A stretch of 45,798 nt of DNA from Megasphaera sp. (GTDB lineage: Bacteria > Bacillota > Negativicutes > Veillonellales > Megasphaeraceae). Position numbers and translations under genes: made by a program. Shown here one piece after another: positions 1-45,798 of the stretch (the first letter of the stretch is position 1; the number at the start of each line of letters is the position of its first letter). Under the pieces are notes generated by a model. It was not told the origin of the DNA and did no database searches. It saw nothing but the letters and a program-made list of their open reading frames with translations. The stretch spans positions 1 to 45,798 of the forward strand of contig JALCDF010000007.1 in the NCBI GenBank assembly GCA_022641375.1, in the 5' to 3' direction.

Positions 1-146
1 ATCAGGTCATATGGCTCTGATAGGGCTTTTTCCAGTCCTGTGACGCCGTCGGCAGCGGCATCGACGGTAAAGTCGCTGGCTTCGAGGTAGTCCCGTTCCA
101 GTTCTGTGATATCGGTGTTATCTTCAATGATAAGGATTTTTTTCAT
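1..146 (-). CDS. Response regulator receiver domain, partial (C-terminal part outside window)
   Basis: The first 48 residues of a response regulator are visible, beginning MKKILIIEDNTDITELERDY. The start ATG is at 146-144 and the reading frame runs off the left edge. The IIEDN segment carries the acidic Mg-binding pair of the receiver fold; the phosphoacceptor Asp and the output domain are not in the window. It lies 39 bp downstream of the histidine kinase on the same strand, so the two are almost certainly a cognate pair. An OmpR/PhoB-type output domain is my inference from the kinase architecture and from the 11-bp-spaced direct repeats in the divergent promoter at 1792-1818. Confidence 0.9.
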   Translation of the reverse strand, partial: MKKILIIEDNTDITELERDYLEASDFTVDAAADGVTGLEKALSEPYDL

Positions 147-185
147 GATGAGTTCTTCCTCTCCGAACTATCGCCGGGGCCATAG

Positions 186-1715
186 TCAGTTGTTCTGTGA
201 TGTATCCGAATCTTTTGTATTTTTCGTATCCGGGGGATTTGTTTCGGCCAGCGGCAGGGTCATGCGGATCGTCAGGCCGCCACCGGGGGTTTCCAGGGCC
301 AGGATGGTGCCGCCCATGCCGGTCAGGATTTGTCTGGCGATGGCCAGTCCCAGGCCGTTGCCTTTGATATCCGAGCGGGCGGCATCGGTGCGGTAGAAGC
401 TGTCGAATAGTTTCGACAGGCTTTCCGGCGGGGCGCCCATGCCGTGGTCGATGCAGTCGATGCGGACCTGCCTGCCGGCCGGGGTGACGGTGAATTCGAC
501 GCGGCCCGTATCGCCTTGCTTATATTTCAGGCTGTTGCTGATGAGGTTTTCCAGGACGCGGCGGAACTGGAGGCTGTCGATGGCGACGATGGCCGGCGTA
601 TCCGGTCCCGTGAGGGTGACATCCAGTCCCTGTTCATGGAGGGCCGGCTGGATTTCCTGTACGACGTCGTAAATATACCGGTAAATCGGCAGCGGCTTCA
701 GGGAAAAGGTCATGCGGCCCAGGTCCAGTTTGGAGAACAGGAACAGTTTGTCGACCAGTTGTTCCATGGCGCAGGCTGTCGTATAGATGCAGTCCACATA
801 GTGGCGCTGTTTTTCCGGCGTGCTGGCGATGCCGTCGCGGATGCCGCTGGCATAGCCTTTGAGCAGGGTCAGCGGGGTGGACAGGTCGTGGGAGATGCCG
901 GCAATCAGTTCTTTGCGGTTCTGTTCGTATTTTTCCTGTTTTTCCCGGGATGATTTCAATTCGCGGCGCATGGTGTCAAAATCATGGCAGGTCTTGCCCA
1001 GTTCATCGTGACTGGATACGTCGAGCGTGTATTCGAGATTGCCCTTCTTGATTTCCGCCGAGGCTTTTTGCAAGGCCGTCAGGGGTTCCAGCACGTGGCG
1101 CGACAGGAGGCGGGACAGATAGATGCCCAGCCAGATGATGAGGAGGATGGCCAGGACGAGAATGGAGATGGCCAGGAATTCCAGGAAGGATTTCAGATTA
1201 TCGCCGGCGTCGTCATCATGATGGCCGATGAACGCGACGGAGCCGGCCGCATAGAGGGTGAGGTCGCGATGGCGGGACTGATTGACGAAATAGAAGTCGG
1301 GGCCTTCCCACAGGACAGCCGATGGCTGGGGGCCGACTTTTCTCCGGACGATATCCCGTATATGGGCGGCGTCACTGCCCGGTGTAGCATATAGGACACC
1401 GTCGTTTTGGACCATGACGGTGCGGATGCCCTGCCGTTCCAGCAGGTGGCATTCTTTTTCCAGTTTTTTCATATCCAGCGGATGTGGCGTATCCATCTTG
1501 TCCCGCAGGGCGCTGACCGAATAGGAAACGGACATGGAAGCGCCCCGTTCCGGCCAGAGGAGAGCCAGCTCGCTCTGCCGTACCGTGTCGGTAAAGCGGA
1601 GGCCGGCGAAGATAGCCGTGCCGAGGAGGGTCAATAAGATGACGGGAATGCATACCATCAGGAAATTGGTACAGAGTATGCGTGTCCGCAAGGAAATATT
1701 TCGCAGGTGCAGCAA
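186..1715 (-). CDS. Membrane sensor histidine kinase (HAMP-HisKA-HATPase)
   Basis: This 509-residue sensor kinase would autophosphorylate on His and pass phosphate to the regulator encoded just downstream. A first membrane segment spans about residues 17-40, an extracytoplasmic sensor region 41-175, a second membrane segment about 178-200, then HAMP. The HisKA box reads ELIAGISHDLSTPL, with the phosphoacceptor His in SHDLSTP. The ATPase domain shows NLISNSLKY (N box) and GNGLGLAIARQI (G2 box). The start is a TTG at 1715-1713: it is preceded by AAAGGGGG at a good distance, and no ATG fits as well. The C-terminal tail is Asp/Asn/Thr rich. The kinase precedes the regulator in the operon. The sensed signal cannot be read from the sequence; the divergent PepSY membrane protein is a likely target or accessory factor. 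Confidence 0.95.
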   Translation of the reverse strand: MLHLRNISLRTRILCTNFLMVCIPVILLTLLGTAIFAGLRFTDTVRQSELALLWPERGASMSVSYSVSALRDKMDTPHPLDMKKLEKECHLLERQGIRTVMVQNDGVLYATPGSDAAHIRDIVRRKVGPQPSAVLWEGPDFYFVNQSRHRDLTLYAAGSVAFIGHHDDDAGDNLKSFLEFLAISILVLAILLIIWLGIYLSRLLSRHVLEPLTALQKASAEIKKGNLEYTLDVSSHDELGKTCHDFDTMRRELKSSREKQEKYEQNRKELIAGISHDLSTPLTLLKGYASGIRDGIASTPEKQRHYVDCIYTTACAMEQLVDKLFLFSKLDLGRMTFSLKPLPIYRYIYDVVQEIQPALHEQGLDVTLTGPDTPAIVAIDSLQFRRVLENLISNSLKYKQGDTGRVEFTVTPAGRQVRIDCIDHGMGAPPESLSKLFDSFYRTDAARSDIKGNGLGLAIARQILTGMGGTILALETPGGGLTIRMTLPLAETNPPDTKNTKDSDTSQNN

Positions 1716-1791
1716 TCGATTACCCCCTTTATAGTATTACTTTATATAGTATACCAAATAATCAGCGGCGGCATATCCATTTTTTTTAAAA

Positions 1792-1834
1792 TTTAGTTGT
1801 CGTTTAGCTGGAATTTAGATATTCCCCGTATACT
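1792..1834 (+). promoter_or_regulatory. Promoter of the PepSY gene with three 11-bp-spaced TTTAG boxes
   Basis: TTTAG occurs at 1792, 1803 and 1814, exactly 11 bp apart, which puts the boxes on one face of the helix. A -10 hexamer TATACT follows at 1829-1834. The position for -35 (1806-1811, TAGCTG) is poor and lies inside the boxes. Direct repeats at 11-bp steps in place of a -35 are the usual arrangement for OmpR/PhoB-type activators. I infer that the adjacent response regulator binds here; the spacing is seen, the binding is not. Confidence 0.6.
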
Positions 1835-1895
1835 GACAGTGTACTACAAAAAAAGAAACGACTACAGATCATGAATGGACGGGGAGGTCTTGAAT

Positions 1896-2588
1896 ATGAA
1901 AAATCAATGGACAGAACAGGTAAAGGAAAACGTAAAATCCGTATGTACGGCAAAGAGGATGAAAGCGGCGGTCGCCGTCCTGGTCATCTGTGCCATAGCG
2001 GGAGCCGGCGGCAGTTATTATTTCCATCAGCAGCGGGTGGCGCAGCGTATGGAAGAACGGCAGGCGCAGTCGAAAGTCGTAGCCTATGAAGCATCGCGGA
2101 ACCATGTCAACCTGTTATCGGAAGAACAGGTCCGGGCAGCTGTAGCGCAGGCTGTCGGCCAGGATGAATCGTCTATCCAGTTCAAGGAAATCGCCTTGGA
2201 AAATAAAGACGGCCATGACCGTGACGGCCATGATAAAGATAAGAAAGATAAAGATAAGCACCAAAACGGGGACCGCAAAGATAAAAAGGATAAACAAGAT
2301 AAACAAGGCCAGCAGCCGGCCGGCAATCCGCCGCAGCAGGGCCAGCCCGGTCCCACCATGCAACAGGTGATGCCGCCTGCCGATGGAGCCGGCCCGGACG
2401 GGGCAGCAGCACCGGACGCAGCGGCCGGTGCGACGACAGCCGCCAAACCGGACAAGGCGATGATGTCCTTCCATCCTTCGTATGAAGTAGAATGTACGGT
2501 AGGCAACATCAAATATGAATTCAATGTCGATGCCGTATCCGGCGATATCTTGAGAAATAAAGTCAAAAGTGAACATTCGCTGTTTTAA
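1896..2588 (+). CDS. Membrane-anchored PepSY-domain protein with a charged low-complexity insert
   Basis: This 230-residue protein has a short cytoplasmic N-terminus, one membrane segment (about residues 23-42) and an extracytoplasmic region. Residues 73-104 (LLSEEQVRAAVAQAVG...FKEIALENKDG) look like the first half of a PepSY domain. Residues 193-222 (HPSYEVECTVGNIKYEFNVDAVSGDILRNK) look like the second half. Between them lie about 88 residues of low complexity: first Lys/Asp/His rich (105-137), then Gln/Pro/Ala rich. PepSY domains are known as peptidase-inhibitor or sensor-accessory modules. The start at 1896 was chosen because GGGGAGG sits 9 bp before it; an ATG at 1875 has no ribosome binding site. 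It is divergent from the two-component genes, which suggests control by them. The function is not known. Confidence 0.8.
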   Translation: MKNQWTEQVKENVKSVCTAKRMKAAVAVLVICAIAGAGGSYYFHQQRVAQRMEERQAQSKVVAYEASRNHVNLLSEEQVRAAVAQAVGQDESSIQFKEIALENKDGHDRDGHDKDKKDKDKHQNGDRKDKKDKQDKQGQQPAGNPPQQGQPGPTMQQVMPPADGAGPDGAAAPDAAAGATTAAKPDKAMMSFHPSYEVECTVGNIKYEFNVDAVSGDILRNKVKSEHSLF

Positions 2589-2608
2589 CCGGTTTACCGG
2601 GATGTGAG

Positions 2609-2647
2609 AAAAAACCTCTTCAGGAAGGTGTCTGAAGAGGTTTTTTG
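2609..2647. terminator. Bidirectional intrinsic terminator
   Basis: The arms AAAACCTCTTCAG and CTGAAGAGGTTTT enclose a short loop and are followed by T runs on both strands. The hairpin lies between the convergent PepSY gene and TetR gene and can serve both. Confidence 0.9.
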
Positions 2648-2653
2648 CTGTCG

Positions 2654-3316
2654 TTAGCGTTTCTTGTCGGGATTGCGCAGGGTACCCAGGATGGCCAGGG
2701 TATTCTTTTTCAACAATTCCAGGAATTCGTCCTGCGGGAACCGGACCGGCAGATATTGACGGATGGGATTGTCCTGCGTGATGAAAATCAGGGAAAAGGG
2801 GGCGATAAGGGTGATGAGGCAGCTGTACAGGCGGGGATCCGTCGTGTCGTATCCCAGATAATCGCTGAGGATCTGTGTGAGGATGCGGAATTTCGGCAGG
2901 GCCTTGCTGGAAATGACCTGGCCGATACAGGGGGACGGATCGAGGATTTCCCGGATCCAGGCCCGCACATGCCAGTCATCCCGCCGGCACGTGTCTTCCC
3001 AAAAGAAGGCCAGGAGCCGTTCTACTTTCTGCCGCGGCGAAGCGTCGCTGTGATAGAGCCGGGTCATGATGTCGATGTTGACGAGGTAAATCTGGACTTC
3101 TTCCAGGACGGCGATATGCAGGCCGTTCAGCCCGCCGAAATGATAGTTGACAGCGGATTGGTTGACATGGGCCAGCTGACAGATTTCCTTGCTCGTCGTG
3201 TTGGCGTAGCCGTTCTGGGCGAACAGCCGGCCGGCACATTCGATGATGCGGGCCCGCGTTTCCCTGCCGTCTTCACGGCCGGAAACGGGTGACGTTTTTT
3301 TGATGGTGGTATGCAT
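2654..3316 (-). CDS. TetR/AcrR-family repressor of the CecR type
   Basis: This 220-residue regulator has an N-terminal TetR helix-turn-helix at about residues 22-70 (RIIECAGRLFAQNGYANTTSKEICQLAHVNQSAVNYHF) and a larger helical ligand-binding domain. It is the last gene of the efflux operon and starts 17 bp after the ybhR-like gene, with AAGAGG before the ATG. In E. coli the TetR-family protein CecR (YbiH) stands next to ybhG-ybhFSR, and the same association here supports a CecR-like role. The 18-bp palindrome in the operon promoter (8462-8479) is its likely binding site. Because the repressor gene is the last gene of the operon it controls, the circuit would be self-limiting. The ligand is unknown. 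Confidence 0.85.
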   Translation of the reverse strand: MHTTIKKTSPVSGREDGRETRARIIECAGRLFAQNGYANTTSKEICQLAHVNQSAVNYHFGGLNGLHIAVLEEVQIYLVNIDIMTRLYHSDASPRQKVERLLAFFWEDTCRRDDWHVRAWIREILDPSPCIGQVISSKALPKFRILTQILSDYLGYDTTDPRLYSCLITLIAPFSLIFITQDNPIRQYLPVRFPQDEFLELLKKNTLAILGTLRNPDKKR

Positions 3317-3333
3317 GATGAAGCGCCTCTTTC

Positions 3334-4452
3334 TTAGGATAATTTATGACGGAACAGCCATGATGCCAGGGGCAGCGTGATGGATGCGACGACGAGCATG
3401 GGAATGTAATTATATGCAATCAGGGCGAGGCCGGCCCCTTCCAGATAGATGCGCCGGATGGCTTCGATGGTAAAGCGCATGGGGTTGATATAGGTGACAT
3501 ACTGCAATACGTCGGGCATGTTGTGTATTGGCGTGGCCAGTCCGGACAACAGGATCATGGGCAGCATGAAGACGAAGCAGTAGACCATGACCTGTTGCAT
3601 GTTTTTGGCAACGGCGGAGATGGACAGGCCGATGCCGACACAGCTGATCAGGAAGATGAGAATCGTCAGGTACAGCGTCAGCAGGGAGCCGACGAGATGG
3701 ATGCCGAACCAGAAGGTGATGAGGCAGAGCATCAGGGTAGCCTGCAGCAGGCCGATGACGATGGGCGGTACGGCCTTGCCGATGAGGATTTCACGGGGCC
3801 GCAGCGGCGTGACCAGCAACTGGTCGAAGATGCCCTGTTCCCGTTCGCGGGCGACGGACAGTCCGGCCAGCATCAGGACCTGAGTCAGGGCTAATACGGG
3901 CAGCAGGGACGGCAGAAACATCCAGCGGGTGATCAAATTGGGATTGTAGCGGGCAATCGTCTGGATATGGATCAGCTGCCGTCCCTGATGGAGCTGATTG
4001 ATATTATAGGAGGAAACGATGGCACTGACATAGCTGGAAGCGATGCCGGACGTCATGGGATTCTTGCCATCGGTAATCACCTGTATCGGTGCCGTCTCGC
4101 CGGCCGTCAATTGATTGGCGAAGCGCGGCTGGATCTGGATGACCAGCATGGCATCGCCGGAATCGATGGCTTCGGAAATCGAGTCGGCATTGGCCAGGGT
4201 GCGGACGCGCTGGAAGATGCCGCTGCCGTCCAGGCGGGCCAGCAGTTCGTCGGAATATTTGCTGTGGCTCTGATCGAGGACTGCATAGGGGACGCTATCG
4301 AGATTATACGTAGCCGTATATCCGAACAGGAGGCCCTGGATCAGGACCGGGAAAATCAGGATGGCCCGGCTTTTGGGATCCTTGACGGTAGCCAGGAATT
4401 CCTTGCGGATGATACATATGATTTTGTATAGGAAGGCATGTAAGGTATCCAT
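3334..4452 (-). CDS. ybhR: ABC-2 type efflux permease, YbhR-like
   Basis: This 372-residue integral membrane protein has one N-terminal membrane segment (about residues 27-48), a large extracytoplasmic loop to about residue 170, and five or six membrane segments in the C-terminal half. The conserved cytoplasmic stretch SVAREREQGIFDQLLVTPLRPREILIGKAVP is the ABC2-membrane family hallmark. Its ATG shares one base with the stop codon of the preceding permease (TAATG), so the two are translationally coupled. It is expected to pair with the 4452-5579 permease and the double ATPase to form an exporter. The name rests on gene order and family; substrate specificity is not readable. Confidence 0.88.
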   Translation of the reverse strand: MDTLHAFLYKIICIIRKEFLATVKDPKSRAILIFPVLIQGLLFGYTATYNLDSVPYAVLDQSHSKYSDELLARLDGSGIFQRVRTLANADSISEAIDSGDAMLVIQIQPRFANQLTAGETAPIQVITDGKNPMTSGIASSYVSAIVSSYNINQLHQGRQLIHIQTIARYNPNLITRWMFLPSLLPVLALTQVLMLAGLSVAREREQGIFDQLLVTPLRPREILIGKAVPPIVIGLLQATLMLCLITFWFGIHLVGSLLTLYLTILIFLISCVGIGLSISAVAKNMQQVMVYCFVFMLPMILLSGLATPIHNMPDVLQYVTYINPMRFTIEAIRRIYLEGAGLALIAYNYIPMLVVASITLPLASWLFRHKLS

Positions 4453-5579
4453 TATTCCAGCTTCTTTCGGGTCACTTTCAGGGACAGCAGGATGAACAGC
4501 AGGGCGTAGGCGGCCAGAATCAGGCAGTTCTTGCCGATGAGGGTCCAGTTGTTACCGGCCAGGAACAGGGATTTCAGCAATTCCATATAATAGGTGGCCG
4601 GCAGGATATGGCCGACAGCACTGATGGCGACGGGGACGCTGCGCAGGTCGAACATGAAGCCGCTGAGCATGATCGTAGGCAGCATGCTGACGACAAGGGA
4701 CAGCTGGCAGGCCAGGAACTGATTCTTGACGACAGAGGAAATAGTCAGCCCAATACCGAGGGCGACCAGTACGTATTCCATGGAGGACAGGATGATGATG
4801 AACAGGGAGCCGTGGATGGGGACATCGTACAAGTAGCGGGCGGACAGCATGCAGAGGGTGAATCCCAGCATGGCGATGGAAAAGTACGGAATCATTTTGG
4901 CCAGGAGGATTTCCAATGGTTTGACCGGCGTGATGAACAGTGATTCCAGGGTGCCCCGTTCCCATTCGCGGGCCATGACCAGGGCGGTCAGGAAGACGCC
5001 GACAAGGGTCATGACGATGACAATCAGGCCGGGGATGAACAGCCACGTACTGGTATTGGCGTCGTTGAACCATTGGCGGTTCACGATGGAGACGGAGCCA
5101 AGGGACGCGGACGTCGTCGTGACGTAGTCTTTTTGATGCGCAGCCTGCCAGCTGTTCAGGCCGCTTTCGACATAGACCGCCGTCGTGCGGGCGGTTGCGG
5201 CATCGACGCCGTAAGAGATGATTTGCAGGCTGCCGTTTTGCTGCCGCAGACGGGATGTAAAATCAGGTGGTACACATAAGATAATATCGGCCTGGCGATA
5301 ATCCATCAGGTTTTCGGCCTCGGCCATAGAAGTTACGTACCGAGGCGAAAAATAGTCGGAACCTTGCAGGAAACCGAGCATATCCCGGACGGTCGGGGAG
5401 GAGTCCTCCATGACGACGGCGACGGGGACCTTTTTGATGTCAAAGGACATGGCCGAGCCGATGAGCAGGATCATCATCATAGGGATGACGATGCCGATGA
5501 GCAGGCTGCTCGGATCGCGCAGCATCTGACACCATTCTTTATGGATGAGTGCACGGAGACGGCGCAGGAAATCAGTCAT
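4452..5579 (-). CDS. ybhS: ABC-2 type efflux permease, YbhS-like
   Basis: This 375-residue permease is built like its partner: one N-terminal membrane segment (about 27-47), an extracytoplasmic domain of about 130 residues, then a block of membrane helices. The amphipathic motif ALVMAREWERGTLESLFITPVKPLEILLAKMIPYF marks the ABC2-membrane family. It overlaps the upstream ATPase gene by four bases (ATGA) and the downstream permease by one, so the three are tightly coupled. The two permeases probably form a heterodimer, as in E. coli YbhSR. Confidence 0.88.
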   Translation of the reverse strand: MTDFLRRLRALIHKEWCQMLRDPSSLLIGIVIPMMMILLIGSAMSFDIKKVPVAVVMEDSSPTVRDMLGFLQGSDYFSPRYVTSMAEAENLMDYRQADIILCVPPDFTSRLRQQNGSLQIISYGVDAATARTTAVYVESGLNSWQAAHQKDYVTTTSASLGSVSIVNRQWFNDANTSTWLFIPGLIVIVMTLVGVFLTALVMAREWERGTLESLFITPVKPLEILLAKMIPYFSIAMLGFTLCMLSARYLYDVPIHGSLFIIILSSMEYVLVALGIGLTISSVVKNQFLACQLSLVVSMLPTIMLSGFMFDLRSVPVAISAVGHILPATYYMELLKSLFLAGNNWTLIGKNCLILAAYALLFILLSLKVTRKKLE

Positions 5580-7336
5580 GATGCATTCGCCTCCTTGTCG
5601 GCCCGGGCCTGTTCGACGATGGCGATGAAGGCCTCATTCATGGTCCGGCTGCTGCCGCTGCGGCGGATTTCCGCCGGTGTGCCGATGGCCAGCATCCGTC
5701 CCTGATCCTGGATCATGATGCGGTCGCAATATTCGGCTTCTTCCATGAAATGGGTCGTAATGATGATGGTCGTGCCGGTGGCGGCCAGGGCGGTAATCTG
5801 CCGCCAGAAGGTACGGCGGGCCAGCGGGTCGATGCCGCTCGTCGGTTCGTCCAAAAATAAGATGCGCGGCCGGTGCATGAGGGCGGCGGCCATGGAAAGA
5901 CGCTGTTTGTAACCGCCCGGCAGGGTGCCGGCCGGCTGCAGTACCTGATCGGTCAGGCCGAACTGTTGCAGCAGCTCGGCCATGCGGGTACGGATTTGCT
6001 GCCGCGTCAGGCCGTAGGCACCGCCGAAGAATTCCAGGTTCTCTTTGACGGACAGCGTGCCGTAGAGAGAAAATTTTTGTGCGACGTAGCCGACGTTGGC
6101 CCGGGCCTGAGCCCTGGCCGTACGCAGATTGACGCCGGCTACGGACAGGAAGCCGCTCGTAGCGGGGAGCAAACCGCAGAGCATGCGGAATGTCGTGGAT
6201 TTACCGGCACCGTTCGGTCCCAGCAGGCCGAATATTTCACCGCGGCGGACTTGGAAAGACGTATTGTCCACGGCTGTGAAATTGCCGAATTTGCGGACCA
6301 GATCCCTGACTTCGATTTCAATCTTGTCGGAAATGGCCGTGCCGGCTCCATAGTCCAGTTCAAAACCATGGGTATCCCGCGGTTCATGGCTGACGGCCCG
6401 GAGAAGTTTCATGAAACTATCTTCCAGTACTGCTGGTATGGGACGGGGGTGCAGGGTATCGAAATAACGGTACGCGTTCAACCCGCTTAAAACGGTTGGT
6501 GAAGTCACACTGAAGCGTACTTCGCCGCTTGCCGGTACGGCATCGACGACGTGTTCCGCATCATCCAGCAGTGCTGCCTGCAGGATGCGGGCCGGTACGC
6601 CTGCCGGCGGCCGGAGCATGAACGTACAGCCATCCGAGGCGTGCAGCAGTTCTGCCGGAGAGCCCTTGTCTAACAGGTGACCCTGATGGAGGATGTAGAC
6701 CTGCTGGCAAAGGGCGGCTTCATCCATATATGCGGTGCTGACAAAGACGGAGATGTGTTCTTCCGCTGTCAGTTCCTGCAGGATGGCCCATAATTCGCGG
6801 CGCGAGAGAGGGTCGACGCCGACGGTCGGTTCATCCAGCAGCAGTAATTTCGGTGAGCGGACGAGGGTGCAGGCCAACCCCAGTTTCTGTTTCATGCCGC
6901 CGGACAGTTTGCCGGCCGGGCGGTTGGTGAAGGAGGACAGGCCCGTGATGCGGAGCAGCCGGTCGAAGCGGGCCTGCCGCATAGCGGCGGGGACACCGTG
7001 CAGATCCGCATAGAGGCGCAGGTTTTCCTGGACGCTCAGGTCTTCGTAGAGGCCGAATTTCTGCGGCATGTAGCTGAGCTGATCCTGGATGGCCTGGGGA
7101 TGGCGGGTGACATCCATGCCGAGGACGGACAGCGTACCCGCCGTCGGCGACATAAGGCCGCAGAGGAGACGCAGGAACGTCGTCTTGCCGGCGCCGTCCG
7201 GCCCAATCAGGGCGGTCAGTTGTCCCGGTTCGATTTCCATATTGATTTGGTGTAATGCCTCGACGGGACTCCCTGTGACGACATCGTGGAATGTCTTGCA
7301 GAGGTTGACGGCCCGGATGATTTTCTGTTCGGTCAT
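5576..7336 (-). CDS. ybhF: Double-domain ABC transporter ATPase, YbhF-like
   Basis: This 586-residue protein contains two complete ABC ATPase domains. Domain 1 (about residues 8-235) has Walker A GPDGAGKTT, signature LSGGMKQKLG and Walker B LLLLDEPTVGVDP. Domain 2 (about 335-575) has GPNGAGKST, a signature reading LPGGYKQRLS with Pro in place of the usual Ser, and ILFLDEPTSGIDP. The changed second signature suggests the two ATP sites are not equivalent; this is an inference. It energises the two permeases encoded immediately downstream, with which it overlaps by four bases. E. coli YbhF has the same tandem architecture. Confidence 0.92.
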   Translation of the reverse strand: MTEQKIIRAVNLCKTFHDVVTGSPVEALHQINMEIEPGQLTALIGPDGAGKTTFLRLLCGLMSPTAGTLSVLGMDVTRHPQAIQDQLSYMPQKFGLYEDLSVQENLRLYADLHGVPAAMRQARFDRLLRITGLSSFTNRPAGKLSGGMKQKLGLACTLVRSPKLLLLDEPTVGVDPLSRRELWAILQELTAEEHISVFVSTAYMDEAALCQQVYILHQGHLLDKGSPAELLHASDGCTFMLRPPAGVPARILQAALLDDAEHVVDAVPASGEVRFSVTSPTVLSGLNAYRYFDTLHPRPIPAVLEDSFMKLLRAVSHEPRDTHGFELDYGAGTAISDKIEIEVRDLVRKFGNFTAVDNTSFQVRRGEIFGLLGPNGAGKSTTFRMLCGLLPATSGFLSVAGVNLRTARAQARANVGYVAQKFSLYGTLSVKENLEFFGGAYGLTRQQIRTRMAELLQQFGLTDQVLQPAGTLPGGYKQRLSMAAALMHRPRILFLDEPTSGIDPLARRTFWRQITALAATGTTIIITTHFMEEAEYCDRIMIQDQGRMLAIGTPAEIRRSGSSRTMNEAFIAIVEQARADKEANAS

Positions 7337-7387
7337 GATGCATTCGCCCTTTCGTAACTAACCGTACGGTTGCCAGTGTCGCTTCTG

Positions 7388-8380
7388 TTAGAAACGAATC
7401 GTTGCCGGCATGCCCATGCGCAGTACGTTCTGTTCGTCCGTGACGTAGATGCGTACTTCATATACCAGGGAGCTGCGCAGTTCTTCGGTCTGGACTGTCT
7501 TCGGCGTGAATTCGGCGGTATCGGAGATATAGCCGACCTGTCCTGTCAGCGGCGTATCGGGCTGGCTGTCGATGTATACTTGTGCGGCCAGGCCTTCGTA
7601 GATGCGGCTCAGTTTGTCTTCCGGGATATAGGCGCGCACCCATTTGACGTTGTCGAGGCCCAGCAGGAAGACCGGTTTTTGCGAAGAGGCCATATCCCCC
7701 GGTTCCAGCAGGCGGGAGCGGATGACGCCGTCCTGCGGGGCAATCAGTGTCGCCTGGCTCAGGTTGTATTCCTGGGTGCGCAGGTTTTCCTGCAGTTGCT
7801 GCAGCTGTGCATCGGCTGCGTCGATATCTTCCTGACGATAGCCGATTTGAGCCATCTGATGGGCGGCTGTGTTGTTCTGCAAGGTCGCGGCGGTCATCTT
7901 GAAGGAGGCTTCGGCGTTGTCCAGCTCCTGGCGGCTGATGGCACCTTGTGCGTACAGCTGCTGCATGCGCTGGTAGGTCAGCTGATTGTTTTCATAATTA
8001 GCGGCAGCGGAATGGACGGACGCTTCGGCTTCGGTGATTTCTTCCGGTCGGGAGCCATTGTGCATCTTGGCCGTGACGGCACGCTGCTGGGCAATCTGCG
8101 CGTTGGTGGCGGCAATGGCAAGTTCCAGCGGTTCCGTGTTCAGCGTAGCCAGCACATCCCCTTTGTTGACGTGGTCTCCTTCTTCGACGTTCACGGTCTG
8201 GATGCGTTCATTGGCATTGAAGGCCAGCGAGACCTGCCGGATATCGACGTTGCCGTACAGGGTCAGGGCTGTCTCCCGCGGACGGGTATACTGATAGGCG
8301 GCAATGCCGGCGGCCAGCAGGAGAATCAGGAATAAAAGGAGTTGTTTTTTGTGAGCTTGCAGGAATTGTTTCATGTGCAT
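7388..8380 (-). CDS. ybhG: HlyD-family periplasmic adaptor, YbhG-like
   Basis: This membrane-fusion protein of about 330 residues connects the inner-membrane exporter to the outer envelope. It has an N-terminal membrane anchor (QLLLFLILLLAAGIAAYQY). A split biotinyl-lipoyl-like domain follows (LYGNVDIRQVSLAFNANERIQTVNVEEGDHVNKGDVLATL, completed near IAPQDGVIRSRLLEPGD). Between the halves lies a long coiled-coil hairpin rich in Ala, Gln and Glu. The open frame extends to 8455, but that codon lies inside the promoter -10 element, so translation must begin later. ATG at 8380 has a GAGAGAG purine run five bases upstream; ATG at 8374 is the alternative. It is the first gene of the exporter operon. 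Confidence 0.88.
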   Translation of the reverse strand: MHMKQFLQAHKKQLLLFLILLLAAGIAAYQYTRPRETALTLYGNVDIRQVSLAFNANERIQTVNVEEGDHVNKGDVLATLNTEPLELAIAATNAQIAQQRAVTAKMHNGSRPEEITEAEASVHSAAANYENNQLTYQRMQQLYAQGAISRQELDNAEASFKMTAATLQNNTAAHQMAQIGYRQEDIDAADAQLQQLQENLRTQEYNLSQATLIAPQDGVIRSRLLEPGDMASSQKPVFLLGLDNVKWVRAYIPEDKLSRIYEGLAAQVYIDSQPDTPLTGQVGYISDTAEFTPKTVQTEELRSSLVYEVRIYVTDEQNVLRMGMPATIRF

Positions 8381-8453
8381 CCATCTCTCTCTCGGGTATA
8401 TGGTGACTAAGGATGTATAAGGACAGTCGATACTCGCGTCTTTATGTATATTC

Positions 8454-8482
8454 ATTATATCAAATTAGAATTCTAATTTCAA
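8454..8482 (-). promoter_or_regulatory. Promoter and 18-bp palindromic operator of the ybhGFSR-tetR operon
   Basis: On the minus strand, -35 TTGAAA (8482-8477) and -10 TATAAT (8459-8454) are separated by exactly 17 bp. The perfect palindrome AAATTAGAATTCTAATTT covers 8462-8479, overlapping most of the -35 and filling nearly the whole spacer. A protein bound there would block RNA polymerase. The operon ends with a TetR-family gene, so this is the natural candidate operator. Confidence 0.85.
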
Positions 8483-8534
8483 CTAAAGGAAGAAGGATGC
8501 CGTATGGGCAACACAAGCCGATTGCGGATAATAA

Positions 8535-8565
8535 TTGGACATACGGACGGATAGTGTCATATAAT
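8535..8565 (+). promoter_or_regulatory. Promoter of queD-queE
   Basis: TTGGAC at 8535-8540 and TATAAT at 8560-8565 with a 19-bp spacer (18 bp if TGGACA is used) would start RNA near 8572, giving a leader of about 78 bases before queD. I could not fit any preQ1 riboswitch class to this leader. Confidence 0.6.
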
Positions 8566-8615
8566 AGGGAATACAAAGAAAAAATCAGCAGGCTGGAAAC
8601 AGACTATTCAGCATA

Positions 8616-8635
8616 GGCAGCGCCGTATTGCTGCC
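8616..8635 (+). promoter_or_regulatory. Leader hairpin directly before the queD ribosome binding site
   Basis: GGCAGC (8616-8621) and GCTGCC (8630-8635) form a perfect six-pair stem with an eight-base loop. AAAGGAG begins two bases later at 8637-8643, followed by the queD ATG at 8650. A stem this close to the Shine-Dalgarno sequence could affect initiation; a regulatory role is only a possibility. Confidence 0.4.
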
Positions 8636-8649
8636 CAAAGGAGAACAAT

Positions 8650-8979
8650 ATGTATACTGTAACGAAGAGACTTGAAATATCGGCCAGCCATCATCTGGAA
8701 TTGGATTATGAAAGCAAATGCCAGAACCTGCACGGCCACAACTGGATCATATATATTACCTGCCAGAGCGAAACCCTGGACCGCAACGGCATGGTCATCG
8801 ATTTCAAATACATTTCGACGCAGGTCAAGGACAAACTGGACCACCAGAATTTGAACGACGTATTGGATTTCAATCCGACGGCGGAAAATATTGCCAAATG
8901 GATCTACGATACCATTCCCAAATGTGTCAGGGTACAGGTGCAGGAAAGCGAAGGGAATGTAGCTGTTTATGAAAAATAA
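8650..8979 (+). CDS. queD: 6-carboxy-5,6,7,8-tetrahydropterin synthase
   Basis: This enzyme of 7-deazaguanine (queuosine precursor) synthesis converts 7,8-dihydroneopterin triphosphate to 6-carboxytetrahydropterin. The 109-residue protein has the normal family length. The zinc ligands are visible as His15 (SASHHLE) and His28/His30 (NLHGHNW). Cys24 is the expected catalytic cysteine (SKCQN), Asp64-His65 lies in KLDHQNLND, and Glu99 is in VQES near the end. It overlaps queE by 11 bases, so the two are translationally coupled. queC and queF are not in the window. A good AAAGGAG site supports the start. Confidence 0.93.
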   Translation: MYTVTKRLEISASHHLELDYESKCQNLHGHNWIIYITCQSETLDRNGMVIDFKYISTQVKDKLDHQNLNDVLDFNPTAENIAKWIYDTIPKCVRVQVQESEGNVAVYEK

Positions 8980-9601
8980 ACTGAAGGTCAATGAAATCTT
9001 TGACAGTATCGACGGCGAAGGAAAACGGACGGGCGAACTGGCGACATTCATCCGGCTGACGGGGTGCAATTTGCGGTGTTCCTATTGCGATACGACCTAT
9101 GCTTTTGACGAAGGAAACGAACGGGATGTGGCAGATATTGCCGGCAGCGTCACGTATCCCAATGTCACGATTACCGGCGGCGAACCGCTTTGTCAGGATA
9201 TACACGGGTTGATCGAGTCCCTGAATGGACATGATATCAATATCGAAACCAACGGCAGTGTGGCTATCGGGCCGTATATGAAGTATGAAAACGTGTTTTT
9301 TACCATCGATTATAAATGCGGCAGCAGCGGCATGTCACAGGCGATGGAAATGAAGAATTTCACGATGTTGCGGCCACGGGATGTGTTAAAATTTGTCGTC
9401 GGCAGCAGGGAGGATTTGCAGGAGGCCCGCAAGGTGACGGAAACGTACCGGCCGGCGTGCGCTGTCTATGTCAGTCCTGTGTGGGGGGAAATAGAACCTG
9501 CCGACATCGTCGATTTCATGAAGGAATATACGCTGACGCAGTGGACCGTACAGGTACAGCTCCATAAGATTATCTGGGATCCCGCGGCCAGAGGAGTCTA
9601 A
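8969..9601 (+). CDS. queE: 7-carboxy-7-deazaguanine synthase, radical SAM
   Basis: This radical SAM enzyme would convert the QueD product to 7-carboxy-7-deazaguanine. The 210-residue protein carries the cluster motif CNLRCSYC (Cys33, Cys37, Cys40) and the SAM-binding TGGEPL at about residues 69-74. The N-terminal VNEIFDSIDGEGKRTGELATFIRLTGC is typical of QueE. It starts inside the 3' end of queD. The stop codon at 9599-9601 coincides with the left edge of the first large repeat, so the next sequence appears to have been joined exactly at the end of this gene. Confidence 0.93.
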   Translation: MKNKLKVNEIFDSIDGEGKRTGELATFIRLTGCNLRCSYCDTTYAFDEGNERDVADIAGSVTYPNVTITGGEPLCQDIHGLIESLNGHDINIETNGSVAIGPYMKYENVFFTIDYKCGSSGMSQAMEMKNFTMLRPRDVLKFVVGSREDLQEARKVTETYRPACAVYVSPVWGEIEPADIVDFMKEYTLTQWTVQVQLHKIIWDPAARGV

Positions 9602-10010
9602 AGGGGGGGCGCTGCCTATCCTTCTGTCCGTTCAGATGGCCCCATCCTATTGTTGCCGCTTTTATCCTCAAAGAAAAGGCGCCCATATCCGTTAGGATAA
9701 GGGCGTGGGTTCGCATCACATGCAAGAATGGGTTTTCTTTTCGGATTCAGCTGGCAACAGTACGGATGGTTCCAAATTCACGGACCGAAGAACAGGCAGC
9801 TTGGGGATGTCAGGTATCTTCGTTCTGCGAAGATAGAGGTGGGCATCATCCTTATTTTGTCCACTCAATGGCTGTAGACAAAGCAGTATTGCGAAGCAAT
9901 ACATGCGTTGTCCGCCAAATGGATGGACAAAACAAAGACGCTGTCCACCAGTAGCAATTGCGGAGGAGAAAGTCAGTTCTTAGTTGTTGGAAGTGAGGTT
10001 CTTGGTTCTT
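9600..10010. repeat. Large structured direct repeat, copy 1
   Basis: About 411 bp recur at 10635-11052 in the same orientation with only about a dozen differences, apart from a 7-bp insertion near the end of copy 2. The unit is rich in stems. An 11-bp stem at 9680-9705 (one mismatch) would act as a terminator on the minus strand, with TTTTCTTT following. TATCTTCG/CGAAGATA lies at 9815-9835. GTATTGC-GAA-GCAATAC lies at 9886-9902, enclosed by TTTTGTCCA (9855-9863) and TGGACAAAA (9924-9932). The open frames in it show no ribosome binding site or family resemblance. Copy 1 lies directly downstream of the minus-strand toxin gene. No transposase gene or terminal target duplication is visible. Confidence 0.9.
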
Positions 10011-10025
10011 GAAAACCTGGAATCG

Positions 10026-10286
10026 TTAATCATGATAATGTTCTTTACACTGGATGATTTCCAGACGGTTTCCGTTAATCCGATACACCAAACGGTCTTT
10101 TTGATTGATGCGTTTACTATGCCAGTCGCCATCCATATAGCGCAGCGGTTCATCTTTGCCTAATCCATCATACCCATTGCGTTGGATGTCTTTTACCAGT
10201 TTGTTTATTTTAGTCAAAGTTTTTTTGTCGTTGCTCTGATACCTGATGTAGTCCTGCCATGCTTCTTCATCCCAACAAATAATCAT
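10026..10286 (-). CDS. yoeB: YoeB/Txe-family toxin (ribosome-dependent mRNA endonuclease)
   Basis: This 86-residue toxin aligns without gaps at the known active-site positions of E. coli YoeB: Glu46 (KDEPLRY), Arg65 (QKDRLVY) and His83 (CKEHYHD). Toxins of this family bind the ribosomal A site and cleave mRNA. The gene overlaps the upstream antitoxin by four bases (ATGA), the usual arrangement. The whole pair is bracketed by the two ~410-bp direct repeats. All catalytic residues are intact, so the toxin is probably active. Confidence 0.93.
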   Translation of the reverse strand: MIICWDEEAWQDYIRYQSNDKKTLTKINKLVKDIQRNGYDGLGKDEPLRYMDGDWHSKRINQKDRLVYRINGNRLEIIQCKEHYHD

Positions 10287-10549
10287 TTGTCTTCCTCAAT
10301 CAGGGAATGTGTAATATAGTTTCCGGAATCCATACGTTTTGCTGCCGCTTTTAAATGGTGCATGTTTTCATCGCTGTAGAAATGATCTCCTGCAGTTACA
10401 CGGAATGGGATAGCCCGATCTGCTACCAGACGTTTTGTAAAAATCGTAATGGCAGCTGACATCGTCAGTCCCATGTCGTTACATATTTCTTCAGCTTGTC
10501 GTTTCAGGTCAGCATCTATACGGATTGTCATCGTTGTATTTGTTGCCAT
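10283..10549 (-). CDS. RelB/DinJ-family antitoxin
   Basis: This 88-residue antitoxin has a ribbon-helix-helix DNA-binding N-terminus (TMTIRIDADLKRQAEEICNDMGLTMSAAITIFTKRLV) and a C-terminal part that should wrap the toxin. The ATG at 10549 was chosen because AAAGGACG lies upstream; the frame could also open at 10567. A TATAAT element lies about 15-20 bp upstream on the minus strand, in a region the antitoxin may also bind. DinJ-type antitoxins are best known with YafQ-like toxins and YoeB with YefM, so the pair is a mixed combination, though such mixes occur in Firmicutes. Confidence 0.9.
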   Translation of the reverse strand: MATNTTMTIRIDADLKRQAEEICNDMGLTMSAAITIFTKRLVADRAIPFRVTAGDHFYSDENMHHLKAAAKRMDSGNYITHSLIEEDK

Positions 10550-10634
10550 GATATCACGTCCTTTCAATTATATCATAATACGTTGTCATAACATTGTAAA
10601 TATATGATACAAACAATGACATATATATTGCGAA

Positions 10635-11052
10635 TAAGGGGGGCGCTGCCTATCCTTCTGTCCGTTCAGATGGCCCCATCCTATTGTTGCCGCTTTCGTC
10701 CTCAAAGAAAAGACGCCCATATCCGTTAGGATAAGGGCGTGGGTTCGCATCACATGGCAAGAATGGGTTTTCTTTTCGGATTCAGCTGGCAACAGGACGG
10801 ATGGTTCCAAATTCACGGACCGAAGAACAGGCCGCTTGGGGATGTCAGGTATCTTCGTTCTGCGAAGATAGAGGTGGGCATCATCCTTATTTTGTCCACT
10901 CAATGGCTGTAGACAAAGCAGTATTGCGATGCAATACATGCGTTGTCCGCCAAATGGATGGACAAAACAAGGACGCTGTCCACCAGTAGCAATTGCGGAG
11001 GAGAAAGTCAGTTCTTAGTTGTTAGTTGTTGGAAGTGCGGTTCTTGGTTCTT
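10635..11052. repeat. Large structured direct repeat, copy 2
   Basis: This second copy of the 9600-10010 unit has the same orientation and starts 1035 bp after the first. It keeps every stem seen in copy 1; in the GTATTGC/GCAATAC hairpin only the three-base loop differs (GAT instead of GAA). It ends in the same TTCTTAGTTGTT...GTTCTTGGTTCTT tail, with one extra AGTTGTT repeat. It lies downstream of the minus-strand abi gene and upstream of the antitoxin promoter. Confidence 0.9.
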
Positions 11053-11068
11053 AAAAGAAGAAACTAAT

Positions 11069-11155
11069 TTTTTAAGAACCGCGCCTATAAGAACCAACAA
11101 CGAATATTTTTTAACAACCGCCTTTCAAAGAACCAATAATCAACAACGGATTTTA
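11069..11155. repeat. Degenerate ~40-45-bp repeat units, left array (2 units)
   Basis: Two adjacent units each begin with a T run, then AA[CG]AACCGC, a variable core and CAACAACG. The first starts near 11071 and the second near 11107. Related units occur at 12455-12565 on the other side of the abi gene in the same orientation. The upstream GTTCTTGG... tail is roughly complementary to the AAGAACC/AACAACC motifs, so a hairpin between them is possible. Units are too degenerate and too few for a CRISPR array. Confidence 0.7.
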
Positions 11156-11235
11156 TTACATTACATGAGAATACCTGTATGGGGAAGCGACATGTAGGAA
11201 ATGATAATTTTAAATGCTGCCATCAATTTTATGTA

Positions 11236-11267
11236 TAAAAAAAGAACCCGACGCATCAGGTTCTTTT
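11236..11267 (-). terminator. Intrinsic terminator downstream of the abi gene
   Basis: Read on the minus strand, AAAGAACC and GGTTCTTT form a stem around a ten-base loop and are followed by seven T residues. It lies about 85 bp past the abi stop codon. Confidence 0.85.
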
Positions 11268-11350
11268 AGAGCTTGGTCCGAAGACGGCAGCTACTTTCTT
11301 CAATCTCATTATAACAAATGGGATGTAATATAGCAATAGTCAAATATCGA

Positions 11351-12322
11351 TTAGGAATTAGTGAGAAAGGTTCTGAGTGTATTCATATTATTTAGTGTTC
11401 CGGAGCCAAGTATTTGATTCCATACTGGGGAAGGAATCTGAGTTCTTAATATGTCTTTACTAGTATTGTAACTTGTGAGCAGTTGTTTGCATTCTGTTTT
11501 TGTTACTTGCATTTTTCGTAAGACATACGCAATTAAAATAATGTAGGCATCAATGTATTGAAAATCAATATTTTTTACAGAGGTTTCGTTTTGTAAAAGG
11601 CGAATCAGTCGTGAGCTGATTTTATTTGAACGGAAACGAGCATCAAAAATAACATTATTATGGGCGATTGCATTGCGAAGGTCTTTTATCGTAAAGATGA
11701 TATCTTTAGTTAGTTCTCCATCTGAATCCCAATTAGAAGGGAGATGCAACAATTTAGATGTATATAATTTCACATCCTGATTACAGCACCAGAAGAATGT
11801 ACCAAAATCGCCTAATGTCATAGATTCAAAAATAGCCCAGATGGGGACTTCCCGGTCATTGTTAAAAAAGTGGTTTACAATTTGATTATGCTGTCCGTAA
11901 TCACGTTTGAGCGTGTTGTTAATGGATCCCCTCAGAGTCATGCGTTTGGTAAAAAAACGTTTATAAGCATCGCTGCCGGGAGTAAATGTTTTATAATATG
12001 TAAGTGAATGATTGAAAATCGTGTTGAGATTTTCCGAATGACTATTAGCCAGGACTGCTTCAATCACGTAACTTTTTAATGCCGTTTCAATGAACATTAC
12101 CCGGGAATACAGTAATGCTTTTAACTGCATGTCAAAATTATTGATTGCCAGCAATTCATCAAAAGTCGTAAATGGAATTTTTCGTTTCGGGGAGCGGATA
12201 AAGCGATATCCCTTATAACCGTGATAGTATCCCATATTTCTTAGGGCATGAGCCTGCGTGCTTTTAATTGATATGTGATGTTTTTTGCGTAGATAAAGCA
12301 TCATTTGTCTGATAGTAAGCAT
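11351..12322 (-). CDS. Abi_2 / AbiD-AbiF family abortive-infection protein with HEPN motif
   Basis: This 323-residue protein shows the Abi_2 family landmarks. The N-terminal region reads ALRNMGYYHGYKGYRF. The middle motif VPIWAIFESMTLGDFGTFF is at about residues 159-177. The segment DLRNAIAHNNVIFDAR contains Arg216-Asn-Ala-Ile-Ala-His221, the Rx4H motif of HEPN RNases. Family members stop phage infection, presumably by cutting RNA in the infected cell. AAGGAG lies nine bases before the ATG and a TATAAT element is at 12355-12350. The gene is clearly more AT rich than the housekeeping genes around it and is flanked by degenerate repeats on both sides, so horizontal acquisition is likely. Confidence 0.85.
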   Translation of the reverse strand: MLTIRQMMLYLRKKHHISIKSTQAHALRNMGYYHGYKGYRFIRSPKRKIPFTTFDELLAINNFDMQLKALLYSRVMFIETALKSYVIEAVLANSHSENLNTIFNHSLTYYKTFTPGSDAYKRFFTKRMTLRGSINNTLKRDYGQHNQIVNHFFNNDREVPIWAIFESMTLGDFGTFFWCCNQDVKLYTSKLLHLPSNWDSDGELTKDIIFTIKDLRNAIAHNNVIFDARFRSNKISSRLIRLLQNETSVKNIDFQYIDAYIILIAYVLRKMQVTKTECKQLLTSYNTSKDILRTQIPSPVWNQILGSGTLNNMNTLRTFLTNS

Positions 12323-12401
12323 TTGATCCGACTCCTTTTGTTTTTGTTTATTATAGCATTCATATAATTTCTTGGATAGGTGAGAGGGGGAGAAGCTGTG
12401 A

Positions 12402-12570
12402 GCAGTTGTTAGTTGTTGAGAAGTGCGGTTCTTGGTTGTTAGAAAAGCGAAACAATTTTTTTAACAACCGCCTTTTCAAGAACTAACAACCAACAACGAA
12501 TATTTTTTAACAACCGCTCCTATAAGAACGAACAACCAACAACGAACGCTTTTTTTAACAACGAACAACC
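12402..12570. repeat. Degenerate ~40-48-bp repeat units, right array, with copy of the large repeat's tail
   Basis: The stretch opens with AGTTGTTAGTTGTTG..AAGTGCGGTTCTTGG, matching the last ~45 bp of both large repeats. It continues with units beginning near 12455 and 12502 and a short third near 12550. Each unit starts with T6-7, AACAACCGC and ends in CCAACAACGAA. Unit content parallels the array at 11069-11155, so the abi gene sits between two same-orientation arrays. It lies upstream of the abi promoter and of the ars operon promoter. Confidence 0.75.
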
Positions 12571-12601
12571 CAATTCCCGGTCAGCCATATAAAACAATAC
12601 A

Positions 12602-12644
12602 TTGACAATTATCTATATGATAATGTATACTATGTCATATAGAT
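12602..12644 (+). promoter_or_regulatory. Promoter and ArsR-type operator of the arsR-permease-thioredoxin operon
   Basis: TTGACA (12602-12607) and TATACT (12626-12631) are 18 bp apart. The perfect ten-base inverted arms ATCTATATGA (12611-12620) and TCATATAGAT (12635-12644) flank the -10 element. An inverted repeat of this shape over the core promoter is the standard operator for ArsR/SmtB repressors, one of which is the first gene downstream. Confidence 0.88.
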
Positions 12645-12667
12645 GACTATCAATGGGAGATGATGAT

Positions 12668-12967
12668 ATGGATGAAAATAAGGTAGCGCTTATATGCAAG
12701 GCATTGGGAGACCCCAACAGATTGAAGATTGTTCAGATGTTATCGAGCGGTGAGATGTGTGCTTGTAATTTGTTAGAGGCATTTAAGATTACGCAGCCGA
12801 CATTATCACACCATATGAAGATATTATGTGAGTGTGGGTTAGTACATACGCGAAAAGAAGGCAAGTGGAGCCATTATTCATTGAATTGTGAAACCTTTCA
12901 AGAGTACAAGGCATTTATTTCATCCCTGACTTGCTGCAAAAAGGAAGGCAGGTGTGATTGCAAATGA
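12668..12967 (+). CDS. arsR: ArsR/SmtB-family metalloregulator
   Basis: This 99-residue winged-helix repressor should leave its operator when a thiophilic metal(loid) binds. The helix-turn-helix is ITQPTLSHHMKILCECGLV. The arsenic-binding cysteines correspond to Cys31 and Cys33 in GEMCACNLLEAF, the place of the classic ELCVCDL motif. An additional cysteine cluster closes the protein (TCCKKEGRCDCK: Cys89, 90, 96, 98), which could form a second metal site. ATG 12668 was chosen because GGGAG lies eight bases upstream. The stop overlaps the start of the permease gene (ATGA). Confidence 0.9.
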   Translation: MDENKVALICKALGDPNRLKIVQMLSSGEMCACNLLEAFKITQPTLSHHMKILCECGLVHTRKEGKWSHYSLNCETFQEYKAFISSLTCCKKEGRCDCK

Positions 12968-13962
12968 TTTGGAATTTTATTCAGGATCAGGTCTTGGGAA
13001 TGAAATGGCTGGATTCCCTGGTAGAGTCCGGTCTGACTGCGGCAGGTCTCGATGTATCGGAGCGATTGGGGGGCAGCATACAGTTTTTTGTATATGATGT
13101 ACTGAAAATCACGATTCTGTTATGTGTCTTGATTTTCCTCATCAGTTATATCCAAAGCTATTTTCCTCCCGAAAGGAGTAAAAAAATCATCGGGAGATTC
13201 CATGGCATCGGAGCCAATTGTATGGGCGCGTTATTAGGGACGGTGACGCCATTCTGTTCTTGTTCGTCCATTCCGTTATTCATTGGGTTTACGAGTGCGG
13301 GTCTGCCGTTGGGGGTCACTTTTTCGTTCCTGATTTCGTCGCCGATGGTAGATATCGGCAGCCTGGTCCTCCTCATGAGCATTTTTGGAACCAAAGTGGC
13401 GGTGATATACGTTACGGTCGGTCTTTTTATAGCGGTCATCGGCGGGACGATCATTGAGAAAATGCACATGGAAAAGCATGTGGAGAGTTTCATTTACAGT
13501 GGCCAAAATATTGATATTGAGTTGAGCGATTTGACGCAGCAAGACCGGGTTACGTATGCAACGGATCAGATGATTTCCACCTTTAAAAAGGTGTTTCCGT
13601 ATATTCTGGCAGGTGTCAGTATTGGAGCCGTGATTCATAATTGGATACCGGAAGAATGGATTGAGCTGGTCCTGGGAGATAACAATCCGTTTGGGGTCAT
13701 ACTGGCAACGCTTGTCGGGGTTCCGATGTATGCAGATATTTTTGGCTCTATTCCTATTGCAGAAGCATTGCTTAGTAAAGGAGCTCTTTTGGGGGTCGTG
13801 TTATCTTTCATGATGGCGGTGACAACGTTGTCGCTTCCTTCGCTTATCATGCTCCGTAAAGCTGTGAAACCGAAGTTGTTGGCATTGTTTATGGGTATCT
13901 GTACAGTGGGAATCATTGCGGTCGGATATTTCTTTAATTTGATACAGCCGTTTATTATATGA
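12964..13962 (+). CDS. arsP: ArsP/YraQ-type permease (PF03773 family)
   Basis: This 332-residue membrane protein has about eight to ten membrane segments. The signature TPFCSCSSIPLF (Cys98, Cys100) is typical of the ArsP/YraQ permease family, whose characterised members export trivalent organoarsenicals such as methylarsenite. The arsR gene upstream and the thioredoxin-like gene downstream support a role in metal(loid) efflux, but other substrates are possible within this family. The ATG overlaps the arsR stop by four bases; a TTG at 12958 is an alternative start. Confidence 0.8.
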   Translation: MIWNFIQDQVLGMKWLDSLVESGLTAAGLDVSERLGGSIQFFVYDVLKITILLCVLIFLISYIQSYFPPERSKKIIGRFHGIGANCMGALLGTVTPFCSCSSIPLFIGFTSAGLPLGVTFSFLISSPMVDIGSLVLLMSIFGTKVAVIYVTVGLFIAVIGGTIIEKMHMEKHVESFIYSGQNIDIELSDLTQQDRVTYATDQMISTFKKVFPYILAGVSIGAVIHNWIPEEWIELVLGDNNPFGVILATLVGVPMYADIFGSIPIAEALLSKGALLGVVLSFMMAVTTLSLPSLIMLRKAVKPKLLALFMGICTVGIIAVGYFFNLIQPFII

Positions 13963-13979
13963 GTTAGGGAGGAATCATC

Positions 13980-14363
13980 ATGTCATTATTTGGAAGAAGA
14001 AAAGGGAAAAAAACTGAAATGAATGTGCCCACTTGTGCATGCGGGTATGCAAGTACGGAAGGGAAAGCAGAAGCAACTGATACCGGTGCGGCATGTTGTC
14101 CGGAAGCCGAAGGGAAAATCTGCTGTGTTAAAGTTCTTGGAGCAGGTTGTGAAAGTTGTCAGGCCTTATTTGAAAACACCAAAGAGGCTGTCAGGAAACT
14201 GAATTTGTCTGTTGATGTCGAATATGTGACAGACATGCAGGAAGTGATGAAGTATGGCGTAATGAGTCTGCCGGCACTCGTCGTGAACGAAAAAGTCGTA
14301 GCCATGGGAAAGGTATATAAGGCGGCCGATGTAGAAAAAATTTTGCATAAATTGGAAGTTTAA
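13980..14363 (+). CDS. Thioredoxin-like small redox protein with Cys-rich N-terminus
   Basis: This 127-residue protein resembles the short 'redox-active disulfide protein' thioredoxins found beside ArsP/YraQ permeases. The active site is GAGCESCQ (Cys57, Cys60) and the cis-proline region is SLPALVV. The 45-residue extension before the fold carries further cysteines at 19, 21, 39 and 40, with a pair at 48-49 at the start of the fold. This suggests metal(loid) binding or delivery to the permease. There is no signal peptide, so it should act in the cytoplasm. It is the last gene of the operon, with GGGAGG before the start. Confidence 0.82.
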   Translation: MSLFGRRKGKKTEMNVPTCACGYASTEGKAEATDTGAACCPEAEGKICCVKVLGAGCESCQALFENTKEAVRKLNLSVDVEYVTDMQEVMKYGVMSLPALVVNEKVVAMGKVYKAADVEKILHKLEV

Positions 14364-14408
14364 TTAGTTATTCGTTGTTGGCGCTTACCCCATTTCCCCC
14401 AAAAATTC

Positions 14409-14437
14409 TTGACAACTGTATCTGATTCGGGTATACT
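14409..14437 (+). promoter_or_regulatory. Promoter of tRNA-Val
   Basis: TTGACA (14409-14414) and TATACT (14432-14437) with a 17-bp spacer lie just upstream of the tRNA gene. Confidence 0.85.
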
Positions 14438-14450
14438 TAGGAAGTCCCAT

Positions 14451-14527
14451 GGGGGTATAGCTCAGTTGGTTAGAGCGTCACGTTGACATCGTGAAGGTCA
14501 GTGGTTCGAATCCACTTATTCCCACCA
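14451..14527 (+). tRNA. tRNA-Val (anticodon GAC)
   Basis: The 77 bases fold into a full cloverleaf: acceptor GGGGGTA/TATTCCC, D-arm GCTC/GAGC, anticodon stem TCACG/CGTGA with loop TTGACAT (anticodon GAC), T-arm AGTGG/CCACT with loop TTCGAAT, and an encoded CCA end. It stands alone between its own promoter and terminator. Confidence 0.95.
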
Positions 14528-14537
14528 TAGTCGAAAT

Positions 14538-14585
14538 AAAAAGGCTGACGCATGAAGTGTTTTACTTCGGCGGCAGCCTTTTTTG
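14538..14585 (+). terminator. Intrinsic terminator after tRNA-Val
   Basis: AAAAAGGCTG and CAGCCTTTTTT form the base of the hairpin, with an inner GAAGT/ACTTC stem, and a T run follows. Confidence 0.88.
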
Positions 14586-14680
14586 TACTGGTTTCGGGAA
14601 CAGGAGGCTTCGACAGGGGTGGTTCCGGTCTTCCCGGAGATTTCATATTTTATGCGTATACACAGTAAAGGAAGATGGCT

Positions 14681-15226
14681 ATGATCGATGTTAATATGGA
14701 TTTTATAGTGGGTGTCCTGATTTACGGCGCGGCGTTCGCCTTGTTGTATATTTGTACGTGGCGGCATAATCAGTTCGATGCCGGGAAAAGCATTACGCGG
14801 AAACAGTTTTATTACCGGTTAGGCTATATCATCGTCATCGCAGCCATTTATGTGAGTCTGTTGTTCCTGCAGAGTTCGCAGGAACAGGGACGGGCGATAT
14901 TCAGTATCTTGCAGGGGAACAGCAGCGATATCCGTCATATTTGTGAATATGCCCTGGATTTCCTCATCTTGTCTTCCTGGGCCCAGCGGTACAATTTGTG
15001 TTTCAAGGAAAAGGGCTGGGTCGTGCCCATCCTCTTGGCATGGTGCTTCTTTGATTTGACAGCGGAATCGTTATTTTCTTCTGCCGCGGCAGTGAAAATC
15101 GTCGTCTTTGCCATCGTTTCCATTGTGGCCATCATCCTGCCGAAAGATCCCGAACCGGAACCGGTGGAGGAAAAACCTGTACCGCAGGCCGGTACTAAAA
15201 AGAAGAACAAGAAAAAAGGGAAATAA
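14681..15226 (+). CDS. Unknown multi-pass membrane protein with Lys-rich tail
   Basis: I do not recognise a family for this 181-residue protein. It has hydrophobic segments at about residues 8-26, 46-63, a weaker one around 85-98, 110-124 and 130-150. The C-terminus is Glu/Pro rich, then strongly basic (GTKKKNKKKGK), as in proteins whose tails touch RNA or phospholipid. ATG 14681 lies eight bases after AAGGA; ATG 14675 is too close to it. It stands alone between two terminators, so it is a single-gene unit. Confidence 0.75.
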   Translation: MIDVNMDFIVGVLIYGAAFALLYICTWRHNQFDAGKSITRKQFYYRLGYIIVIAAIYVSLLFLQSSQEQGRAIFSILQGNSSDIRHICEYALDFLILSSWAQRYNLCFKEKGWVVPILLAWCFFDLTAESLFSSAAAVKIVVFAIVSIVAIILPKDPEPEPVEEKPVPQAGTKKKNKKKGK

Positions 15227-15254
15227 TCCTTCTAATTCATTATATACAGTATAA

Positions 15255-15292
15255 TAAAAACCGGTTTCTCCGCAGAGGGAAACCGGTTTTAT
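15255..15292. terminator. Bidirectional intrinsic terminator
   Basis: AAAACCGGTTTC and GAAACCGGTTTT form a perfect 12-bp stem between the convergent membrane-protein gene and lysP. Confidence 0.92.
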
Positions 15293-15307
15293 TTGTATAT
15301 CTGTTTC

Positions 15308-16771
15308 TTATTTGGACATGTCCTGATCCCGGGACAGATTGACGTCTTGCAGCGGGATGAGATGATTATGATGTTTCAGACGATGCCAGAAGAACACGAG
15401 CAGGAATACCGGGATGCCGATGTAGGCAACGCTGGCACCATACCAGTCGACTTGCGCACCCGTGAAGGCCGAGTAGTTCTGACCGGCCGTGACGATGATA
15501 CACATGATCAGGGCCAGGATTGGGCCGAAGGGGAAGAGCGTGGCCCGGTAGGGCAGGTCTTTGAGGTCTTTGCCCTGGGCGATATAGGCCCGGCGGAAGC
15601 GGTAATGGCAGATGGCGATGCCGATCCAGGTGATGAATCCGGCCATGCCGCTGATGTTGACGAGCCAGGAATAGGCTTTGCCTTCGCCGATGAGCGATGT
15701 CAGGAATGCAGCCAGTCCGAAGACGACGGTTGCAAAGAGGGCATACGACGGTACGCCGCGTTTATTCAGTTTGAGGAAGCATTTCGGTGCCTGTCCCGTC
15801 TGGGCCATGGCATAGAGCATACGCGTCGATACGTACAAGCCGGAGTTGCCGGCGGACAGAACGGCGGTCAGGATGACGGCGTTCATGAGAGAGGCTGCGG
15901 CAGCCAGGCCGAACCGCTGGAAGACCAGCGTAAAGGGACTGATAGAAATATTTTCGATGTTCGTATTCAGCAGGTTCGGATCCGTATATGGGATGAGGAA
16001 GCCGATGACGATGAAGGAGCCTAAATAGAACAGGAGAATACGCCAGAAAATGGAGTGCACGGCCCGGGGGACGTTCTTTTCCGGGTCTTCACTTTCGCCG
16101 GCGGCGATACCAATCATTTCTGTCCCCTGGAAGGAGAAGCCGGCGACCATGAAGATGCCCAGCATGGCGGTGAAGCCGCCGACGAAGGGTGCATCATCGA
16201 GCGTCCAGTTCGTGAATCCCGGTGACGGCGTGGGGCCGAATCCCAGGATGAGGCAGGTACCGGCAAACAGGAAAATCAGGACGGTCAGCACTTTGATGCC
16301 GGCAAAGATAAATTCCGATTCACCGTAGGAGCGGGTGGATAAATAGTTGAGGACGAATAAGATGGCCAGGAATATGGCGCTCCAAACCGCTGCCGGTATG
16401 TCGGGGAACCAGTATTTCATGATTAGCGCACCGGCGACGAGTTCCGCTGCCAGGGTGATGGCCCAGTTGAACCAATAGTTCCAGCCCAGCGCAAATCCCA
16501 GGGATTTGTCGACATAGCGGTTGGCGTAGGTTTCGAATGAACCGCTGACGGGCAGATATGCCGCCATTTCACCAAGGCTGGTCATCAGGAAATAGACCAT
16601 GATGCCGATGAGCGCATAGGCAACGAGGGCACCGCCCGGTCCGGCTGTGCTGACGGTTTCCCCGCCGGCTACGAATAATCCCGTACCGATGGCCCCGCCG
16701 ATGGCGATCATATTCATATGGCGGGCCTTCAGGCTGCGGCGCAAGCCTTGCTGCTGTGTTTCTTCTTGCAT
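15308..16771 (-). CDS. lysP: Lysine-specific APC permease, LysP type
   Basis: This 487-residue amino-acid permease with about 12 membrane segments matches E. coli LysP closely from memory. Shared segments include LKARHMNMIAIGGAIGTGLFVA, the glycine-rich first helix that binds the substrate backbone, then FALGWNYWFNW, GFSFQGTEMIGIAAGESEDPEKN, SISPFTLVFQ and TAVLSAGNSGLY. It should import lysine with protons across the inner membrane. In Negativicutes lysine also feeds the cadaverine that decorates peptidoglycan and anchors SLH proteins; that link to the SLH genes at 35674-37902 is an inference. The tail is hydrophilic. Confidence 0.9.
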   Translation of the reverse strand: MQEETQQQGLRRSLKARHMNMIAIGGAIGTGLFVAGGETVSTAGPGGALVAYALIGIMVYFLMTSLGEMAAYLPVSGSFETYANRYVDKSLGFALGWNYWFNWAITLAAELVAGALIMKYWFPDIPAAVWSAIFLAILFVLNYLSTRSYGESEFIFAGIKVLTVLIFLFAGTCLILGFGPTPSPGFTNWTLDDAPFVGGFTAMLGIFMVAGFSFQGTEMIGIAAGESEDPEKNVPRAVHSIFWRILLFYLGSFIVIGFLIPYTDPNLLNTNIENISISPFTLVFQRFGLAAAASLMNAVILTAVLSAGNSGLYVSTRMLYAMAQTGQAPKCFLKLNKRGVPSYALFATVVFGLAAFLTSLIGEGKAYSWLVNISGMAGFITWIGIAICHYRFRRAYIAQGKDLKDLPYRATLFPFGPILALIMCIIVTAGQNYSAFTGAQVDWYGASVAYIGIPVFLLVFFWHRLKHHNHLIPLQDVNLSRDQDMSK

Positions 16772-16828
16772 GGAATCACTACCTTTTGTATTGTGTATCA
16801 GTATAAGAACATAATAATGTACTTACCC

Positions 16829-16857
16829 ATTATATAGGAATATACTTCGTATGACAA
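16829..16857 (-). promoter_or_regulatory. Promoter of lysP
   Basis: On the minus strand TTGTCA (16857-16852) and TATAAT (16834-16829) are 17 bp apart. The leader of about 50 bases is too short for a lysine riboswitch, and none is seen. Confidence 0.8.
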
Positions 16858-16962
16858 ATATATATTTTACATTTTCCATACTATGTGGATTCCGTATCTC
16901 TGTCTATCTTTCATATACATTCTAGCGTATAATAAGCATATGTTAAAAATGAGGTGATCTTT

Positions 16963-17397
16963 ATGTCTATAGCAGCATATATAATCTTTTGCCTGTTGGT
17001 GGCATTCTTTGCCAGTCATCGGGGCCGCAGCCCTATCCTGTGGGGTATCATAGCATTAGTGATCAGTCCGGTGGTAGCGGCCATCGTCCTGGCCATCATG
17101 AAGGACCTGACCAGCGAGCAGCGTATCGAAAAGGCCGGTCTGGATACGGACCGGCTCCGCGAACGGGTCGCCGTATCGGAACAGGAAATCCACCACCGGA
17201 TGGACCATATGGAACAGCGTCTGGACCGTGTAGACGGCGGCCAGGCGGCACGGGTGGAAGGCGAATGGAAGGAAGTTCTGCCGGAGAAACAGGAACCGCT
17301 GTCGGAAGAAACAGAACCGGTGTATTGCAGCCAGTGCGGTGAAGTCATTCCCGATGGCGCAGCGTTTTGCCCGCATTGCGGTGCCAGACAGCACTAG
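16963..17397 (+). CDS. Small membrane protein with C-terminal zinc ribbon
   Basis: This 144-residue protein has two hydrophobic segments in its first 45 residues, a charged helical region likely to form a coiled coil (residues about 48-90), and a C-terminal zinc ribbon (CSQCGEVIPDGAAFCPHCGARQH). The four cysteines in two CxxC pairs are complete. ATG 16963 follows GAGGTG at six bases; GTG 16954 is inside that site. A TATAAT lies at 16928-16933 with a weak -35. It is followed at 11 bp by the next gene and is probably co-transcribed with it. The function is unknown. Confidence 0.78.
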   Translation: MSIAAYIIFCLLVAFFASHRGRSPILWGIIALVISPVVAAIVLAIMKDLTSEQRIEKAGLDTDRLRERVAVSEQEIHHRMDHMEQRLDRVDGGQAARVEGEWKEVLPEKQEPLSEETEPVYCSQCGEVIPDGAAFCPHCGARQH

Positions 17398-17408
17398 GAG
17401 GAGAAAGC

Positions 17409-17969
17409 ATGAATTGGCTTACGAAACTTCATCAGTATTACGGTCCCTGCCGGCTTACCCTGTCCGGTGATGTCGCATTAATGCCGGCGCGCCAGCATTT
17501 GCGATATGAACTGACGGGTTCGCAGCGGCAGGCCGTTGAAGATTGGATCGCGGCGTTACGGCGCCGGTATCCTTTTTTTAGTATAGAAATCAATGACGGC
17601 ATCAGCGAGGCGGAAATTCGCTTTTTCACCTATCAGAGCAATTGTGCCGAACGGCATATCCTCAGCGTCTTTTGTCAGGCCCTCCGGGAGCTGGCAACGA
17701 TTTTTCATGGCGACAGGACGGTGTCCGTCATCATGAATTTCAGCGGCATCGTCTATGACGGCGCGACAGCGACGCATTTCCGTATCCTGAACAAAGAGGA
17801 TGCAGTGCAGTATACCATCACCAGGATGGAACAGCGTTCCCTGTACGAACGGGTCAGCCATTCGGCGTATTTGCGGATGATTCTGACGGCAGTACTCATC
17901 GTGCTGCTGGCCGTATATATAGGTGACAATGTCAGCAGTGTGACGGAGCCGGTGGGAAGGCTGGTATAA
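17409..17969 (+). CDS. Unknown protein with C-terminal membrane anchor
   Basis: This 186-residue protein has no family I recognise. Residues 1-155 look like a mixed alpha/beta cytoplasmic domain. A single membrane segment (ILTAVLIVLLAVYIG) lies at about 158-172, so it would be tail-anchored with the bulk in the cytoplasm. GGAGGAG before ATG 17409 fixes the start. It lies between the zinc-ribbon gene and chorismate mutase with gaps of only 11 bp each. Confidence 0.75.
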   Translation: MNWLTKLHQYYGPCRLTLSGDVALMPARQHLRYELTGSQRQAVEDWIAALRRRYPFFSIEINDGISEAEIRFFTYQSNCAERHILSVFCQALRELATIFHGDRTVSVIMNFSGIVYDGATATHFRILNKEDAVQYTITRMEQRSLYERVSHSAYLRMILTAVLIVLLAVYIGDNVSSVTEPVGRLV

Positions 17970-17980
17970 GGAGGCATATG

Positions 17981-18250
17981 ATGGATTTAAAACAGAGCCG
18001 GCAGGAAATCGACCGGTTGGACCGGGAACTGACGGACCTGCTGGAACAGCGGATGAAAGTGGTGACCCAGGTCGCAGCGTATAAAAAGGAGCATCATATG
18101 GAAATATATGATCCCCGCCGCGAACAGGTCGTCCTGGATAAGATAGCCAATCTGGCAGCGGATAAAGAACTGGCACCGTATTTGAAGAACATTTACCGGT
18201 GCATCATGGATGAAAGCAAACGATACGAACGGGAATATATGGAACGGTGA
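17981..18250 (+). CDS. aroQ: Chorismate mutase, AroQ class
   Basis: This 89-residue all-helical monofunctional enzyme would convert chorismate to prephenate for Phe/Tyr synthesis. The pattern LKQSRQEIDRLDRELTDLLEQRMKVVTQVAAYKKEHHMEIYDPRREQ contains the AroQ active-site residues: the first-helix Arg, the Arg/Lys of the RMKVV..VAAYK helix, and the DPRRE turn. AAGGAGG is six bases before ATG 17981; ATG 17978 is too close. The recD2 gene begins directly after its stop. Confidence 0.9.
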   Translation: MDLKQSRQEIDRLDRELTDLLEQRMKVVTQVAAYKKEHHMEIYDPRREQVVLDKIANLAADKELAPYLKNIYRCIMDESKRYEREYMER

Positions 18251-18251
18251 T

Positions 18252-20417
18252 ATGATGGAAGCGATGGAACAAATACAGGGCGTGGCCGAACGAGTGTTGT
18301 TCGACGCGCCCGATTCAAATTATACGGTATTCCGCCTGCGCCTGGAAGCGGATGATACCCTGCAGACCGTGACCGGGTACGGGGTCAAGCCGCTCATTGG
18401 CGACCGGCTGGAAGTACAGGGTCACTGGGTCCTGCACAAGCGCTACGGCCGGCAGTTTGCCGCGTCGTTGTGGAAGCGCATCCTGCCGGATACGGCAGAC
18501 AGCATCGAACGATTCCTGGCTTCCGGTGCGGTCAGTGGTATCGGGCCGGCGATGGCTCATCGCATCGTTGCGATGTTCGGGAACGATGCGATCGATATCA
18601 TGGAAAAGGAACCGCAGCGCCTGCTGGAAGTAGAAGGCATCGGACCGAAGAAACTGATCCTGATCACGGAATCCTTTTATGAAGAAAAACAGGTCAACGA
18701 ACTGTCCCTGGATTTGGAACATCACGGCGTCGCTGGGCGGTATGCGTCCCGGCTGATACAGAAATACGGCGATGATACGGCCTATGTACTGAAGGAAGAA
18801 CCGTACCGCCTGATCACCGAGATAGACGGCATCGGTTTCAAGACAGCCGATCAGATTGCGCTGGCTTATGGGATGGATCCGCAATCGCCGCAGCGGCTGG
18901 CGGCTGGCATGGCCTATGTCCTGCGGGATATGACTGGCAACGGCCACGTCTGCATCCCCGATACGGAACTGGTGCGGCGGTCGGCCCTGATTTTGCGGGC
19001 CGATGGGCTCCTGCTGCGGGATATCCTGGAACAGACCGTGACGGCAGGACAGCTCTGCACCAGTGATTATGGCGGCGTGACCTATGTCTATACGCCGGAA
19101 GCCTATGAAGAGGAAGACTATATCGCTGGACGGATTCGCGATATGGCGCAGATGAAGCCGCTGAAGATGCATAGCCACGTGTCGCTGTTCCTCGACCGCT
19201 GGCAGGATTCATGCCAGTTCGAGCTGGCGGAAAAGCAGCGCCAGGCCGTCGAACAATCATTGCAGACGGGCATGCTGGTCATTACCGGCGGTCCCGGCAC
19301 CGGCAAGACGACGGTTGTCCAGACCATTATCCGCCTGGCTGAACAGGAAGGGCTGCGGATCATGCTTTGTGCGCCGACGGGCCGGGCAGCCAAGCGATTG
19401 GAAGAAACGACGCAGCGCAAGGCCAAGACGATTCACCGCCTGCTCATTCCCGAAGGATTCGCCGGGCCGATGCAGGTCTTTACCTATAATGAAACCAAAC
19501 TGCTGCCGGCGGATCTGGTCATCGTGGATGAAGTATCCATGCTGGATATGGAAATGCTCTATCATCTGTTGGAAGCGCTGCCGCCTAAGTGCCGCTGCAT
19601 CCTCGTCGGTGACGCGGATCAGTTGCCATCTGTCGGGGCCGGTGCGGTCCTGCACGATATCATTTGGTCTGATGTGGTTCCCGTCGTTCGCCTGGATACG
19701 ATTTTCCGCCAGAAAGAAGGGGGTCGCATCGTGACCAATGCCCATCTCATCAACCGGGGCATGCTGCCGGTCGTGAATGCCGATACGGAGTTCCGGTTCA
19801 TCGAAATGACCGATGAAGAAGAAGGGTCGCACAAGATCAGCCAGCTGTACGCCAGCGAAATGGCGGAAACGAAGGATGATTTTGCCGTACAGGTCCTCTC
19901 GCCGATGTATCGCAATCCCTGCGGTGTCGATAATCTGAATGCCCTTATCCAGCAGGACAGCAATGCGCCGTCGCCGCAGAAGAAAGAATACAAGAGCGGC
20001 AAGAACCTGTTCCGTACAGGCGATAAGGTTCTGCAAAAACAAAATGATTATGATAAAGGCGTCTTTAACGGCGACATCGGCCAGATATTCGCCATTAACG
20101 ATGATATGATTTATGTCCGCTATCCGGATCAGGACGTGTCTTATGAAGGACAGGAAATAGACGAAATCACCCTGGCCTATGCCATTACGGTCCATAAGAG
20201 CCAGGGCGGTGAATACCATACGATTATCATGGCCGTTGCCGAAAGCCATGCCATCATGCTGCAGCGGAACTTGTTCTATACGGCAGTGACGCGGGCGAAG
20301 CGCAAAGTCATCCTGGTCGGTACGAAGGGGGCCCTGCAGCGGGCCGTGCAGAACAGCCGCACGAGCCACCGGTTCACCTTGCTGAGCCAGCGGCTGCAGG
20401 GAGAAGAATTATGCTGA
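18252..20417 (+). CDS. recD2: RecD2-type SF1B DNA helicase
   Basis: This ATP-dependent 5'-3' helicase of about 721 residues is of the RecD2 class that acts without RecBC. The N-terminal part carries tandem helix-hairpin-helix motifs (AVSGIGPAMAHRI, EVEGIGPKKL, EIDGIGFKTADQIA). The helicase core shows Walker A GGPGTGKTTV, motif Ia APTGRAAKRLEE, Walker B VIVDEVSMLD, motif III LVGDADQLPSVGAGAVL, and the C-terminal TVHKSQGGEY and FYTAVTRAKRKV. The frame opens upstream at 18210 inside aroQ; ATG 18252 or 18255 after the aroQ stop is the likely start. comF overlaps its end by seven bases. Confidence 0.92.
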   Translation: MMEAMEQIQGVAERVLFDAPDSNYTVFRLRLEADDTLQTVTGYGVKPLIGDRLEVQGHWVLHKRYGRQFAASLWKRILPDTADSIERFLASGAVSGIGPAMAHRIVAMFGNDAIDIMEKEPQRLLEVEGIGPKKLILITESFYEEKQVNELSLDLEHHGVAGRYASRLIQKYGDDTAYVLKEEPYRLITEIDGIGFKTADQIALAYGMDPQSPQRLAAGMAYVLRDMTGNGHVCIPDTELVRRSALILRADGLLLRDILEQTVTAGQLCTSDYGGVTYVYTPEAYEEEDYIAGRIRDMAQMKPLKMHSHVSLFLDRWQDSCQFELAEKQRQAVEQSLQTGMLVITGGPGTGKTTVVQTIIRLAEQEGLRIMLCAPTGRAAKRLEETTQRKAKTIHRLLIPEGFAGPMQVFTYNETKLLPADLVIVDEVSMLDMEMLYHLLEALPPKCRCILVGDADQLPSVGAGAVLHDIIWSDVVPVVRLDTIFRQKEGGRIVTNAHLINRGMLPVVNADTEFRFIEMTDEEEGSHKISQLYASEMAETKDDFAVQVLSPMYRNPCGVDNLNALIQQDSNAPSPQKKEYKSGKNLFRTGDKVLQKQNDYDKGVFNGDIGQIFAINDDMIYVRYPDQDVSYEGQEIDEITLAYAITVHKSQGGEYHTIIMAVAESHAIMLQRNLFYTAVTRAKRKVILVGTKGALQRAVQNSRTSHRFTLLSQRLQGEELC

Positions 20418-21052
20418 AATGGCTGACGGAGCTGATATATCCGCCGCGTTGTCCTGGCTGCGGCGCAGCGGTAGAACAGCACGGCCAATGGTGCCCGCAG
20501 TGCCTGGCCGCTGTCTGGCATCCCCGCCGGATCAACCGGACCCGGGCAGTGCCGCATATCGATGGCTGTTATTGTCTGGCCGATTATCGCGGGACCATGC
20601 GGAACATCCTCCATCGCATCAAATATGATAAGGCACTGCGGTATGCCGCGTCCTGCCGCTATGTATTGGACCGGTTTCCCTGGCCGGAACGGCTGGCCCA
20701 CATCGATTACGTGGTTCCCGTGCCGTTGTCGCCGGAGAAACAGGCACAGCGGGGATTCAATCAGGCAGAGCTGATTTTCCGGCCCTGGGCGGAGCAGCAC
20801 TGGCTCTGGTACGATGCCCTCCAGCGCGTCCGGCCCACGACAGCCCAATGGCAGCTGCGCCGGCAGGACCGGGCAGAGAATGTCAACGATGTCATGGAAC
20901 TGCGGCCGGCCGGTTCCGTAGCGGGCCGGCAGATCCTGCTGGTCGATGACATCTATACGACGGGGGCGACGATGGAAGCCTGCGCCAGGGTATTGAAACG
21001 CAAAAAGGCCGCCGGCGTGACAGGTCTTGTCATCGCCAGCGGCGCTATATGA
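20411..21052 (+). CDS. comF: ComF-family phosphoribosyltransferase-like protein
   Basis: This 213-residue protein has an N-terminal four-cysteine zinc module (CPGCGAAV...WCPQC) and a C-terminal phosphoribosyltransferase domain. The PRPP-binding loop is ILLVDDIYTTGATMEA, and the family stretch VPVPLSPEKQAQRGFNQAELI is present. ComF proteins take part in DNA uptake and chromosomal recombination of incoming DNA in competent bacteria. Its overlap with recD2 suggests joint action on DNA. This is an inference: other competence genes are not in the window. Confidence 0.9.
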   Translation: MLKWLTELIYPPRCPGCGAAVEQHGQWCPQCLAAVWHPRRINRTRAVPHIDGCYCLADYRGTMRNILHRIKYDKALRYAASCRYVLDRFPWPERLAHIDYVVPVPLSPEKQAQRGFNQAELIFRPWAEQHWLWYDALQRVRPTTAQWQLRRQDRAENVNDVMELRPAGSVAGRQILLVDDIYTTGATMEACARVLKRKKAAGVTGLVIASGAI

Positions 21053-21053
21053 T

Positions 21054-21656
21054 TTATCCTAATACTTCTATAAATGCCTTTACGATTTCCGGGTCGAACA
21101 ACAGCCCGGACGCACTGAATAATTCCCGTATCGCCTGCTGCTTCGTCTTGGCCCAGAATTCCGTCGACGGATTGATGATCGTATCATAATAGTCGGCGAC
21201 AGCGATGATGCGGGCTCCGAAGGGGATATTGGCACCCCGCAGATGTTTGGGGAATCCCGATCCATCCCACCGTTCATGATGATAGCGGATGTAGGGGATG
21301 ATATCCTGACAGCAGGGGATGTTTTCCAGCATATTGCCGCCTGCTGCGGCATGGCGTTTATACTGCGCTTTTTCCGGGCGGTTCAGATAGGGCATCTTGC
21401 CCAGCAGCGTATTGGAAACGAACAACAAGCCGATATCATGGAGCAGGGCTGCGTATTTTATCTGTTCTATTTCGCTTTTCGGTAACGCCAGCTTGGCGGC
21501 GATACTGACGCTGTAATTAGCAACCTGGACGGAATGCATATACAGGCGTTGATTTTTTAGTTGTATGAATTTCAATAATTCCGCCGTAATCGTGTCCAGA
21601 GAACCCATTTCCTCCATACCGATACCGGCGGCTTGATTGAGCGATACCATATACAT
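21054..21656 (-). CDS. HD-GYP-type phosphohydrolase
   Basis: This 200-residue single-domain protein belongs to the HD-GYP group, which hydrolyses cyclic di-GMP or related dinucleotides. Visible metal ligands are His41 (MHSVQVANYS), His73-Asp74 (LLHDIGLL), His102 (YKRHAAAGG), His126-His127 (RYHHERWDGSGFP) and Asp155 (AVADYYD). The GYP loop reads GFP, a common conservative change. There is no fused receiver or GGDEF domain, so input must come from elsewhere. It is convergent with comF, one base apart, with no clear terminator between. Confidence 0.88.
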   Translation of the reverse strand: MYMVSLNQAAGIGMEEMGSLDTITAELLKFIQLKNQRLYMHSVQVANYSVSIAAKLALPKSEIEQIKYAALLHDIGLLFVSNTLLGKMPYLNRPEKAQYKRHAAAGGNMLENIPCCQDIIPYIRYHHERWDGSGFPKHLRGANIPFGARIIAVADYYDTIINPSTEFWAKTKQQAIRELFSASGLLFDPEIVKAFIEVLG

Positions 21657-21687
21657 AGATAAACCCTTTCACAAACAGAACAGATAA

Positions 21688-22188
21688 TCATTTAGAGCGG
21701 CGGCGGGAACGTCGTGTTTTTTGAGGATGACGCAGGATATGAAGCATTTCGGTACTGGTCTTTTTGATCTGGGCACCGGTGCTTTTCATACGCCGTACGG
21801 TCGTAATCTTCGATTTCCGCTTGGGCCGCATATCACGGATGGATCCAAAATCGCCGCGGCGGACACTGGTAGCTTTGATGCGGTCCGAATGCAGGCTGAT
21901 CTTAAACGCACTCATGATACGATTGGACTGAATGTTGATATTAAAACTATAAATATCAACGGCTGTGTAGGCAAGACGTGGATAATAATGGATGATAATA
22001 TGGGCATTGCGAGACATGGCAACACACGTCAATTCGTCATCGATATGGCAAAAGCTGATATTTTCTGCTGTAGAGCCCGTCATTTCAAGCGTTCGCTCTA
22101 CCAAAGGCTGCAAATCTTCTGCTTTTTTGAAAATCGTTTTGCAGTTGTAAAAATCTATCAGTACATGTTTTCCTAATGTAGTATTCAT
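21688..22188 (-). CDS. SpeD (AdoMet decarboxylase)-like protein lacking the catalytic residues
   Basis: Residues 4-85 of this 166-residue protein follow the bacterial SpeD fold (LGKHVLIDFYNC..., and AHIIIHYYPRLAYTAVDIYSF against the family's [22 protein letters not shown]). The serine that self-cleaves to the pyruvoyl group is replaced by Ala62 and the preceding Glu by Asn61. The proton-donor Cys is replaced by Phe82; the active-site His is kept (His67). The protein therefore should not self-process or decarboxylate. The last ~65 residues form a strongly basic tail (MRPKRKSKITTVRRMKS..., ending RRSRRRSK) not found in SpeD, suggesting nucleic-acid or membrane binding. It has its own promoter (22247-22219) and GGGTGGG before the ATG. 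Confidence 0.7.
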   Translation of the reverse strand: MNTTLGKHVLIDFYNCKTIFKKAEDLQPLVERTLEMTGSTAENISFCHIDDELTCVAMSRNAHIIIHYYPRLAYTAVDIYSFNINIQSNRIMSAFKISLHSDRIKATSVRRGDFGSIRDMRPKRKSKITTVRRMKSTGAQIKKTSTEMLHILRHPQKTRRSRRRSK

Positions 22189-22218
22189 TGTTTCCCACCC
22201 GTTGTTTTGTTACAGTTT

Positions 22219-22247
22219 ATTATATAATTTTTTCCCTTTCTTGTAAA
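22219..22247 (-). promoter_or_regulatory. Promoter of the SpeD-like gene
   Basis: On the minus strand TTTACA (22247-22242) and TATAAT (22224-22219) have a 17-bp spacer. Confidence 0.75.
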
Positions 22248-22390
22248 TGTACATTTCAAAATGCAGATAATCCAGTGTGAACTATATGGAATCGGCCGTT
22301 CTTGTAAAACACCGATTGTATGCGGATTTCTCCATTTAATGACATAAATTATCTTTTTTTTGGCACCTGCATATGATATATACGTATATC

Positions 22391-22419
22391 TGTACATATG
22401 TTTGTGCCCATGCTATACT
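22391..22419 (+). promoter_or_regulatory. uvrB promoter overlapped by a LexA/SOS-like box
   Basis: TGTACA (22391-22396) and TATACT (22414-22419) are 17 bp apart. TGTACATATGTTTG at 22391-22404 matches the Gram-positive SOS box CGAACRNRYGTTYG at 12 of 14 positions and covers the -35. uvrB is LexA-controlled in B. subtilis, so repression by LexA here is plausible. A 12-bp palindrome (ATATACGTATAT) lies just upstream at 22378-22389. Confidence 0.65.
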
Positions 22420-22468
22420 ATAGTAATCAATAATAGTTATTTTTTACTTGCACGTAGTGAGGCGTTTT

Positions 22469-24589
22469 ATGGATATCCAATCGCACTTAAATACAGATTA
22501 TGATATGTCCCATCCGTTCCGCGTAGTGGCTCCCTACGAACCGATGGGGGACCAGCCGGATGCCATCCGGTCCCTGGCCGACGGAATCCGGTCCGGCCAA
22601 TGGGCCCAGGTCCTTCTCGGTGCCACGGGGACCGGCAAGACCTTTACGATGGCCAAGGTCATCGAAGCCGTCCAGAAACCGACTCTGGTCATCGCCCATA
22701 ACAAGACGCTGGCAGCCCAGCTGTGCAGTGAATTCAAATCGTTCTTTCCCGATAATGAAGTGGGATATTTCGTCAGTTATTATGATTATTATCAGCCGGA
22801 AGCGTATATCGCCTCGACCGATACCTATATAGAAAAAGATGCGTCCATCAATGATGAAATCGATAAATTGCGCCATTCGGCGACGATGAGCCTGTTCGAA
22901 CGGCGTGATGTCATCATAGTGGCCTCCGTGTCCTGCATCTACGGGTTGGGCGACCCGGAAGATTACAGTGATCTCGTCGTCTCCCTGCGCCTGGGGCAGG
23001 AAAAACCGCAGGAAGAAATCCTCCGCAAACTGGTCGATATCCAGTACAGCCGCAATGATATGAGCCTGCAGCGCGGTACGTTCCGGGTGCACGGCGATAC
23101 GATCGAAGTATTTCCGGCAGCCTTTGATAATTCCGTCATCCGTATCGAAATGTTCGGTGACGAAATCGACAGGCTCACCGAAGTGGATGTCCTGACCGGC
23201 GAAGTCATCGCCGAACGCAAGCACGTTGCCATTTATCCGGCCAGTCATTATGTGACGACAAAGGATAAGATGACCCGGGCCCTGGGGACGATTCGCGATG
23301 AACTGGAAGAACAGCTGAAGAAATTAAAGGACGGCGGCCATTTGCTGGAAGCCCAGCGGCTGGAACAGCGGACCCGCTATGATATGGAAATGATGGGGGA
23401 AATGGGCTATTGTTCGGGCATCGAAAATTATTCCCGGCATCTGGCGGGCCGTAAAGCCGGCCAGGCTCCGTACACGTTGCTGGATTATTTTCCCGATGAT
23501 TTCCTCATCATGGTCGATGAATCGCACGTGACCCTGCCGCAGCTGCGGGCCATGTATGCCGGTGACCGGTCCCGGAAGGAAAGCCTCATCGAATACGGTT
23601 TCCGCCTGCCGTCGGCGCTCGATAACCGGCCGCTCCAGTTCGAGGAATTCGTAGAACGGATCAACCAGATCGTCTATGTTAGCGCGACTCCCGGTGAGTA
23701 CGAAATGAAGGTCCAGACGAATATGGCCCAACAGATCATCCGGCCGACGGGGCTGCTGGACCCCAAAGTAGAAGTACGCCCCATTACCGGCCAGATGGAC
23801 GACCTGCTGGGAGAAATACGGCAGCGGGCGGCAAAACACGAACGCGTGCTGGTGACGACGCTGACGAAGAAAATGGCCGAAGATTTGACGGATTACCTGA
23901 CCGAGATGGGCGTCCTCGTCCGTTATCTCCATTCGGATATCGCGACGATCGAACGGGCCGATATCATCCGGGACCTGCGGGCCGGCGTGTTCGATGTCCT
24001 GGTAGGCATCAATCTGCTCCGGGAAGGGCTCGATATGCCGGAAGTTTCGCTGGTAGCCATCCTCGATGCCGATAAGGAAGGATTCCTGCGTTCCGATACG
24101 GCCCTCATCCAGACCATGGGCCGGGCGGCGCGGAACGTGAACGGTACGGTCATCATGTATGCCGACCGGATCACGGACTCCATGGCCCGGGCCATCGATG
24201 AAACGCAGCGTCGCCGCAAGGTGCAGGATGCGTACAATCAGGAACATCATGTGACGCCGAAGTCGATCCACAAAGACGTGGTCAACCTGATCGAGCTGAC
24301 GAAAGTAGCGGAAAACAAAACCTCTTATGGCAGCAAGAAAAAAGCGCCGCTGACCAAGGAAGCGCTCCACAAGGTAATACAGACCATGACCCGGCAGATG
24401 AAGGAAGCCTCGAAGAATCTGGAATTCGAAAAGGCGGCGGAACTGCGGGACCGTCTGGGACAATTGCGTCAGCAGTTATCCGGTATGAACCGGGATGATA
24501 CGCTGCCCAAAGAATTTCAGGGCGAAGACATGCCGCAGGCACGGTATCATCGTAAGATACGCCGCCCCGACCGCAAGCGGAAGGTATAA
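22469..24589 (+). CDS. uvrB: Excinuclease ABC subunit B
   Basis: This 706-residue damage-verifying helicase subunit of nucleotide excision repair is complete. It shows Walker [11 protein letters not shown], the beta-hairpin [27 protein letters not shown] (Walker B), and the helicase C-terminal motifs [28 protein letters not shown] and [11 protein letters not shown]. The C-terminal UVR domain ([25 protein letters not shown]) binds UvrC. ATG 22469 has GAGG six bases upstream; the frame also opens at a TTG at 22448. uvrA and uvrC follow, giving the whole incision set in one block. Confidence 0.96.
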
Positions 24590-24602
24590 ATTTTTACAGG
24601 AA

Positions 24603-24627
24603 GGGAAGCATCTCAGTCATGCTTCCC
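24603..24627 (+). other. Intercistronic hairpin between uvrB and uvrA
   Basis: GGGAAGCAT (24603-24611) and ATGCTTCCC (24619-24627) form a perfect nine-bp stem with a seven-base loop. No T run follows, so it is not a normal terminator. It could stabilise the uvrB transcript end or slow transcription before uvrA. Confidence 0.6.
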
Positions 24628-24655
24628 TTATCTGGTGAGGAGTATAACACAGCAT

Positions 24656-27523
24656 ATGCAGGATAAATATATTATCATTAAAGGTGCTCGTCAGAACAAC
24701 CTGAAAAATATAGATGTCAAGATTCCCCGCGACAAGCTCGTCGTCTTTACGGGGTTATCCGGGTCGGGCAAATCATCCCTGGCCTTCGATACGATTTATG
24801 CGGAAGGGCAGCGGCGCTACGTCGAATCCCTGTCAGCCTATGCCCGGCAGTTCCTGGGCCAGATGGACAAACCCGATGTAGACTATATCGAAGGTTTGTC
24901 GCCGGCGATTTCCATTGACCAGAAGACGACGAGCCGCAATCCCCGCTCTACCGTGGGGACCGTCACGGAAATATATGACTATCTGCGGCTGCTCTATGCC
25001 CGGGTCGGCGAAGCCTTCTGTCCGTCCTGCGGCAAGCCCATCCGGCAGCAGACCATCGAACAGATGGCGGATTCAGTCCTGGCCCTCGGTACAGGGGAAA
25101 AGGTCATGATCATGGCCCCCGTCGTGGAAGGCCGGAAAGGGACGCAGCAGAAGGTCCTGGCCCATCTAATCAAAGAAGGCTATGTCCGTGTCCGCGTCGA
25201 TGGAAATATCTATTTATTGTCTGACGATATCCCTCTGGAAAAGAATAAAAAACACACCATCGAAGTCATCATCGACAGGCTGGTCATCAAGGATAGCATC
25301 CTGACCCGTCTGACCGATTCGTTGGAAACGGCGGCTAAACTGGGGAACGGCATCGTCCATATCTTGCGGATGTCGGCGAAAACGGTCCTGACATACAGTC
25401 AGCATTTTGCCTGTCCGGACTGCCACGTCAGCCTGCCGGAAATCGAGCCTCATCTGTTTTCCTTTAACAGCCCGTTCGGAGCCTGCCCGGCTTGTTCCGG
25501 TATCGGCAGCACGATGGAAGTCGATGTCCACCTGGTGCTGCCCCATACGGATGTCTCCTTTGCCGACGGTGCCATTACGGCCCTCAGCAGCAATCCCGAT
25601 GCGTGGTTCATGCGGCAGCTCGGCGGCCTGTTGCAGCCGTACGGCTATACGCTGAATAATTCGTATGAAGATCTGCCGCCGGAATTGCAGCAGAAGCTGA
25701 TGTATGGTTCGGAAGATGTGTGTGTCTTTGAATATGAAAATCTTCATGGCGAAACGAAGACCTTCAAGACTCCCTTCGAAGGGGTCATCCCCATGGTGCG
25801 CCGCCGTTACCGGGAGGCGTCTTCCGATATGATGCGCGACCAGTTCGGGCAGTTCATGACGGTCAAGCCGTGTTCTGCCTGTCATGGGGCCCGGCTCAAA
25901 CCGGAAGCGCTGGCCATCAAGGTCGGCGGCCTCAATATTTACGAACTGACGAGTCTGACCGTGGGGCAGATGATCCGGTTCTTTGATACGGTGGAACTGA
26001 CGGAAAAACAGCAGCTCATCGGCAAGCAGATCTTCAAGGAAATCAAGGCCCGCCTGGAATTCCTGCGGACCGTAGGCCTGGAATATCTGACCTTGTCCCG
26101 TACAGCCGGTACGCTGTCCGGCGGCGAAGCCCAGCGTATCCGTCTGGCGACGCAGATCGGTTCGGGCCTGGTAGGAGTCCTGTATATCCTGGATGAACCG
26201 TCTATCGGCCTGCATCAGCGGGATAACAGCAAACTCCTCGAAGCCCTGAAGCATCTCCGTGATCTGGGCAACACCCTCATCGTCGTGGAACATGATGAAG
26301 ATACGATGCGGGCGGCTGATTTCATCCTGGATATCGGTCCCGGTGCCGGCGAACACGGCGGCAGCGTCGTTGCCAGCGGTACGGCGGCAGACATCATGGC
26401 CTGCCCGGAATCGCTGACCGGACAGTATCTGAAGGGAACGAAATATATCCCGATGCCGGTGGAACGGCGTCCCGGCAACGGCACGTTCATCACCATCCGC
26501 GGTGCGGCGGAACATAATCTGAAGGATATCGACGTATCGATTCCGCTGGGAGCCCTGACCGTCGTGACCGGCGTATCCGGTTCGGGAAAATCGACGCTGG
26601 TCAATGAAATACTGTATAAGGGACTGGCAGAAGCCGTATACGGGACGCTGCACCGGCCGGGTAAATTCAAGACTATCGAAGGCACGGAATACATCGATAA
26701 GATCATCAATATCGATCAGTCGCCTATCGGCCGGACGCCGCGGTCCAATCCGGCGACCTATACGGGCGTATTCGATTTCATCCGGCAGTTGTTCAGCCAG
26801 ACTGCCGAAGCCAAGGTACGGGGCTATAAAGCAGGCCGTTTCAGCTTCAATATCAAAGGGGGCCGCTGCGAAGCCTGCCGCGGCGACGGCATCATCCGCA
26901 TCGAAATGAATTTCCTTCCCGATGTGTATGTACCCTGTGAAGTCTGTCACGGCGCGCGGTACAACCGGGAAACGCTGGAAGTCAAATACAAGGGGAAGAA
27001 TATCTCCGACATCCTCAATATGACCGTCGACGATGCCTGTGATTTCTTTGCCCATATTCCGCGCATCCTCAATAAATTGAAGACGATCCAGCAGGTCGGA
27101 CTGGGGTATATCCGCCTGGGACAGCCGGCGACGACGCTGTCCGGCGGCGAAGCGCAGCGGGTGAAACTGGCGACGGAACTGTCCAAGCGCAGCACGGGCC
27201 GGACGATGTATATCCTCGATGAACCGACGACGGGCCTGCATACGGCGGATATACACAAGCTCATGGATGTCCTGCAGATGCTCGTGGACGGCGGCGACAG
27301 CGTTGTCATCATCGAACACAATCTGGATGTCATCAAATCGGCGGATTACCTCATCGACCTGGGGCCGGAAGGCGGCGATGCCGGCGGTACCGTTGTAGCT
27401 GTGGGGACGCCGGAAGAAATATGTACCGTCCCGGCATCCTATACGGGACAATTCCTGAAGCCGGTCCTGGAACGGACGCGGCAGCTCATGGAGAAAGAGA
27501 AGGAAACCGATGGCAGTAAGTGA
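24656..27523 (+). CDS. uvrA: Excinuclease ABC subunit A
   Basis: This 955-residue damage-recognition ATPase has two ABC modules. Module 1 has Walker [29 protein letters not shown] and [14 protein letters not shown]. Module 2 has [30 protein letters not shown] and [14 protein letters not shown]. Zinc modules are seen as paired CxxC motifs near residues 250-280 ([21 protein letters not shown]...CPACSGIG) and near 740-770 ([11 protein letters not shown]...[10 protein letters not shown]). ATG 24656 is the likely start; a GTG at 24635 lies inside the GAGGAG site. uvrC starts before its stop, overlapping by 14 bases. Confidence 0.96.
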
Positions 27524-29336
27524 AGCCGTACTGGACAAAGTCCGCAATCTGACGACACAGCCCGGCGTCTATCTGTGGAAAGATGAAAAGGGACGCATCA
27601 TTTATGTCGGCAAGGCCGTGAATCTCCGCAACCGCGTCAAGAGCTATGTCCGCCATGACGCTAACCGGGCTCCGAAAGTCGCGGCCATGATCAGCCATGC
27701 CATCGATTTGGAGACCATTGTCGTAGCCAACGAAATGGAAGCCCTGATCTTAGAAAATACCCTGATCAAGAAACATCATCCCCATTACAATATCATGCTC
27801 CGCGATGATAAGACCTATCCATATATCAAGGTGACGCTGCAGGAAGACTATCCGCGCATCTATATGACGCGGCGGGTCCTGCGGGACGGGGCGCGCTACT
27901 TCGGCCCCTTTGCCGATGCCGGTGCTGTCCACCGGGTCTTGAAACTGATCCAGCGGGCGTTCCACATCCGCTCCTGCCGGTCCATGCGCAGCGACAGGCC
28001 CTGCCTGCAGTATCATTTGCATCACTGCGATGCGCCCTGTGTCCACTATATTACCAAACAGGAGTACGGCGACTGGGTGCAGCAGGCAGTAGATTTGCTG
28101 GAAGGCCGCAATACCCTGACGGTGCGGCAGATACAGAACGATATGGAAGCCGCGGCGGAACGGCTGGATTTTGAAAAAGCGGCCTTGTATCGCGACCAGC
28201 TCAAAGCCATCACCGTGATACAGGAACAACAGAACATCACGCAGGTCGACGGCGGCGATATGGATGTCGTAGGCTTTGCCAGCGATGCCGGTCAGACCGG
28301 CGTACAGATCTATACGATCCGGCGGGGGAAACTGATGGGGCGGGAAACGTTCAGCCTTGATCACAGCGACGAAGAAACGGCGGGGACGCTGACCGGGGCC
28401 ATCCTGGATCAGTATTATACGGGCAGTGCGTTCGTCCCCAGGGAAATCATCGTCGCGGCCATCGACGATGCAGCCGGCCATGAACGGCGCCTCAGCGCAC
28501 AGAAGGGGCAGCAGGTCACGGTAATCATCCCGCAGCGGGGCATCAAGAGACAACTGCTGGCCATGGCCGAAGATAATGCCCGCGTGCTGTTGGAGCAGCG
28601 GCGCCTCCAGTGGCAGCATGATATCGACAAGACCAGCGGGGCCGTGGAATCCCTGGCCCGTATCCTCGATTTGCCGCGTCTGCCGGTACGCATGGAATGC
28701 TTTGATATTTCTCATACCCAGGGCATCGAAACGGTAGCCTCCATGGTGGTCTTTGAAAACGGCCGGCCGGCCAAGAAGGAATACCGCCGCTTTAAATTGA
28801 AGACCGTGCAGGGGAAACCCGATGATTTCAAATCCATGGCCGAAATCATGGGCCGCCGCTACGGGGAAAAAGACTGGCCCGAACCGGACCTCATCGTCAT
28901 CGACGGCGGGAAGGGACAGCTCCATGCCGCTCTGCCGGTCATCCGCGATGCCGGCTGTCAGGCTCCGGTCATCAGCCTGGCCAAGCGGATCGAAGAAGTT
29001 TTCATCGAAGGCAGCAGCGAATCCATTATCCTGGACCATCATACGCCGGAATTGCAGCTCCTCCAGGCAATCCGCGATGAAGCCCATCGGTTCGCCATTA
29101 CCTATCACCGCCATCTGCGGGGGAAACGGAGTCTCGTATCCATCCTGGACCATATCGAAGGCATCGGGCCGAAACGCCGCAAAGCGTTGTGGCAGGCCTT
29201 CAAGACGCTGGAAGATATGAAACAGGCGGACATCGATGCCCTGGCAGCGGTACCGGGAATGACCCGTCAGGCGGCGGAAAATGTCTATTATTTTTTCCGC
29301 CTCGGCACGGATGAAAAACGTAAATTGACAAAATAA
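27510..29336 (+). CDS. uvrC: Excinuclease ABC subunit C
   Basis: This 608-residue dual nuclease makes both incisions at the UvrB-DNA complex. The N-terminal GIY-YIG domain ([29 protein letters not shown]) gives the 3' cut. The UVR motif is about residues 205-235 ([25 protein letters not shown]). The RNase H-like endonuclease ([33 protein letters not shown] and [11 protein letters not shown]) gives the 5' cut. The tail carries a helix-hairpin-helix pair ([32 protein letters not shown]). The gene completes uvrBAC. A promoter for the next gene lies in its last codons. Confidence 0.96.
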
Positions 29337-29353
29337 TGACAAACAGGTATTGT
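29325..29353 (+). promoter_or_regulatory. Promoter of the secreted DUF3298-like gene
   Basis: TTGACA (29325-29330), inside the 3' end of uvrC, and TATTGT (29348-29353) have a 17-bp spacer. Confidence 0.65.
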
Positions 29354-29380
29354 ATTAAGTATCAATAGGAGGTGTCATAT

Positions 29381-30025
29381 ATGAAACATAAAATTCTCAT
29401 GTCGCTGTGCTCGCTGGCGCTGATGGGATCCATGGCGTTTGCAGCGGGCCCGGTGACAGTCGGGAATAGTACGCCGGCCGTATATACACGGGATAACGGC
29501 AGCGAACTGACCATGCAGAGTCCGGTCGTTTCCGTACCGGGCAACGAAGCGGCCAGTCAGAAGATAATGCAGTATTTTATCGACCAGGAACAAAAATCCA
29601 AGGCGTTTTTTGAAAAAAATGCCAACAATAAGATGAAAGTGACCGAAGAAAAATCATATGTCGTTACGCTGAATGATGGCCAATACTTGTCCATCATCGA
29701 TCAGGGATATATTTATTTCGATAGAGCCGCTCATCCGACGAGCTGGAAAACCGGTGTCACATTTGACGCCGCGACGGGAGACGTACTCAACTGGCAGGAT
29801 CTGGTACAGCCCAAAGATGCCAAAGCGTTTACGCTGAAACGGATCAATGAAGCACTGTTGTTAAGTGATTATAAATTGTCTACGTATTTTGACGGGTTGA
29901 CGGAATTACCGAAGAATTATTATTTGGACAATAAGAAGAATATCCATTTCATTTTCGGCCAATATGAAGTCGCTCCGTATTCCACGGGTATCGTCGATAT
30001 CAATATGCACAAACAGGCTAAATAA
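29381..30025 (+). CDS. Secreted DUF3298/RsiV-like domain protein
   Basis: This 214-residue protein has a signal peptide (MKHKILMSLCSLALMGSMAFA, cleavage after AFA), so it is exported to the periplasm or beyond. The mature part resembles DUF4163/DUF3298 proteins: paired-strand stretches such as KSYVVTLNDGQYLSIIDQGYIYFDRAAHPTSWKTGVTFDAATGDVLNWQDLV, and near the C-terminus YYLDNKKNIHFIFGQYEVAPYSTGI. That last pattern (F...YEVAPYSAG) is the family hallmark also seen in the anti-sigma factor RsiV. There is no membrane anchor or sigma factor gene nearby, so an RsiV role is unlikely. GGAGG before ATG 29381 sets the start. Confidence 0.8.
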   Translation: MKHKILMSLCSLALMGSMAFAAGPVTVGNSTPAVYTRDNGSELTMQSPVVSVPGNEAASQKIMQYFIDQEQKSKAFFEKNANNKMKVTEEKSYVVTLNDGQYLSIIDQGYIYFDRAAHPTSWKTGVTFDAATGDVLNWQDLVQPKDAKAFTLKRINEALLLSDYKLSTYFDGLTELPKNYYLDNKKNIHFIFGQYEVAPYSTGIVDINMHKQAK

Positions 30026-30062
30026 GTATTGTAAAAAATGCTATATTGGATAAAAAAAGTTA

Positions 30063-30091
30063 TTGCAAAATAATGGATGACATGGTATTAT
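30063..30091 (+). promoter_or_regulatory. Promoter of the rubredoxin gene
   Basis: TTGCAA (30063-30068) and TATTAT (30086-30091) have a 17-bp spacer. Confidence 0.7.
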
Positions 30092-30157
30092 AGACACGTA
30101 GAAAATAATTAATAAAGGATATCCGTTAATAGTTTGTTTAATAGGAGGTAGTGTAAG

Positions 30158-30319
30158 ATGGATAAATACGAATGCAGCATTTGCGGTTATATTTATGAAG
30201 AAGCAGAAGGCGATACGGACAACGGTGTAGCAGCAGGTACTAAATTTGCTGATTTGCCAGATGACTGGACATGTCCGACCTGCGGTGCAGATAAAGATTC
30301 CTTTGTCAAAATGGACTAA
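30158..30319 (+). CDS. Rubredoxin
   Basis: This 53-residue electron carrier holds one iron atom in four cysteines, in the two knuckles CSICGY (Cys6, Cys9) and CPTCGA (Cys39, Cys42). The sequence, beginning [19 protein letters not shown] and ending SFVKMD, agrees with the M. elsdenii rubredoxin I recall except for a few substitutions and one extra residue. It donates electrons to oxygen- or peroxide-reducing enzymes in anaerobes. It has its own promoter and terminator and AGGAGG before the ATG. The FMN enzyme gene follows after the terminator. Confidence 0.97.
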
Positions 30320-30330
30320 GTTGTATATTG

Positions 30331-30367
30331 AAAAGCCTGCTGCAATTTGTGCAGCAGGTTTTTTTTA
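30331..30367 (+). terminator. Intrinsic terminator after rubredoxin
   Basis: CCTGCTGC and GCAGCAGG flank a seven-base loop and are followed by eight T residues. Confidence 0.93.
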
Positions 30368-30383
30368 AAGGGAGGAATACATC

Positions 30384-31412
30384 ATGGATTTAAACGAAGT
30401 GCGTCAGAAAGCAAGAGAACAGATGAAGGGGTGCCATGTTTGTCCCGAATGCAACGGTAAGGCCTGTACCGGCATGATACCCGGCTTTGGGGGCCTGCGG
30501 ACGGGCCGGACCTTCATGCGCAATATGGAAGCGCTGCAGGAATACGGCCTGATCATGCGCAGCATGTCCGGCGTGGAAGATCCGGATACGACGTGCGAAC
30601 TGTTCGGGCATACGCTGAAGATGCCGGTACTGCTGGCACCTGTCGGCGGCATCGTCCTCAATGCCCAGGTGGAAGGGCATCCGGCGACGGTAGAAATGGA
30701 ATATGATGAAGCGGTCACGCAGGCGGCTGCAGACGCCGGGACGTGGTGTTTTACCGGTGACAGCGGCGCACCGTATATGTATACCTCCGGGATCGCTGCC
30801 TGCAAAAAACGGCCGGGCAGTGTCATTCCTACCATCAAGCCTCGTGATGACAGTGAAATCATTAAAAAAGCAATCGCAGCGGAACAAGCCGGGGCACCGG
30901 CGGTGGCCTGTGATATCGATGCGGCCACGCTGATCAATATGCGCATATTCGGCCAGCCCGTAGGGCCTAAGAGTGCAGCCAGCATCGCTAAAATCGCCGC
31001 CTCCGTCCATATCCCGTTTATCGTCAAGGGTATCATGTCGCCGGAAGAAGCGGCAGCTTGTGCGGCAGCCGGGGCCAAAGCTATCGTCGTCAGCAACCAT
31101 GGCGGCCGCGTCCTCGATGGGATGGCTGGTACGGCCGATGTGCTGCCGGAAATCGCTGCGGCCGTCAAAGGAAAGGTTACGATTTTTGCCGATGGCGGGA
31201 TTCGTCACGGGGAAGATGTCCTGAAGATGCTGGCCCTTGGAGCCGATGCTGTCTTGCTGGGCCGTCCGGCGGCTATCGCGGCCATCGGCGGCGGTGCCGA
31301 AGGAGTCGGGATGGTATTGGATACGATGGAACGGGAACTCAAGGATGCCATGATGATCACCGGTACGGCCGACTGCCGCCATGTGGACCCGGCCATTCTG
31401 AAGCATTTCTAG
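30384..31412 (+). CDS. FMN-dependent alpha-hydroxy-acid dehydrogenase/oxidase family protein with N-terminal Cys cluster
   Basis: This 342-residue TIM-barrel flavoprotein belongs to the L-lactate dehydrogenase/glycolate oxidase family. Visible family motifs are FIVKGIMSPEEA (FMN-binding Lys), VVSNHGGRVLDG (catalytic His and Arg) and FADGGIRHGEDVLKMLALGADAVLLGRP (phosphate binding). The first 40 residues carry CHVCPECNGKAC (Cys17, Cys20, Cys23, Cys28), absent from the classical enzymes and suited to bind a metal or iron-sulfur centre. The gene starts 64 bp after the rubredoxin stop, behind a terminator, with GGGAGG before its ATG. The substrate is unknown: L-lactate is a natural guess in a lactate-using genus, but this is unproven. 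Confidence 0.85.
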   Translation: MDLNEVRQKAREQMKGCHVCPECNGKACTGMIPGFGGLRTGRTFMRNMEALQEYGLIMRSMSGVEDPDTTCELFGHTLKMPVLLAPVGGIVLNAQVEGHPATVEMEYDEAVTQAAADAGTWCFTGDSGAPYMYTSGIAACKKRPGSVIPTIKPRDDSEIIKKAIAAEQAGAPAVACDIDAATLINMRIFGQPVGPKSAASIAKIAASVHIPFIVKGIMSPEEAAACAAAGAKAIVVSNHGGRVLDGMAGTADVLPEIAAAVKGKVTIFADGGIRHGEDVLKMLALGADAVLLGRPAAIAAIGGGAEGVGMVLDTMERELKDAMMITGTADCRHVDPAILKHF

Positions 31413-31442
31413 AAAAAAACAGGTAACAGGTATTTTTCATAT

Positions 31443-31486
31443 ATCCGGAGGACATGCAGTGCATCATTTCCTTCGGATTTTTTTTG
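31443..31486 (+). terminator. Intrinsic terminator overlapping the 3' end of the convergent transporter gene
   Basis: ATCCGGAGG and CCTTCGGAT pair (one G-T), with an inner ATGCA/TGCAT stem and eight T residues after it. Confidence 0.8.
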
Positions 31487-32339
31487 TGATCTGCAGGATG
31501 CCCATGATATACAAAGCGACGGCAATCCAGGTGAAGACAAAAGTGATGAGCAGGGGCTGCGTCAGGGCTTCGCCGGTGAGCAGGCCGATGATCATGGAAA
31601 TGCCCGGAGCCAGATACATACAGATGCCGGAGACGGTGACCGGAGCGCCTTTCATGCCTGCCGTAAAGAACAGCATGGGGACAGCGGTGACGATGCCCGT
31701 GGCCGGCAGGAGCAGCCAGCTCCAGCCGTGGAGGACGCCGGCGGCACCGATGCCGTTCATTTCACTATAGGCGATGAAGGCGAGGGACAGGGGTACCATG
31801 GAAAAGGATTCGATGAATACGGAGACCTGGCTGTCCAGGGTGATTTTCTTTTTTAATATGCTGTAAGCCGCCCAGGTCGAGCAGATGAGCAGTGCTAGCC
31901 ATGGTATCTGGCCGTACAGGAAGAATGCGATGAACAGTCCTGATGAGGCGAAGGCAATGGATAATTTCTGTAACGGGTTCAGATGTTCATGGAAAATGAG
32001 GGAGCCGCAGAGGATGACGACGATGGGGTTGATGAAATAAGCCAGGCTCGACTGGAGGATATAGCTGTGGGTCATGGCATAAATGAAAGAACCCCAGTTC
32101 ATCGTCACCATGATGCAGGCACCAGCGATGAAGGGCCATTCCTTCCGGTCCCGGACCAGGTCATGCAGGTGCGGCAGCAGGTGTTTCTGGAGGATCAGGC
32201 CGTAACAGAATAGTGCTGACCAGACGATCCGCGTCGCTAAGATATACAGGGACGGCACGTCCTGCAGCAGCATCCAGAATAGAGGCAGGAGCCCCCAGAT
32301 GACTTGTCCGGTCAGGGTATAGAGGATATATATATTCAT
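31464..32339 (-). CDS. rarD: EamA/RarD-type drug-metabolite transporter
   Basis: This 291-residue protein has about ten membrane helices in the two-fold repeat of the DMT superfamily. The opening GQVIWGLLPLFWMLLQDVPSLYILATRIVWSALF, the segment NWGSFIYAMTHSYILQSSLAYFINPI and the late GICMYLAPGISMIIGLLTGE are characteristic of RarD. No substrate is established for RarD. The start lacks a close ribosome binding site (AAAGGA is about 16 bases away), so the real start may differ slightly. It is convergent with the FMN enzyme gene. Confidence 0.85.
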   Translation of the reverse strand: MNIYILYTLTGQVIWGLLPLFWMLLQDVPSLYILATRIVWSALFCYGLILQKHLLPHLHDLVRDRKEWPFIAGACIMVTMNWGSFIYAMTHSYILQSSLAYFINPIVVILCGSLIFHEHLNPLQKLSIAFASSGLFIAFFLYGQIPWLALLICSTWAAYSILKKKITLDSQVSVFIESFSMVPLSLAFIAYSEMNGIGAAGVLHGWSWLLLPATGIVTAVPMLFFTAGMKGAPVTVSGICMYLAPGISMIIGLLTGEALTQPLLITFVFTWIAVALYIMGILQITKKIRRK

Positions 32340-32533
32340 ATGGATATGTTCAAGTCCTTTCTGATGAAAAATAAGATATATCCTAGTATAACAAGAAACG
32401 GACGCCGCCTCAATGATGATAAAAATGCAATAATAATATAATTTTTAATTTTAATTAATAATAACAAAATAATAAAATTAGAAATGAAAGAACACATAAA
32501 TCATAAAATATTTAAATATATAGCGATAAACTC

Positions 32534-32600
32534 TTTACAAAATTCATTTCTAGCGTATAATGTAATCAACGTTAAGCATGCAATAGGGGTAAGCTTAACG
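32534..32600 (+). promoter_or_regulatory. Promoter with downstream inverted repeat
   Basis: TTTACA (32534-32539) and TATAAT (32556-32561) are 16 bp apart. Directly after the expected start, CGTTAAGC (32570-32577) and GCTTAACG (32593-32600) form a perfect inverted repeat around 15 bases. It could be an operator or the base of an RNA hairpin in the leader. The next ATG with a strong ribosome binding site is 32625. Confidence 0.65.
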
Positions 32601-32624
32601 AGCGAATACAAGGAGGGGGATATC

Positions 32625-32843
32625 ATGATGAATCATGACGTAAAGACATCTAATGGAAATGTTGCTGTATATCAGAAACAAGGGGGAATGCAGCAGTTCT
32701 TCAGTGGGGCCGGATTGGCTGAATTGGCAGTCGGGACTGTTCTGGGGCTGGCTATCTGCCTGGCTGCCGGCACATCGGCAGACGCGTTTGCCGGGCCTTC
32801 ATTGATTATGTCTGTATTGATTGCCTTATTAATGTTCCGATAA
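32625..32843 (+). CDS. Small membrane protein of unknown function
   Basis: This protein of 72 residues (71 if ATG 32628 is used) is preceded by AAGGAGGGGG. The first 25 residues are polar (MMNHDVKTSNGNVAVYQKQGG). The rest is hydrophobic: two membrane segments at about 34-49 and 56-70, joined by a short Ala/Gly/Ser loop. The frame extends upstream to 32484, but that part contains the promoter and is not coding. It is a single-gene unit with its own promoter and terminator. I recognise no family. Confidence 0.75.
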   Translation: MMNHDVKTSNGNVAVYQKQGGMQQFFSGAGLAELAVGTVLGLAICLAAGTSADAFAGPSLIMSVLIALLMFR

Positions 32844-32856
32844 TTATTTTAAAATA

Positions 32857-32910
32857 TAAAAAAACCGCGAGGAAGCGGTCGTTAACCGGCGCTGGCTTGC
32901 GGTTTTTTTA
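32857..32910 (+). terminator. Intrinsic terminator
   Basis: AAAAAACCGC (32859-32868) and GCGGTTTTTTT (32899-32909) form the outer stem of a larger hairpin before the next permease gene. Confidence 0.75.
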
Positions 32911-32942
32911 TTTGGCTGGAAAGAGAGATTGAAGGGAAGCAT

Positions 32943-34427
32943 ATGACAAAGGAAATATTCAGGACGAAAAGTATTAATGAATTCATATCAGAAACAAAAC
33001 AGGATGGCGGCATGAAACGGGTATTGGGGACGTTTGAACTGACCATGCTGGGCATCGGCTGTATCGTCGGCACGGGAATTTTCGTCATTACCGGCATTGC
33101 CGCAGCGAATTTTGCCGGTCCGGCCCTGGTGGTGTCTTTTATCATTGCGGCCATAGCCTGCGGCTGTGCGGCATTGTGTTATTCGGAATTTGCCGCCATG
33201 GTTCCTGTCGCCGGCAGTGCCTATACGTATGGGTACGTGGCCCTCGGTGAATTCTGGGCCTGGGTCATCGGTTGGGACCTGGTGCTGGAATATACACTGG
33301 CACTCAGTACCGTTGCTATCGGCTGGTCTTCTTATTTTACGAATATATTGACGAATCTGGGGCTGACATTACCGCAGGCGTTCATTATGTCTCCGGAAGA
33401 AGGCGGCATGATCAATGTACCGGCTATGGCTATTATCTGGATTATAACCCTGATCAATATCAAAGGCATTACGCAGAGCTCGTTTGTCAATAATGTTATC
33501 GTCGTCATTAAGCTGGCCGTCGTCGCGTTATTCATCGGACTCGGTGTCAGCCATGTCGATGCGGCCAACTGGACGCCGTTCATGCCATATGGCTGGTCTG
33601 GCGTATTTACGGGCGCATCCATCATCTTCTTTGCCTATATCGGTTTCGATGCCGTTTCTACGGCAGCCGAAGAAGTAAAGAATCCGCAAAAAGATTTGCC
33701 CCGCGGCATTATCTGTTCATTGATTATCTGTACGATTTTGTATATCATCGTATCGGCTATCCTGACCGGTATGGTTCCGTATCTCGATTTTAAGAATACG
33801 GCTGCACCGGTAGCCTTTGCCCTGCAGAGTGTCGGGTACGGCTGGGGTGCTGCCGCCGTATCGGTCGGCGCGATTTGCGGGATTACGTCGGTATTGCTGG
33901 TCATGTGTCTCGGCCAGAGCCGCATCTTGTTCGTCATGTCCCGCGACGGCCTGCTGCCGAAATTCTTTGGCCGTATCAATGCGAAGACCAAGACTCCGGT
34001 CCGCAGTTCGCTGCTCGTCGCCGTCATTTCTTCCGTACTGGCCGGCGTCGTGCCGATCAATGTCGTGGCTGAAATGGTAAATATCGGGACGCTGGCGGCA
34101 TTCATCATCGTATCAGCATCGGTCATCGTGCTGCGGAAAAAAGCACCGGACCGCATTCGTCCGTTCCGTTGCCCCTTTGTTCCCGTGGTACCGGCACTGG
34201 CCATTATTTTCTGTGGCATCCTGGTCATCATGCTGCCGACCATTACGCAGATCCGTTTTGTCGTCTGGCTGGCTGTCGGCCTGGCTATTTATTTCGGCTA
34301 CGGATATCAGCACAGTATCATTACGCAGGTGAAGAAAGGAGCTCTTCATGCGGCAGCTGTTCCGGCAGCAGCGGATACGCCGGCGGCGGAACAGAACGAA
34401 TCAACAGAGGCTTCACATGTGCGTTAG
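32943..34427 (+). CDS. APC-family cationic amino-acid permease (YfnA type)
   Basis: This 494-residue transporter has 12 or more membrane segments. The start MTKEIFRTKSINEFISETKQDGGMKRVLGTFELTMLGIGCIVGTGIFVITG and the segment FFAYIGFDAVSTAAEEVKNPQKDLPRGI are characteristic of the YfnA/CAT group of amino-acid importers. The C-terminal tail is Ala/Glu rich. GAAGGGAAG precedes the ATG. It is distinct from the LysP-type permease at 15308-16771. The exact amino acid is not readable; neighbouring asparaginase may be coincidental, since a terminator lies between them. Confidence 0.87.
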   Translation: MTKEIFRTKSINEFISETKQDGGMKRVLGTFELTMLGIGCIVGTGIFVITGIAAANFAGPALVVSFIIAAIACGCAALCYSEFAAMVPVAGSAYTYGYVALGEFWAWVIGWDLVLEYTLALSTVAIGWSSYFTNILTNLGLTLPQAFIMSPEEGGMINVPAMAIIWIITLINIKGITQSSFVNNVIVVIKLAVVALFIGLGVSHVDAANWTPFMPYGWSGVFTGASIIFFAYIGFDAVSTAAEEVKNPQKDLPRGIICSLIICTILYIIVSAILTGMVPYLDFKNTAAPVAFALQSVGYGWGAAAVSVGAICGITSVLLVMCLGQSRILFVMSRDGLLPKFFGRINAKTKTPVRSSLLVAVISSVLAGVVPINVVAEMVNIGTLAAFIIVSASVIVLRKKAPDRIRPFRCPFVPVVPALAIIFCGILVIMLPTITQIRFVVWLAVGLAIYFGYGYQHSIITQVKKGALHAAAVPAAADTPAAEQNESTEASHVR

Positions 34428-34439
34428 CACGTGTTTCTC

Positions 34440-34457
34440 ATACTTATGCATAAGTAT
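34440..34457. promoter_or_regulatory. 18-bp perfect palindrome
   Basis: ATACTTATGCATAAGTAT reads the same on both strands. It lies 12 bp after the permease stop and directly before the terminator. It may be a protein site, or a short hairpin in the 3' end of the permease mRNA. No function is assigned. Confidence 0.5.
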
Positions 34458-34464
34458 ATTCGAG

Positions 34465-34503
34465 GATACACCGGTCATCTCCCTGACTGGTGTATTTTTT
34501 TTG
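34465..34503 (+). terminator. Intrinsic terminator after the APC permease
   Basis: ATACACCGGTCA and TGACTGGTGTAT pair with one mismatch and are followed by eight T residues. Confidence 0.88.
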
Positions 34504-34583
34504 AAGAAACCGGGTGCTCCCTACGAAAGAAGGCGGATATCATGTATAATGGAATTAATCACAAGAGAAGGAAGGATACTACT

Positions 34584-35567
34584 ATGGTCAAACGACATAT
34601 ATATATCATTGCCTGCGGCGGCACCATCGCCGGGGCAGCCGGAACGGCCGATGACCTGACGGGATACACGGCCGGGGCGGTAGCGGTGGAAGATTTGATC
34701 GCTGCCGTACCGCAGCTGTCGGAAACGGCGTTTATAGAAGGCGAGCAGTTCTGCAGCATCGACAGTTCCGATATGACGGAAGAGTTATGGCTCCGCCTGG
34801 CGCAACGGGTCCAGACGATAGCGGATATCGATGATATCGATGGCATCGTCATCACACACGGTACGGATACGATGGAAGAAACGGCGTATTTTCTCAGCCT
34901 GACCGTGCATACGGAAATCCCCGTGATCCTGACCGGCGCGATGCGTCCGGCTACGGCCATCAGTGCCGACGGGCCGTTGAATCTGCTGGAGGCAGTGCAA
35001 ACGGCGGCCTGGCCGGAGTCCAGCCGCTATGGGGTGCTGATCGCCATGAACGGGACCCTGCAGGCGCCCCGCTTCGTTGAAAAAACCGATACGACCCATG
35101 TGGATACGTTCCGCAGTCGTCAGATGGGCTGCCTGGGATTTATCCAGGACGGACGTCCCTGGTTTTATCAGATGCCGGTGCAGCTGTATAATCAGACCTC
35201 CTGTTTCTCCTGTGCCGGCCTGAAGGAACTGCCCAAAGTAGGCATCGTATACGGGTATGTCGGCATGGATGGGGCTGTCCTGGATGCCATGGCTGCTGCC
35301 GGTGCCCGGGCCGTCGTCGTCGCCGGGCTGGGCCATGGCCGCATGCCGGCGGCCATCTGGAAAAAAGCGCAGCAATTGATGGAACGGGGCATCTATATCA
35401 TCCGGGCCAGCCGGGTACTGGGCGGCATCGTTACGGCCGTACCGGAATATGACGGTACGATTTGTGCGAACACCCTGACGCCGCAAAAAGCAAAGATACT
35501 GATGCAGCTGATTTTGCTCCGTACACAGGATAAACGGGAAATACAGGATTTCTTTCAGCTGTATTGA
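34584..35567 (+). CDS. ansA: L-asparaginase (bacterial type I/II fold)
   Basis: This 327-residue enzyme hydrolyses L-asparagine to aspartate and ammonia. Catalytic motifs are IIACGGTIAG near residue 13 (first Thr), the substrate-binding pair in CSIDSSDMT, and THGTDTMEETA (second Thr and Asp) followed by GAMRP. There is no signal peptide, so it should be cytoplasmic. The frame is open from 34431 through a terminator, so that part is not coding. ATG 34584 has GAAGGA before it, and TATAAT at 34545-34550 is a possible -10. Confidence 0.93.
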   Translation: MVKRHIYIIACGGTIAGAAGTADDLTGYTAGAVAVEDLIAAVPQLSETAFIEGEQFCSIDSSDMTEELWLRLAQRVQTIADIDDIDGIVITHGTDTMEETAYFLSLTVHTEIPVILTGAMRPATAISADGPLNLLEAVQTAAWPESSRYGVLIAMNGTLQAPRFVEKTDTTHVDTFRSRQMGCLGFIQDGRPWFYQMPVQLYNQTSCFSCAGLKELPKVGIVYGYVGMDGAVLDAMAAAGARAVVVAGLGHGRMPAAIWKKAQQLMERGIYIIRASRVLGGIVTAVPEYDGTICANTLTPQKAKILMQLILLRTQDKREIQDFFQLY

Positions 35568-35579
35568 CCGGACGGTATC

Positions 35580-35608
35580 TTGTTCTGTACCCCGCAGTGT
35601 GATAAAAT
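35580..35608 (+). promoter_or_regulatory. Promoter of the SLH gene pair
   Basis: TTGTTC (35580-35585) and TAAAAT (35603-35608) have a 17-bp spacer. The leader is about 60 bases. Confidence 0.6.
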
Positions 35609-35673
35609 GATAAAGATATGATGAATCAATATTCAGAGACGTATCTATCATGATAGTGACAGGAGAGATGATA

Positions 35674-36708
35674 ATGAAGAAGTATACAAAAATGTTGGCT
35701 GCCGCCGCGCTGGCTGCGACAATGGCCACATCGGCTTTTGCTGCAAATACATCGACAGGCCTTACTGATATCAATAATTACTGGGGAAAAACAGCCATCC
35801 AGTATTTTTATGATAACCATTATGTCAGCGGCTCCAACGGCCAGTTCCGGCCGAACGAAAATATTACGCGGGAAAGCGTAGCGGCCATCATCAATAACAT
35901 GATCGGCGAAGACTCCCAGATGACGACGACGAAATTTACCGACGTCAAAGGACGCTGGTCGGAACGGGCTATCGCTTCCCTGGTAGACAAGCAGATCATG
36001 AAAGGATACAGCAATAATACGTTCAAACCGCAAGAACAGCTGACCCGTGAAGAATTCGCCGTCATCGCTTATAATTATATGAATTATAAGGGACTGACGA
36101 CACTGGATTCGTCCGTGCCGTTTGCCGATGAAAGCAAAATATCTTCATGGGCTAAAAAAGCCGTCGATGCCATGTCCGCTGCCGGCTATATGAAAGGCGA
36201 TGCGAAGAACACCTTTAATCCCAAGGCGAATATTACCCGCGGCGAAGCGGTGAACGTATTGTACCGTATGACCAGCGGCGTAAAAGAAACGACAACCGGC
36301 CAGGATACACTGGAAACCAAAGCATTCAAGGATATCAAGGATGTATACGGTTCAGTCAAGTCGTTTGCTCAGGATGGCATCATGTACTGGCAGGGAGATA
36401 CACTGCACATAGGCGTCAAGACGCAGAAAAACAAGGAAAAGCTGGAAGATGCCATTGCGTCCGATTCAACGATTTCAACGGGAGCGGTCAACGTCCAGAC
36501 GTCGACATACAGCTATAATGATTATAAAAATCTGGCCAGCCGTGCCGAAAAGATTTATAAAGCAACGGAACCGACGAATACGACCATCCAGACCGATGTG
36601 GATTATGTCAATGAAAAAATCGTCCTTACGGTTCCCTCTATTTCCAAAGAAACTCAGACGAATCTGAATAAAGAATTTGGGAAGGCTCTGCGCATTGTTA
36701 TCCAGTAG
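35674..36708 (+). CDS. Exported SLH-domain protein, paralogue 1
   Basis: This 344-residue protein has a signal peptide (MKKYTKMLAAAALAATMATSAFA) and three SLH domains at about residues 29-80, 90-140 and 150-205, with the TRES/TREE/TRGE motifs (NITRES, LTREEF, ITRGEA). In Negativicutes SLH domains bind polyamine-modified peptidoglycan and tether the outer membrane or envelope proteins. Instead of the OmpM-type beta-barrel it has a C-terminal domain of about 130 residues (IMYWQGDTLHIGVKTQKNK...DVDYVNEKIVLTVP) that is shared with the next gene. AGGAG precedes ATG 35674. The two genes are 21 bp apart and form an operon. Confidence 0.9.
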   Translation: MKKYTKMLAAAALAATMATSAFAANTSTGLTDINNYWGKTAIQYFYDNHYVSGSNGQFRPNENITRESVAAIINNMIGEDSQMTTTKFTDVKGRWSERAIASLVDKQIMKGYSNNTFKPQEQLTREEFAVIAYNYMNYKGLTTLDSSVPFADESKISSWAKKAVDAMSAAGYMKGDAKNTFNPKANITRGEAVNVLYRMTSGVKETTTGQDTLETKAFKDIKDVYGSVKSFAQDGIMYWQGDTLHIGVKTQKNKEKLEDAIASDSTISTGAVNVQTSTYSYNDYKNLASRAEKIYKATEPTNTTIQTDVDYVNEKIVLTVPSISKETQTNLNKEFGKALRIVIQ

Positions 36709-36729
36709 GCCCGGCAAAGGAGAAAATGA

Positions 36730-37902
36730 ATGAAAGCGAAATCAATAGCTGCCATATTGGCGGCGATGGCCGTGATGGCCGCAGGTACGACAGTGTTGGC
36801 CGATGCGCCGTATACGGATCTGGGCGGCATGAACGATACGACTGCCGTAGACTATCTATATGATACGAAATGTCTTTCGTTTGTGACCGGGAACCAGTTT
36901 CGTTCCCAGGATGTGATGACCCGCGGCGATGTGGCACAACTCGTGTATGATGTCTCGGCCAATATACCGCTGGCGACGGGCAATCTTTCCGATGTGGCCC
37001 AGGGAACAGCCAATGATGTCATGACTTCGGTTGCGGCCCAGGGCATATTGAAAGGGTATGAAGACGGTTCGTTCCATCCCGATGAACGGGTGAGCCGGGA
37101 AGAATTCGCATCGGTCCTGTACCGGTATTTGAAATATAACGGCATGGCCGATATGGATGAAGTGGTCAAGCCCTACAGTGATGAAGCAGCTGTCGCACCG
37201 GACAATCAGCTTGCCGTCCAGGTACTGCACAGCAAGAATATCATGGTGCCGGCAGATAATCAGTTCCGTCCCAAAGAAGGGATGACCCGGGGAGATGCAG
37301 CGCAGGTCATGTACCGGCTGATGCATTCAGAAGGCGATTATGTGTCCCATGTCCAGGTAGAAACGCAGATGCTGCGTATCCTGAACGCGGAATACGGATC
37401 GGCACCCCAGTATTTCCGTCAGGGAACGATGTATTGGAATGGCGATACACTGGTCCTGGGAATCAAGGGTGGTCCCAGCCGGTATTTGAAACAGCGTATC
37501 AAAAAAGATATGTCCCGTCCGGATGTGGTCGTGATCCGCTCGGCTAAATTGGGCCGTAGCGAATATGACCAAATCATGAACCGGGCTATCAATGCCCTCG
37601 TTTCCAGCGAAGGGGTACAGAATTATGTAGGAGCCGTGCCGGATTATGTCCATGAACAGATCGTGCTTACGGTCAAACGGCCGGTAAGCCAGGCGACACT
37701 TGACGAAATAGCGTCCCGTATCGGTGCCGGATTGGTCCGCATAGAAAGCCAGGACAGTATTCGGGAAGCACAGCTGGCGCAGTCGGCTGCGTCTTCGTCC
37801 CAAACAAAGAAAACCACGGGGGATACCGTTACCTATTCGCCGTTGATCGACCAGTCGACCAATGATGCTATTCAGTATGTACAGGATGATATCTTGAAGT
37901 AA
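36730..37902 (+). CDS. Exported SLH-domain protein, paralogue 2
   Basis: This 390-residue paralogue of the preceding gene has a signal peptide (ending VLADA), three SLH repeats within residues 25-200 (MTRGDV, VSREEF, MTRGDA motifs) and the same C-terminal domain (TMYWNGDTLVLGIKGGPSR...VPDYVHEQIVLTVKRP). It adds about 50 residues rich in Ser, Gln, Ala and Thr (QLAQSAASSSQTKKTTGDT). The first SLH repeat is more degenerate than in paralogue 1. AAAGGAG is seven bases before the ATG. The protein is probably held on peptidoglycan in the periplasm. Confidence 0.9.
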   Translation: MKAKSIAAILAAMAVMAAGTTVLADAPYTDLGGMNDTTAVDYLYDTKCLSFVTGNQFRSQDVMTRGDVAQLVYDVSANIPLATGNLSDVAQGTANDVMTSVAAQGILKGYEDGSFHPDERVSREEFASVLYRYLKYNGMADMDEVVKPYSDEAAVAPDNQLAVQVLHSKNIMVPADNQFRPKEGMTRGDAAQVMYRLMHSEGDYVSHVQVETQMLRILNAEYGSAPQYFRQGTMYWNGDTLVLGIKGGPSRYLKQRIKKDMSRPDVVVIRSAKLGRSEYDQIMNRAINALVSSEGVQNYVGAVPDYVHEQIVLTVKRPVSQATLDEIASRIGAGLVRIESQDSIREAQLAQSAASSSQTKKTTGDTVTYSPLIDQSTNDAIQYVQDDILK

Positions 37903-37918
37903 GACCTGATTTACATAT

Positions 37919-37952
37919 AAAAATACCCTGCCCGGGCGGGCAGGGTATTTTC
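37919..37952. terminator. Bidirectional intrinsic terminator
   Basis: AAAATACCCTGCCC and GGGCAGGGTATTTT form a perfect 14-bp stem with a GGGC loop, between the convergent SLH operon and HAD gene. Confidence 0.95.
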
Positions 37953-37985
37953 CGTAACGTTAGTACGGACCGGCATTTGAAAGAG

Positions 37986-38651
37986 TCATGTAAACAGAGC
38001 GGTCAATTCCGATACGGAGTCTACTAAATAATCGGGATGCAGGGTCTCCAGGAACGATTTGTCCCGGAATCCCCAGGTGACCAGTACGGAATCGAGGCCG
38101 GCATTGGATGCGGTCTGACGGTCTACTTCGGAATCGCCGATATACACGGCATCGTTTTTGGAGACGCCCAGCCGCTTCAAGGATTCCCAGACCATATCCG
38201 GCGTTGGCTTTTTACGGTACAGCGGGGATTCACCCATAGAAAAGTCGACGAGGCCGGCAAAGAAATCGTCGTGGAGCTCAGATACGGCCGTTTGTCCTTT
38301 GTTGGATACGACAGCCATCTTATAGCCAGCCTGGCGCAAGCGTTTGAGCATATCCAGGATGCCGTCGTAGGGGAAGGTAGTGCCCCGGCAATGCGTACTG
38401 TAGTAGGTGCGGAATTCGTCGGTCAGCTCATGCTGTAATTCCGGAGATGTGCCGGCGGCCGCGCGTTTGATCAGGCCGACATAGCCGTAGCCCAGACAGG
38501 CACGAACCTGCCGGGTCGTTTTTTCAGGCAGGGAATGGCGTTGAAAGATAAGATTTAAACTGTGTGTTAATTCATCTAATGTATTTAGGACGGTACCGTC
38601 CATATCAAAAATAATGGCTTTATAGTGTTTCATCGTATTGGCAAATGCCAT
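37986..38651 (-). CDS. HAD-family phosphatase, phosphoglycolate-phosphatase-like
   Basis: This 221-residue (or 215) hydrolase of HAD subfamily IA has motif I IIFDMDGTVLNT, motif II AVVSNKG, motif III Lys in YRKKPTPDMV and motif IV YIGDSEVDRQTA. The cap is the usual helical C1 insert after motif I. Family members remove phosphate from phosphoglycolate, other small metabolites or pyrophosphate. The start is uncertain: ATG 38651 is only two bases after AAAGGAGG, while ATG 38633 is about 20 bases away. Confidence 0.88.
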   Translation of the reverse strand: MAFANTMKHYKAIIFDMDGTVLNTLDELTHSLNLIFQRHSLPEKTTRQVRACLGYGYVGLIKRAAAGTSPELQHELTDEFRTYYSTHCRGTTFPYDGILDMLKRLRQAGYKMAVVSNKGQTAVSELHDDFFAGLVDFSMGESPLYRKKPTPDMVWESLKRLGVSKNDAVYIGDSEVDRQTASNAGLDSVLVTWGFRDKSFLETLHPDYLVDSVSELTALFT

Positions 38652-38670
38652 TGCCTCCTTTTTTTATGAT

Positions 38671-38787
38671 ATGAGGATTACAGGATTTATTATACTGGCA
38701 ATGATTATTTTTGTCTATGCGTTCCATCAGGATCCGCTGTTGACAGCATGGCTGCCGGCAGACAGGATAAAGCGGTTTGCCCTGTAA
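38671..38787 (+). CDS. Possible 38-residue single-pass membrane microprotein
   Basis: An open frame MRITGFIILAMIIFVYAFHQDPLLT... encodes one hydrophobic segment (residues 4-18) and a basic C-terminus (ADRIKRFAL). No ribosome binding site is visible before the ATG, which overlaps the promoter region of the divergent HAD gene. It is therefore only a candidate. The rest of this 217-bp intergenic stretch holds the promoter of the gene at 38869. Confidence 0.25.
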   Translation: MRITGFIILAMIIFVYAFHQDPLLTAWLPADRIKRFAL

Positions 38788-38793
38788 AGACAC

Positions 38794-38822
38794 TAGTCAC
38801 TGGGTATCAACTATGTTACAAT
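38794..38822 (+). promoter_or_regulatory. Extended -10 promoter of the 759-residue protein gene
   Basis: TAGTCA (38794-38799), a 17-bp spacer and TACAAT (38817-38822), with TG at 38814-38815 one base before the -10. Confidence 0.6.
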
Positions 38823-38868
38823 GAGAAAAGATATTTTGAGATAGTTTAAGGATAGGGGAGAGGATGAC

Positions 38869-41148
38869 ATGACAAATTTTTTACCGTATGCTATTGTAGC
38901 TGGTATTGTAATTGTCTTTTTTGCAGTTTGCTATATCTTATATTCCGGGAATGGTTCCCGTTCAACGAAAAAGAGTGAGACCCAGCAGAGCGGCCATAAA
39001 TCGCCGATCAAACCGATGAGTCATCAGCAACAGGTATCAGCCCATCATACGGCGGTACGTCATCAGCAGCCGGTGAAGGAAGATACGGCACCGCTGCCTC
39101 ATATTACGACGGTAACCGTGCGGGAACGGAAGGAACATCCCGATGAAACCGCGTTCGTTACGACAAAAGGGGAAGCAGTACGTCGTGACGGCCGGATCGT
39201 ATATAAAGAATCATCGCAGCAGGGACACAGCGGCAAAAAGGAAGATCTGGATGCTACGCGGGTGCTGACGCGGGATGAAATCCTCGCCGCTATGGATAAA
39301 ATCGATAAAGAGGAAGCTGCCGCCTATGAAGCGCGCAGCGAAGAAGCCCGAAAAGAACGGCAGCATCAGAAGGACGAATCCCGCAGAGAAGACAATGAGC
39401 GCCTTGATCTGGACCGTAAACTGCGGGCTCAGAATGAAAAAGCCAAGACACAGCATAAAAAAGATCAGGCCCGTTTCCAGGAAAAGGAACGCTGGGCTGA
39501 TCAAATTTCCGAAACAGAAGAACAAGAACCATCCCTGGCAGATATGGCTGCCGTTGTCAGTGCCGATCTGAATGCCAAACAGGGGCAGGACGGCTCGCAG
39601 CCAGCACATCCGGCCAAACGTCATATCCTCAATGAAGTCATGAAAGAAACGGCCCGCAGCCGGAAACAATCCGTTGCCACTGCTGCGGACGATATACAGC
39701 CGGATCAGCCGGCATCTGCACCGGCAGGGGATGAAACGGTTCGTTTCGATGCGCCGCCGGCAGCTCCCCAAAAGCAGTCCGCAGGTGTTCCGGAAGAAAC
39801 GATGATCGTCCGTCCCGTGTCTCCGGCAGCTCCTAAAACGCAGGCGGCTGAATCATCTGTACCGAAACGGGAAAAGCAAGCGGCGGCACCGGTTTCCGAT
39901 GAAACACAGATCATCAATCCCGTCCATGCTCCTAAAAAAGAAACGATTGCGGCAGCGGTAGCAGCTACACTGGGACAGACCCGGCGCCTGGATTCCGCTC
40001 CCATTGCCCGGGCTGTCAGCGCGGCTAAACAGGCGCAGTCCGCACCTAAATCCGCGGCGGCACCAGCCATCAAAGAAACATCCCATCTCAGCCCCTGGGG
40101 AAACGATATCTTCAGTGCCAAGACCAAGGGCGAAGCTATCGCCAGCCATGCGCACCACGCTTCGATTTGGGAAGAAGCATCGGCTGATTCGCCGATCATC
40201 AAACAATGTGTTACTCATTTCCTCAGCCAGTATGGCATTGTTACCCCGGAAATGCAGCAGCAGGCTGAATATATTACAGCAGCCGCGTTCCAGCAGATTG
40301 GCTGTGCCAATGACAGCGACCGCCAGAAAGCGCTGGCACCGCTCATCGTCCAGGAATCCTTACAGAACGTGCAGAAGGCCTATGCGGCGCATCCGGAAAA
40401 ATATGCGGCATCTATCGCCTTGCGGGCATTCCATGATATCGTCTGCTGTTCAGCTGTTTCTACGCGTCATCTGGTGGCGATAGATGCATTGAAAGTCATG
40501 CCGTATCTGTTGACCTACCATTTCAAGATATTATCCGTCTTATTGTTGTTCCTGTATTCACGGAATGCACATAATGTGGATAAGGAAACAATCTGCCAGT
40601 ACATCGATAAATATGTACTGCCATTCCTGGATGGATTTCCGACGGAACGGCCGTATTACCAGCAACTCGATTATCTGCACTGTACGGCTTTTGAAGGAAA
40701 AGAGACTCATTTTGCCGAAATCTTGTCCGATTCCTATCCGCTGATTTTCCGGTACCGGGGCTTCACGGAAGAAGAATTGCGCAAAGCGCTGCAAGGTCGG
40801 CGTATGCCGTCTGAATTCATCGTCCAGTCGTTTAATTCGCCCTTGTATAAATTAGCGATTGTCGATGAATCCATGGCCACGCGGCTGTTCCGGATGACCG
40901 GCATCAGTGATCGCACGGTACAGGACCACCTGCTGCGGCTGGCTAAGAAACGGCCGACGTCTTTCCGTGGCGAAGAAGCCCTGGATATCATGGAAGATAT
41001 TTCACCGATCCTGGCTGATCTGGGCGACATCTGGGATAGTTCCATGTTGCGTGTTTCTACCTTATCGCTCCTGGGCCTGTACCTGGCACAGGGATATATC
41101 AAGGAACGCATCGGCGAAGAATTTGATTTATCAAGGTGGTTTGATTAA
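38869..41148 (+). CDS. Large membrane-anchored protein: disordered/coiled-coil middle, helical C-terminal domain
   Basis: This 759-residue protein has one N-terminal membrane helix (about residues 6-26). A charged region follows with a probable coiled coil (about 150-220, runs such as EARSEEARKERQHQKDESRRED), then a Pro/Ala/Gln-rich disordered stretch to about 430. The C-terminal domain is all-helical (about 435-759, containing LSVLLLFLYSRNAHNVD). The C-terminal part reminds me of the family NCBI calls LPO_1073/Vpar_1526, known from Veillonella and Legionella; this is from memory. The disordered part repeats short acidic Thr motifs (DETVRFD, EETMIVR, DETQIIN). The bulk should lie in the cytoplasm. 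galU follows 13 bp after the stop and is likely co-transcribed. Confidence 0.8.
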   Translation: MTNFLPYAIVAGIVIVFFAVCYILYSGNGSRSTKKSETQQSGHKSPIKPMSHQQQVSAHHTAVRHQQPVKEDTAPLPHITTVTVRERKEHPDETAFVTTKGEAVRRDGRIVYKESSQQGHSGKKEDLDATRVLTRDEILAAMDKIDKEEAAAYEARSEEARKERQHQKDESRREDNERLDLDRKLRAQNEKAKTQHKKDQARFQEKERWADQISETEEQEPSLADMAAVVSADLNAKQGQDGSQPAHPAKRHILNEVMKETARSRKQSVATAADDIQPDQPASAPAGDETVRFDAPPAAPQKQSAGVPEETMIVRPVSPAAPKTQAAESSVPKREKQAAAPVSDETQIINPVHAPKKETIAAAVAATLGQTRRLDSAPIARAVSAAKQAQSAPKSAAAPAIKETSHLSPWGNDIFSAKTKGEAIASHAHHASIWEEASADSPIIKQCVTHFLSQYGIVTPEMQQQAEYITAAAFQQIGCANDSDRQKALAPLIVQESLQNVQKAYAAHPEKYAASIALRAFHDIVCCSAVSTRHLVAIDALKVMPYLLTYHFKILSVLLLFLYSRNAHNVDKETICQYIDKYVLPFLDGFPTERPYYQQLDYLHCTAFEGKETHFAEILSDSYPLIFRYRGFTEEELRKALQGRRMPSEFIVQSFNSPLYKLAIVDESMATRLFRMTGISDRTVQDHLLRLAKKRPTSFRGEEALDIMEDISPILADLGDIWDSSMLRVSTLSLLGLYLAQGYIKERIGEEFDLSRWFD

Positions 41149-41161
41149 GGAGGGAAATCCA

Positions 41162-42037
41162 TTGAAAAGAATTCGTAAAGCGGTTATTCCTGCAGCCGGG
41201 TATGGGACTCGCTTCCTGCCGGCAACAAAAGCTACGCCGAAAGAAATGCTTCCTATCGTCGACAAACCGACGATCCAGTATATCGTAGAAGAAGCATTGC
41301 AGAGCGGAATTGAAGAAATCCTGATCATCAGCGGCCATGCCAAACGGGCGATTGAAGATCATTTTGATACCAATCCCGGACTGGAAATACATTTACAGGA
41401 ACATCATGATACGGAACTTCTTAAAATAGTCCGCAGTATTTCTGAAATCAATATCCATTATATCCGTCAAAAGCATATGCGCGGGTTGGGGGACGCAATC
41501 TTATGTGCCCAGTCGTTCATTGACGACGAACCTTTTGCCGTGCTTTTAGGGGATGATGTCGTGTATAACGATCCGCATCCGGCCCTGCGCCAGATGATCG
41601 ATGTGTACAACGATATCGGAGCGACTATCCTGGGTTGCCAGGAAGTAGCGCAGGATAAGGTGTCAGCCTACGGCATCGTCAAAGGCGTGCCCGTCGAAGG
41701 CAAGCCGGTCCTGAAGGTGACGTCTATGATCGAAAAGCCGTCGATTGAAGAAGCGCCGAGCCGCATCGCCGCGTTGGGACGATACATCATCACTCCCGAT
41801 GTGTTTGAAGTCCTGAAGCGGACCGAACCGGGCAAGGGCGGCGAAGTCCAGCTGACCGATGCCCTGAATACCATGGCGGCCCGGGAATCCGTGTATGCCT
41901 ATTGTTTTGAAGGCAAACGGTACGATTTGGGCGACAAACTGGGATTTTTAAAGGCGACGGTCGAATATGCCCTGCGGCGTCCCGATTTGGGCGGTCCGTT
42001 CCGGGAATATCTGAAGTCCCTGGTCGGTCATATATAA
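41162..42037 (+). CDS. galU: UTP-glucose-1-phosphate uridylyltransferase
   Basis: This 291-residue enzyme makes UDP-glucose from UTP and glucose-1-phosphate for envelope polysaccharide and LPS synthesis. It shows the nucleotide-binding loop AVIPAAGYGTRFLPATKATPKEMLPIVDKP, AVLLGDDVVY and EKP, then GRYIITPDVFEVL and the GGEVQLTDAL segment. The start is TTG at 41162 (LKRIRKAVIP), seven bases after AAGGAGGG; there is no ATG between that site and the conserved domain. The frame is open far upstream inside the previous gene, but that is overlap only. Confidence 0.94.
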   Translation: MKRIRKAVIPAAGYGTRFLPATKATPKEMLPIVDKPTIQYIVEEALQSGIEEILIISGHAKRAIEDHFDTNPGLEIHLQEHHDTELLKIVRSISEINIHYIRQKHMRGLGDAILCAQSFIDDEPFAVLLGDDVVYNDPHPALRQMIDVYNDIGATILGCQEVAQDKVSAYGIVKGVPVEGKPVLKVTSMIEKPSIEEAPSRIAALGRYIITPDVFEVLKRTEPGKGGEVQLTDALNTMAARESVYAYCFEGKRYDLGDKLGFLKATVEYALRRPDLGGPFREYLKSLVGHI

Positions 42038-42057
42038 GCGGAATACCGCTTTTGTTT
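42036..42057 (+). terminator. Short intrinsic terminator after galU
   Basis: AAGCGG and CCGCTT enclose a four-base loop, followed by TTGTTT. Confidence 0.65.
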
Positions 42058-42108
42058 CCATAGGACAGAAAGACAAAGACACCGCATATAAACTACACTG
42101 CAAAGGTG

Positions 42109-42137
42109 TTGATTGCTTTTGCGGTCCATGGTATAAT
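42109..42137 (+). promoter_or_regulatory. Promoter of rseC
   Basis: TTGATT (42109-42114) and TATAAT (42132-42137) have a 17-bp spacer. Confidence 0.75.
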
Positions 42138-42194
42138 AGAGCTGGAAAAATAGTAATCATAGGGATTACAGGTCCTATAGAGAGAGGTGTCATC

Positions 42195-42629
42195 ATGAAA
42201 ACAGAAGAAGGAACCATTTTATCCATTGGCGAAGATGGGTTGGCAGAAATAAAAGTCGGTCGTCATTCTGACTGCATTGCCTGCGGTGCTTGCGCGGGGT
42301 CGGAAAATATCGTGATCAAAGCGTTGAATCCAATCGGTGCGAAAGTAGGGCAGCATGTGAAGTTCGAAGTGCGGGAAGTCAATATCGTAATAGGTGCGTT
42401 TGTCTGTTTTGTCATGCCGCTTCTCGTCGCGGCAGCAGGGGCGTTTGCCGGGTATTGGTACAGTACGATCCAGAATGTTGATTATGTGCAGTATGCGAGT
42501 ATCGGCGGCATCGCCGGGTTCCTGTTGGGAGCTGTCGGCGTCAAGCTTTTTGACCGGTCGCTGACAAATGATGTCAATGCCAAACCGAAAGTTACGGAAG
42601 TTTGTGAAGGTGCGAAGCCCCATATATAG
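42195..42629 (+). CDS. rseC: RseC/MucC-family redox-associated inner-membrane protein
   Basis: This 144-residue protein has a cytoplasmic N-terminal domain with the cysteine motif CIACGACAG (Cys27, Cys30, Cys33). Two membrane segments follow at about 63-86 and 100-120 (IVIGAFVCFVMPLLVAAAGAFAGYWY and ASIGGIAGFLLGAVGVKLF), then a short tail. RseC proteins modulate stress sigma factors and, with Rnf complexes, reduce the SoxR sensor. No rnf or soxR gene lies next to it here; it has its own promoter and terminator. Its role here is unknown. Confidence 0.88.
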   Translation: MKTEEGTILSIGEDGLAEIKVGRHSDCIACGACAGSENIVIKALNPIGAKVGQHVKFEVREVNIVIGAFVCFVMPLLVAAAGAFAGYWYSTIQNVDYVQYASIGGIAGFLLGAVGVKLFDRSLTNDVNAKPKVTEVCEGAKPHI

Positions 42630-42649
42630 GGTTTGAACGGATGACAGAA

Positions 42650-42700
42650 AAAAGACTGCTGCTGGATACCGAAACGATATTCAGCAACAGTCTTTTGTTT
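42650..42700. terminator. Intrinsic terminator between convergent genes
   Basis: AAAAGACTG (42650-42658) and CAGTCTTTT (42688-42696), extended by TGCTG/CAGCA, followed by TTTTGTTT. Confidence 0.85.
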
Positions 42701-43742
42701 ATTCTTCCGGCAGGTGATCTGCCAGCAGTAATGCGGTGCCATCGCCCATGGTAATGGCGGTGATATGGAATACGCTTTCCGTATCATTCAGATCCGTACG
42801 GTTGATGATGCTGTACTGCGAAGGAATAAAGGGATTGAGGAGGAACTGGCTCGTGCGATTTTTACCGGAGGTATCCGGTGTCAGCCGTACGTCGCCGGAA
42901 TACAGGACGGCGTGATCCGATGCGCGCCGCAGTTCATAGGTGCCGCGGGTTTCCTGGATGGGCTCCGGAAGCGAAGCGAATACAGGCGTATATTGGATGC
43001 GCAGGAAGGTCTGCCGGGAATCGGCATCGCGGACCAGACGGGCGGATACATCGCGGATTTTTACGGCCTGGTCCAGTTTCTTCTGGATGGTTTCGTTATA
43101 GGCTGCCAGACGGTCGGTATAGGCCGTTTGCAGGGTATCGGTCAGCCCGGACGCATCGGCCAGGCCGATGATATGCCAGGACCGGCTGCCGGCCCGTTCC
43201 CATGACACGGTGACGGGGACGGAGGTTTGCAATACGGTATTATAAAAGGTCAGGGTCATTTCGGCATAGCCGTCTTTTGTCTTATGGCTCCAGGATGCCG
43301 ATTGATACTGCCAGCCGTCGGTAGGAAGGGGAAAGTCCAGCGATTTCAACCGGTCATCGACGGATTTTTTGGCTTGCTGCCAGTCATCGCCGCTCGTATC
43401 CCCGCTGAGGGCACCGTGCAGTAAAGTGGTCATATCAGCGGCAAAGTCATTGCGCAACGGCATCCAGGCAAGCTGCAAAATCATTTTGGCAGGAGTGCTG
43501 TCGTTGTTTTTGGTGGCGATGCCGTCATATAGTTCGGCGGCCATGTTTTTTTCATCGATCATGGCATCGAGCGTATCCGTATCGCCGCTGCGGGCGGCGG
43601 TGATGATGACCTGCAGGGAGTATTCAGGAGTCTTCATATAGACATTTCGATAGGCCCAGAGGGCGCTTTCAATGCAAAGGAAGAGGATACATACGGCGAG
43701 AAAAATCTTCCCGTCCGGTACAGGCAATCTATAGTTTTTCAT
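42699..43742 (-). CDS. Unknown envelope protein with N-terminal membrane anchor
   Basis: This 347-residue protein has one membrane segment near the start (IFLAVCILFLCIESALWAY, about 13-31) and a large extracytoplasmic part. Residues 35-130 are helical (TPEYSLQVIITAARSGDTDTLDAMIDEKNMAAELYDGI), resembling DUF2939-type folds. Residues 140-210 look like a beta-rich NTF2-like domain (YAEMTLTFYNTVLQTSVPVTVSWERAGSRSWHIIGLAD), and a helix plus another beta domain follow. I cannot name the family. GAAGG lies nine bases before the ATG. It is divergent from the kinase gene. Confidence 0.78.
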   Translation of the reverse strand: MKNYRLPVPDGKIFLAVCILFLCIESALWAYRNVYMKTPEYSLQVIITAARSGDTDTLDAMIDEKNMAAELYDGIATKNNDSTPAKMILQLAWMPLRNDFAADMTTLLHGALSGDTSGDDWQQAKKSVDDRLKSLDFPLPTDGWQYQSASWSHKTKDGYAEMTLTFYNTVLQTSVPVTVSWERAGSRSWHIIGLADASGLTDTLQTAYTDRLAAYNETIQKKLDQAVKIRDVSARLVRDADSRQTFLRIQYTPVFASLPEPIQETRGTYELRRASDHAVLYSGDVRLTPDTSGKNRTSQFLLNPFIPSQYSIINRTDLNDTESVFHITAITMGDGTALLLADHLPEE

Positions 43743-43906
43743 ATCTGTGCCTTCTTTTCGATATATAGCGGAATAGGCATGAAAAAATAAGCAGGATACC
43801 TATCCGGCGTTAGAGTATATGTTATTCCTTATAATTATAGCACACTCCGTGGAGAGGAAAAATAATAATTTTATAGAATTATATAATTATACTGTGCAAA
43901 ATGTAT

Positions 43907-43912
43907 TATAAT
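43907..43912 (+). promoter_or_regulatory. -10 element of the kinase gene
   Basis: TATAAT at 43907-43912 lies 28 bp before the start codon in a very AT-rich stretch. No convincing -35 is seen, and the leader would be short (about 21 bases). Confidence 0.45.
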
Positions 43913-43939
43913 GAATATACAAAGTCAGTCAAAGGAGTG

Positions 43940-45613
43940 ATGGATTTGATTACCTTACATGATATAACGAATGAGCAGACGTATACGGTAGAAGAAGGAA
44001 CGACGCTGTTGCAGATCAGCAATGAAAAAAATAAAGATGCCGATCCCCGCATTGCCGTAGCCTTATATAACAATGAATTCGTGGGACTCCAGTCCAAAGT
44101 GGATGCGGACGGCGATATCCGCTGGTTCTCCGTAGCTACGCTGGAAGGCAATCAGTGTCTGGTCCGTACGGCCATCTTCCTGCTGGTCCGTACGGTCAGC
44201 GACCTGTATCCGGAAGGCAAGGTGTTCGTCAAGCATGCGTTGCGCAAATCGCTGTACTGCGAACTCAGTATCGGCCACACCGTGACGGTCAAAGATGTGG
44301 ATATGATCAAAAAACGGATGCAGGAAATCGTCGATCAGCAAGAACCGATCATCCAGGTATTCGCCAGCACGGAAACAGCGATGGCGATGTGCCGCAACCG
44401 CAACATGAAACTGGAAGAAGAATTGCTGGAACATGTGGATCAAACCAATATCATGGCCTATCAGTGCGGCCGGGTATTCGATTACTATATGGGCCCCGTC
44501 CTGCCGGATATGGGCTATATCACCTGTTTTAATTTGCGTTCCTATGCACCCGGCGTCATCCTGGAAACGCCGACGGCGGATCAGCCGGACAGCCTGCCGC
44601 CATATAAGGAGATACCTAAGATGGCCCGGCTGTTTCTCGATGCCGAAGAATGGGGCCGCATCGTCCGTTGTGAATATGTGTCTGATTTGAACCATTATAT
44701 TACGGATGGGACCATCCAGGATATCGTCGATATGGCCGAAGCCCTGCAGGAAAAGAAGATGGCAGAAATAGCTGACTATATCGTGACCCAGCGTCCGACA
44801 ATCAAGGTAGTGCTCATCGCCGGCCCGTCTTCTGCCGGCAAGACGACGTTCTGCAAGCGGTTGACGACGCAGCTACGGGTCGTCGGGCTGCGGCCGGTCA
44901 AGATTTCACTGGATGATTATTTCTATAACCGGGAAGACACGCCGCGCAATCCCGATGGCAGCTACGACTTCGAATCGTTGCGGGCCATCGATGTGCCGCT
45001 CTTCAATCAGCAGGTCGATGATCTGCATCAGGGCAAGGAAGTCCGCCTGGCCCGGTTTGATTTTGTCAGCGGTACCCGTTATTTTGATGAAAAACCGGTT
45101 CGTCTCGATCCGGATCAGCCGATCGTCGTGGAAGGGCTCCATGCGCTCAATGATTCCCTGACCTACATGATGCCGCGGTACGAAAAATATAAGATTTCCC
45201 TGGGGGTCCTGACGCAGATCCGCATCAACGACCACAACCGTATTTCCACATCGGACACGCGGATCATCCGCCGCATGGTACGGGATCAGCAGTTCCGCGA
45301 CCGGGGCCCGACGGCTACGATGGAAATCTGGGGCGATGTACGGCGCGGAGAAGAAACCAATATTTATCCCTATCAGGAAGATGCCGATACGATTTTCAAT
45401 ACGGCGCTGCCGTATGAACTGTCCGTGCTCAAACCGTATGTACAGCCGCTGCTGGAATCGATCAGGCAGGACAGCCCGCATTATGCCGAAGCCCAGCGGC
45501 TCCTCCGATTCTTGAAGCCGTTCTATGGTATCGATTCGCATATCGTACCGCCGAATTCTCTCCTGCGTGAATTCATCGGCAAAGACCATCAGCCACAGCC
45601 GGCCGGCGAATAA
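43940..45613 (+). CDS. Uridine-kinase-like nucleoside kinase with N-terminal TGS/ThrRS-like domains
   Basis: This protein of about 557 residues joins two parts. The first about 60 residues are a TGS-like domain (LHDITNEQTYTVEEGTTLLQIS). A region follows resembling the second domain of threonyl-tRNA synthetase (KHALRKSLYCELSIGHTVTVKDVDMIKKRMQEIVDQQ). The C-terminal part is a P-loop kinase of the uridine kinase/phosphoribulokinase type: Walker A IAGPSSAGKTTFCKRL, SLDDYFYNREDTPRNPDGSYDFESLRAIDVPL and VVEGLHALND. The arrangement is widespread in Firmicutes but its substrate is not settled. The start is ATG 43940, two bases after AAAGGAG; TTG 43946, eight bases after it, is equally possible. Confidence 0.88.
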   Translation: MDLITLHDITNEQTYTVEEGTTLLQISNEKNKDADPRIAVALYNNEFVGLQSKVDADGDIRWFSVATLEGNQCLVRTAIFLLVRTVSDLYPEGKVFVKHALRKSLYCELSIGHTVTVKDVDMIKKRMQEIVDQQEPIIQVFASTETAMAMCRNRNMKLEEELLEHVDQTNIMAYQCGRVFDYYMGPVLPDMGYITCFNLRSYAPGVILETPTADQPDSLPPYKEIPKMARLFLDAEEWGRIVRCEYVSDLNHYITDGTIQDIVDMAEALQEKKMAEIADYIVTQRPTIKVVLIAGPSSAGKTTFCKRLTTQLRVVGLRPVKISLDDYFYNREDTPRNPDGSYDFESLRAIDVPLFNQQVDDLHQGKEVRLARFDFVSGTRYFDEKPVRLDPDQPIVVEGLHALNDSLTYMMPRYEKYKISLGVLTQIRINDHNRISTSDTRIIRRMVRDQQFRDRGPTATMEIWGDVRRGEETNIYPYQEDADTIFNTALPYELSVLKPYVQPLLESIRQDSPHYAEAQRLLRFLKPFYGIDSHIVPPNSLLREFIGKDHQPQPAGE

Positions 45614-45666
45614 GCCGTGAGGGGGACGTCTTTTCCCGTTTTGCAATAAATGATATGGTTCAAATA

Positions 45667-45726
45667 TGATAATGTCTATATATATCACAAATGATTATGT
45701 CCAAATTCAAATTAATCCTGTATACT
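45667..45726 (+). repeat. Direct repeat pair and promoter-like sequence near the right edge
   Basis: TGATAATGTC (45667-45676) and TGATTATGTC (45692-45701) are spaced 25 bp apart. TATACT follows at 45721-45726, with a weak -35-like TGTCCA at 45698-45703. Short repeats before an incoming gene would suit a mobile-element end or a regulated promoter. The remaining intergenic bases from 45614 show no gene. Confidence 0.4.
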
Positions 45727-45780
45727 AAAACCTCAACCAAAAACAATGAGGTGATTATTATCAGAAAGGTTCTCCTGACC

Positions 45781-45798
45781 ATGACAGAAAATGAAAAA
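45781..45798 (+). CDS. Start of a further gene, cut by the window edge (possibly a transposase)
   Basis: Only MTENEK is visible from ATG 45781. GAGGTGA lies at 45748-45754, rather far upstream, so the true start may be an in-frame non-ATG codon between 45757 and 45781. The opening resembles ISNCY/IS1202-like transposases, which I recall beginning M-T-E-x-E-K-Y. Six residues cannot prove this. Confidence 0.3.

Follow-up and report, generated by a model that had tools for sequence, protein, structure and literature searches.

The question raised by this locus is what three evenly spaced TTTAG boxes do in front of a gene for a membrane-anchored PepSY protein, at the place where a promoter would carry its -35 element. 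The window, by which is meant the whole stretch of DNA analysed (45,798 nucleotides), is a complete 45.8-kb contig. It belongs to a genome of Megasphaera sp., referred to as G000, of which 1.69 Mb are assembled (79% complete). The butyryl-CoA dehydrogenase of this genome scores 715 bits over 380 residues against PDB 1buc, the enzyme of Megasphaera elsdenii, in keeping with a Megasphaera-like genus. In a preliminary description the boxes had been read as the mark of an activator-dependent promoter, and the neighbouring kinase and regulator, together with the PepSY protein, as a self-contained sensing unit.

Anatomy of the PepSY promoter

As first described, three exact TTTAG boxes lie on the plus strand at steps of exactly 11 bp, beginning at 1792, 1803 and 1814, and a TATACT -10 element follows 10 bp past the third box (Table 1). 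The claim of a good -10 without a good -35 also holds, since a search of 1600-2000 of the window for sigma-70 -35/-10 pairs gave none. The best -35-like hexamer at 16-18 bp matches at 2 of 6 positions in the window and at 2-4 of 6 among the 12 PepSY promoters compared, none of which has a good -35.

Table 1. Features at the PepSY promoter and its flanking genes (window coordinates)
Feature	Position	Strand	Basis
Response regulator, N-terminal 48 residues, cut by contig start	3-146	-	sequence; orthologues
Sensor histidine kinase (HAMP, HisKA, HATPase_c)	186-1715	-	domain matches; start codon as in ORF list
Half-site 0, most upstream; TTTTT here, degenerate	1781-1785	+	information content and random shifts
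Half-site 1, TTTAG	1792-1796	+	window sequence, shuffles, promoter alignment, information content
Half-site 2, TTTAG, well conserved	1803-1807	+	promoter alignment, information content
Half-site 3, TTTAG, best conserved, adjoins -35 region	1814-1818	+	TTTA in 13/13
-10 element TATACT without -35	1829-1834	+	sigma-70 search, promoter comparison
GGGGAGG, probable ribosome-binding site	1881-1887	+	read from sequence
Membrane-anchored PepSY-domain protein, 230 aa	1896-2588	+	Pfam PF03413, 27.3 bits; AlphaFold2 model; 12-member alignment
Inverted repeat flanked by A/T runs, probable terminator 3' of PepSY gene	2609-2646		sequence; opposite-strand self-match

The triple box is beyond chance, as judged from shuffled windows, from its singularity in the genome and from shuffled upstream regions. 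With up to 2 mismatches allowed, TTTAG-N6-TTTAG-N6-TTTAG has 2 matches in the window, both inside the array; the mean in shuffled windows is 0.04, and none of 100 shuffles reaches 2. The genome search proposed earlier returned one exact triple in the 1.69 Mb assembly, which is the window's own array. Upstream of the PepSY gene the best three-box score is 15 of 15, a value matched by none of 500 shuffles and reached solely with an 11-bp step; steps of 8-10 and 12-15 bp give 9-10.

Conservation of the array

Relatives of the PepSY protein occur in 13 of the 15 genomes of the genus, G000 included, and in neither of two genomes of the sister genus. Conservation of the boxes among relatives had been named as a test of the first reading. 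All 13 PepSY-bearing genomes keep the array at the PepSY promoter, across four gene orders, in the form of a promoter of the type TTTA-N6-TTTA-N10-TATACT. In the gapless alignment of the 13 promoters the -10 hardly varies, and neither do half-sites 2 and 3; the 10-bp spacing from half-site 3 to the -10 is the same in all 13, and the -10 reads TATACT or TATAGT. TTTAG predominates among the half-sites; in one PepSY promoter (G013) half-site 2 is TTAAG. Half-site 1 is an exact TTTAG solely in G000 and G003, TTTAT in G008 and G009, and weaker in the remaining genomes. G011 is represented in this alignment and was left out of the upstream shuffles, the information content and the -35 comparison. 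In G003 the PepSY gene (L042:530-718) has a broken frame near the contig end, while its promoter array is intact.

The alignment brought out a further half-site above those first described. Seven of the 12 promoters compared have TTATG at half-site 0, and the mean information of this half-site in 10 non-redundant promoters is 1.22 bits compared with 0.28 in other columns, a value attained by none of 5000 random shifts. The next 11-bp step above it has no signal in the same 10 promoters (-0.01 bits). The true array is one of four 11-bp-phased half-sites, of which the window has three perfect and one degenerate. Four half-sites leave room for two dimers.

Another reading is that the boxes are T-tracts in phase with the helix, which would act on RNA polymerase directly as an UP-element or as curved DNA and need no activator of their own. 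They are indeed T-rich and helix-phased, and the letters of the first box vary between genomes. This is nevertheless very improbable in view of the conserved non-T letters (TTATG, TTTAG), the fixed 10-bp gap to the -10, the conserved absence of a -35 and the recurrence of such sites at functionally related genes, which is described below.

Gene order and neighbouring genes

The trio of kinase, regulator and membrane PepSY protein can be recognized in the window from the kinase domains, the regulator N-terminus and the PepSY domain. In 12 of the 13 genomes the PepSY gene is a neighbour of the two-component genes, and it lies at most 4 genes from the kinase/regulator pair, as in a DbfQRS-like module. 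The preliminary description had the two-component system divergent from the PepSY gene. That arrangement is present in the window but is not a general feature, being found in 6 of 13 genomes (G000, G001, G003, G008, G009 and G012). In 5 (G002, G006, G007, G010 and G011) PepSY, kinase and regulator follow one another on one strand, in G014 the order is kinase-regulator-PepSY, and in G013 the PepSY gene is 3.3 kb from the two-component genes, with three genes between. The array travels with the PepSY gene, whatever the gene order.

These arrangements bear on the idea that the boxes serve autoregulation of the divergent kinase-regulator operon, with the link to PepSY incidental. Both units share one intergenic region in the window, as that idea would have it. 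It is scarcely credible, however, because the site stays before PepSY in the 7 of 13 genomes with the kinase operon elsewhere or on the same strand, the -10 faces PepSY, and minus-strand sites occur in just 2 of 13 regions. With kinase-facing sites in 2 of 13 regions, kinase autoregulation was also rejected as a general feature.

Other genes of the window were noted in passing. At 2654-8455 a CecR-like TetR regulator, two ABC-2 membrane proteins, a double ATPase and an HlyD-type protein are encoded in a row, with domains assigned from profile matches for four of its proteins; we take this row to resemble the ybhGFSR exporter of Escherichia coli. Two genes at 8650-9601 presumably correspond to QueD and QueE of the queuosine pathway. 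A small toxin-antitoxin-like pair, by eye of the YoeB/RelE and RelB/DinJ type, occupies 10056-10560 and is flanked by a near-identical intergenic repeat (ggggggcgctgcctatccttctgtccg...) at about 9601-9670 and 10636-10700.

The two-component system and its paralogue

The kinase is predicted to have an extracytoplasmic sensor of about 130 residues, modelled as a small alpha/beta domain. The best Foldseek match of this model is the periplasmic domain of CpxA, a weak one (E 0.008). A kinase-based search for related loci gave only 2 distant loci; two kinase rows that contain a stop (L045, L055) were left out of the kinase alignments.

An OmpR-type output domain in the regulator was the other test set beforehand. 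The window copy is truncated at 48 residues, and the answer comes from relatives: three orthologues have a receiver and a Trans_reg_C domain, the latter at 96-98 bits, as does one paralogue regulator, and in ten orthologues the alignment extends through a shared winged-helix end. The array also has the direct repeats, spaced by roughly one turn of the helix, that mark tandem-repeat operators of the OmpR/PhoB family. Together, the conserved array and the OmpR-type output domain of the orthologues support the proposal that this is a putative activator-dependent promoter.

Among solved structures the orthologue from G001 scores best with RegX3 (187.6 bits), far above BasR/PmrA (85.7 bits, BasR 4s04), and on this comparison the regulator was rejected as a PmrA/BasR orthologue. 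Against NCBIfam it scores highest with models of YycF and VanR, all of them below their cut-offs, and no PmrA model is among the best 25 NCBIfam matches.

A paralogous second system (G000:C8) is present in 8 genomes, with more distant copies in G004 and G014. The regulators of the two systems, compared for 10 of the 12 relatives' first systems (G003, G009 and the G001 paralogue being left out), have a mean identity of 66%, and the recognition-helix stretches, GDTATVMVHINRIREKIE in the first and GETATVSVHVNRIREKIE in the paralogue, are nearly the same. With so few differences in the recognition helix, the boxes could be bound by either regulator. A rival reading is that they are bound mainly by the second system, or that the two regulators both bind them in overlapping regulons. 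Promoters beside the second system have related boxes ending in A, and the paralogous system adjoins some of the genes with weaker sites. In G004, TTTAG boxes precede an ArnT-related gene although this genome has neither a close copy of the first system nor a PepSY match. On the other side, PepSY genes adjoin the first system, not the second, and G003, G008, G009 and G011, in which the second system was not found at E 1e-40, keep the PepSY site. We regard binding mainly by the second system, or by both, as unlikely; the regulator encoded beside PepSY would be the one that binds the boxes.

The PepSY protein

The protein has an N-terminal membrane helix. Its PepSY fold is interrupted by a charged insertion, predicted to be disordered, at residues 107-188, the first part of which has many Lys, Asp and His residues. 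In the AlphaFold2 model a helix at 76-87 and strands at 95-103, 194-202, 205-212 and 218-225 are of good confidence. Foldseek matches of this model are weak, the best being a lipoprotein of Clostridioides difficile (E 0.035) and the fourth the C-terminal domain of YpeB. The protein alignment comprises 12 members, the broken frame of G003 having been left out.

A candidate regulon

Scanning with 2 mismatches was uninformative for a regulon, as a reversed control pattern is about as frequent as the true pattern, and in the whole genome of G000 at least as frequent. A position model and gene-based controls were therefore used instead. The model, R1, was made from the 13 PepSY sites alone and by construction ranks these first, at 21-39 bits; ArnT-related, epimerase and kinase promoters rank next. 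Of the 44 non-PepSY matches, 24 were examined. Among these were promoters of ArnT-related glycosyltransferases, epimerases (G000, G001, G012 and G013), UppP (G000 and G012), a membrane-fusion-type efflux gene (G004), the paralogue's kinase (G001 and G013) and the first system's own kinase (G001); several look like chance. A match in G000 (G000:C16) stands about 370 bp before what, from the look of the sequence, we take to be an RND membrane-fusion/pump gene pair.

All 49 PMT_2 genes matched in the 15 genomes were then set against 259 control genes from 20 arbitrary 20-kb stretches. An R1 site of at least 14 bits within 300 bp of the start was found for 10 of the PMT_2 genes and none of the controls, whose maximum was 8.1 bits (Fisher p 4.5e-9, a value that ignores the relatedness of the genomes). 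In the ArnT-like group all 7 genes have two boxes 29-34 bp upstream, four with a strong score and three with a changed -10. Thirteen further genes form a system-linked group; 6 of them have a site of their own, 4 lie behind a site-bearing epimerase and 3 have none that is clear. The remaining 29 have no site. For one ArnT-like protein the match to the ArnT structure 5ezm has an E-value of 7e-59; this protein scores 246 bits with the NCBIfam ArnT equivalog model, below the cut-off of 567, and these proteins are therefore called ArnT-related only. In G008 and G009 a PMT_2 gene is near the first system (L031:1821-3299 and L033:1003-2475). Just 3' of site-linked PMT_2 genes there are genes (L139:5623-5961 and L127:6068-6343) for small proteins that look exported and have many His, Asp and Arg residues, with a charge pattern similar to that of the PepSY insertion.

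UppP was rejected as a core target, having its own site in 2 of 17 upstream regions; a further copy (G013, at 2529879) is in an operon headed by a site-bearing epimerase. G005 has no PepSY match, no kinase relative at E 1e-40 and no convincing site. When R1 was run on 61 genomes across the order, matches outside the genus were weak, among them sites before a DedA-like gene (G017, L210) and a PAP2-like phosphatase gene (G055, L218), both plausible as undecaprenyl-phosphate genes.

To judge from these sites, genes for ArnT-related glycosyltransferases, for sugar epimerases and for RND-type efflux are probably under the control of the weaker form of the operator, and their products may decorate the outer surface of the bacterium. 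Because weaker sites sit at other envelope genes, the kinase, regulator and PepSY protein do not make up the self-contained unit first supposed.

A proposed mechanism

What the sequences show directly is the array with its conservation and its link to PepSY, the output domain of the orthologues and the enrichment at ArnT-related genes. These findings make it probable that the boxes are an operator of the OmpR/PhoB family and form an activator-dependent PepSY promoter in a surface-modification regulon shared with the paralogue, with feedback from PepSY. Most likely the system responds to envelope stress in the manner of PmrAB or BqsRS, here in an LPS-bearing Firmicute, and its phosphorylated regulator switches this promoter on.

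The phosphorylated regulator would bind the two proximal half-sites at 1803-1818 as a head-to-tail dimer that replaces the -35, and would bring RNA polymerase to the TATACT -10. Binding would be made firmer by another dimer, seated on the distal pair of half-sites (1781-1796). Such a promoter would then drive the membrane-anchored PepSY protein, and weaker sites in a surface-modification regulon would be shared with the paralogous system, with its near-identical recognition helix. The PepSY protein is most likely placed outside the membrane, beside the kinase sensor domain, where it would contact the kinase and tune it, by analogy with DbfQ and DbfS. We infer the identity of the regulator, activation, this feedback, the signal and the sugar acceptor; candidate signals are envelope damage, cationic peptides or a metal.

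More tentatively, Megasphaera-like Firmicutes that possess an outer membrane could have their own, independently derived counterpart of PmrAB, in which two paralogous systems share a TTTAG/TTTAA operator and one of the two has a membrane-anchored PepSY partner with a stress-sensing loop. The operator would switch on transferases of lipid-linked sugars, sugar epimerases and efflux genes, and the disordered, charged PepSY loop would sense a metal ion, a cationic peptide or free LPS and set the kinase. This is possible, but we hold it to be less likely than not.

Comparison with known systems

The anatomy of the promoter matches the published operators of BqsR, CiaR and PmrA, and modules of PepSY protein, kinase and regulator are already known from DbfQRS. 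In Pseudomonas aeruginosa, according to the accessible part of the report, BqsR recognizes TTAAG-N6-TTAAG in arrays of up to five phased pentamers; in a dissected promoter, where the last pentamer overlaps the -35, activity depends critically on the two proximal pentamers, and the distal ones add to it (PMC4682146). In the accessible texts, the PepSY genes PA2658/PA2659 adjoin BqsRS (PMC4682146; PMC12714742). The present operator is like that of BqsR in its phased pentamers, N6 spacers, several half-sites, a last half-site over the -35 and a presumptive activator. It differs in reading TTTAG rather than TTAAG, in a regulator closest to YycF/VanR/RegX3-type models, in variable gene order and in its host, a Negativicutes-like Firmicute. 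Assignment to the BqsR-type TTAAG-N6-TTAAG operator was rejected, as TTTAG predominates here.

The CiaR box of streptococci, NTTAAG-N5-TTTAAG, has the same 10 bp between the last repeat and the -10; the targets named in the accessible part of that report are small RNAs and other promoters, and it mentions no PepSY protein (PMC3091779). PmrA of Acinetobacter baumannii binds TTTAAG-N5-TTTAAG, as excerpted (PMC10927774), and the 11-bp direct repeats and candidate ArnT-type targets are as in the PmrA box and PmrAB regulon, again from partial texts (PMC10927774; PMC2904496). Unlike in PmrAB, the regulator orthologue is nearer to RegX3, the box is TTTAG and the glycosyltransferases are below the ArnT equivalog cut-off.

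The literature search listed nothing on a two-component regulon of this surface-modification kind in Megasphaera, and control of the lipopolysaccharide surface in diderm Firmicutes seems little described. If the proposal is true, a short motif defines a regulon, open to testing, through which common bacteria of the gut and rumen would modify their outer membrane and tolerate antimicrobial peptides.

The closest parallel for the PepSY protein is DbfQ of Vibrio cholerae, which in the accessible text binds the sensor domain of DbfS and pushes DbfS toward its phosphatase state, in a pathway activated by LPS defects and polymyxin B; modules of PepSY, kinase and regulator are described there across phyla, some on opposite strands (PMC12714742). 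As in DbfQRS, a small PepSY protein is encoded with a kinase and a regulator. DbfQ is a secreted protein of 135 aa, whereas the proteins described here, of 193-257 aa, carry a membrane helix at the N-terminus and, within the PepSY domain, a long insertion that is charged and disordered. If the proposed feedback is true, they would offer a naturally occurring set of PepSY partners in which to study the steering of histidine kinases.

Follow-up and report, generated by a model that had tools for sequence, protein, structure and literature searches.

The abi locus of this Megasphaera sp. genome is likely to be a compact defence unit in which an AbiD toxin is paired with an RNA antitoxin, accompanied by independent copies of a dispersed repeat. 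The window, the whole 45,798-nucleotide stretch of contig JALCDF010000007.1 that was analysed, carries the toxin gene on its minus strand:

11351–12322, minus strand: abi gene, predicted AbiD-type Abi_2 HEPN ribonuclease of 323 aa, assigned from PF07751, the PADLOC type AbiD and superposition on 8VZ6
11660–11677, minus strand: codons of the HEPN motif RNAIAH (R216 to H221), invariant in the aligned homologues

The 323-aa protein belongs to the Abi_2 family by its match to PF07751 (E=8e-29; 101.6 bits, with a curated cut-off of 25.6), and PADLOC labels it AbiD (E=9e-23). A preliminary description had placed an AbiF-type HEPN gene between two repeat arrays; the gene is indeed Abi_2 with a HEPN motif, the PADLOC type being AbiD. 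The HEPN catalytic motif R-phi-xxx-H is present as RNAIAH, and R216, N217 and H221 are unchanged across 19 aligned homologues. When a profile built from 16 Abi homologues was compared with the PDB, the sole match was 8VZ6, the RNA-bound PbAbiF (E=1e-8). The AlphaFold2 model of the protein (pLDDT 86.5, pTM 0.85) has the AbiF fold, superposing on 8VZ6 with a Z of 19.4 and an rmsd of 3.3 over 269 residues; the next structural match, Cas13d, has a Z of 8.8, a value that is middling for helical proteins. The protein thus resembles that of the PbAbiF-AbiFr system (8VZ6, PMC12737573) in fold, sequence profile and HEPN motif, whereas identity in the structural alignment is only 15%. The best reading of sequence and model is an AbiD-type Abi_2 toxin, a putative RNase with an intact HEPN motif.

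Directly 3′ of abi and on the same strand lies a predicted small RNA gene with its own promoter and two hairpins:

11237–11301, minus strand: predicted AbiD-linked RNA, about 65 nt long, its 5′ end placed by the promoter position and its 3′ end by the T-run
11308–11336, minus strand: predicted RNA promoter matching the consensus, with TTGCTA (11331–11336), a 17-nt spacer and TATAAT (11308–11313)
11270–11292, minus strand: RNA hairpin 1, with UUCG loop and covarying helices 1 and 2
11240–11267, minus strand: RNA hairpin 2, the terminator hairpin, with covarying helix 3 (an inverted repeat) and a loop, AUGCGU, that is conserved; a T-run comes next

Read along the minus strand, the order is TTGCTA, 17 nucleotides, TATAAT and then GAAGAAAGUAGCUGCCGUCUUCGGACCAAGCUCUAAAAGAACCUGAUGCGUCGGGUUCUUUUUUU. 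The two hairpins are predicted from an alignment of 23 copies of the RNA (A3), in which 15 of the 19 pairs show at least one compensatory double change. Standard pairs fill 97.2% of the cells in this alignment as against 80.5% after shuffling, and changes on both sides of a pair occupy 87 cells as against 29; neither value was reached in any of 500 shuffles, a control that by itself does not amount to a probability, the RNA sequences being related. Sliding the structure along the alignment preserves that relatedness and agrees with the shuffles, the paired cells falling to 35–56%, a comparison in which the consensus-derived structure is favoured. Across the copies, hairpin 1 keeps a UUCG-type loop with an invariant CGG, and the loop of the terminator hairpin is mostly AUGCGU. 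Since a plain terminator does not need a conserved loop, the conservation of hairpin 2 exceeds what its terminator role would ask. A promoter-like −10 box precedes most copies at one offset, with a −35 spacing of mostly 16–17 nt. The summed promoter score of the copies (9.1) is only modestly higher than that of shuffled sequences (8.2, sd 0.8), and the constant position of the boxes is therefore the stronger argument.

The RNA travels with the gene. The closest Abi homologue, 82% identical and encoded in another genome of the genus (G008), sits in a different neighbourhood without repeats. Nucleotide homology between the two loci covers exactly 11236–12360, that is, the gene and the RNA, and stops at 11236, just beyond the T-run of the RNA terminator. 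The comparison of flanks with the closest homologue that had been proposed in the preliminary description therefore divides: the RNA is conserved and the repeat arrays are absent. About 30 AbiD-type Abi_2 loci of Bacillota, plasmids and prophages have the RNA beside the gene. It lies 3′ of AbiD-type genes whose proteins are 28–82% identical to the window Abi, in genomes of the same class and phylum, on Streptococcus and Enterococcus plasmids and on prophage or satellite-phage contigs; in one locus (L040) it lies upstream of the Abi gene instead. As in type III toxin-antitoxin (TA) systems, a structured RNA gene is conserved beside a putative toxin gene.

A covariance model of the AbiD-linked RNA (R1), whose training set includes the window copy, scores 69.4 bits at 11238–11309 in the window, and 68.5 and 71.9 bits on two loci outside the training set (L053 and L069). 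Searched over 380 genomes of the class, R1 gave 13 matches above 45 bits, nine of which adjoin Abi_2 genes that were found independently by protein search. The remaining four are orphans in one genus, without Abi_2 in their 3-kb loci, and belong to genomes that have the RNA and lack the gene (G354, G356, G357 and G358). They share one locus between ORFs that by eye are transporter-like and acetyltransferase-like, and they match the abi-linked copy of G355 over 123–190 nt at 87–93%. Orphan copies are seen in L096, L097, L100 and L101 (about 1501–1570) and also in L102, four of them at one syntenic spot. R1 found no match in two AbiD-like loci that do have flanking sequence (L070 and L080), in five loci cut off at or near the gene end (L058, L068, L071, L079 and L081), in the weak relative L083, or in the distant AbiF-like L050, L051 and phiC2. 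From alignment and covariation, this is a well-supported, conserved, AbiD-linked structured RNA, and it is matched by no Rfam 15 model.

The repeats on either side of the unit have a different distribution. Five features are distinguished in this part of the window:

9604–10014: first copy of a larger, roughly 415-bp repeat, ending in a GTT arm, 96% identical to 10638–11056
9974–10014: half copy of the heptad repeat, GTT arm only
10638–11056: second copy of the larger repeat, with the GTT arm of copy A at its end
11008–11155: copy A of the dispersed, palindromic heptad repeat, made up of a GTT arm, a loop and AAC arms
12403–12570: copy B of the dispersed, palindromic heptad repeat, made up of a GTT arm, a loop and AAC arms that recur with period 46

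A YoeB/RelB-type toxin-antitoxin pair (10026–10549, minus strand) lies between the two copies of the larger repeat, further copies of which occur on at least six contigs. At 12600–12655, directly upstream of an ArsR-type regulator gene, a 28-nt ungapped inverted repeat is probably its operator.

The preliminary description had reported degenerate repeat units of one orientation on both sides of the gene, with tails able to pair with them, and both observations hold. A 38-nt unit is found in four copies, at 11067, 11106, 12456 and 12502, with 76–89% identity to the reference copy, and Tandem Repeats Finder reports 12457–12562 (period 46, 2.3 copies, score 145). The GTTCTTGG tails are complementary to the units (11040–11053 with 11088–11101, and 12428–12442 with 12483–12497), and the hairpins fold far beyond dinucleotide shuffles (z of −5.0 and −6.8 as RNA, −4.3 and −5.7 as DNA). 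The family is built of GTTNTTN arms followed by NAANAAC arms. Successive GTTNTT words stand 7 nt (74 times) or 15 nt (22 times) apart, and successive AANAAC words 7 nt (75 times) or 15 nt (30 times), so that the repeat is built on a heptad, and its 22-nt composite form contains a GAAGTGCG-like insert.

In 446 kb of the genome, made up of 20 stretches and the window, GTTNTTNGTTNTT or its complement occurs 33 times, as against 0–2 times in Markov sequences. When 11000–11160 was compared by BLAST with its own genome assembly (1.69 Mb, 73 contigs, 79% complete), it yielded 64 matching pieces; the 32 with E≤1e-4 lie on 17 contigs. Of eight repeat clusters in the 446-kb sample, six are intergenic, some just past a stop codon. 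The heptad repeat is short, palindromic and present in many intergenic copies, traits that it shares with REP elements of the kind moved by a RAYT transposase. It was absent by BLAST from all 14 other genomes of the genus, so that, of the 15 genomes searched, only those of one species carry it. From this distribution, the repeats are a species-specific family dispersed genome-wide and unconnected to abi; flanking the unit on both sides, they may nonetheless have a role in its movement. They resemble the TAACTGA repeats of Beggiatoaceae (PMC4679880) in their 7-bp period and their intergenic position at many sites, and differ in unit and in layout, the degenerate heptads here being arranged as a palindrome whose GTT and AAC arms enclose an AT-rich loop.

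How the family arose can be read in two ways. One is that a transposase spread it as a non-autonomous mobile element of a MITE- or REP-like kind, to which we give slightly less than an even chance, and the other is that the heptad arrays grew by slippage. Mobility is favoured by the palindromic order (23 of 33 clusters run from a GTT arm into an AAC arm, and none simply the other way round), by the membership of some copies in the larger repeat and by an insertion relative to congeners. This insertion is an intergenic heptad repeat on contig C2 (6740–6880 of L143), where three congeners have an empty orthologous gap, the same gene pair being adjacent without the element in G012, G002 and G010. 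Against mobility, this assembly, 79% complete, contains no match to the Y1_Tnp transposase family (PF01797), the one empty site examined shows no evident target-site duplication, and the variable number of heptads suggests slippage. Two further candidates were set aside. The repeats might have bordered an array of gene cassettes, with YoeB/RelB, Abi and ars genes between copies; other copies lie mostly amid ordinary-looking chromosomal genes. Integron attC sites were dropped on arm order, which in attC is the reverse of the GTT-then-AAC order of the repeat.

We next consider what the conserved element beside abi does. It could act merely in cis, as a 3′ terminator or stability hairpin of the abi mRNA with no separate action on the protein. 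It lies immediately past the 3′ end of abi in the same orientation and ends in a terminator hairpin, both of which would fit such a role. We regard this as unlikely, for a plain terminator needs neither the conserved, covarying hairpin 1 nor a conserved terminator loop, a promoter-like sequence stands at the same offset before most copies, the RNA of L040 lies upstream of its gene, and orphan copies exist where the gene is missing. That the partner RNA is made from the repeat arrays, as type III antitoxins are from their tandem repeats, is very improbable despite their stable hairpins on both sides of the gene, given that copies sit at many unrelated sites, that none of the 14 congeners has them (including the genome with the 82%-identical Abi), that one copy is an insertion relative to congeners and that a different RNA is conserved with the gene. 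The preliminary description had suggested the arrays as a place where such an RNA could be encoded, and this view of them as source or marker of a partner is not supported, given their occurrence at dozens of unrelated sites, their absence from 14 congeners and the inserted copy. Its expectation of a partner RNA adjoining abi was sound, the RNA being conserved and covarying, and was mistaken about the place: the RNA runs from 11301 to 11237, not in the arrays and just outside both stretches that had been suggested for small-RNA sequencing.

The reading that we prefer is that the AbiD-linked RNA is probably an antitoxin that holds a toxic protein off. In C. difficile, RCd22 neutralises the toxic AbiF through direct RNA-protein binding (PMC12373285), which also bears out the earlier statement that some Abi_2/AbiF proteins are inhibited by a small structured RNA, and PbAbiF has been described as an RNA-bound dimer (PMC12737573). 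By these two precedents, the RNA would most likely bind the AbiD HEPN dimer and keep the RNase inactive. Short and transcribed from a predicted promoter of its own, it could stay in excess over the protein. Were it lost, or were something altered when a phage infects, the RNase would be released and growth would halt. The case for inhibition is one of analogy, since neither the sequence nor the position of the RNA is that of the characterised abiF RNAs. It may also have another role, as the RNA occurs in four genomes that lack the gene.

A comparison with known systems delineates the likeness. As in AbiF-RCd22 (PMC12373285), an Abi_2 HEPN protein adjoins a small structured non-coding RNA that has a predicted promoter and terminator of its own and a short hairpin with an interrupted stem. 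In contrast to that system, where the RNA lies in the 5′ leader and has two abiF motifs, the RNA here is 3′ of the gene and combines a single hairpin of the interrupted-stem kind with a terminator hairpin whose loop is conserved; the C. difficile AbiF and the Abi protein here are about 19% identical. The likeness to type III TA systems (ToxIN and relatives) is one of proposed logic only, a protein toxin that would be neutralised directly by an RNA. The toxin here is a HEPN protein, and instead of a tandem-repeat RNA upstream of the gene followed by a terminator, a single unit that is no tandem-repeat array is found 3′ of the gene.

At the abi locus, nothing in Rfam 15 comes near a gathering score, and the abiF RNA model (RF03085, gathering score 37 bits), the only Rfam 15 family matched beside any Abi_2 gene examined, has no match beside abi or its AbiD relatives. 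RF03085 does detect the leader of C. difficile phiC2, which R1 does not match. A second Abi_2 gene is present in the same genome, on contig C45 (positions 5156–6071 of L141, which spans 1–8000 of the contig; minus strand), encoding 285 aa with a PF07751 match at E=1e-56. In its leader is an RF03085-like hairpin that scores 26.6 bits, below the gathering score, with an identical loop CUCUCAACGAUG and then a T-run. The two Abi proteins of this genome are 22% identical over 175 residues. Because the C45 leader is RF03085-like and no such RNA is found at the window abi, one genome appears, from sequence, to contain two pairs of Abi_2 gene and RNA that differ in the RNA and in where it lies.

A wider proposal, which we consider doubtful, is that the AbiD-linked RNA forms a separate class of antitoxin without recognisable similarity to abiF RNA, serving its own branch of Abi_2; that the orphan copies (G354, G356, G357 and G358) would give immunity in trans against incoming AbiD elements; and that two pairs that do not cross-react could share a genome, perhaps as here.

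The RNA-guided Cas13 nucleases have been proposed to descend from Abi_2 proteins, and guide RNAs are presumed to have begun as the partner RNAs of such proteins (PMC12373285, PMC12737573). This locus also illustrates that repeats on either side of a defence gene may be misleading. If the AbiD-linked RNA is indeed an antitoxin, its specificity would be testable inside one genome that carries both RNA types, and a second RNA without recognisable similarity to abiF RNA, in the AbiD branch, on the other side of the gene and recognisable by a covariance model, would widen the pairing of HEPN RNases with RNA.
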